DNA of 28,251 bases from a virus. The position numbers were made by a program, and so were the translations under genes. A model generated the notes under the pieces. The model saw only the letters and a list, made by a program, of their open reading frames with translations, was not told where the DNA came from and did no database searches. The DNA lies in the IMG/VR virus record IMGVR_UViG_3300032222_000097, positions 1 through 28,251 of that record. One strand, given 5' to 3'. Every line of letters starts with the position of its first letter. Positions within the stretch are counted from its first letter, which is position 1. Positions 1-28,251 of the stretch are shown piece after piece.

Positions 1-386
1 ACACTTTGAGTATATGTGGTCGCTGATAAAGCCAAATTTGATTGGAATATATATGATGAAGCTTGAGTGTTTTGAGCGGTGCTTGCAGTCGTAGTCCCAT
101 CGGGTGCAGTTGTAGTGTTAGCAGTTACAGTTACATTTGATTTGCCCCAACCAGCGTTTGCAAAATCTTGAGAATAATTAAATAAATTATAAGTATCAGA
201 AACAAACGGATATATAGCTTTCATCTTCGACCATAGGCCGTATGACTTAAGATTTGCTACAAGATTATTAACCGCATTGACTTCGGTAGTTCCAGTCAGT
301 CCAGTTGCAGCAATAAAAGCCTGGGCATCACTATCCCCATAGCTGATACCTCGCCTTCCTACACTTATTGATGGGCCGAAATACAT
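1..386 (-). CDS. Tail fibre-like protein, N-terminal part (cut by left window edge)
   Basis: The frame opens with ATG at 386 and stays open to base 1, giving the first 128 residues of a longer protein. Residues about 20-62 form a helical region with the pattern AFIAATGLTGTTEVNAVNNL followed by KSYGLWSKMKAIYPFV, which I recall from tail-fibre or tail-tip proteins of Bacteroidota phages. From about residue 67 a beta-rich segment begins (NLFNYSQDF, GWGKSNVTV, TTAPDGTTTA), resembling carbohydrate-binding or lectin-like repeats on phage adhesins. A role in host recognition is inferred from this likeness and from its place at the end of the structural genes. The start is 2 bases after the stop of the 90-residue gene upstream. 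The rest of the gene is not visible here; a matching C-terminal part lies at the right edge. Confidence 0.75.
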   Translation of the reverse strand, partial: MYFGPSISVGRRGISYGDSDAQAFIAATGLTGTTEVNAVNNLVANLKSYGLWSKMKAIYPFVSDTYNLFNYSQDFANAGWGKSNVTVTANTTTAPDGTTTASTAQNTQASSYIFQSNLALSATTYTQS

Positions 387-388
387 CC

Positions 389-661
389 TTAGATATTGTA
401 CATTATAACTGAACCACTTGTCAAGGTAATTGAGCTAATGTATGTACCATCAGGCACACAAATAAACGCCCCTTGCTTCAAGGTTACGCCACTCAATCCT
501 AAAGATGTCATCAAAGATGCACTTGCTTGATCAAGAATTGCTGAAACAACCGCATCAGCGTTAACCACAAAACCTCTAAATGTGCCAGTGTTTGCACTTG
601 TATTTGAAACGACTTTACAACCAGTGTATCCAGCCGAGAATGATGTTGCACTTATACTCAT
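389..661 (-). CDS. Small structural-like protein, 90 aa, unknown
   Basis: A 90-residue protein rich in Ser, Thr, Ala, Val and Gly, with alternating hydrophobic residues that suggest beta structure (for example SGVTLKQGAFICVPDG and ISSITLTSGSVIMYNI). It has no signal peptide or membrane segment. Its position between the Cys-rich peptide and the fibre gene, with only 2 bases before the fibre start, suggests a fibre accessory, capsid decoration or tail-tip protein. I do not recognise the family with certainty. The composition resembles the small beta-rich proteins that precede adhesin genes in Bacteroidota phages, which is a weak argument. Confidence 0.7.
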   Translation of the reverse strand: MSISATSFSAGYTGCKVVSNTSANTGTFRGFVVNADAVVSAILDQASASLMTSLGLSGVTLKQGAFICVPDGTYISSITLTSGSVIMYNI

Positions 662-694
662 ATATATAATACTTTTATTTTGTAAATTGTTACA

Positions 695-850
695 CTACGG
701 CAAAGTCCTCGTTATCTGCCCAATTCCTTGCGCCCACATTGATCCATTACAACACTTTTTGTCGTAGGTATTCTTGTCCTTGCACAAACAAGCTCTGGAT
801 GAACCAGGCTTTGGGTTCACTCTTGATGGGGTTACGAATTTTTTTTCCAT
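695..850 (-). CDS. Small Cys-rich conserved protein, 51 aa
   Basis: This short ORF starts with ATG at 850, inside the last 19 bases of the spanin-like gene but in another frame. It encodes 51 residues with a compact motif: ACLC at 20-23, then KKCCNGS at 31-37 and AQGIGQI at 40-46. Four cysteines in a CxC-N9-CC arrangement suggest metal binding or a tight fold; the window edge and cytoplasmic setting do not decide between these. I recall the same CLC...CCxG...QGIG pattern in small proteins next to fibre or lysis genes of Bacteroidota phages, which supports it being a real gene, but I know of no assigned function. Confidence 0.7.
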   Translation of the reverse strand: MEKKFVTPSRVNPKPGSSRACLCKDKNTYDKKCCNGSMWAQGIGQITRTLP

Positions 851-1233
851 AATAATCTTAAAAATAAGCCGATAACAATCCCCAAAATTAATAGTTTTAA
901 ATTCAATCCCAAATCACCCTTTTTATAAATGATTTGTGGAGGCAATTCAACTGTTTTGGTTAGTCTTATCGTGTCTTGTTTAACCTTTATATCCGTTTTA
1001 AAAAAGTTTCTATTCCTATAAATTGTCAATCGCACCTTTCCAGTATCCGTTATGAATGTGTCAACCTCATTAAGCGTGAATGTATCAACGCTATGAAATG
1101 AATCAGTCATCAATACCGTATCAATAACCCAATTCCTTGGTCTAAACAATGAGGGATCTTTTATTAAAGCCCTTTGTAAATGCCAAGAAGCTGAACAACT
1201 GCTAAAAAACAATATAAGAATTAAAGCCCTCAC
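832..1233 (-). CDS. Predicted unimolecular spanin (lipobox plus C-terminal membrane anchor)
   Basis: The 133-residue protein begins with a short hydrophobic leader ending in a lipobox-like FFSSC (Cys13), so the mature N-terminus would be lipidated and placed in the outer membrane. A charged, probably extended periplasmic region of about 95 residues follows, and residues about 112-128 (LKLLILGIVIGLFLRLLW) form one transmembrane helix near the C-terminus. This is the layout of unimolecular spanins such as phage T1 gp11, which join outer and inner membranes and fuse them in the last step of lysis. Length also fits that class. The start overlaps the upstream gene by 4 bases (ATGA). The function is inferred from topology alone, since spanins share little sequence. 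It is separated from the endolysin in this window but would be close to it if the genome is circular. Confidence 0.65.
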   Translation of the reverse strand: MRALILILFFSSCSASWHLQRALIKDPSLFRPRNWVIDTVLMTDSFHSVDTFTLNEVDTFITDTGKVRLTIYRNRNFFKTDIKVKQDTIRLTKTVELPPQIIYKKGDLGLNLKLLILGIVIGLFLRLLWKKNS

Positions 1234-1499
1234 TTTTTCTTTTTCTTTGGTGTTTCCTCAACGATGGTAATATCGCAAGTCAATTGCAATGCTTCCATAA
1301 TTTCACCCACATACATTGGCATAGATTCACTTGTCAAAGATGCAATGTGTAAGGCCTCAATGTCTCCATCAATAGCCGATGCACTCATCAAGCTCAAAGG
1401 TTGGCTTGGTAGTTCATCAATTACAAAGTGGTAATCTTTTGTGTTGGTTAAATCACTTACATAGTGTAAGTAAACCTTTGATATTTTTCGCATTTTCAT
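1230..1499 (-). CDS. Unknown 89-aa protein
   Basis: An 89-residue acidic protein with a lysine-rich tail (PKKKKK at the end). No motif, signal or membrane segment is visible. Its stop overlaps the start of the spanin-like gene by 4 bases, so the two are probably translationally coupled. ATG at 1499 is used here; an in-frame ATG 6 bases later is also possible. Position after the connector gene suggests a late structural or lysis-associated role, but I do not recognise the family. Confidence 0.65.
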   Translation of the reverse strand: MKMRKISKVYLHYVSDLTNTKDYHFVIDELPSQPLSLMSASAIDGDIEALHIASLTSESMPMYVGEIMEALQLTCDITIVEETPKKKKK

Positions 1500-1572
1500 T
1501 TTTCTTTAAGTTTAAAAAATAGTCTTTTAATTTTGAAATATTATCCGCCTTTGGCTTATACTGTTTCTTCAT
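1453..1572 (-). CDS. Small Lys-rich ORF, 39 aa (tentative)
   Basis: ATG at 1572 overlaps the stop of the connector gene in an ATGA arrangement, and the frame continues for 39 residues rich in Lys, Asn and Leu. It covers the 70 bases that would otherwise be empty between the connector gene and the 89-residue gene, and then overlaps the latter by 47 bases in another frame. Coupled start geometry is the main support. No homology is recognised, and the long overlap lowers confidence. Confidence 0.4.
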   Translation of the reverse strand: MKKQYKPKADNISKLKDYFLNLKKNENAKNIKGLLTLCK

Positions 1573-2081
1573 AGATTCCAAGTTGTATAGTTTGTTGGTT
1601 TGCTATAAGGATATTCTCCGCCATTTTGATAGGCCACATATTCAGGATATAAACCTACATTCAAGGTAATATAATCAACTAAACGCTTTCTGTATGTTTC
1701 AGCTATCTGTCTGTAACGCTTTACCAAAGCTTCAACCTCAAATCTATCCAATACAACTGTATTCTCTGGATTGTTTTTAAGGATACCAGCATTGCTTACT
1801 TCATAGTTATGGAACTGCACAAAGTCAGCCATAGCATAATGGATCAACATAGGCTGGATGTAATAGCTTGTTAAGGTTAGATAGTTACCAGCTAATGTGT
1901 TATTCATTACATCAGTTAAAATCTTCCTATAAAGCACTGTACCAAGTACGCCTTGGATTTCTATATCTTGAGCAACCTTAATAAAAGGACTAATATTGTC
2001 AATATCGACATTGCCTTTTAATTGAGTATACTTGTAAATATCCTCTTTAGTTACCAGTAAAACATTATCATTCGTTTGCAT
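1569..2081 (-). CDS. Head-tail connector (adaptor)-like protein
   Basis: A 170-residue, mainly helical protein directly after the portal gene, the place where head-completion adaptors such as HK97 gp6 or SPP1 gp15 types are found. The N-terminal region (VTKEDIYKYTQLKGNVDIDN) looks like the start of a helical-bundle adaptor. A central helix contains ALVKRYRQIAETYRKRLVDY, and the C-terminus is rich in Tyr, Pro and Asn. It would bind below the portal ring and extend the DNA channel. I recall similar sequences in Bacteroidota phages annotated as uncharacterised (possibly DUF6712); that name is from memory and not checked. The assignment rests on position and fold type. Confidence 0.55.
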   Translation of the reverse strand: MQTNDNVLLVTKEDIYKYTQLKGNVDIDNISPFIKVAQDIEIQGVLGTVLYRKILTDVMNNTLAGNYLTLTSYYIQPMLIHYAMADFVQFHNYEVSNAGILKNNPENTVVLDRFEVEALVKRYRQIAETYRKRLVDYITLNVGLYPEYVAYQNGGEYPYSKPTNYTTWNL

Positions 2082-2082
2082 C

Positions 2083-4293
2083 TTATTTATTCTTTAAGCT
2101 TCCTCTGTTTGGTAAATCAATCGTTTTAGTGCTTGCCGTATCCCAACTTGGCGGTGCAAACGGCACACCTTCTCTATTTGCAGTTGCATCAGATACCTTC
2201 TCATAGTTACGCATATCCCTTTTGTCTGAATTTTTCTCACTTGAAGTTAGTGGTTTTATCTTGCCATTTTCAGTTTTGCGTCTGTATGTTACTCTATACC
2301 AAGCGTGATGGCAATAAACACCACCTTTAAACTTCCAAATACTATAATTGCTTGAACCTTCAGGGGCAAATTGACCATTCACTCCGTTAAAACTCATCAT
2401 ATTTATGTCCTCTCTGCGATAAACAATGCCTTTTTTTGAAAGGTTGGTCATTTCTTTGCAGAACTTTCTTGAGTTTTTAGTTACTCTGTCTGGGCCATAC
2501 TTATAGCGTATCTTAAAAATACCAGTATCATCCTTTGATTTCATATCTGGGTTATCCCATCCGAACTCAAAGTGATCATCTTCATCATTTGCCTCTTGGA
2601 TATCTATAACCTCCCACTCGTTTAGGTCAATCTCCTCGCCTTTATCTTGCAAGAAAGCTAACCAAGCATTTTCATCCTCTTCAGTCATCTTTGGTTTAGA
2701 GAATTGAATGCCTATTGATCCCAAAGCTTTAATAACATCGGTGTTATTATCGTAATGCTTCTCAATTCCAAGTTCTTTAATCTTCTCAACTTTAGCCTGG
2801 TTAGAACCAGTCGCATAAACTCTTGACGATGGTATACCTAATTCAGATGCAATGTCAAGCATACCTTCTTTAGAATCTCTTGCACTTATTACAAATACGG
2901 TTGCACCATTCTCAATTTCTTTTTTTGCAAGCTCTTGGCCTCTATCTGTGCTTAATGTATCGTCAAAATCAAAGCTAACCTTATTTTCAGCTGCCATATT
3001 CCACTTGTTTATACAAATAGCGTATGCTTGCTCGTTTGATTTGCCTTCGTTTACTACATATTTAATGCAACGGCCTAAAAAGTCCTCTTTGCTTTCACCA
3101 CTTTTTTTTTCAACCATTTCAACTTTAGAAAAGCCGTATTCCTTTTCCTTGGTTGTGGTATCAATAGCCACTCCGCTTAAATCAACGAACTCTAAAGGTT
3201 GCAAAGTCTTAAAGTATATGTCAACCATTACTTCATTCTTTAAAAGGACCTTATTAAAGGCATCAATTAATAGATTTTGGAATGGTCTGATAACAATATT
3301 GTCAAACAAAATACTTGCAGTTTTTAACTCTTCAGCATTTGAGCTGAATCCATTACCACTATTTTTAACACCGAACAATAAAGGACTTGTAATACGGTGA
3401 GCTAATAAAATTTTGTCAATACATTCTGTACTTAAAAATTGGTATTGATCAGCAGCATCACTTAAAGCAACTGGAGTGATATCAGCCGCAGAATCTTTAC
3501 TCTCGTTAAATGATACGATTGCTCTGCCAGTATTTGAACTTCCTCCGAATTTAGCATTGATTTGAGCTTCGATTGCATCTTTAATTTCCTCACTTGGTTC
3601 GCCATTATTGAAGTTAATCAACATTGATGGAGCTAAACCATTTTTAATATTGTTTAAATGGTAGTTACTTATCTCACCTTCAAGCTCACAGTATTGAGTG
3701 CCACCTTGATAGTCTGGTGGTGCAAAATAAAAGTTACCAGTTGAATATGGCTTAATAACCATCATACATTCTTTTGCGTTGTCATCATAACCAAACGCTG
3801 CGAACTCTTTTGGCTTTTGGCCCTTCTTTAATTTACTCCAATCAGCACAATAGAACCATTTTTCAATTTCGCCTTTATCATTGGCTTTCTGTGGTCTTAA
3901 AGTTTGCATTGGGAAGTGGTAAGCACGAACATACTTTTTACCGTCTTTAGACTTTACAATTTGGAAGGCACACATACCCAACATTGTCAAGTCCATTACG
4001 CACTTTTTAACCTCTTCATTTTGGAAGATGGTTTTAAAATCTAAATAACCCTTTAAATGACGATCAGCTTTAACAACCTCTGGGCCATAGCCGTATATCA
4101 TATCGGCTTTACCTTTGATACAAGCGTTGTTTGTAGGTGAACTATAATACAAATCAATTAAGTATTGATAGTAGTTATTGTCAGCACCGTACTCAACCCA
4201 ATCTTTATTTGTTTGCTCAACAATAGATGGACTTGTATAACCAGCCATATTGATGATGTGGTAACTTGGAATATTTTTTTTGCGTGTAGCCAT
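2083..4293 (-). CDS. Portal protein fused to a HAD-like domain and a C-terminal CHHxW domain
   Basis: At 736 residues this is much longer than a usual siphophage portal (about 400-550). Residues 1-380 look like the portal: a basic N-terminus, mixed alpha/beta clip and wing regions, then a helical crown with LLAHRITSPLLFGVKNSGNG at 296-315. Residues about 398-431 carry a C...C...W motif (GRCIKYVV ... AYAICINKW). Residues about 437-530 form a HAD-superfamily-like domain: FDFDDT with D442 and D444 as motif I, VISAR around 468-472 as motif II, Lys501/503, and HYDNN at 513-517 as motif IV. The remaining 200 residues contain DDTGIFKIRY and a KGGVYCHHAWYR segment (Cys661, His662, His663, Trp665) that could bind metal. 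The portal forms the dodecameric DNA gate of the capsid. The role of the extra domains is unknown. The gene begins 1 base into the stop of its upstream neighbour. Confidence 0.8.
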   Translation of the reverse strand: MATRKKNIPSYHIINMAGYTSPSIVEQTNKDWVEYGADNNYYQYLIDLYYSSPTNNACIKGKADMIYGYGPEVVKADRHLKGYLDFKTIFQNEEVKKCVMDLTMLGMCAFQIVKSKDGKKYVRAYHFPMQTLRPQKANDKGEIEKWFYCADWSKLKKGQKPKEFAAFGYDDNAKECMMVIKPYSTGNFYFAPPDYQGGTQYCELEGEISNYHLNNIKNGLAPSMLINFNNGEPSEEIKDAIEAQINAKFGGSSNTGRAIVSFNESKDSAADITPVALSDAADQYQFLSTECIDKILLAHRITSPLLFGVKNSGNGFSSNAEELKTASILFDNIVIRPFQNLLIDAFNKVLLKNEVMVDIYFKTLQPLEFVDLSGVAIDTTTKEKEYGFSKVEMVEKKSGESKEDFLGRCIKYVVNEGKSNEQAYAICINKWNMAAENKVSFDFDDTLSTDRGQELAKKEIENGATVFVISARDSKEGMLDIASELGIPSSRVYATGSNQAKVEKIKELGIEKHYDNNTDVIKALGSIGIQFSKPKMTEEDENAWLAFLQDKGEEIDLNEWEVIDIQEANDEDDHFEFGWDNPDMKSKDDTGIFKIRYKYGPDRVTKNSRKFCKEMTNLSKKGIVYRREDINMMSFNGVNGQFAPEGSSNYSIWKFKGGVYCHHAWYRVTYRRKTENGKIKPLTSSEKNSDKRDMRNYEKVSDATANREGVPFAPPSWDTASTKTIDLPNRGSLKNK

Positions 4294-4637
4294 TATAATG
4301 TGATCCAGTTTTTACTGTTTGTGTTTGTAGTTGACCAAGACTTCCATTGTCTGTACTCGTCAATAGAACCAACAATCCAATAAGCCAGGTATTCAAAATA
4401 CATCTTGCTCGATTGGATTACTCTTATGTTTAATTCGTCTAATTGATTAGCCACTGCATTGATTGTGGCAAGTGATGGCAATGTCAATGTAACTTTAGTC
4501 CCCACTATTGTAGGCGTTACAGTTGCAGTTACTAATGTCTTGGTGGCCTTATGTTCAATTTCAAGTGTTACTGGCAAACCATCAAACGCAATAAGCGGAT
4601 GAAATGATATACTTGTCGAGCTTGAATTGATAACCAT
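4293..4637 (-). CDS. Unknown late protein, 114 aa, probably virion-associated
   Basis: ATG at 4637 is chosen because it directly follows a terminator-linked leader whose second copy also ends in ATATGG at a start codon. The 114-residue product is beta-rich in its first 60 residues (LVTATVTPTIVGTKVTLTLP) and has an aromatic C-terminal part with YFEYLAYWIVGSIDEYRQWK. It lies between the tail tube and portal genes and overlaps the portal start. It could be a tail tube accessory or a head-tail joining protein. I do not recognise it. Confidence 0.65.
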   Translation of the reverse strand: MVINSSSTSISFHPLIAFDGLPVTLEIEHKATKTLVTATVTPTIVGTKVTLTLPSLATINAVANQLDELNIRVIQSSKMYFEYLAYWIVGSIDEYRQWKSWSTTNTNSKNWITL

Positions 4638-4673
4638 ATTCAATAAAACCTAAAGGCCTCATTTTGTTACAAT

Positions 4674-4696
4674 AAAAAAGGGGCATCTCTGCCCCC
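4674..4696 (-). terminator. Rho-independent terminator after the tail tube gene
   Basis: On the minus strand a GGGGGC / GCCCC stem with loop AGAGAT is followed at once by six T. It lies 24 bases after the tail tube stop. The following 35 bases are similar to those after the terminator at 15772-15794. Confidence 0.85.
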
Positions 4697-4720
4697 TTCT
4701 CACCTATGTACACTTATTAA

Positions 4721-5278
4721 TTATGGAGTTACATCTGGAGTAAAGATAGTTGACAAGCCAGCGTAAGTTACGGCAGCCAACGGTCTTGGGCCATACTTCT
4801 CTGAAGCCATAAAGCTTAAAGTGTATGTTCTTGCATCACCTAAAGCAGTTCCCCAATCTTCAGAACCAGTTGTTACATCACAACCAAATTCCTCACCTAA
4901 TAACCAGAAATTGTCATTACGATCCCAAACTACAACTCTCCAACGACCAGTTGCTAAAGTTTCAACATCTTTAGTATCTAACCAAGGAGTTGCTTGTGAT
5001 TTTGGTTTAAATTTAACGGTTAAGTTAGATTCGTGGAAAGTTGTGCCGTTATCTCTTGAAGAAGTGATAGTGTCTGTGAAACTGTTTGCACCTTTCAATT
5101 CCCAAAAATATCCAGTATCTAAAGTAACGCCACCAGATTGAGCAATTTTAGTAACCGCACCTGAAGCGTCAACTGTGATAACATCACTCCAAACGAATGG
5201 AATTAAAAACATACCTTGGATCCCACCAAGATACTCTTTGCAAGGTTCAAGTCTTGCGTCTATTGTATTACAAGCCAT
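4721..5278 (-). CDS. Major tail tube protein (probable)
   Basis: A 185-residue beta-rich protein between the capsid gene and the portal. The start ATG at 5278 follows the terminator hairpin; an earlier non-ATG start in the same frame would lie inside that hairpin and is rejected. The N-terminus MACNTIDARLEPCKEYLGGI matches a Cys-rich opening I know from Bacteroidota phage tail tube proteins, and the C-terminal third has the WGTALGDARTYTLSFMASEK region typical of the tube beta-sandwich. The gene stands alone between two strong terminators, as expected for a highly expressed virion protein. Its last four residues, DVTP, are identical to those of the capsid protein. Capsid decoration is the main alternative. 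Confidence 0.7.
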   Translation of the reverse strand: MACNTIDARLEPCKEYLGGIQGMFLIPFVWSDVITVDASGAVTKIAQSGGVTLDTGYFWELKGANSFTDTITSSRDNGTTFHESNLTVKFKPKSQATPWLDTKDVETLATGRWRVVVWDRNDNFWLLGEEFGCDVTTGSEDWGTALGDARTYTLSFMASEKYGPRPLAAVTYAGLSTIFTPDVTP

Positions 5279-5299
5279 TTTATTATTTATTTTTTTTAT

Positions 5300-5325
5300 A
5301 AAAAAGGGCGGGTTTTGGCCCACCC
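5300..5325 (-). terminator. Rho-independent terminator after the capsid gene
   Basis: Minus-strand GGGTGGG pairs with CCCGCCC (7 bp including one G-U wobble) around the loop CCAAAA, followed by six T. The wobble becomes a C-A mismatch on the other strand, so the signal is directional. It lies 26 bases past the capsid stop. Confidence 0.88.
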
Positions 5326-5351
5326 CTTATTGTTAATGTTTCAGTTAATTA

Positions 5352-6272
5352 TTACGGAGTTACATCAATTACAACTTGTTGAGTTGGGTTAGTAGCGATG
5401 ATACCACCAGTGAATCTCATAATGGTTCTCACATTTTGTGAGCCGTCTAAATTAGACATATCCAAAACCTTCACTTCGTTTTGATCACTCAATAAACCAG
5501 TGCCAAAGTGTAAATCTGATTTAAGACCTAAGATACAGTCAGAATCAGTTAAACCTGGGCATAAAGTAACTGGAATACCTTGGAAATTCATAGGCTTCTC
5601 ACCAACATAGAATTGGAAGTTGTAGTTACCAGCAGATAAAGCAGCTTGGTAAGCTTTCATTGTAACTGGGCCAACATAGTATTGGTAACCTTCTTTGCCA
5701 TACAATGCAGCTGGAGAGTAATCCAAAGCTTCTTGTAAACGAGCAACAACATTCGCTGAAGTTGTAGCACCAGAGAAAGTACGAGTGATAGCAGAGTTAT
5801 CAGTTAAGTATTTAACCATACCACCAGTGTAAAACATATTTGTTTTCCAGATACCTTTTTCAACTTCTTGAGCAACCTCAGCAGCAACTTGAGCCAATAA
5901 GAATTGTTCAAAAGTAGCAGGCAAAGATTCGAATGCAGAGTAACCAGCTTGAGCAGCTTCCCAAGTTGTTCTTAAGTTGTTCTTACAAAGAGTTAAGTTA
6001 ACTTGCTTCTCAACGGTAGTTAACACATACTCACCTAAAGTGATAGAAGATGAATCAGTGTAATCACAAGTAGCATCAGTTACGCTGATTGATTGTTGCC
6101 AGTTACGGATAACTTGCTTGTAAGCAACATTAGGGTGTAAAGTGATTAACTCTTTTGCTAAAGTTTCACCACTCAAAAGGGCGGCAGCGATATATTCGTT
6201 ACCGAACTGACCAGCATAAGTATTTGGAGATACTGTAGGGCCAGAAAGTTTGATGTTTTTTAAATCTTTCAT
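5352..6272 (-). CDS. Major capsid protein (HK97-like fold, probable)
   Basis: A 306-residue protein following the protease and scaffold genes and ending 27 bases before a strong terminator. The start at 6272 (MKDLKNIKLSG) is preferred because it falls 14 bases after the scaffold stop; an upstream in-frame start would overlap the scaffold gene. The N-terminal part (NTYAGQFGNEYIAAALLSGE) and the middle helix with FEQFLLAQVAAEVAQEVEKG, followed by beta strands and a final MRFTGGIIATNP segment, fit the E-loop, spine helix and P domain of HK97-type capsids in Bacteroidota phages. Gene order and codon-rich, low-complexity spacing support high expression. It ends in DVTP like the tail tube protein. 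Confidence 0.85.
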   Translation of the reverse strand: MKDLKNIKLSGPTVSPNTYAGQFGNEYIAAALLSGETLAKELITLHPNVAYKQVIRNWQQSISVTDATCDYTDSSSITLGEYVLTTVEKQVNLTLCKNNLRTTWEAAQAGYSAFESLPATFEQFLLAQVAAEVAQEVEKGIWKTNMFYTGGMVKYLTDNSAITRTFSGATTSANVVARLQEALDYSPAALYGKEGYQYYVGPVTMKAYQAALSAGNYNFQFYVGEKPMNFQGIPVTLCPGLTDSDCILGLKSDLHFGTGLLSDQNEVKVLDMSNLDGSQNVRTIMRFTGGIIATNPTQQVVIDVTP

Positions 6273-6285
6273 TTTATTTGTTTTT

Positions 6286-6906
6286 TTATTTGAATAATTG
6301 TTTGAAAACTCGGTCAGTAACTGATTCAGCTCTTTTCTCACCGATTTTGAATTTGATTGAATTTACTGGGCTTGCCTCTGGAGTGTGGAATGATCTTGGA
6401 GCTTCTTCAGATGCTAAACGAGATACTAACTCATCACGCTCTTCAGTTACACTTGACAATTTCATTTTAAGAGCATTTAACTCTTCTCTAATTTCAGAAA
6501 TTTCAGCAGAAAACTCACTTACTTTGGTTGTTGTTTCAGTTAACTTTTTAGGCTTTGCCATCTCTTCGATGATTTGCTCTTTCATTGGTTCGTTTTGCAT
6601 AGCTTCAGGCATCATTGGTTCAGCTTCTGGAGCTTCTTCCTCTTTAGTAGCTATTTCAACGATGTAACCTTTGTCATCAACTGATACAATCGTGCCATCT
6701 TCCATTGCGTATTCACCCATTGGAGCAGGGATTTTACCATCTTCAGTAACTACAAAGATAGCAGAACCAACTTCAAAAGTGTCAGCGTCAAATGTAGCTT
6801 GACCATCTTCTGTTTTCATTGATGCAAGGTTAACTTCAACGGCTGGAGCTTCGGCTTTAATGCCTAAAGCAACCATCACTCTGTTTAATGTTTCGTTTGC
6901 GTTCAT
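6286..6906 (-). CDS. Capsid scaffold-like protein
   Basis: This 206-residue protein lies between the protease and capsid genes, the usual place for a scaffold. Residues 20-90 are beta-rich and resemble a small barrel (VEVNLASMKTEDGQATFDAD ... DGTIVSVDDKGYIVEI). Then comes an acidic, Pro/Glu/Met-rich linker (EEEAPEAEPMMPEAM) and a coiled coil at about 128-165 (EIREELNALKMKLSSVTEER). The C-terminus is basic (KFKIGEKRAESVTDRVFKQL), as expected for contact with the capsid. Scaffolds of this kind direct procapsid assembly and are removed by the protease encoded just upstream. Confidence 0.75.
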   Translation of the reverse strand: MNANETLNRVMVALGIKAEAPAVEVNLASMKTEDGQATFDADTFEVGSAIFVVTEDGKIPAPMGEYAMEDGTIVSVDDKGYIVEIATKEEEAPEAEPMMPEAMQNEPMKEQIIEEMAKPKKLTETTTKVSEFSAEISEIREELNALKMKLSSVTEERDELVSRLASEEAPRSFHTPEASPVNSIKFKIGEKRAESVTDRVFKQLFK

Positions 6907-6918
6907 ATTATATATAAC

Positions 6919-7527
6919 TTATTTTTTTTTATTGTTACAATTTTGCCATTCATTCAAGATGCTTATTACCTCTTGTAATTTGGCCTCTTCATCGGTTAAC
7001 TGTTTAGATAACTTTTGTCCTTTGTCAACGAAATAACCTTCTATACTAAAGCCTTGAACAAGTCCAGTTTTTACATAGTCATTCCATACCTCTTCGTTTT
7101 CAACTTTCATTGCCACCATCCAAGTACCGATTGGATCAGTCATTCCATATAAAGCGGACTTATCCATTTCCATATCTTCCTTAACCCAAGATTCAACCAG
7201 ACATAAGCCTTGAATTTTAACTGCGTGTTCTAAAGTTGCCTGGCCTTGATTACCTCTTTGTAAGTAAAGTTCTGAAGCCTTCTTTACAGTTGCTCTTGAG
7301 AAGTAACAATAAAACTCCATCCCATCCTGGTTTCTGTAAATAGGTTTGTTTGGTATTAATGCTGGGCCTAATAAGATTCTTTTTTCAGCATCAACAGTGG
7401 CAAATTTTACCTTGTGGTTATTAAGTGCCACGAAGTTAGATTCAATGGCTGGTGATTTTACGATACTGATCGCATCGATACCACTTGCCATTTGATCCTC
7501 ATCAAGTAATAACTCAAGTATTTGCAT
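6919..7527 (-). CDS. Prohead protease, XkdF-like
   Basis: At 202 residues this fits the XkdF-like phage protease group, which is related to the herpesvirus-type serine proteases of prohead maturation. Residues about 55-165 hold the core: GPALIPNKPIYR, then ATLEHAVKIQGLCLVESWV with candidate catalytic His101, and GLVQGFSIEGYF with Ser161. The DPIGTWMVAMKV strand in between is also typical. The enzyme would cut the scaffold and perhaps the capsid N-terminus inside the procapsid. Its gene lies directly before the scaffold and capsid genes. The start overlaps the preceding stop in a TAATG. The C-terminus ends in a run of Lys. Confidence 0.8.
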   Translation of the reverse strand: MQILELLLDEDQMASGIDAISIVKSPAIESNFVALNNHKVKFATVDAEKRILLGPALIPNKPIYRNQDGMEFYCYFSRATVKKASELYLQRGNQGQATLEHAVKIQGLCLVESWVKEDMEMDKSALYGMTDPIGTWMVAMKVENEEVWNDYVKTGLVQGFSIEGYFVDKGQKLSKQLTDEEAKLQEVISILNEWQNCNNKKK

Positions 7528-7871
7528 TAGAATCCAGTTGAACTAAGTGCTTTTTCAGCAGATTTTAAAGCAGCTAATAAATCTTCATATTGAGCTGAAT
7601 CCATTATAACTTCTCTAACTAAAATAGTATAAGGCAAATCAGTTGGTTTGATGCCTAGTGAAGCAGCGCTTTTTTCTATTTCAGCATAAATTTTTTCAGC
7701 CTTGTCAGCTTCTGCCATTGCTAAATTTAAAGTTTTAATTGCATTTGTTACAATGTTAATAGCTTTTGAAGCATCGGAAGCAGCTTGTTGAGCATATTTA
7801 TTAAAATTTACATCAACCGATTTAGCATCATCAATCAATGCCATTTCTATTTTTAAACCTTTTTTAATCAT
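7527..7871 (-). CDS. Helical protein, 114 aa, paralogue of its upstream neighbour
   Basis: A 114-residue, Ala/Lys/Glu-rich helical protein. It shares an opening (MIKKGLKIEMA against MQKKGIKIEMA), a mid-protein LGI-P-x-x-x-P segment, and overall length with the neighbouring 107-residue protein, so the pair looks like an old tandem duplication. No membrane segment is present. It lies between the tape measure and the protease, and its stop overlaps the protease start. Possible roles are tail or head assembly factor, but no family is recognised. A second in-frame ATG at codon 11 (MALIDD) is also a possible start. Confidence 0.65.
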   Translation of the reverse strand: MIKKGLKIEMALIDDAKSVDVNFNKYAQQAASDASKAINIVTNAIKTLNLAMAEADKAEKIYAEIEKSAASLGIKPTDLPYTILVREVIMDSAQYEDLLAALKSAEKALSSTGF

Positions 7872-7877
7872 AATATA

Positions 7878-8201
7878 TTAAAGAATATTTTTTAATTCTT
7901 GAGTTAATTGTTTAACACCATTATAATAACTATAATAAATATCTTTAGCATTTTTAGTTTCTGGATAAGATTGTGGATCTATCCCTAACTTTTTAAAATC
8001 AGCTGACAAAGTATTATAATCATCTAATATGTTTTCTAAAGCACTAATAATCCCATCCCCTTTTATAGATTGGGTTTTTGCAAGTGATTGAATTTTTGCA
8101 ACTTCATTGTTGAAATTATCAATATCAACTTTGGCTTTTTGTGTTTTAACGGCTATCTCATTAATATTAGCCATTTCGATTTTTATCCCTTTCTTTTGCA
8201 T
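7878..8201 (-). CDS. Helical protein, 107 aa, paralogue of its downstream neighbour
   Basis: A 107-residue, mainly helical protein with Lys, Asn and Ile in abundance. It shares the start MxKKGxKIEMA and the LGIxPxxxP motif with the next gene, which argues for duplication. The gene follows the tape measure stop by 14 bases. Proteins here could assist tail or head assembly or be minor virion parts, but I recognise no family. An ATG at codon 11 (MANINE) is an alternative start; the conserved ten codons before it in both paralogues favour the longer form or a conserved translation signal. Confidence 0.65.
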   Translation of the reverse strand: MQKKGIKIEMANINEIAVKTQKAKVDIDNFNNEVAKIQSLAKTQSIKGDGIISALENILDDYNTLSADFKKLGIDPQSYPETKNAKDIYYSYYNGVKQLTQELKNIL

Positions 8202-8215
8202 ATATATAAAATTAA

Positions 8216-10048
8216 TTATCCCCCTAATGTTGCATTTTGGCTTATACGTCTGTCAAGACTTTGTCGGCTTGTTACATCGTTACCTACCACATACGCTTTT
8301 TGTGGGCCACCAATAGCCCCTTGAACGCTTCTTGCAACTTGTGTTGATGAATCAACCTGGCCACCAACCACGCCAATAGATGGGCCTCCAGTTGAACCAC
8401 CACCAACGCCCCCACCAGTATCAACTCCCATTTTACTTGAAGCCTCATAAATTTTCTTTACATTGGCAAGACCAGTGGCAACCATACCAGCAGCAGCAAC
8501 AATATTAAAAGGGAATGGCACTAATGGATCGGATAGCACTTTGTTTGCAGCAACATAAGTATCAATTACCGCTTGGCCTATTGAAGCAGCAACAGCAGCT
8601 TTACTATTTTCTTTAAATAATGCTTGAGCACCAGCCAAGAATGTTTTGGTTGCATCTAGTTGGGCATATTGTTGGGCCTTCTCAGCCATTGCCAAGTCTT
8701 TAGATAGCTTCTTTTTGTTGTTTGTATACTCAGCATCAACAACCATTCTTTCGGCTTGTATTTCAGCATAACGGGCAGTCCCTTCTTTAGCAAGTGCAAG
8801 TTCTTTATCTAAAGCTTCAACCTTTTTATTATATACAAGGTCAACATTATCAATCTGCATTTGAAGTCTTTTAACATCATTTCGCTCCAATTCAGCGTTG
8901 GTTTCAACTTCCATCTTATAGACTTCTTGCTTAGCGTCAGCAGTTGTTTTTAAAATGCCAAATTCCTCATTTCTTAAACCATTGATATTCGATAGTTGTT
9001 CAGATAGTTGCCCAGTGTACTTATTTTCAATTTCAAAAAGCTTTAGTTTTTCCTCCTCGATTCTATTGCTTAATTCCGCATTGCGTTTTTTAATACTCAA
9101 TTCCTTTTGCATATGTGCAATAATGGATTCTTGTGCCGCAATTTCCTTTTGCTTGTTTTTTTCTAGTACAACCGCTAATTCTTGATTGGCTTTTATTCTA
9201 TCTTGTATGCTTACATTCTCGTCATCCCTTCTTTGTCTTGTTTTCTCAGCTTCAATTTCAGCTTCCGTTGCAATCCTTTGGTAAGCTCTTTGTAATCTGC
9301 CCAAGTTTTTCTCATAAGTCAATAAAAAGTCCTGGTTGTCAGTTACATTTTTAATGTTTTTGCCTATTGTAGTAACCGCTTTTTTAGTAAACTCAACAAC
9401 ATCATTGACAACCGTTTTAATATTCTCAACCTTTTTAGCGTTTTGCTTTGCAAGTTCAATATTTTGGTTTTGTAAATCTGTTATTTGTTGGGTTATCTTT
9501 GCAGCCTCTTCAGTATCATTTGTAAATTCATTCCAAGCCTTTCTTAAATTTAAAACCGCTATTTGAGCATTATTAGCCCACTCAACAAATTTGTTTAATA
9601 CTAAGTCAATTAAATTGTCTTTAATCCATTGGCCGCCTCGTTTAAGTGAATCAACCAAATCATCCCACCATACTTTAGGCTCTTTAAATAGTTTAGCCAT
9701 CCAGTCAATAGCTGGTCCAATAACCTCAACAACGCCATTGATAACACCTTTGACCACATTCATTGCTGCCTCAAATAATTTGGCAACCCTCTCATTCTCC
9801 ATTAGCTTTTGGCTAAATGTATCAAACAGTTTTATACCTATTCCAAGACCAAAGCCTTGTTTTATCAAACCGCCTAAACTTGCAAGTTTATTTTTAGATG
9901 AATCAGCAGCTTTGCCAACATCCTTAAGGCCCTTCTCCCCTTTGTCCAAAGATTTATCCAATCCTTTGACAGAATCCTCCATTTTACTGAATGATTTTTG
10001 TGCCTGGGATGTATCGGCAATTATATTATATTTTATTTCTTCAGCCAT
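8216..10048 (-). CDS. Tail tape measure protein
   Basis: A 610-residue protein with the marks of a tape measure: long coiled-coil stretches (about residues 150-460), an Ala/Gly-rich hydrophobic segment near 52-78 (GGLIKQGFGLGIGIKLFDTF), a second near 90-116 with GVINGVVEVIGPAIDWM, and a third around 480-540 (AAVAASIGQAVIDTYVAANK ... VAAAGMVATGLANVKKIYE). The C-terminus is Gly-rich (GGGVGGGSTGG). By the usual 0.15 nm per residue the tail would be about 90 nm, within siphovirus range. The protein sets tail length and is released with the DNA. Unusually, the gene lies after the baseplate genes and before the head genes. The ATG at 10048 lies inside the end of a small upstream ORF. Confidence 0.85.
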   Translation of the reverse strand: MAEEIKYNIIADTSQAQKSFSKMEDSVKGLDKSLDKGEKGLKDVGKAADSSKNKLASLGGLIKQGFGLGIGIKLFDTFSQKLMENERVAKLFEAAMNVVKGVINGVVEVIGPAIDWMAKLFKEPKVWWDDLVDSLKRGGQWIKDNLIDLVLNKFVEWANNAQIAVLNLRKAWNEFTNDTEEAAKITQQITDLQNQNIELAKQNAKKVENIKTVVNDVVEFTKKAVTTIGKNIKNVTDNQDFLLTYEKNLGRLQRAYQRIATEAEIEAEKTRQRRDDENVSIQDRIKANQELAVVLEKNKQKEIAAQESIIAHMQKELSIKKRNAELSNRIEEEKLKLFEIENKYTGQLSEQLSNINGLRNEEFGILKTTADAKQEVYKMEVETNAELERNDVKRLQMQIDNVDLVYNKKVEALDKELALAKEGTARYAEIQAERMVVDAEYTNNKKKLSKDLAMAEKAQQYAQLDATKTFLAGAQALFKENSKAAVAASIGQAVIDTYVAANKVLSDPLVPFPFNIVAAAGMVATGLANVKKIYEASSKMGVDTGGGVGGGSTGGPSIGVVGGQVDSSTQVARSVQGAIGGPQKAYVVGNDVTSRQSLDRRISQNATLGG

Positions 10049-10179
10049 CTTCTTTTAATTTGATTCCACAGTTGCTTCCAATTTCTTATAAATTTATTTT
10101 TACCTTTGGCAATTTCCACATTTTCAGAAACCCCAACCCATCGGTTTGATTGTGCCAAGTTTATTATTTCGCTGATCAT
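10033..10179 (-). CDS. Small basic ORF between baseplate and tape measure genes, 48 aa
   Basis: ATG at 10179 overlaps the stop of the 893-residue gene (ATGA), and the ORF stop lies 15 bases inside the tape measure gene, so it is coupled on both sides and fills the whole 127-base gap. The 48-residue product is basic and Trp-rich (NRWVGV, RNWKQLWNQIKRRWLKK). No function is known. The geometry strongly suggests a translated gene, either a small assembly factor or a coupling ORF for the tape measure. Confidence 0.65.
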   Translation of the reverse strand: MISEIINLAQSNRWVGVSENVEIAKGKNKFIRNWKQLWNQIKRRWLKK

Positions 10180-12857
10180 ATTATACGCTCTATTGTAAAT
10201 GATATCCTATGGATATTTATGTTTTTAGTTGATCCGTCCAGAGTATAAGTCCTTAACTTAACAACTTGATTCTCGCCAATAGTTGCACTTGCAATAAGAT
10301 TAATTGACAATATTGTATTGGCGTGTGTTTCTTGATAAGCTTCCGTTTGCACACCATCAATATTTACTTCCCACCCAACCTTCGCACTGGAGCTATTGTT
10401 TATTACCAAATTAACATTGATACGATATTGCCCAGATGTATTGATTGTTATCTGGCTATTTGCAAGGTCATAAGTATAATACCTTTGGTCTCCGTCAAAT
10501 CCGACATCTGTTAAATTTATTGCTTGGGCCGTTGGTGTAACTGTAATTGGTAAACTTGAATAATTCCACATCGTTACTTTGTTAAGTGAAACCAATGGAA
10601 GTATATTATCCATTATCGGAGTTATCATTGATTGAGCAGATATATTGAATGTTGCAATATCAATCGCATCAGTTTCATATATTCCACCGCTCTCAATGGA
10701 ATTGGATAAAGCTTTACGGATTGGATTCCCATCAATGAAAGTCTTGCCATTGTCCGTTGCAACCAAAGTTGTAAATGTTGGCTTTTTGCCTACCGTTGTG
10801 GTTATCTCCAAATTGCTTACATTCGGATAAGTGATCAATTCAATGACAGCTTTTTGGCTTAACAAATCATATTGTATTTTTTGAATTTTATAATAGTTGC
10901 CGCTTATAGCTACATTATCATTTAGCTTCATATTTAACCAAACGCCAACTGGTATTACCGCATCAACAATCACAATACGGCTTCTTGTTGAGTAAAGCCT
11001 TGATAAATATCTATTCCAGTAAAGCCAGTACATTGAGTTCTTTGGCATATTACCAATCAATGAAGCTTCAAGGCCAAATGCAGTTGAATAAGAATTTGTA
11101 GTATAACCGCTATAAGGTGATGATGGCGGATATTGAGTGATTATCGTAGTGCCTACATAAAAAGTATTGTTAACTGTTTTTAGGTTTGTATTTCGCCCAT
11201 TATAAAATAGAATCAACTTTTGATCAACCCCTTGGCTTTCTGAATTAATGATAAACGGCATTTCTATGTCCGTATTGCTGATCATATTCCCCGATGTGTC
11301 AACCTCTTGAATTAATGTGATTGGGTTAACCTGGAAGACCGTTTCAAATTCAATTGGCTCATCGCTAAAATCAACATCTGGTCTAAAGGTAATATCACCA
11401 AAGTTTCGTTTATAGGTTGTCTTAAAGAATGTCTGTGGTAAAGCTTCACCCTCTTTGTGTTTCATCGTAATTGACGATGGCACTGGCATTTTCTTATGGG
11501 TAAGATTTTTAAAGTTTATAAATTCGGTGTACTCAACATTCTGACCAAGTGCATACCAATCCTCAATGTTATGCAATTCAAAATTATATGTTTTCGACGG
11601 CACTAATACCGCATTGAACATTTGAAGCACTGAATTAAAAAACTCTGACACCTTAATTTCTGGCATTACTCTGGCCATATCAACAAGCACTTGGCTTGTA
11701 GGCGGAGACACTAAACAAGAAATGCTACCATCAACAACCGCATCAACTGGTGTATTGTAAATGAATTGAACAACATCCCCTTTGCTTAATCTTAAAAAAT
11801 AACATAATTGCTGGCCACCACTGGTCCATTGTGCAGCCGTTTTGTTTTGATAAAAGCCTTTTGTTTTGCCATTTACAGTTACTTTAACGCCAAGCGTTGG
11901 TGTGAATGACGGCGGGGTTAGTGGCGTATAGTTTGTAATATTAATACCAAAGCTATATTGACCAGTTTCAGGACAAGTATAAGTATAGGTTGCATTATTC
12001 CAAGCCCCACTTGTATTGCCAGTTATTACTGTGTTTCCAACTGGTAAAGCAAACCAAGTATTTAAAGTGCTTGTAGGCCTATATATATTCTGCGGTGCTG
12101 AATCATTCGCCTCAAAGTTACCATAGTTATTACCATTGATACGGTCAAAATAACTACCTGGAGCTTCTTGTGGCGTTACATATAGATACTCAAACTCTGG
12201 TCTTGATAATAATGTACCCCCTAAACTAAACCCTTCAGCCGTAAAGATATTTTCAATCATATCTTTAAGCAAAATTGATGGTCTTAATCCTTTATAGTTG
12301 ATTGTGTTTTGTACGCCTATGTCGTAGCTTACTCCACCACTTTTTTTGCAATATCGATATCCGTATCCGTAGTCTTTTAAGTCCCAAATAATTGATCCAC
12401 CTAAAATACCGCCAGTCCAAGATGAAATTGCTAAAGCATTGCTAATCGTATGTAAGTAGTTTGACCAATCAATTTCAGGCAATGTCTTCTCGCCCCAATT
12501 TACTAAAAGCGTTTTACTTGTCCCATAGAATACAATGTTATAAGAGCTTGGAAGTCCGTCTTTAAATTTAACCTCAAGCAATTCAATTTCGCCAGTAAAA
12601 ACTGGCAAGCCGTGTATATATATTTCACCAGTTAAGGCAAAGTTCTGATTCCAGCTTTGCAAAAGGACATTTTCATCAAAATAGTTTTGAAATATCTTGT
12701 TATTTGATTCTGTAGCTGGGATGGTAAAGTTCTGTGAGAAGTCAGTAAAGACTGTGTCAATCTTTGAATAGTCTTTTATCTGTCTATTTAATTGGATTGA
12801 TTCATCTTGAAACAAGTCAACCAGTTTACCATCTATAATAAGCGAAAAATACAACAT
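10176..12857 (-). CDS. Large baseplate / tail-tip hub protein with jelly-roll-like modules
   Basis: An 893-residue protein just ahead of the tape measure. The N-terminal 200 residues (LIIDGKLVDLFQDESIQLNR, DFSQNFTIPATESN, LTGEIYIHGLPVFTGEIELL) look like the start of a tail hub or distal tail component in Bacteroidota phages. Residues about 285-380 contain a beta-rich insert (TYTCPETGQYSFGINI ... GVKVTVNGKTKGFY) and the last 150 residues a similar unit (ITINTSGQYRINVNLVINN ... VNIDGVQTEAY), both with the strand pattern of C1q/TNF-like or carbohydrate-binding jelly rolls. A role in baseplate structure and cell-surface binding is inferred. The gene meets its upstream neighbour in TAATG and its downstream one in ATGA. 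A tail-associated lysin is less likely, as no hydrolase motif is visible. Confidence 0.65.
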   Translation of the reverse strand: MLYFSLIIDGKLVDLFQDESIQLNRQIKDYSKIDTVFTDFSQNFTIPATESNNKIFQNYFDENVLLQSWNQNFALTGEIYIHGLPVFTGEIELLEVKFKDGLPSSYNIVFYGTSKTLLVNWGEKTLPEIDWSNYLHTISNALAISSWTGGILGGSIIWDLKDYGYGYRYCKKSGGVSYDIGVQNTINYKGLRPSILLKDMIENIFTAEGFSLGGTLLSRPEFEYLYVTPQEAPGSYFDRINGNNYGNFEANDSAPQNIYRPTSTLNTWFALPVGNTVITGNTSGAWNNATYTYTCPETGQYSFGINITNYTPLTPPSFTPTLGVKVTVNGKTKGFYQNKTAAQWTSGGQQLCYFLRLSKGDVVQFIYNTPVDAVVDGSISCLVSPPTSQVLVDMARVMPEIKVSEFFNSVLQMFNAVLVPSKTYNFELHNIEDWYALGQNVEYTEFINFKNLTHKKMPVPSSITMKHKEGEALPQTFFKTTYKRNFGDITFRPDVDFSDEPIEFETVFQVNPITLIQEVDTSGNMISNTDIEMPFIINSESQGVDQKLILFYNGRNTNLKTVNNTFYVGTTIITQYPPSSPYSGYTTNSYSTAFGLEASLIGNMPKNSMYWLYWNRYLSRLYSTRSRIVIVDAVIPVGVWLNMKLNDNVAISGNYYKIQKIQYDLLSQKAVIELITYPNVSNLEITTTVGKKPTFTTLVATDNGKTFIDGNPIRKALSNSIESGGIYETDAIDIATFNISAQSMITPIMDNILPLVSLNKVTMWNYSSLPITVTPTAQAINLTDVGFDGDQRYYTYDLANSQITINTSGQYRINVNLVINNSSSAKVGWEVNIDGVQTEAYQETHANTILSINLIASATIGENQVVKLRTYTLDGSTKNINIHRISFTIERII

Positions 12858-13966
12858 TATCTTACTATGCTATTGATTAGTGGTTGAGCGTATTCAAAGT
12901 TGAAAGTATACATAATTAGCTTGTCGTTTTTAGCCGTCTTTTTATCAAAGGCTGAATCAGTAATCTGACAAGCATAGGTTTTGCTATTGTAATAAACAAA
13001 TACTGCGGAGCTTAAAAGCAACTGTTGGAAATATTCGACATAAGCCTCTGGAATCCAATTAGTATTTGCAAGTTGTTTGTATACGCCTTGAATATTGTAC
13101 GGAGTTTTAATTCCAACGCCATAAGTCCAGGCCTCTGCCATATTAGTTTGAGCATATATGCCTTTGTAATATTCCTCTTTTGTGGTTGTCATTGCAACCT
13201 TACTCACTGCATTAAATGAATAACCCTCAATAACGCCATATCTATTTTTGAATAAGATGGTTGTAGTGCCGTATTTATTTGGGCAATCAAACTTGACATT
13301 TATTGTTTGGCTTCCACCAGAGTAATTAAATACGATATTGATATCCGATCCCCAAGTACCTCCAGCCGTTATGAGTTGTTTTAACTCAACGGCTTGGATA
13401 TAAGTGCTTGAATTGGTTACCGCAGTCGGAGTGATAGTGCTTGTGCCACAAACTATGCTTGTAATCTTTGTTGCATCATACCAGATATAATCGTATTGCG
13501 TCTCTGTGGTAAGATAAACCGTTGTTCTATCTGTTAAAACTCGTTTAGTTGTTGCCTGGTTAAAACCTTCAAGTGTATATTCGTAACCTTTAGTAGCTAA
13601 AATAACATTGCTTGTAACTGGAGACGATGAACCACCGCCCCAAAATCCGTTTACCTTAACCGCACAATAAACCGCACCGCTTCCAATGGTTGATGTGGAT
13701 GCTCCAATGGTTAAAAAATTGTCTGATATATATTGAGTTACAATTTTGCTTATGTCAACCCAACTTCGATTGCCAGCGTATGTATCTGGAAGCCTATTGA
13801 TTTCCGCTATTGGTGAAGCTGGGATTGTGGTTGTCCCACTCCATACATATATTCTATACTGGTAAACGAAATTAGGTTGTGCATAGTCTGTATCGTATGC
13901 TTGATAAAGCATTGAACTCAATGCCCCTTTTATACTTGTAGGTTGAACTGTTAAGCTTATAGCCAT
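12857..13966 (-). CDS. Baseplate / tail-tip structural protein, 369 aa
   Basis: A 369-residue beta-rich protein with many Thr, Ser, Tyr and Asn residues. Recognisable stretches are the N-terminal SLTVQPTSIKGALSSMLYQA, a central FDCPNKYGTTTILFKNRYGV, and a C-terminal LIMYTFNFEYAQPLINSIV. I recall the LFKNRYGV-type motif in minor tail proteins of Bacteroidota siphophages next to the large hub protein, where the two may together form the tail tip. It starts in a TAATG overlap with the preceding gene. No enzymatic motif is seen. The exact role (distal tail, hub or adaptor) cannot be told from sequence alone. Confidence 0.6.
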   Translation of the reverse strand: MAISLTVQPTSIKGALSSMLYQAYDTDYAQPNFVYQYRIYVWSGTTTIPASPIAEINRLPDTYAGNRSWVDISKIVTQYISDNFLTIGASTSTIGSGAVYCAVKVNGFWGGGSSSPVTSNVILATKGYEYTLEGFNQATTKRVLTDRTTVYLTTETQYDYIWYDATKITSIVCGTSTITPTAVTNSSTYIQAVELKQLITAGGTWGSDINIVFNYSGGSQTINVKFDCPNKYGTTTILFKNRYGVIEGYSFNAVSKVAMTTTKEEYYKGIYAQTNMAEAWTYGVGIKTPYNIQGVYKQLANTNWIPEAYVEYFQQLLLSSAVFVYYNSKTYACQITDSAFDKKTAKNDKLIMYTFNFEYAQPLINSIVR

Positions 13967-14523
13967 TATCTTTTAATTTTTAATACCACTCCAAATTCTT
14001 TTTGCAAATCCATTTTGCCAAGCTTTGCAATTACCTGGTCATATTTCCATACACTTGTCTTCCTTGAAATTTCAATAAATGGGAACGCTTCAATCCCAAA
14101 ATACTTGATTTTTCTATTCATACAAAATGCCATTGCCTTTCGGCTATTCTTTGTATTCTTTTTAAACTCCCCACTTGATAGATTCCTTGGCCTTAATCCT
14201 TTATTTTGAATCCATCGTTGCATTGCTAATGCTGGAATCCCTTTGCCTTTATCACGGCCCCCATTTACATATTTGCCATAATCCCACATTGTAACACCAT
14301 AACCGCCTCGCACTCCTTTTACAACCTTAATAGATTTTAGCAAGTTGCCAGATGCAATATGGTTGGCCCTTATGGATTTGATTCTGGTATTTAACGGTTT
14401 ACCGTTCTTCCAGTTAGTCCTATAAGTTTTACGCTTAACTTTAGACCCCAGATTAATTTTCATCTGGTTGGCAAAGTATGTCGCCATTTCTTTAATGCCT
14501 ATATTTAGATTAGCAGTATCCAT
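13966..14523 (-). CDS. HK97 gp10-like tail completion / head-tail joining protein
   Basis: A 185-residue very basic protein. Residues 82-90 (YGKYVNGGR) match the Y-x-x-(Y/F)-V-x-x-G signature of the HK97 gp10 / SPP1 gp16-like family, whose members sit at the head-tail joint, and it is followed by a Gly/Lys-rich loop and a long C-terminal helix region. N-terminal residues 1-20 form the expected first helix (MDTANLNIGIKEMATYFANQ). The strongly basic charge is compatible with DNA or connector contact. It starts 14 bases before the stop of the previous gene. Confidence is moderate since the motif is short. Confidence 0.65.
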   Translation of the reverse strand: MDTANLNIGIKEMATYFANQMKINLGSKVKRKTYRTNWKNGKPLNTRIKSIRANHIASGNLLKSIKVVKGVRGGYGVTMWDYGKYVNGGRDKGKGIPALAMQRWIQNKGLRPRNLSSGEFKKNTKNSRKAMAFCMNRKIKYFGIEAFPFIEISRKTSVWKYDQVIAKLGKMDLQKEFGVVLKIKR

Positions 14524-15004
14524 CGGTTACAATTGGATTGGCAACATCTATATTCAAGCTAATAGTAAAACCAGCAATGACATCATCATAAGTCTCCTCA
14601 AATGCAGTGAATTGAATTGGCCTTTGAACTTCCAAGGCATTGTAATAAAGCTCTTCGTATTTTTTAACTGCGATGGCAAAGTCAACATATAATTGCTGAA
14701 GCACCATTGCATAGTTGTTATTTTCTGTGTACCCAATTTCAGAATAAAGCGTCTCTTGGTTTAAACCTTGGTTTTCTGTTGTGATAGTGTTTACTCTGTC
14801 AGCAATCATTATGTTTACCTGAACAGTTGCCATTGGTGATCCTAAAGACACCTGGCCAACATTGGTATGCATATATGGGTAAACCAACATTGAACGCATA
14901 TTCATTTCGGTTATATTACCGTGGGAATATCTCGCCCCAATTTCGGTTGCCACATCTTTGCAAAACGCCAGTGCAGTGCCTATATGATTTTTATCTTTTT
15001 GCAT
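14510..15004 (-). CDS. Tail terminator / minor tail-like protein, 164 aa
   Basis: A 164-residue alpha/beta protein with a helical start (GTALAFCKDVATEIGARYSH) and a later beta-rich part (PIQFTAFEETYDDVIAGFTI ... NIDVANPIVTD). Size and position next to the gp10-like protein fit a tail terminator (HK97 gp9/lambda gpU type), which stops tail polymerisation and joins it to the head. I recall similar proteins in Bacteroidota phages but with no proven role. Its ATG is 14 bases inside the end of the frameshifted chaperone frame, so expression may be coupled to that product. Confidence 0.5.
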   Translation of the reverse strand: MQKDKNHIGTALAFCKDVATEIGARYSHGNITEMNMRSMLVYPYMHTNVGQVSLGSPMATVQVNIMIADRVNTITTENQGLNQETLYSEIGYTENNNYAMVLQQLYVDFAIAVKKYEELYYNALEVQRPIQFTAFEETYDDVIAGFTISLNIDVANPIVTDGYC

Positions 15005-15257
15005 TTATTTTATTTAACTCTGTGTTTTGAACTTCTTGAAGGTCGAGAATGTAAGATTGCCACAATAAGGTTTTATGAATTGGAAGCTTGACCACTTGAT
15101 CAGTTTTAAGGATGTCGCCTCCAGTAAGTCCGTAAATGAGACCGTACCATCCCCACTTTTTATTAAACGCTGCAATTCCAGCATTTCCGAGTCCTTCGTT
15201 TTCTCCTCCAGCAAACACTTCTGGATATAATTCAGTAAGTCGTACCCTAAATCGCAA
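14991..15257 (-). CDS. Minus-1 frame extension of the tail assembly chaperone (G-T-like)
   Basis: This is not an independent gene: the frame is open from the T9 run (15256-15264) to 14991 and has no good start codon. A -1 slip after Phe160 of the upstream frame would join 160 residues to 88 from this frame, giving a 248-residue protein. The extension reads naturally, with FNKKWGWYGLIYGLTGGDIL and VVKLPIHKTLLWQSYILDLQ, a pattern known from chaperone C-termini in Bacteroidota phages. The two frames overlap for about 240 bases and both look like real protein. The slip site is the homopolymer T TTT TTT T. A sequencing error in the run is the alternative explanation. Confidence 0.65.
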   Translation of the reverse strand: MRFRVRLTELYPEVFAGGENEGLGNAGIAAFNKKWGWYGLIYGLTGGDILKTDQVVKLPIHKTLLWQSYILDLQEVQNTELNKINAKR

Positions 15258-15736
15258 AAAAAAACAATGGCTCCTTTTACAATATTCATTGGTAGCTCTT
15301 GGAAGCTTTCGTTTATTTTGCCATTATAAGATTCAATATCATAGCGTTTGCCATCATTTACAATAGTAGGCCTATAAAGTACACTCATAACCTTATATAG
15401 ATTATCTCGCTCCTTTTGGTAATTATCTATGTCCACAAATTCAGCCGTGCTTAATTCGTCTATATTAGGCACAAAGCCATATTCAATATTGTTATATGTA
15501 AAAGTCTTAACCAGGGCAGTCTCTTCCTTGAGGGCCTCTTCGATTCTGATTAAAATTTGCTTTAGTGTTTGATAAGGGATCTTTTTAATTTCGTGCGTGT
15601 TAATTTCGCAGAATATAGAAATGGTTTGAACCGCACGGTCAAAGTCGCTCAATGTCTCTGGGAGCTTCTCAAACTCCAAATACTGATGCAACTTAATATC
15701 CTTTAAGCTTGTTGGTACGATTAGGCTTCTCTCCAT
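15014..15736 (-). CDS. Tail assembly chaperone, zero-frame product (G-like)
   Basis: A 240-residue protein opening with MERSLIVPTSLKDIKLHQYL and containing VDIDNYQKERDNLYKVMSVL and a core SYNGKINESFQELPMNIVKG. I recall this combination from Bacteroidota phage tail assembly chaperones. After residue 160 the gene has a run of nine T on the minus strand, and a second frame opens exactly there, giving the arrangement of lambda G/G-T: a short product by normal decoding and a longer one by -1 slippage. Such pairs coat the tape measure during tail polymerisation. The start ATG at 15736 lies at the end of a leader that follows a terminator. Gene position far from the tape measure is unusual. Confidence 0.7.
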   Translation of the reverse strand: MERSLIVPTSLKDIKLHQYLEFEKLPETLSDFDRAVQTISIFCEINTHEIKKIPYQTLKQILIRIEEALKEETALVKTFTYNNIEYGFVPNIDELSTAEFVDIDNYQKERDNLYKVMSVLYRPTIVNDGKRYDIESYNGKINESFQELPMNIVKGAIVFFCDLGYDLLNYIQKCLLEEKTKDSEMLELQRLIKSGDGTVSFTDLLEATSLKLIKWSSFQFIKPYCGNLTFSTFKKFKTQS

Positions 15737-15771
15737 ATGAGAATAAAACCCAAAAAAGCCGTTTTGTTACG

Positions 15772-15794
15772 AAAAAAGGGGCTTTTATGCCCCC
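15772..15794 (-). terminator. Rho-independent terminator closing the two-gene mini-operon
   Basis: Minus-strand GGGGGC / GCCCC stem, loop ATAAAA, then six T. It begins directly after the stop codon of the 83-residue gene, and its downstream sequence resembles that after the 4674-4696 terminator. Confidence 0.88.
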
Positions 15795-16046
15795 TTAGAA
15801 TATTGAATGGTCGCCGAAACTATCTGTGTCGACATACTTGTTGAATAAATCAACTATTTTATTGTGGGCGTCGGTAATAACCCTTTGGGCGTTGCCAGTG
15901 CCGTAGTAAATATCTTCCTTTAATGTTTCAAGGATATATACAGCCTCTTCTCTAATTTTCTCGTCGCAGTCATTGAAATGGCTTTCAACAAACTCCTCAA
16001 GTTCATAAAGGTCGTGTGATGGGCAATTGTCTTCGTTTAGGTTCAT
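15795..16046 (-). CDS. Small acidic helical protein, 83 aa, unknown
   Basis: The frame is open further upstream, but the region before 16046 is inside the promoter and overlaps another ORF, so I use ATG at 16046. It shares ATGA with the stop of the 33-residue membrane peptide. The 83-residue product is acidic and mainly helical (YELEEFVESHFNDCDEKIRE, EEAVYILETLKEDIYYG) with no membrane segment. It is the second gene of a mini-operon with its own promoter and terminator between TerL and the tail genes. That isolation suggests separately timed expression, for example a regulator or host-takeover protein, but no family is recognised. Confidence 0.7.
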   Translation of the reverse strand: MNLNEDNCPSHDLYELEEFVESHFNDCDEKIREEAVYILETLKEDIYYGTGNAQRVITDAHNKIVDLFNKYVDTDSFGDHSIF

Positions 16047-16144
16047 AAGCGTTCTATAATAGCGATTAAAGTGCCAAGTGCTAATGCCGTAATCATAATA
16101 GCATTGAATAGGTGTAATGCGATGTTTTTTATTATGTTTTTCAT
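16043..16144 (-). CDS. Small hydrophobic membrane peptide, 33 aa
   Basis: ATG at 16144 lies 11 bases after the -7 box of a strong promoter and has the same start context (CATCAAATATGAAA) seen at other promoters here. The 33-residue product is basic at its N-terminus (MKNIIKNIALH) and then forms one membrane helix (NAIMITALALGTLIAIIE). Its stop overlaps the start of the next gene (ATGA). It could be a membrane toxin-like, superinfection-exclusion or holin/antiholin-type peptide; none of these can be proven. It is too short for usual gene calling, and a longer frame over the same bases would need a GTG inside the promoter. Confidence 0.65.
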   Translation of the reverse strand: MKNIIKNIALHLFNAIMITALALGTLIAIIERL

Positions 16145-16155
16145 ATTTGATGGAG

Positions 16156-16186
16156 CAAATATACACTTATATTTTATATTTACAAA
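16156..16186 (-). promoter_or_regulatory. Bacteroidota-type promoter for the post-terminase mini-operon
   Basis: On the minus strand TTTG (-33) is followed after 19 bases by TATATTTG (-7), a full match to the Bacteroidota consensus. The start ATG of the 33-residue ORF lies 11 bases past the -7 box, so the transcript would be nearly leaderless. Confidence 0.85.
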
Positions 16187-16204
16187 ACAAATATACAAAT
16201 ATTT

Positions 16205-17374
16205 TTATCTGATTGAATATTTGCCATAGTTAGGGCGGTTAAATGAATTGAATATTGCATACCTGGAAGCATCAATGCCGTGGTTAAAAGCATCCACTGG
16301 CCTATTGGTTGCCTTGCCATCCTTGTCCTGAATGTACTTATAGTTTCTGAACTCCTTAATCAAATTGGTTGATCGTGTAGTAATATGTATCTTATATCTT
16401 CGCATCATATCAATGCCAATATTTATACTGTCTGGGCCTTTAGCAGTGGGCTTTACATTAAACCCAAAGGAATGAATCTCATTGATTGACTTCGGTTCAC
16501 TTGAATCAGCAAAAATGTTTACACGCCTATCTATGTTTAAAGACCTCATCACATCCACAATATCCTTGTTTGTCATTCCGTTCTGGTATATATGCTCATC
16601 CAAATAAATCTTGTCATCATAAAGATAAACAGAAACCAGGGCCGTTGGATCTTGAGTATACCCAAAGTCTAAACCATAAGCAATAAATCGAGCTTCTTGA
16701 GGGATATTGCCAATCTCCTCATAATTAAATACCAATAGTTTAGATTGGGCCTTTTGTCCAAGCCCATATATACGCCAGTATGTTTCATCCACTTCCTTAA
16801 GCCGTTCAATCTCTGCCACCAGGTTAGAATCAAGGAATGGATTATCTTTATATGTGGTTACAAAGAACTCGGCATCTGGCCTTGTGATGATATTATCATA
16901 AAGCCAATGATATTCCTCTGATGGATTAAAGTCAATTATTACCTTGTCCGTTGTTCTTATGTTTAATTGGAAGAAATCTTCCCATTTCAACTCGTTGCCC
17001 TCATTGACAAACAGTAAGTGTCTTTTGCGACCACGAATTTTTTGTGGTTCATCTAAACTGACAAACTCAATCACATTGGAATTTAGGTGGTATTCGTTTA
17101 CAGACTTATAGTGATCCTCTTCGTTATATAAATCATATTTGCGAAGTAACTCAAAAAAGTCCCTCATCACTGATCCACGAAGTGCTGGGCCGTGTTTCCT
17201 TACTATTGAAATTATTTTGTTCTGATTGGATAAGCAATACTTGAATATAATCCAAATAAGAATATTGTAAGTCTTCCCAGAACGAGTACCCCCTTGCTCG
17301 ACTGTAAAACGCTTGGTGCTTTGCTCTAAATGGGCAAATACACAATTACTCTTCAAGTTTATTGATGACCTCAA
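16205..17374 (-). CDS. terL: Terminase large subunit
   Basis: A 389-residue packaging motor. Residues 28-35 are the Walker A loop (GGTRSGKT), 118-128 hold the Walker B strand and catalytic acid (RHLLFVNEGNE), and the C-terminal nuclease has its acidic residues at D236 (GLDFGY), D290 (FADSS) and D361/D368 (DAFNHGIDASRY). It cuts concatemers and drives DNA into the procapsid through the portal. The frame has no ATG before the Walker A region; TTG at 17374 or 17356 is the probable start, overlapping the TerS stop by 11-29 bases, which suggests translation coupled to TerS. Length is near the low end of the family. Confidence 0.95.
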   Translation of the reverse strand: MRSSINLKSNCVFAHLEQSTKRFTVEQGGTRSGKTYNILIWIIFKYCLSNQNKIISIVRKHGPALRGSVMRDFFELLRKYDLYNEEDHYKSVNEYHLNSNVIEFVSLDEPQKIRGRKRHLLFVNEGNELKWEDFFQLNIRTTDKVIIDFNPSEEYHWLYDNIITRPDAEFFVTTYKDNPFLDSNLVAEIERLKEVDETYWRIYGLGQKAQSKLLVFNYEEIGNIPQEARFIAYGLDFGYTQDPTALVSVYLYDDKIYLDEHIYQNGMTNKDIVDVMRSLNIDRRVNIFADSSEPKSINEIHSFGFNVKPTAKGPDSINIGIDMMRRYKIHITTRSTNLIKEFRNYKYIQDKDGKATNRPVDAFNHGIDASRYAIFNSFNRPNYGKYSIR

Positions 17375-17705
17375 TGTTTATGTCTAAAGCTTTGCCGTTC
17401 ATTCCCGTAATCTCCTTGCGTTCAATATAGCCTCTATCCTTGCCTTTTGTTTTAAGCATAAAGATAATAGCCGTTGGATTGCCATCTCTGATAAGCTCAT
17501 ATAGTTTTGATTCAGTAAAATCTAAAACAAGGTTTTGAATCTCTTGAACTTTATCTGCAAACTCTGGATCATCACGCATCCATTTATATGGAGTTGTTCT
17601 ATCCATATTCAACTTTTTAGTTGCCTGGCTTATTATTCCAAGGTGCTTCTCTAAAACTTCAAGAAAAGCTTCCTTTTTAGACTGTAGATTTTGTTGAATA
17701 TTCAT
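17346..17705 (-). CDS. terS: Terminase small subunit
   Basis: A 119-residue protein with an N-terminal helix-turn-helix (residues about 8-45: FLEVLEKHLGIISQATKKLN, then DRTTPYKWMRDDPEF), a helical oligomerisation region with LVLDFTESKLYELIRDGNPT, and a segment KTKGKDRGYIERKEI typical of TerS proteins that hand over to TerL. It recognises the packaging site and regulates TerL. It starts in ATGA overlap with a small upstream ORF and directly precedes terL. Confidence 0.9.
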   Translation of the reverse strand: MNIQQNLQSKKEAFLEVLEKHLGIISQATKKLNMDRTTPYKWMRDDPEFADKVQEIQNLVLDFTESKLYELIRDGNPTAIIFMLKTKGKDRGYIERKEITGMNGKALDINIEVINKLEE

Positions 17706-17839
17706 TTTAGCTTTATGGTTAATTCAATCCAATAAATAAGGAATGACAAGTTAATTATTACTTCATTTTCCTCATAGTCTAGTATCAATGAAGGCCATAT
17801 ATATATACAAGTATACCACTTGCCTGATTTAATTTTCAT
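17702..17839 (-). CDS. Small protein, 45 aa, unknown
   Basis: ATG at 17839 overlaps the end of the preceding gene by 11 bases, and the stop overlaps the terS start in ATGA, so the ORF bridges the two without a gap. The 45 residues include a Trp-rich, hydrophobic stretch (KWYTCIYIWPSLILDY) and a second one (VIINLSFLIYWIELTIKL), perhaps membrane-associated or a small beta protein. A longer form from an upstream start at 17890 would overlap the neighbour by 60 bases and is less likely. No function is recognised. Confidence 0.55.
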   Translation of the reverse strand: MKIKSGKWYTCIYIWPSLILDYEENEVIINLSFLIYWIELTIKLK

Positions 17840-18074
17840 AAGTTTCTTTGTAGTATTCTTTTGCGTTATTAAATTCACTAATATCTCCAATGCTTAAAGG
17901 TATATTTAATGAGTCGTGTTCTGCGTCTCTATATCCTTGATTATATGCAAAAATTACTTGCTCTTTCTCCATTGCTTTGGCTTTAATAAATAACTCTTTA
18001 AGTGAAATATCCATATCTCGTTTCAACCACTCTTGTCTTAGCCAATCTATTGCGGTTTGTTGTTTATTTCCCAT
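17829..18074 (-). CDS. TAxxW-type small protein, 81 aa (paralogue of the next gene upstream)
   Basis: An 81-residue protein from ATG at 18074. It has the opening QQTAIDWLRQEW, a central KAKAMEKEQVIFAYNQGYRD, and a C-terminus AKEYYKETYEN. The neighbouring 84-residue protein has the same three parts (TAVDWFSNQ, KAKEMEKEQMI, EIYNETYGK), so the two are paralogues. I recall proteins with this AMEKEQ...YY-ETY layout as frequent unknowns in Bacteroidota phages. It overlaps the preceding stop by 11 bases. The longer form starting at 18095 is possible but would overlap more. Confidence 0.7.
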   Translation of the reverse strand: MGNKQQTAIDWLRQEWLKRDMDISLKELFIKAKAMEKEQVIFAYNQGYRDAEHDSLNIPLSIGDISEFNNAKEYYKETYEN

Positions 18075-18318
18075 AGGTTTCGTTGTAAATTTCATCTGCT
18101 ATATTACCTAATGATTGAGTAATTTGATTATAACGATTTCTAAAAACCTCTTGTGCAAATTCAATCATTTGCTCTTTTTCCATTTCTTTAGCTTTATCTG
18201 TAGCAACAAGCATTAATTTATTTAATTGTATTCTATCAAATTTACCTTCTGAATATTGTTCAAATAATTCATAAGATTGATTAGAAAACCAATCTACGGC
18301 AGTCAATTTTTTTTTCAT
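18064..18318 (-). CDS. TAxxW-type small protein, 84 aa (paralogue of the next gene downstream)
   Basis: An 84-residue helical protein: MKKKLTAVDWFSNQSYELFE, then LMLVATDKAKEMEKEQMIEF, then DEIYNETYGK. Its opening, middle and end align with the next gene, which marks a tandem duplication followed by divergence; this copy has extra residues between the first two blocks. It starts in an overlap with the stop of the DUF3310 gene. The function is unknown. The repeated finding of this family in early/middle regions of Bacteroidota phages suggests a conserved but dispensable role, which is an inference from memory. Confidence 0.7.
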   Translation of the reverse strand: MKKKLTAVDWFSNQSYELFEQYSEGKFDRIQLNKLMLVATDKAKEMEKEQMIEFAQEVFRNRYNQITQSLGNIADEIYNETYGK

Positions 18319-18563
18319 AACTCTTTTATTTTTTGTTCATACCATTGAGCCTTCTTTAAATCTTGGTCAATAGGTTGGTTTGGTTTATTGCCTAAACGCA
18401 TTCTATATTTAAAAGCACACATTTGACAGTGCAACTTAAACGCATCTTTGCCCCATATATCAACCATCATTTGCCAGACTTCCTTGTTTAGTGTTTTATA
18501 GTGGTTTGGGTTAATGTAGTCATATACCTCGCCTTGTTCTCTGTTTTGATGAAATGTAGCCAT
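18315..18563 (-). CDS. DUF3310-family protein, 82 aa
   Basis: The 82-residue protein has the DUF3310 layout: YDYINPNHYKTLNKEVWQMM near the start, a central helix with AFKLHCQMCAFKYRMRLGNK, and a final DLKKAQWYEQKIKEL. The family, common in phages, has a conserved INPxHY start and DLKKAxWYxxK end; some members are labelled nucleotide-kinase-like without proof. The gene begins inside a 51-residue ORF in another frame (76-base overlap), so translation may be coupled or shifted. ATG at 18563 is the only candidate in frame before the conserved block. Confidence 0.8.
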   Translation of the reverse strand: MATFHQNREQGEVYDYINPNHYKTLNKEVWQMMVDIWGKDAFKLHCQMCAFKYRMRLGNKPNQPIDQDLKKAQWYEQKIKEL

Positions 18564-18643
18564 TCTGAAAATTTGATTGGGTTAATGTTACGCTCTTGTA
18601 AATAGTCAAGCGTTTGTGTAGTTAGTGGTGTTAATTTTTTCAT
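18488..18643 (-). CDS. Small ORF directly after a promoter, 51 aa
   Basis: ATG at 18643 lies 7 bases after the -7 box of a consensus promoter and carries the CATCAATATGAAA start context used at other promoters in this window. It encodes 51 residues, with LTTQTLDYLQERNINPIKFS and FSEWLHFIKTENKARYM as the more ordered parts. The last 25 codons overlap the start of the DUF3310 gene in another frame. It could be a gene of its own or, by a frameshift, an N-terminal extension of the DUF3310 protein. No family is recognised. Confidence 0.55.
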   Translation of the reverse strand: MKKLTPLTTQTLDYLQERNINPIKFSEWLHFIKTENKARYMTTLTQTTIKH

Positions 18644-18650
18644 ATTGATG

Positions 18651-18682
18651 CAAATATAGTATTTTAGTTTTACAATTTCAAA
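18651..18682 (-). promoter_or_regulatory. Bacteroidota-type promoter upstream of the DUF3310-TerS-TerL operon
   Basis: Minus-strand TTTG, 20 bases, TATATTTG: a full consensus match. It overlaps the last codons of the HNH gene. It can drive the small genes, terS and terL separately from the methyltransferase operon upstream. Confidence 0.8.
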
Positions 18683-18938
18683 TCTTACCTATATCCATTC
18701 GTAGCTTGTGTATTTTTTTTAGGTCTTCTTTGCAATCTGTAATATCACCGTACTCAATATGGCAAGGCCTACAAAGTGCCATCAAATTAAATATATTATC
18801 CTTTGATGTTCTTCCGCCCATTCCCCTGGCTTCAATGTGGTGAATGTCAGTTGCTCTGGCCTCACATACTTCGCAGGGTATGAAGTCCGATGTATCATAC
18901 CCAAAATAATCCAGATATATTTTAGTGTGATTTTTCAT
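18678..18938 (-). CDS. HNH endonuclease
   Basis: An 86-residue protein from ATG at 18938, which overlaps the methyltransferase stop by 17 bases; an earlier start at 18977 would lengthen the overlap. The HNH zinc-finger fold is clear: CEVC, then TDIHHIEARGMGGRTSKDN with the catalytic His pair, FNLMALCRPCH with the second Cys pair and final His. Small HNH proteins near terminase genes can assist DNA cleavage at packaging, as in HK97; a free-standing homing nuclease is the alternative. It is the last gene before the promoter at 18651-18682. Confidence 0.88.
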   Translation of the reverse strand: MKNHTKIYLDYFGYDTSDFIPCEVCEARATDIHHIEARGMGGRTSKDNIFNLMALCRPCHIEYGDITDCKEDLKKIHKLRMDIGKI

Positions 18939-20076
18939 AAGGTTTTCCGTTCTTTTTAATCTTAATGCTTGGATCAAGTTTAATCATTCGGTCAATTATT
19001 ACTTGGCAGTACTTAGGGTCTAATTCCATTCCGTAGCATTTACGATTAAGCTGATGCGATGCTACCATTGTTGAGCCTGAGCCAAGAAAAGCATCATAAA
19101 TTTGTTTTTTATCAGGGTTATCTTTCATTGCCATTTCAATTAATGAAATAGGTTTCATAGTTGGATGAACCGTATTTCTTTCTCTTTTAGTTTGCCATAC
19201 ATCTCCTCTAATTGTTTTCTGCCCACCAAATTTTCCATGATATAAAATAATTTCATGTTGTTTAAAATATTTATCTAAGTGTTGAGCTGGATTTACTTTA
19301 TCCCAAACTATAAATGATTTAACTGGCTTTTGTAAATCATCCATTGCTTTCCTAAATAAATGAGAAAATTGCCAAGAACAACAAACATAAAAAGTATCAG
19401 AATTTACATTTAAAGCATCATAAATAAATTTAGTAAAATCATCATCACTCATTTTATCATTTGCTATTTTATCTCTTTTATCTTTTACTCCCTGATAATC
19501 TATATTGTAAGGTGGGTCGGTAAATACCATTTCTATTTTATTGCCATCCATTAATTTTGCAACCTGGTCGCTATCTGTACTATCACCACACAATAACCTA
19601 TGCTCACCTATATCAAATAAGTCTCCAAGTACAATATCTGTTTGAATCTCATCTGATACATCAAAATCATCTTCAACGGCTTCAAGTTCTTCTTGAGTTG
19701 TAAAGTCTGTCGGTAAATCCATACCCCAATCCTCAAGCAAAGGCAAATCCCATTCGTTTGCAATCATATCCCAGTCCCACTCTCCGTAACCAAGGTTGTC
19801 TTTAATTAAAAATTCCTTTTGCTGATCCTCGCTTAACTCATCGGCTATAATAATAGGCACTTCTTTGTATTTCAATTCCTTTAATGCCTTTAGTCTCATA
19901 TTGCCCGCAAGGACAATCATATCTGAATTAACCACAATAGGCCTATACTCAAGCATTTGGGGTAAGTCCTGGATTGATTTTAAAAGCTTTTGATACTTAT
20001 CCTTGTTTAGCTTACGAGGATTGTTTGGGTTCTCTTTGATTTCCTTGATCGGAATAAGTTTGATTTTTGATTTCAT
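18922..20076 (-). CDS. ParB-like nuclease domain fused to a DNA methyltransferase
   Basis: A 384-residue two-domain protein. Residues 1-100 are a ParB/sulfiredoxin-like domain (IKLIPIKEIKENPNNPRKLN, then LAGNMRLKALKEL). Residues about 140-375 are an amino-methyltransferase of the DNA N6-adenine or N4-cytosine type: DPPYNIDY at 187-194 is the catalytic motif IV, and DAFLGSGSTMVASHQLNRKC at 328-347 with ELDP is the AdoMet-binding motif I. Motif IV before motif I marks the beta class. HPTMKPISLIE between them is typical. No partner restriction enzyme is seen, so it is an orphan methylase that could protect phage DNA from host enzymes. The first 65 bases overlap the end of the small upstream gene. 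Confidence 0.93.
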   Translation of the reverse strand: MKSKIKLIPIKEIKENPNNPRKLNKDKYQKLLKSIQDLPQMLEYRPIVVNSDMIVLAGNMRLKALKELKYKEVPIIIADELSEDQQKEFLIKDNLGYGEWDWDMIANEWDLPLLEDWGMDLPTDFTTQEELEAVEDDFDVSDEIQTDIVLGDLFDIGEHRLLCGDSTDSDQVAKLMDGNKIEMVFTDPPYNIDYQGVKDKRDKIANDKMSDDDFTKFIYDALNVNSDTFYVCCSWQFSHLFRKAMDDLQKPVKSFIVWDKVNPAQHLDKYFKQHEIILYHGKFGGQKTIRGDVWQTKRERNTVHPTMKPISLIEMAMKDNPDKKQIYDAFLGSGSTMVASHQLNRKCYGMELDPKYCQVIIDRMIKLDPSIKIKKNGKPYEKSH

Positions 20077-20212
20077 TATAATAATTTTTTAAAAGTTCCG
20101 CCTCTTCACGATTTTCAAATTGACCAACTATAAGACCATCGTGCCAAACACGAAAGTATTTTTTTGGATCGGGATTAAGGTCATATAAATAACTGATGCT
20201 AATTGATGCCAT
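20012..20212 (-). CDS. Small protein, 66 aa, unknown
   Basis: A 66-residue protein. The first 45 residues look ordered (ISISYLYDLNPDPKKYFRVW, then HDGLIVGQFENREEAELLKN), a small alpha/beta pattern resembling short domains with a conserved W-x-D-G turn. The last 20 residues lie over the start of the methyltransferase in another frame and look unstructured. The ATG overlaps the stop of the preceding gene by 14 bases. No function is recognised. Confidence 0.6.
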   Translation of the reverse strand: MASISISYLYDLNPDPKKYFRVWHDGLIVGQFENREEAELLKNYYNEIKNQTYSDQGNQREPKQSS

Positions 20213-20633
20213 ATTCTTTGTAAATGATTAATAGGTCATTGATCATATCTTGCCAAGCCTTTGGGTTACAAGTGCAAGGTCTATAAAACTTCCTTGATTG
20301 AAAAACACGATTCCATATTGTCGCAATCTCGTCTCCCTCTTGTTTTGTCAAAGTTGTGTTGTTTACTTTTTGAAACTCGGTTAAATAGTTAAATTCATTC
20401 TCGGTTAAGCACAATGGTTGCTTATATCGGAATAACTTATTAAGCTTCTCTTTCCTTTGTTCGCATCCACAGTCTTCCCCAGCTATGAACTTGACAAGTT
20501 TATCAATCCCAGTCGCTTTTGTTACCTTCGCAATCGTGTCCCCCAAACCTAATGATTCTCGTTCTTGCGTTTCTGGACTCTCGATACTCTGAATAATCGT
20601 TTTTTGTTTGTTTTTTAAGTTTTTCTTTTGCAT
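20199..20633 (-). CDS. Conserved Bacteroidota phage protein with CGC and CxC motifs, 144 aa
   Basis: A 144-residue protein. Its conserved part starts near residue 29: GLGDTIAKVTKATGIDKLVK, then CGCEQRKEKLNKLFRYKQPL, then CLTENEFNYL, and a C-terminal RPCTCNPKAW. Cysteines in CGC and CTC pairs may bind metal. I recall this GLGDTI...KATGI...DCGCxxRKExLN pattern from many Bacteroidota phages, where it has no assigned function. The gene overlaps the sigma-like gene upstream by 131 bases, so the first 44 codons are read in two frames. Confidence 0.75.
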   Translation of the reverse strand: MQKKNLKNKQKTIIQSIESPETQERESLGLGDTIAKVTKATGIDKLVKFIAGEDCGCEQRKEKLNKLFRYKQPLCLTENEFNYLTEFQKVNNTTLTKQEGDEIATIWNRVFQSRKFYRPCTCNPKAWQDMINDLLIIYKEYGIN

Positions 20634-21093
20634 TTTTTATTGTGTTAAATATTGAATGTACACCTATTCCAGTGCTTTTAGCGATGTCTCTTAAACTGCA
20701 ACCATTTACAAAGTACAATTCAAGAAGCATTTGCTCATATTCCCCAAACCCTTGTATAATTCGTTTAAGTTTATGTATTAAAACCTGATATTTTTGCTCT
20801 TGATCATCAACTGGCTCAAGCTCATATTCAAAATTGGTGAAGTCCGCACCGTATTCCTTGCGTTTGTGGAAGTCGTAATATAGATTCTGAATCACTTTAA
20901 AGACATAAACCGTATTGATACCCCCAGAATAGTTGACTAACTTCTCAAGGTTGCCTTCTTTTATCTGCAATTCACCTATTTTTAGATACATCTGTTGAAC
21001 AATTTCCTTTGCCGTTGATGAATCAGCACCCAAATAGTTAGCTATTTTGAGCCATTCTTTATGCTTATTGGCAAAGTCTTGAAGTGTCAGCAT
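20503..21093 (-). CDS. Sigma-70-like / HTH transcription factor, 196 aa
   Basis: A 196-residue protein with a layout like a small sigma factor. Residues about 15-90 hold a helical region with SSTAKEIVQQMYLKIGELQI and VYVFKVIQNLYYDFHKRKEY, similar to sigma region 2. Residues about 115-155 hold a region-4-like helix-turn-helix (YEQMLLELYFVNGCSLRDIA, KSTGIGVHSIFNTIKNAKEK). It could redirect host polymerase to phage promoters, or be an HTH regulator only. The last 40 residues lie over the conserved start of the next gene in another frame and are probably not constrained. The start overlaps the VRR-NUC stop by 7 bases. Confidence 0.7.
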   Translation of the reverse strand: MLTLQDFANKHKEWLKIANYLGADSSTAKEIVQQMYLKIGELQIKEGNLEKLVNYSGGINTVYVFKVIQNLYYDFHKRKEYGADFTNFEYELEPVDDQEQKYQVLIHKLKRIIQGFGEYEQMLLELYFVNGCSLRDIAKSTGIGVHSIFNTIKNAKEKLKKQTKNDYSEYRESRNARTRIIRFGGHDCEGNKSDWD

Positions 21094-21434
21094 AGGTATT
21101 CTTTTATTTTAGCCTCAAAGTCTTCAAATGAATAGCAAACAATATACTTAAATCCGTTATCCTCGACATCCTTTTGCCATTCCTTTTGAGTATCTGTTTG
21201 TTTGTTTGGCTTAATTTTCATTTCAATGCACAAACCGTGGTATTGTTCTGTTGGTTTTAGCAATACAAGGTCAGCCACCCCAGACAATACTCCTTCTGCT
21301 TTTAAAAGTTTAGCCGTTATAAGTGAGCGTTTGCCACCATTAGGCACTGCAAATAACAATCGTGCAAGTTTAGGATAGTTAAACCTAAACCATTTGACGC
21401 ACATTATCTGCAATTTGCTTTCCTCGTGTTTCAT
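21087..21434 (-). CDS. VRR-NUC domain nuclease (Holliday junction resolvase-like)
   Basis: A 115-residue single-domain nuclease. Visible features: an N-terminal helix with Glu4/Glu5, FAVPNGGKRSLITAKLLKAE, GVLSGVADLVLL with the catalytic Asp55, and LCIEMKIKPNKQTDTQKEWQ with the Glu71-Met-Lys73 pair of the PD-(D/E)XK fold. Small phage VRR-NUC proteins are thought to resolve branched DNA in replication or recombination. ATG at 21434 is fixed by an ATGA overlap with the small membrane ORF upstream; the frame is open four codons further but that start would ignore the coupling. Confidence 0.88.
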   Translation of the reverse strand: MKHEESKLQIMCVKWFRFNYPKLARLLFAVPNGGKRSLITAKLLKAEGVLSGVADLVLLKPTEQYHGLCIEMKIKPNKQTDTQKEWQKDVEDNGFKYIVCYSFEDFEAKIKEYLC

Positions 21435-21532
21435 AAACTTGCCCAAACAATAAGTGCGAGTAACCCAAGCATTCCAAGTATAAAAAATATGATGGCTTGC
21501 ATTAGTTGGTATTTATCGTCGTCGTTATACAT
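21431..21532 (-). CDS. Small membrane peptide, 33 aa
   Basis: ATG at 21532 overlaps the stop of the preceding gene by 8 bases, and the stop overlaps the VRR-NUC start in ATGA. The 33-residue product is acidic at the N-terminus (MYNDDDKYQLMQ) and then has one clear membrane helix (AIIFFILGMLGLLALIVWA). It exactly fills the gap between two coupled genes, which supports translation. Its role is unknown; candidates are host envelope interaction or exclusion of other phages. Confidence 0.65.
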   Translation of the reverse strand: MYNDDDKYQLMQAIIFFILGMLGLLALIVWASL

Positions 21533-21809
21533 AGCCTAATTCTTTTTTGCGTTTGTCTTGTTCAGTTGTTTGACGATTCACCCAATTTTCGCCCCTTAAA
21601 TCTGGCCTCATTTGTTGTAATTGTCGCCTTGCCCTCGATACTGATTCAAAAGACGGAATGGTTTTGTTCTTCATTGCCTTGAGTAATTCAAGTGCAGTGA
21701 TGTTTTGAGCATTGTAAAGCTTTAAGATTTGATTATAAAGGTAATAATCGCAGTCCCTTGTGTGCTTTTGATACATCAAAATGTCCTCTATTGTTTCGTT
21801 TATTTTCAT
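21525..21809 (-). CDS. Conserved unknown protein, 94 aa
   Basis: A 94-residue protein with a helical first half (INETIEDILMYQKHTRDCDY, YLYNQILKLYNA) and a conserved second half IPSFESVSRARRQLQQMRPD followed by LRGENWVNRQ. The second block is one I recall from many Bacteroidota phage unknowns that lie next to replication genes. The basic helix could bind DNA. The gene follows its own promoter-like site with an 8-base gap to the ATG. Confidence 0.7.
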   Translation of the reverse strand: MKINETIEDILMYQKHTRDCDYYLYNQILKLYNAQNITALELLKAMKNKTIPSFESVSRARRQLQQMRPDLRGENWVNRQTTEQDKRKKELGYV

Positions 21810-21817
21810 ATCTGAAA

Positions 21818-21848
21818 CAAATGTACATTTAAAATTTTAAATTTAAAA
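21818..21848 (-). promoter_or_regulatory. Promoter-like site upstream of the 94-aa gene
   Basis: Minus-strand TACATTTG matches the -7 consensus. Nineteen bases upstream is TTTT where TTTG is expected, so this is weaker than the other promoters. The 65-base gap between genes holds little else. Confidence 0.6.
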
Positions 21849-21874
21849 AGAGTTACTTAAAAAATATTCACAAT

Positions 21875-22117
21875 TTATGTGATTCTGTAGTGTTTAAAGT
21901 ACATTACTTTAAATTCCTCATAGGATAGCATTGAAATAAACTCCATACCACCAGAATAAATACTTGTGTACTCCAGGCCATCGTAGTCAATGTACTTGCC
22001 AAATGAATCTATGTGTATGAATAACCTGGGAGCAATATCACATTCCGACATAACATACCCCTCGTCTTCGTTTTCAAGCTGGGCATCGGTTAGCTGAAAT
22101 ATGTCAAGCTCAAGCAT
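21875..22117 (-). CDS. Unknown 80-aa acidic protein
   Basis: An 80-residue acidic protein with mixed alpha/beta pattern (LELDIFQLTDAQL, then RLFIHIDSFGKYIDYDGLEY, then FISMLSYEEFKVMYFKHYRI). No membrane segment or known motif. It overlaps the metallophosphoesterase stop in TAATG, so it is probably coupled to it. Function not recognised. Confidence 0.65.
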   Translation of the reverse strand: MLELDIFQLTDAQLENEDEGYVMSECDIAPRLFIHIDSFGKYIDYDGLEYTSIYSGGMEFISMLSYEEFKVMYFKHYRIT

Positions 22118-23112
22118 TAGTAAATCTCTTTAGTAAAATAGTCAATACGCTTATTGTGTACTCGATAGTTCCCGTTTTCTTTGATCTCAATCATTGCAAA
22201 GCCCTGGTTGTGTTTAGTATTAAATGGGTCATAATCTGGAGCAAGCTCGCATAAGCATCCAGTTGAATAGGTCGTTGATAGTTCGTGGTTTAAAATACTT
22301 TCGGAGTGTTCAGATGTGGTATGGCAATGACCAATAAGCATTGAAGATTTAATCCTATTGTAAACGCCCCTCGCTGGATTAACTGGACTAAAGAATCCTT
22401 TGACAATCATATGGCCGTGGGTCATCGGTAACTTTCCAGCCATAAGAATGATATTCTGATCGTGCCAGATAATATTTTTTTCTCTTAATTTAAGCCTTGA
22501 AGATAAGGTATAGTATTCATCGTGAAACAATGCTGGAGCTTTTTTCATTAAGTAACGCTTATACCAGTTGTCGTGATTGCCTTCAATCCAATGTATCGGG
22601 CATTTGAAACGGTCATTAAGCATATCAAGGAAATCAGACACCATTTCAAACCATTGGCGAATTTCTGAATAAAGTGGTGGAGGAGCATCGTGGCTGGTGA
22701 ATGGTTCATTATCCAAAATATCACCACCTAATACGATACAATCAATCTGATTATCTAACCCAAACTGCAAAGCTGCCGTCAAAGCTTCATTGTCTTGATT
22801 TGGGAAGTGTATATCTGAAAGCCAAAGCACTCTTGTCGCACCTTCAATCTTTACAAATTTTCTGACATTGGCCCTTGATTCTGGAAGTCCAAATGGGTTT
22901 TCTCTTGATTGGACTCTTTCTGTTTTGATAGGATTGGATGCTTTTAATCTTCTCCCAGAATTAAAATTTAAACTTGACCTGGTTGCATTATAATTCGTGA
23001 ATAGTGTCGGATAATGCTCCATAAGTAACTGTGCAAGTGTACGAATGGATGATTGAGGATATTTTGCAAGGTATTCTCTTACAATTAATCCTTTTTTGCT
23101 GATTTGCCCCAT
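22117..23112 (-). CDS. Calcineurin-like metallophosphoesterase with N-terminal HTH-like region
   Basis: A 331-residue protein from ATG at 23112. Residues 1-55 resemble a small winged helix (KKGLIVREYLAKYPQSSIRT). The catalytic domain follows from about 92: LSDIHFP with Asp100 and His102, LGGDILDN with Asp131, EGNHDNW with Asn179 and His180, MTHGH with His232/His234, and GHCHTT with His262/His264. These are all five metal-binding blocks of calcineurin-like phosphoesterases. Phage members near replication genes may act on DNA ends or nucleotides, as SbcD-like or lambda-PP-like enzymes do; the substrate here cannot be told. It stands 19 bases after the previous gene. Confidence 0.92.
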   Translation of the reverse strand: MGQISKKGLIVREYLAKYPQSSIRTLAQLLMEHYPTLFTNYNATRSSLNFNSGRRLKASNPIKTERVQSRENPFGLPESRANVRKFVKIEGATRVLWLSDIHFPNQDNEALTAALQFGLDNQIDCIVLGGDILDNEPFTSHDAPPPLYSEIRQWFEMVSDFLDMLNDRFKCPIHWIEGNHDNWYKRYLMKKAPALFHDEYYTLSSRLKLREKNIIWHDQNIILMAGKLPMTHGHMIVKGFFSPVNPARGVYNRIKSSMLIGHCHTTSEHSESILNHELSTTYSTGCLCELAPDYDPFNTKHNQGFAMIEIKENGNYRVHNKRIDYFTKEIY

Positions 23113-23130
23113 TAACACAAAAACGCATCT

Positions 23131-23325
23131 TTACGATTTTGTTTCAGGTAGGCAGTCAAACCCCAAACTTTTAATAACTTCAACTTGTAAAACCTTCACT
23201 GGTTCTTTAAAATAGCGTTTTCGGGTAAAATACCCATCGGTGTGCTTGTATACCACATCTTTTACCCACTTTGGCCCTTTGTCTATTTGGACTAATAAAT
23301 TAGCTCTGAATATTTCTGTTGGCAT
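23131..23325 (-). CDS. Unknown 64-aa protein
   Basis: I place the start at ATG 23325 (MPTEIFRANLLVQIDKGP), 25 bases inside the previous gene; the frame is open 11 codons further upstream but that would double the overlap. The 64 residues have an alternating beta pattern (FRANLLVQIDKGPKWVKDVV, YFTRKRYFKEPVKVLQVEVI). Basic and aromatic residues could fit nucleic-acid contact. No family is recognised. Confidence 0.6.
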   Translation of the reverse strand: MPTEIFRANLLVQIDKGPKWVKDVVYKHTDGYFTRKRYFKEPVKVLQVEVIKSLGFDCLPETKS

Positions 23326-23977
23326 AACAAGTTCTATAATGTAAACATACACAAGCAAACATTCTCCAATTAATATTTGGCAATGAAAAATTGTTAATGA
23401 ATGTCATAAATGGGTTGTTTTTAGTTTGGTCTCTTTTGTATTTGTCCTCTAAAGCCAGTTTTAACTCGCTGATCATTATTTCAAGTACAAACTCTGGATA
23501 TTGCATATCATCAAAAGTCCTAATAAACTCATATTTTGAGCTAAAGAACATTGGAAACGAATCAAACTTTTTAGTCTCTTCGTACTCATACCAAACCTTC
23601 CTCATATCTTCATACCCCTGGCGTTCCTCCTCTGGAGTAAGCTTCACAAAGTTTTCAGTCTTTTTAACTTGTGGCTTTTGGATGTCAATTTCGCCAAGCA
23701 AACCGCTATTGATAGCCTTATAAATTACTGTTGCCACAAATTGAGCGTTTAGTCGTTCAGGTTTCTTTACATCAATTATACCCATAATCCATTTGTCCAT
23801 TGAATCCTTGATGACATTGATATTGTATTTGCCATAGTTTTGTTTGATAAATTCAACAATCTCGGCTGGATATTTAGGAATGTCAAGGTCGGCAAGCATA
23901 CAAACATTTTCTAGTATCTTGCCTATTTCTTTATTTTGTGCGTCTTTTATATACATAGTTTTCAAATTTAATCCCAT
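23300..23977 (-). CDS. Possible helicase loader / replication partner, 225 aa
   Basis: A 225-residue mostly helical protein without signal or membrane segment. Features: EIGKILENVCMLADLDIPKY near the start, KDSMDKWIMGIIDVKKPERL and NAQFVATVIYKAINSG in the first third, then TPEEERQGYEDMRKVWYEYE. It directly follows the initiator gene, as P follows O in lambda, and the window has no helicase gene, so the phage probably uses host DnaB and needs a loader. The first third resembles helical regions of Bacteroidota phage proteins beside initiators. The loader role is an inference from position. It overlaps the initiator stop by 10 bases. Confidence 0.5.
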   Translation of the reverse strand: MGLNLKTMYIKDAQNKEIGKILENVCMLADLDIPKYPAEIVEFIKQNYGKYNINVIKDSMDKWIMGIIDVKKPERLNAQFVATVIYKAINSGLLGEIDIQKPQVKKTENFVKLTPEEERQGYEDMRKVWYEYEETKKFDSFPMFFSSKYEFIRTFDDMQYPEFVLEIMISELKLALEDKYKRDQTKNNPFMTFINNFSLPNINWRMFACVCLHYRTCYANRNIQS

Positions 23978-24639
23978 TTAATTGATTTTTCTTCTTTTAA
24001 AGTTACAATAACATCTTCCCACCGTTTTTGATTTATATAAGTTAAAGGATTAGGATGTTTATAATTAGCAAAAGGCTTAAACTCTAAAAATTTCGGAAGC
24101 GTCGCCCGAATTTCCGCCCTTTGTAATTCAGTAAGTTTTTGATATTTTTTAATAACATCTTGTTTTTGATTCTTAATTGGATATAAATTCCAAAAAGATT
24201 CAAAAGAAAAACAAGTATTTATATTATCTTTAGTATTATCTATATTAGTATTATTTAATATAGTATTATTGGGTGTAATTTCTACACTACCCCCCAGTGT
24301 AATATTTACACTACCACCTAGTGTATTTTCTACACTACCCTGGTGCAATTTTTGCACTAGTGGTGTAATTATTGCATACTTGTTGAATATCACATTATTA
24401 ACCTCTATTTGCGTTTTCTTAATAAGCTTCTTGTCAACCAAATCGTGCAATATTTTAATCGCAGTTTTTCGTGTACAGTTTAACCAATTAGCTAAATAAT
24501 TGATGCTACCAGTATATTCAGACTGGCCATCTTTAGTAAATCCATAAATTAAAGCATAAGCCATTAATTCATTCCCATTTAAATTAAGGTCGTTAATCAT
24601 CCAACCTTGGACAACAATATAGTCTTTATTGTTTGGCAT
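23968..24639 (-). CDS. Replication initiator-like winged-helix protein carrying the origin in its gene
   Basis: A 223-residue protein. Residues 10-95 form a winged helix: LNLNGNELMAYALIYGFTKD, then YTGSINYLANWLNCTRKTAI with the recognition helix, then KILHDLVDKKLIKK. Residues 98-123 repeat GSVENT, GGSVNIT, GGSVEIT, the reflection of DNA iterons in the gene, followed by an Asn-rich linker (NNTILNNTNIDNTKDN). The C-terminal 80 residues carry FESFWNLYPIKNQKQDVIKK and TYINQKRWED, a motif seen at C-termini of phage and plasmid replication proteins. The layout equals lambda O: N-terminal DNA-binding domain, origin in the linker, C-terminal partner-binding domain. The start overlaps the small upstream gene by 14 bases. 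Confidence 0.8.
   Translation of the reverse strand: MPNNKDYIVVQGWMINDLNLNGNELMAYALIYGFTKDGQSEYTGSINYLANWLNCTRKTAIKILHDLVDKKLIKKTQIEVNNVIFNKYAIITPLVQKLHQGSVENTLGGSVNITLGGSVEITPNNTILNNTNIDNTKDNINTCFSFESFWNLYPIKNQKQDVIKKYQKLTELQRAEIRATLPKFLEFKPFANYKHPNPLTYINQKRWEDVIVTLKEEKSIKWD
24231..24269. repeat. AT-rich 15-bp direct repeats (candidate DNA unwinding element)
   Basis: TAGTATTAT occurs three times at 24231, 24246 and 24261, exactly 15 bases apart, in a stretch almost devoid of G and C. It borders the iterons directly. This pairs with them as expected for an origin opening site. In protein it codes an Asn/Thr-rich linker. Confidence 0.75.
24273..24380. repeat. Five iterons, candidate replication origin
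   Basis: Five 18-base units begin at 24273, 24297, 24321, 24343 and 24363 (spacing 24, 24, 22 and 20). The first three read GTGTAnnnnnTACACTAC; the fourth is GTGCAATTTTTGCACTAG, in which both arms changed together; the fifth is GTGTAATTATTGCATACT and is less exact. Each has dyad symmetry, as expected for a dimeric winged-helix initiator. They lie inside the initiator gene, next to the AT-rich repeats, as in the lambda origin. Confidence 0.82.
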
Positions 24640-24805
24640 AATTAGTAATGAATAAAAGTTCTTTGATAAGTTCAGTTGTTTCGTCTTTACCTAAATTGAC
24701 CTCAATAATGTGTCGGTTTAGTTTAACTGTGATTTTTACAAATTCACCATTTTTCTCTGTTGTAATAGATGCTTCGTTATCATCTATAAATTGTTTGTTG
24801 ATCAT
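24626..24805 (-). CDS. Small protein after the structured leader, 59 aa
   Basis: ATG at 24805 (MINKQFIDDNEAS) directly follows the T-tract of the leader RNA; a start six codons earlier would lie inside the terminator stem. The 59-residue protein has a beta-then-helix pattern (NGEFVKITVKLNRHIIEVNL, then ETTELIKELLFITNYAKQ). Its stop overlaps the initiator start by 14 bases, so control of this gene also controls the initiator. No family is recognised. Confidence 0.65.
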   Translation of the reverse strand: MINKQFIDDNEASITTEKNGEFVKITVKLNRHIIEVNLGKDETTELIKELLFITNYAKQ

Positions 24806-24902
24806 AAAATAAAAAAAGAGCATTAGTTTTCTTAGACTTTCGCGTGGGTGTAGTTAAACCCAGTCTAATACTCGCCAATGCTCTATTTAAAATATTATTC
24901 AT
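24780..24902 (-). CDS. Leader ORF overlapping the structured RNA, 40 aa (tentative)
   Basis: An ATG at 24902, about 20 bases into the predicted transcript, opens 40 codons that run through all the stems of the leader and end inside the next gene. The product would be basic (LASIRLGLTTPTRKSKKTNA). Translation would force the stems open and could act as attenuation control. It may be chance, since the RNA pairing already explains the sequence. Confidence 0.3.
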   Translation of the reverse strand: MNNILNRALASIRLGLTTPTRKSKKTNALFLFYDQQTIYR

Positions 24903-24924
24903 AACTACTTAGGACGCGAATCCT
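24806..24924 (-). promoter_or_regulatory. Structured 5' leader RNA with terminator-like stem
   Basis: In minus-strand order the leader holds: (1) a 5' hairpin TAGGA/TCCTA (24910-24914 with 24921-24925) with loop TTCGCG; (2) an outer 8-bp stem, 24877-24884 with 24817-24824, followed by TTTTTTATTTT; (3) inside it a 7-bp stem, 24862-24868 with 24832-24838; (4) a 4-bp stem, 24858-24861 with 24846-24849. In addition 24914-24920 is complementary to 24839-24845 (7 bp) and 24902-24908 to 24850-24856 (7 bp), which would form instead of the hairpin and the inner loop. It sits between a promoter and the replication genes, so a transcription switch or attenuator is likely. I match it to no known riboswitch class. 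Confidence 0.7.
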
Positions 24925-24928
24925 ATTG

Positions 24929-24959
24929 CAAATATAAAGTTTGTTTTGTAATTTCCAAA
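24929..24959 (-). promoter_or_regulatory. Bacteroidota-type promoter for the replication operon
   Basis: Minus-strand TTTG, 19 bases, TATATTTG: full consensus. Transcription should begin near 24922-24924, at the first hairpin of the leader RNA. Confidence 0.85.
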
Positions 24960-25006
24960 TATTAATATTACATTCGCAGTAATTTTTTCATATCTGACGG
25001 GATTAG

Positions 25007-25025
25007 GGGGCTATTGCCCCTTTTT
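25007..25025 (+). terminator. Terminator-like hairpin pointing to the plus strand
   Basis: GGGGC, loop TATT, GCCCC and then five T read on the plus strand. No plus-strand gene ends here; on the minus strand the hairpin lacks a T-tract and overlaps the stop of the 142-residue gene. It could block an antisense transcript or shape the mRNA end. Confidence 0.4.
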
Positions 25026-25439
25026 CTTTAATACAATACTATCTTTATAAGGCACAAATTTAGCAGACATCATTATTTCACCCTCCTCGCTGATCATTCC
25101 GTTGTTTGTTAAAGACAACCTATACGATTGTTTAGCAACATCTTGGATAGCTTTAAGCCTGGCAGATAGCTCAACATACTCTGGTATATGGTCGTATTCG
25201 TATCTTCCGCCTCCAGTTCTAACTTCAACCACATAACCATTGAACTCTTGCTTATTGTACTGATTTGCAGACTTTAAAAAATCTTCGTTTAAATCGATTG
25301 AAATCTTATCGATGGTATCTTGTATCTGTTTAAGTGCGATAAGCAGTTCTAAAGGCTCAGAATAGCCTAAATTGACATCATTGTGCATCATCCTTAACTC
25401 AGATAATACACTTATAGGGGATATTTTCTTTTTTAGCAT
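25011..25439 (-). CDS. Conserved early protein, 142 aa, unknown
   Basis: A 142-residue protein with a long helical first half (LIALKQIQDTIDKISIDLNE) and a more beta-like second half including EVRTGGGRYEYDHIPEYVEL and LKAIQDVAKQSYRLSLTNNG. No signal or membrane segment. It follows the SSB-like gene after 2 bases, so it is probably involved in DNA replication or recombination as a partner. I recall proteins with the RTGGGRY(D/E)Y(D/S)HI motif in Bacteroidota phages as uncharacterised. It is the last gene before the leader RNA. Confidence 0.7.
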   Translation of the reverse strand: MLKKKISPISVLSELRMMHNDVNLGYSEPLELLIALKQIQDTIDKISIDLNEDFLKSANQYNKQEFNGYVVEVRTGGGRYEYDHIPEYVELSARLKAIQDVAKQSYRLSLTNNGMISEEGEIMMSAKFVPYKDSIVLKKKGQ

Positions 25440-25441
25440 AG

Positions 25442-25924
25442 TTAGAATGGCAAATCTTCCCTATTGTCTTTAGTTATTTTCTTTGCTTTTAAGTCAAACT
25501 TCTCGCCCAACATCTCAAAGTATGGGTTAACTCCAGATTCAACATAAGCTTCGAAGTATTTAGCGTGTTCAAATAAGCTTTCAAACTTGATGTGCCCACT
25601 TACTACCAAATCAGTTACGCATTTAAGTACGCTCATTCTCGCAATCTTTTTGTCTTTATCAGGATCGCTTGGCTTTGATGCGAAAGGCACGAAAGGTGCT
25701 TTGATAGGTTTTACTGTGTGAAACAATTTACCATTGACATCTTTGCTTGTAATGTCGTAGGTTGTTTCTTCGCCCAATTTAAAAGATGTTTGGTCTTTAG
25801 ACTTACTGTTGTAGTCTCCGACATCACCATTTGTGAAGCCGATTTCAAATCTGTACATTGTTCCGTACTTTGATTCCCAAGTCCCACTGGCTTGGATGTG
25901 GTTTACTGTGCTTGTTTTTTCCAT
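25442..25924 (-). CDS. Single-stranded DNA-binding-like protein
   Basis: A 160-residue protein. The first 75 residues have alternating strands with aromatic and basic residues (STVNHIQASGTWESKYGTMY, RFEIGFTNGDVGDYNSKSKD, TTYDITSKDVNGKLFHTVKP), compatible with an OB fold. A helical middle (KIARMSVLKCVTDLVVSGHI) follows, and the C-terminus ends in NREDLPF, an acidic tail with terminal Phe like that of bacterial SSBs, which recruits partner proteins. Position among early genes agrees. A recombination mediator is the alternative. Confidence 0.65.
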   Translation of the reverse strand: MEKTSTVNHIQASGTWESKYGTMYRFEIGFTNGDVGDYNSKSKDQTSFKLGEETTYDITSKDVNGKLFHTVKPIKAPFVPFASKPSDPDKDKKIARMSVLKCVTDLVVSGHIKFESLFEHAKYFEAYVESGVNPYFEMLGEKFDLKAKKITKDNREDLPF

Positions 25925-26103
25925 AATGATTCTTGTTTTAAAGTGTAATTCATTCTTGTTAAAATTTCGATTTTTTTCTCTTGGCTCATAGCATTGTGTC
26001 TGAAGTTAAATCTCCACGAAGCTATTGTGTTGTAATTAATGCCCATTGCGTCGGCTAACTCCTCATTGCTTTTAGCAAACACCTCACTCAAGGCCACTTG
26101 CAT
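25903..26103 (-). CDS. Small helix-turn-helix protein
   Basis: A 66-residue protein with an HTH: VFAKSNEELADAMGINYNTI followed by ASWRFNFRHNAM, then EKKIEILTRMNYTLKQES. ELADAMGINYNTIASW is a clear turn with recognition helix. Such proteins in Bacteroidota phages may act as Cro-like or early gene regulators. Two starts are possible, 26118 and 26103; the second gives less overlap with the previous gene. The stop overlaps the SSB-like start by 22 bases. Confidence 0.75.
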   Translation of the reverse strand: MQVALSEVFAKSNEELADAMGINYNTIASWRFNFRHNAMSQEKKIEILTRMNYTLKQESLWKKQAQ

Positions 26104-26377
26104 TGTTTGTTCTTCCATATTCTATTTGTTTGATAATAATGTCCCATTCAATCTCATCCAATAGTATCATAAGCATCTTGTAAAGTGGTTCTGGGTTATC
26201 CCCTGAATACTCCACTATTTTGCCTCTGATGGCTTTGTATACATAAAGGTAAAGTGTTTGTGCATCAAAGCTTGGATTAGATAATAAAAATTGTTCGATG
26301 TTGATGATACCGTCAAGGTTCTCAATCATTTGGTAGGTAGGATAGTTACCAACCCCTAAATCTGTGTTGTATTTCAT
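26084..26377 (-). CDS. Unknown early protein, 97 aa
   Basis: ATG at 26377 is chosen because it lies 11 bases past a promoter-like -7 box in the TCAAATATGAAA context shared with other promoters; another ATG nine bases earlier (26386) is too near the box. The 97-residue protein has DLGVGNYPTYQMIENLDGII, INIEQFLLSNPSFDAQTLYL and an acidic helical end (YKMLMILLDEIEWDIIIKQI). No motif is recognised. It overlaps the HTH gene by 20 bases. Confidence 0.65.
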   Translation of the reverse strand: MKYNTDLGVGNYPTYQMIENLDGIINIEQFLLSNPSFDAQTLYLYVYKAIRGKIVEYSGDNPEPLYKMLMILLDEIEWDIIIKQIEYGRTNNASGLE

Positions 26378-26388
26378 ATTTGACATTG

Positions 26389-26420
26389 CGAATTTATATT
26401 TTATTTTGTAATTTTCCAAA
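26389..26420 (-). promoter_or_regulatory. Weak promoter-like site inside the early operon
   Basis: Minus-strand TTTG, 20 bases, TAAATTCG (one mismatch to TAnnTTTG). It overlaps the 3' end of the 94-residue gene and precedes the ATG at 26377 by 11 bases. Confidence 0.45.
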
Positions 26421-26685
26421 ACATACTTGGTGGATAGTTCATATTTTTCTTGATTGTTTTGTATTGGCCAAGGTATCCCCAAACCAAGCCACCATATTGT
26501 TTCTGTGAATAGATGATTGGGATGCCATTACGCATTCGCATCTCTTCAAATTTGTTGACGAATCGAGGGCCATCACCAAATTCACTCCACCAAAAAAGAT
26601 AATCGCCCTTTTTTAATTTCATAAACTCAATAACATCGTCCTCGGTGTATTGTATAATTGACGGCAAGTGTTCTGTAATTACCAT
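26401..26685 (-). CDS. Unknown early protein, 94 aa
   Basis: A 94-residue protein, rich in aromatic residues: EDDVIEFMKLKKGDYLFWWS, FGDGPRFVNKFEEMRMRNGI, and a Gly/Tyr-rich KQYGGLVWGYLGQYKTIKKN. The pattern suggests a small beta-barrel or SH3-like fold. The start overlaps the previous gene by 7 bases. It belongs to the first operon expressed from the 26923-26953 promoter and may serve host takeover, but no homologue is recognised. Confidence 0.65.
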   Translation of the reverse strand: MVITEHLPSIIQYTEDDVIEFMKLKKGDYLFWWSEFGDGPRFVNKFEEMRMRNGIPIIYSQKQYGGLVWGYLGQYKTIKKNMNYPPSMFWKITK

Positions 26686-26912
26686 AGGTTTATTTTTAAG
26701 ATTGATTCACCATATTTTTTTTGTGCAACCAACATACCCATAATGATTTCAAATTTGTAGTGCTTTTTTTGTTGCAAGGCCCACACAAATAAGTGTTCAT
26801 AGTGCATTGAAATGGTAACCACATTACCAACGGCCTCAATCGGCAATCTTGTTTTGATTCGATAGAGTTGCTCAAATCTCTTGGCAAGTCTAAAAAGTTC
26901 TATTGTTTTCAT
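26679..26912 (-). CDS. First gene of the early operon, unknown, 77 aa
   Basis: ATG at 26912 lies 10 bases after the -7 box of a full-consensus promoter. The 77-residue basic protein has MKTIELFRLAKRFEQLYRIK at the start and EIIMGMLVAQKKYGESILKI near the end. Helical, no membrane segment. Being the first gene of the leftward early operon, it is likely made immediately after infection. Function unknown. Confidence 0.65.
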   Translation of the reverse strand: MKTIELFRLAKRFEQLYRIKTRLPIEAVGNVVTISMHYEHLFVWALQQKKHYKFEIIMGMLVAQKKYGESILKINLW

Positions 26913-26922
26913 ATTGATGGCA

Positions 26923-26953
26923 CAAAGGTAGTATTTAGAATTGTAAAAACAAA
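26923..26953 (-). promoter_or_regulatory. Early promoter, Bacteroidota type
   Basis: Minus-strand TTTG, 19 bases, TACCTTTG: full consensus. It lies in the 82-base gap between the endolysin and early operon. The transcript would have a leader of about five bases before the ATG at 26912. No clear terminator follows the endolysin in this gap. Confidence 0.85.
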
Positions 26954-26994
26954 ATAAATATGATAAAATTTTTTAAATTGTTAAAAATGCAACC

Positions 26995-27414
26995 TTATAA
27001 GGATGCTAATTGAAAATGCATCGCATCGCAGCGTAACCAGGTTCCGCCCCAATCAAACCCAGCATCTGTGAAGCATTTGGCGAATGTCGGTGATAGTTTA
27101 GGCGTTTGGTATAATCCGTTTTCAAAGGCGTTTACATCGATAGCCAATCCCCAAGAATGTAAGCTCATAGTTGATAGGCCTCTTTTTTTACGGATATTAA
27201 AACAACCATCCCAGGTCTTCAATTCCTTAACCGCTCCAGTGTCTATTAAATTCTTAAATGCCTTTTTAAGTGGCTCAACCATTAACTTATTACAAAATAT
27301 TCTTTTAGGTATTATCCCAATTTCCAATTCCGTAGGCACATCCCATAGTGTCATACACTTGTTAGATGCTGACGGATCACCGAATTTTACTAAACACTGT
27401 TTACTTGATACCAT
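26995..27414 (-). CDS. Endolysin, M15-type peptidoglycan peptidase
   Basis: A 139-residue protein with the zinc-binding signature of peptidase family M15: SLHSWGLAIDVN with His86 and Asp93, and CDAMHFQL with His133 and nearby Asp130. FNIRKKRGLSTMSLHS before it and GFDWGGTWLRC after it are typical of phage L-alanyl-D-glutamate or D,D-peptidases of this group. It cuts peptide links in the cell wall. There is no signal peptide, so it needs a holin for export, in line with the small membrane proteins just upstream. It overlaps the preceding gene by 14 bases and is the last gene of the lysis cassette. Confidence 0.9.
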   Translation of the reverse strand: MVSSKQCLVKFGDPSASNKCMTLWDVPTELEIGIIPKRIFCNKLMVEPLKKAFKNLIDTGAVKELKTWDGCFNIRKKRGLSTMSLHSWGLAIDVNAFENGLYQTPKLSPTFAKCFTDAGFDWGGTWLRCDAMHFQLASL

Positions 27415-27595
27415 CTACCTGAATAAAATTACTTAATAATTTACCACAACCACCAATAATTGCACACCATCTCATAAGCTCTGGATCATTAAGATTAAAT
27501 GAAGCTACAAATATAGTTGCCCCAGCGATGGCATCCCCAAACATCCTTACTTGCTTTTGTGTTGGGCTGAAATATGGTTTTAGTTTTATCTGCAT
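27401..27595 (-). CDS. Small membrane protein of the lysis cassette (holin or antiholin-like)
   Basis: A 64-residue protein with a basic start (MQIKLKPYFSPTQKQVRM) and two moderate hydrophobic stretches (DAIAGATIFVASFN and RWCAIIGGCGKLLSNFI). Size, charge and position directly before the endolysin suit a holin or antiholin. The hydrophobicity is lower than in classical holins. It overlaps the small basic ORF upstream by 10 bases. Confidence 0.55.
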   Translation of the reverse strand: MQIKLKPYFSPTQKQVRMFGDAIAGATIFVASFNLNDPELMRWCAIIGGCGKLLSNFIQVDGIK

Positions 27596-27717
27596 CGTCC
27601 CTGACCTCTATATTTTTTATCTGGCTTATTGTTCTTTGAGTGAACGCCTTTGTTGTTCTTTTTAGGCTTCACCTTAAACATCTTTAGTACATCAACCTTA
27701 CTCCCCTTCTTTGCCAT
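27586..27717 (-). CDS. Small highly basic protein, 43 aa
   Basis: ATG at 27717 lies 20 bases before the end of the holin-like gene in another frame, and the stop overlaps the next gene by 10 bases, so the ORF exactly fills the gap. The 43 residues include 15 Lys/Arg (MAKKGSKVDVLKMFKVKPKK, NNKPDKKYRGQGRCR). It is too short for usual calling. It may bind nucleic acid or act as a lysis regulator; neither is proven. Confidence 0.6.
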   Translation of the reverse strand: MAKKGSKVDVLKMFKVKPKKNNKGVHSKNNKPDKKYRGQGRCR

Positions 27718-27889
27718 TGATGTTTTTAGTTTTAAAGTAATAGTAACGAATAGCAAAGATACCCGATACGATAGCCACTAAACCCCATACGAATGAAACG
27801 ATGGGTTGCACGCTTGTCATAAAATGAGCAATGCCCCCAACAAATGTAGTTGTCGTTAATGCGTCGGCTATGTTATCGTTATTACTCAT
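27698..27889 (-). CDS. Holin-like membrane protein, 63 aa
   Basis: Starting at ATG 27889 (MSNNDNIADAL), which overlaps the previous stop by 8 bases, the protein is 63 residues long. It has one or two membrane helices (TTFVGGIAHFMTSVQPIVSF, VWGLVAIVSGIFAIRYYYF) and a basic/polar tail (KTKNINGKEGE). This resembles the small holins next to endolysins in Bacteroidota phages. An earlier start at 27940 would overlap the neighbour by 59 bases and is rejected. It would form the membrane lesion for endolysin release. Confidence 0.65.
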   Translation of the reverse strand: MSNNDNIADALTTTTFVGGIAHFMTSVQPIVSFVWGLVAIVSGIFAIRYYYFKTKNINGKEGE

Positions 27890-28106
27890 TGATCGGAGTC
27901 GGTGGAATTGGTGGAACATACTCAACAAAAGGACAGTCAAGTATCCACGCCCATTCTGAATTAGTTATTATTACGATGTCATCAGCTGACAAAAAAGTAA
28001 ACCAATCTGCATTGATATCTTGGACACAGTTGAAGTATTGGTCTGGAGCGTACATTACGCCTTGAATTGATTCTTTTTGATTTATAGTTAATTTATATCC
28101 GTCCAT
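27882..28106 (-). CDS. Small protein between fibre and lysis genes, 74 aa
   Basis: A 74-residue protein with QGVMYAPDQYFNCVQDINAD, SEWAWILDCPFVEYVPPIPP and a Pro-rich end. I recall the QGxxxxPDxYFNxxQD motif from small proteins that follow fibre genes in Bacteroidota phages, perhaps as fibre accessory or chaperone, without proof. It starts 3 bases after the fibre stop and overlaps the holin-like gene by 8 bases. Confidence 0.7.
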   Translation of the reverse strand: MDGYKLTINQKESIQGVMYAPDQYFNCVQDINADWFTFLSADDIVIITNSEWAWILDCPFVEYVPPIPPTPINE

Positions 28107-28109
28107 AGT

Positions 28110-28251
28110 TTATACTTGTCTTGAAAGTGAAGTTTGGAATTTTTGAACCGCAGTATATAAGTTGGCTGATTCCGTATCACTTAAGCCATCTCCTATTGAA
28201 GCAAATGCTTGTTGTTTATCGGAGTAATAAGTTGGTGTATTTGTTGGGGAT
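28110..28251 (-). CDS. Tail fibre-like protein, C-terminal part (cut by right window edge)
   Basis: The frame is open from the right edge to the stop at 28110 and gives the last 46 residues of a protein: YYSDKQQAFASIGDGLSDTE, then SANLYTAVQKFQTSLSRQV. I recall the (F/Y)ASIGDGLSDT...LYTxVQxFQTxLxRQV ending from tail-fibre proteins of Bacteroidota phages, where it closes proteins that begin like the ORF at the left edge. The frame fits an end-to-end join with that ORF. Confidence 0.7.
   Translation of the reverse strand, partial: SPTNTPTYYSDKQQAFASIGDGLSDTESANLYTAVQKFQTSLSRQV

Follow-up and report, generated by a model that had tools for sequence, protein, structure and literature searches.

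Why would a phage keep an array of inverted repeats in the middle of a protein-coding gene? The 28,251-base stretch of viral DNA analysed here, which we call the window, carries on its minus strand a gene of 223 amino acids (23968..24639) whose product, by Pfam and PHROG matches, consists of an N-terminal HTH_36/DnaD_N domain, a linker and a C-terminal domain. The initial annotation noticed five repeats in the linker DNA and took them, with the AT-rich stretch beside them, for a lambda-like replication origin inside the gene for its own initiator. To our knowledge, few phage origins have been mapped outside lambda-type models, and those of Bacteroidota phages hardly at all. A Bacteroidota host is plausible for the window phage, since the closest named relatives are phages of Flavobacterium, Tenacibaculum and Bacteroides; most homologues in named phages are annotated as hypothetical.

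What does the array consist of? Read on the plus strand, iterons 1 (24273-24287, GTGTAATTTCTACAC), 2 (24297-24311, GTGTAATATTTACAC) and 3 (24321-24335, GTGTATTTTCTACAC) are perfect dyads of the form GTGTA-n5-TACAC, a pattern that the window contains in these three copies only. Iteron 4 (24343-24357, GTGCAATTTTTGCAC) reads GTGCA-n5-TGCAC, both arms having changed together with the symmetry retained, as had been pointed out. The five positions and their spacings of 24, 24, 22 and 20 bases are also as first described. Symmetry had been ascribed to all five repeats and is exact in four; iteron 5 (24363-24377, GTGTAATTATTGCAT), the farthest from the AT-rich stretch, pairs GTGTA with TGCAT and is imperfect, with two mismatches. 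A repeat length of 18 bases is on the generous side, the core being 15 bp and somewhat longer with flanks. The distal iterons look weaker, and the same has been described in lambdoid origins (PMC7466680). Iteron 1 adjoins the AT-rich stretch (24219..24270), the proposed duplex-unwinding element, where TAGTATTAT begins at 24231, 24246 and 24261, the exact 15-base steps originally seen and its only three occurrences in the window. This stretch had been called AT-only; it is AT-rich instead, with one C at 24240. On the coding strand the order is thus winged-helix domain, iterons 5 to 1, AT-rich stretch and C-terminal domain. Cumulative GC skew, proposed as a check, falls steadily through the site with no sign change and gives no support for an origin; the fall reflects the shared orientation of nearly all window genes, which makes this measure uninformative here.

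Is such an array a property of the family, and does it exist at the level of the DNA? Scans of viral contigs, genomes, phages and plasmids, one viral scan matching 267 relatives, yielded 182 distinct genes with the N-terminal domain, 177 of them analysable. The 300 bases following the recognition helix were searched, blind to the protein, for the most recurrent 5-bp arm with a 5-bp gap, and compared to a control in which codons for the same amino acid traded places, leaving protein and codon usage unchanged. Dyads exceeded this control at p<0.05 in 123 of the 177 genes, where about 9 are expected; for the window gene itself, none of 200 shuffles matched the real dyad count (p = 0.005, the floor). 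In 108 of the 123 genes the iterons are read in two or three frames; with the excess over codon permutation, this means that selection acts on the DNA. Mean iteron spacing in the 123 genes is 22.5 bases (sd 1.4; commonest 22, 24 and 23), close to two helical turns. Genes with the protein but without the repeats, named at the outset as evidence that would speak against an origin, are rare among the relatives. Of the 54 genes that did not pass the strict dyad test, most still have repeats at about 20-24 bases, often degenerate or mixed.

The stretch that follows the array is similarly constrained. On the coding strand, about 48 bases have a GC content of 14-23%, compared to about 33% elsewhere, and in 94 of the 123 genes this stretch falls in the lowest 5% of its own gene. 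Third-codon-position GC is 10% versus 35% elsewhere, so the bias is not solely driven by amino acids. The stretch opens with a fixed CCAATAATA on the coding strand, both in the window (24219-24270) and at the same place in 76 relatives. Repeats of 12 and 15 bases within it far exceed codon-order shuffles (z = 24 and 12.5, respectively), the TAGTATTAT of the window being one case of the 15-base kind. Because both periods are multiples of three, slippage under coding constraint may be their source. The AT-rich stretch with its repeats would serve strand opening, or possibly single-strand binding.

What kind of protein does the gene encode? The Pfam scan places HTH_36 (PF13730) at residues 18-73 (1.4e-7, 31.6 bits against a cut-off of 25) and DnaD_N at residues 17-100 (2.4e-7, above the curated cut-off), and a PHROG replication initiation protein profile covers nearly the whole protein (2.2e-18). 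In the same scan the initiator matched neither RepA_N (PF06970, E up to 1) nor Phage_rep_O (PF04492), nor the C-terminal family of DnaD, so that one of the two DnaD domains was found. AlphaFold2 models the winged-helix domain (residues 1-87, 24379..24639, minus strand) with a mean pLDDT of 89, helices at residues 12-16, 22-35, 46-53 and 57-69, and a two-strand wing; the last helix (24433..24471, minus strand) is the recognition helix. Its top PDB folds by Foldseek are 4pt7, 4pql and 5kbj (E 4.8e-4 to 9.1e-4; TM-score by query length 0.61-0.65), whose titles speak of a replication initiator, of a DNA-binding protein's N-terminal domain and of a Rep-DNA complex, and which we take to be RepA_N-type initiators. 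General winged-helix regulators and DnaD rank next, and the closest viral fold models include replisome organizers and a phage protein whose annotation reads lambda GpO N-terminal. By sequence search, no solved structure was found for the window initiator, and the family profile drew weak matches to transcription regulators alone from PDB sequences. The C-terminal domain (24004..24216, minus strand), the proposed recruiter of helicase or loader, shares 52% identity with the C-terminal part of a protein from Tenacibaculum phage JQ.

If the N-terminal domain reads the repeats, do its recognition helix and the repeats change together across relatives, as the initial annotation suggested one should ask? 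They do. The arm word varies among genes and tracks one residue, the second past the S/T with which the recognition helix begins; in the window this is K58 (codon 24466-24468, minus strand). Proline at this position goes with GTAAA, lysine with GTGTA, asparagine with GTGCA, arginine with GTGAA and threonine with GTACA; among the 123 genes, arm bases 3-4 are AA in 54 of 55 genes with P58, GA in 15 of 17 with R58, GT in all 6 with K58, GC in 4 of 5 with N58 and AC in all 3 with T58. Q58 is ambiguous, with AA or CA. The arm of iteron 4 in the window, GTGCA, is the word typical of N58 relatives, and the relative L002 has a mixed one. The AMI of residue 58 with the arm word is 0.52-0.58, first of 88 columns at every redundancy cut, while the next column reaches 0.23-0.32 and the best of 100 label shuffles 0.21. 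When arm bases 3-4 were predicted from relatives below 55-60% identity, a limit set with the recognition helix masked, 84% of the predictions were correct, compared to 34-48% for the nearest allowed relative and 60% for the majority class.

Shared ancestry was addressed with a tree built without the recognition helix, in which 35 branches carry a change of residue 58 and 38 a change of bases 3-4. The two coincide on 19 branches versus 8.1 expected, the largest of 5000 draws being 17, and residue 58 is the column with the largest excess of changes coinciding with those of bases 3-4. With the whole arm word as the label, the excess is smaller (16 versus 10.4 expected, with draws reaching 18), indicating that the coupling is to bases 3-4. 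In CAP, the equivalent residue, E181, sets specificity in TGTGA, and a residue 58 that reads bases 3-4 fits this precedent. Co-variation and codon tests together point to binding sites lying in the same gene as the HTH_36 domain that would read them, and the N-terminal domain almost certainly binds the repeats in its own gene. Residue 61 (24457-24459 in the window) shows a separate pattern among Q58-G59 relatives, in which Q61 occurs with TGCAA or TACAA arms, while genes with I, L or M at this place have TTAAA or GTAAA, marking a second specificity position. Among papers accessible without subscription, our literature search found none on a code between recognition helix and iterons or on the origin of this phage family.

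Four plasmids with initiator homologues were held out from these analyses. For the E. eligens plasmid homologue (SRPT), which lay outside the training set, GTAAA was predicted and found three times (p=0.010). The T. succinifaciens homologue carries three perfect GTCCA dyads followed by CCCAATAATATAG; GTGTC had been predicted, wrongly, from very few cases. A search for gap-5 dyads in the Fusobacterium homologue found none. The fourth, from Treponema saccharophilum plasmid pTS1 (L344, 1489-2793), has two tandem winged-helix domains with different recognition helices, DRKT and DRTT, and its linker holds five direct GTTGCAAAATTCCCC repeats, four of them 22-23 bases apart, which are non-palindromic, unlike those of the single-domain homologues. 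Non-palindromic repeats are what a covalent dimer with two readers would require, and this one example is possibly such a natural dimer.

What surrounds the initiator gene? The next gene (23300..23977, minus strand) encodes 225 amino acids with no match in Pfam, NCBIfam or named phages; the relatives found for it are all near-identical, with 98-100% identity in seven related contigs. In many relatives, a helicase or loader gene occupies this place. In its three largest clusters, BLAST clustering, with one member scanned per cluster, assigns 44 of these next genes to P-loop ATPases resembling IstB/DnaC (by Pfam on L058), 9 to DnaB, including that of L002, and 7 to G39P-type loaders. Plasmid homologues adjoin ParA/ParB, ZapE or DnaB, and in Tenacibaculum phage JQ the protein with the window-type C-terminal domain directly precedes the helicase gene. 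Elsewhere in the window, 18922-20076 encodes a ParB-like domain fused to a DNA methyltransferase (phrog_498 at 2.9e-104, along with ParB-like PHROGs).

How stable is the pairing of reader and sites within a population? Seven contigs (L336-L342) share about 88-94% of their flanking DNA with the window and have other N-terminal halves. Around positions 2180-3000 of these contigs, at least four different N-terminal initiator modules precede one C-terminal domain and one neighbour gene, the C-terminal domain being kept in all seven, closely in five and more diverged in L341 and L342. L337, on the same contig as L001, has a domain of the same type with GTGCA/GTTCA words; L336 has a different winged helix and four TGAAAAAATTGCA repeats at 22-23 base spacing; L338-L340 have another N-terminal type with 15-base AT repeats; and L341 and L342 have an unrelated N-terminal domain. 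By blastn against L336 and L338-L342, the exchangeable cassette spans approximately 24232..24803 on the minus strand and takes in the N-terminal domain, the iterons and most of a small upstream ORF. One breakpoint falls in this ORF, and the other varies between about 24287 and 24232, from the iterons to the end of the AT-rich stretch. No dyads of the window type were found in the swapped linkers of L338-L342, so these other initiator types must use other sites. In L338, 2641-2690 holds possible direct repeats around TACGG/GACGG, followed by four 15-base AT repeats, which suggests that the L338-L340 module is another iteron type without dyads. The initiator and its sites thus appear, from these alignments, to travel as one swappable unit.

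How would such a locus work? Dimers of the N-terminal winged-helix domain would occupy the five dyad iterons, which are spaced by about two helical turns; the sequence evidence supports this step strongly. By analogy with lambda, and given the conserved layout, the bound complex would then open the AT-rich repeats beside the array, on its C-terminal side. The C-terminal domain, encoded across the origin, would recruit the helicase or its loader, as the gene order of relatives and of phage JQ suggests. Recombination at the domain border, as seen in the near-identical contigs, would swap reader and sites together, since both lie in one stretch of DNA, and leave the C-terminal domain in place. 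From its anatomy, its neighbours and its precedents, we consider it highly likely that the window site is the replication origin of the phage, located inside its own initiator gene.

Binding by itself fits an operator as well as an origin. The repeats could instead be operators through which the protein represses or tunes its own operon, with replication starting elsewhere, and the winged-helix domain does resemble transcription regulators in the PDB by sequence. The array, however, lies mid-gene as opposed to at a promoter, and several phased iterons followed by an AT-rich stretch with its own repeats are the anatomy of an origin. Furthermore, the C-terminal part matches replication initiation PHROGs, relatives adjoin helicase, loader or ParAB genes, and pPR9, which has the same Pfam domain, replicates autonomously (PMC5703833). 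Regulation in place of initiation is unlikely on these grounds. Might the dyads be a by-product of a linker peptide (GSVNITLG) that arose by slippage and was retained for the protein? Two of the window spacings are 24 bases, or 8 codons, and a peptide repeat is visible. Yet one DNA word is translated in different frames, giving VQKLHQ and GSVENTLG in the window and VVKKLY and GSKETLQ in relatives, with two or three frames used in most of the dyad-bearing genes; moreover, synonymous-codon permutation abolishes the dyad signal and the arm word follows the recognition helix. An array kept for its peptide is extremely improbable. Chance, or coding as such, was ruled out as a source of the dyads by codon permutation and the use of multiple frames.

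In plasmids, iteron arrays can serve as titration or pairing sites. The window array could likewise be a site for copy-number or incompatibility control, or for packaging or partition, that the initiator binds while opening takes place elsewhere. Against this stand the fixed AT-rich stretch, which follows the array family-wide and is the expected opening site, and the homologues in plaque-isolated phages (Flavobacterium FCV-1, Bacteroides B40-8), which have less need of copy control. Such a role is very unlikely.

What follows if this is so? We lean toward a broader picture of a large initiator family, in phages and plasmids alike, whose members have the origin within their own gene and read it by a mostly one-residue code, and of near-identical phages that exchange the cassette as a unit. 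Origins and their specificity would then be readable from sequence alone, in over a hundred genes already. A swap would change origin specificity and keep the helicase-recruiting half, perhaps allowing escape from incompatibility or from parasites that hijack origins, and such exchange would be a reason to keep the origin inside the gene at a domain border. The gene set, in which each gene holds a DNA-binding domain together with its matching sites, also amounts to a natural library with which one can test directly how initiator specificity evolves. Judging by the literature searched, the recognition code and the population-level exchange are new here; the plan of the origin is already known.

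How close is this plan to that of lambda? Our computation on lambda gene O finds four dyad-symmetric iterons, at spacings of 20, 24 and 23, in the middle of the initiator gene. There, too, the AT-rich tract lies 3' of the iterons on the coding strand and inside the initiator gene, and initiator dimers bind the iterons and AT-rich single strand (PMC7466680). The window has the same elements, with iterons about 20-24 bp apart in the initiator gene and an AT-rich tract on the C-terminal side, and the initial comparison to the lambda plan, with both placed in the interdomain part of the gene, is borne out. The differences are in the parts. Lambda O matches PF04492 only, whereas the window initiator matches HTH_36/DnaD_N; the iteron sequences are unrelated, and the window has five iterons with a degenerate outer one; in lambda a helicase-loading gene comes next, whereas the next gene of the window has no match to P. 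The annotation had proposed that the plan was reached with unrelated sequence. A direct profile comparison of the window family to lambda O, with a single lambda sequence as template, indeed found no similarity, but the window initiator and lambda O both match phrog_678. This shared match, and the likeness of the predicted fold to the phage protein carrying the lambda GpO N-terminal annotation, make a distant common ancestor possible. The locus would work like the lambda origin, yet its initiator is not classed in the lambda O family.

Plasmids offer a second comparison. In RepA_N plasmids such as pSK41, a winged-helix N-terminal domain binds Rep boxes central in the rep gene, and the origin encodes the linker to a distinct C-terminal domain (PMC5703833). 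The predicted winged-helix fold of the window initiator is likewise closest by Foldseek to 4pt7, 4pql and 5kbj; the Pfam family and the host-interacting C-terminal domain differ, and the replicon is a phage as opposed to a plasmid. In pPR9, about 500 bp of pSK41 encoding the N-terminal domain and origin are replaced by an HTH domain (pfam13730) with its own origin, and the mini-replicon is functional (PMC5703833). pPR9 shares with the window the N-terminal Pfam domain (PF13730) and the exchange of domain and origin region as a unit with the C-terminal domain retained, as found among the near-identical contigs, and differs in taking its C-terminal domain from pSK41. By domain family and exchangeability, RepA_N plasmids and pPR9 are therefore closer precedents for this locus than lambda, while its plan is that of lambda.
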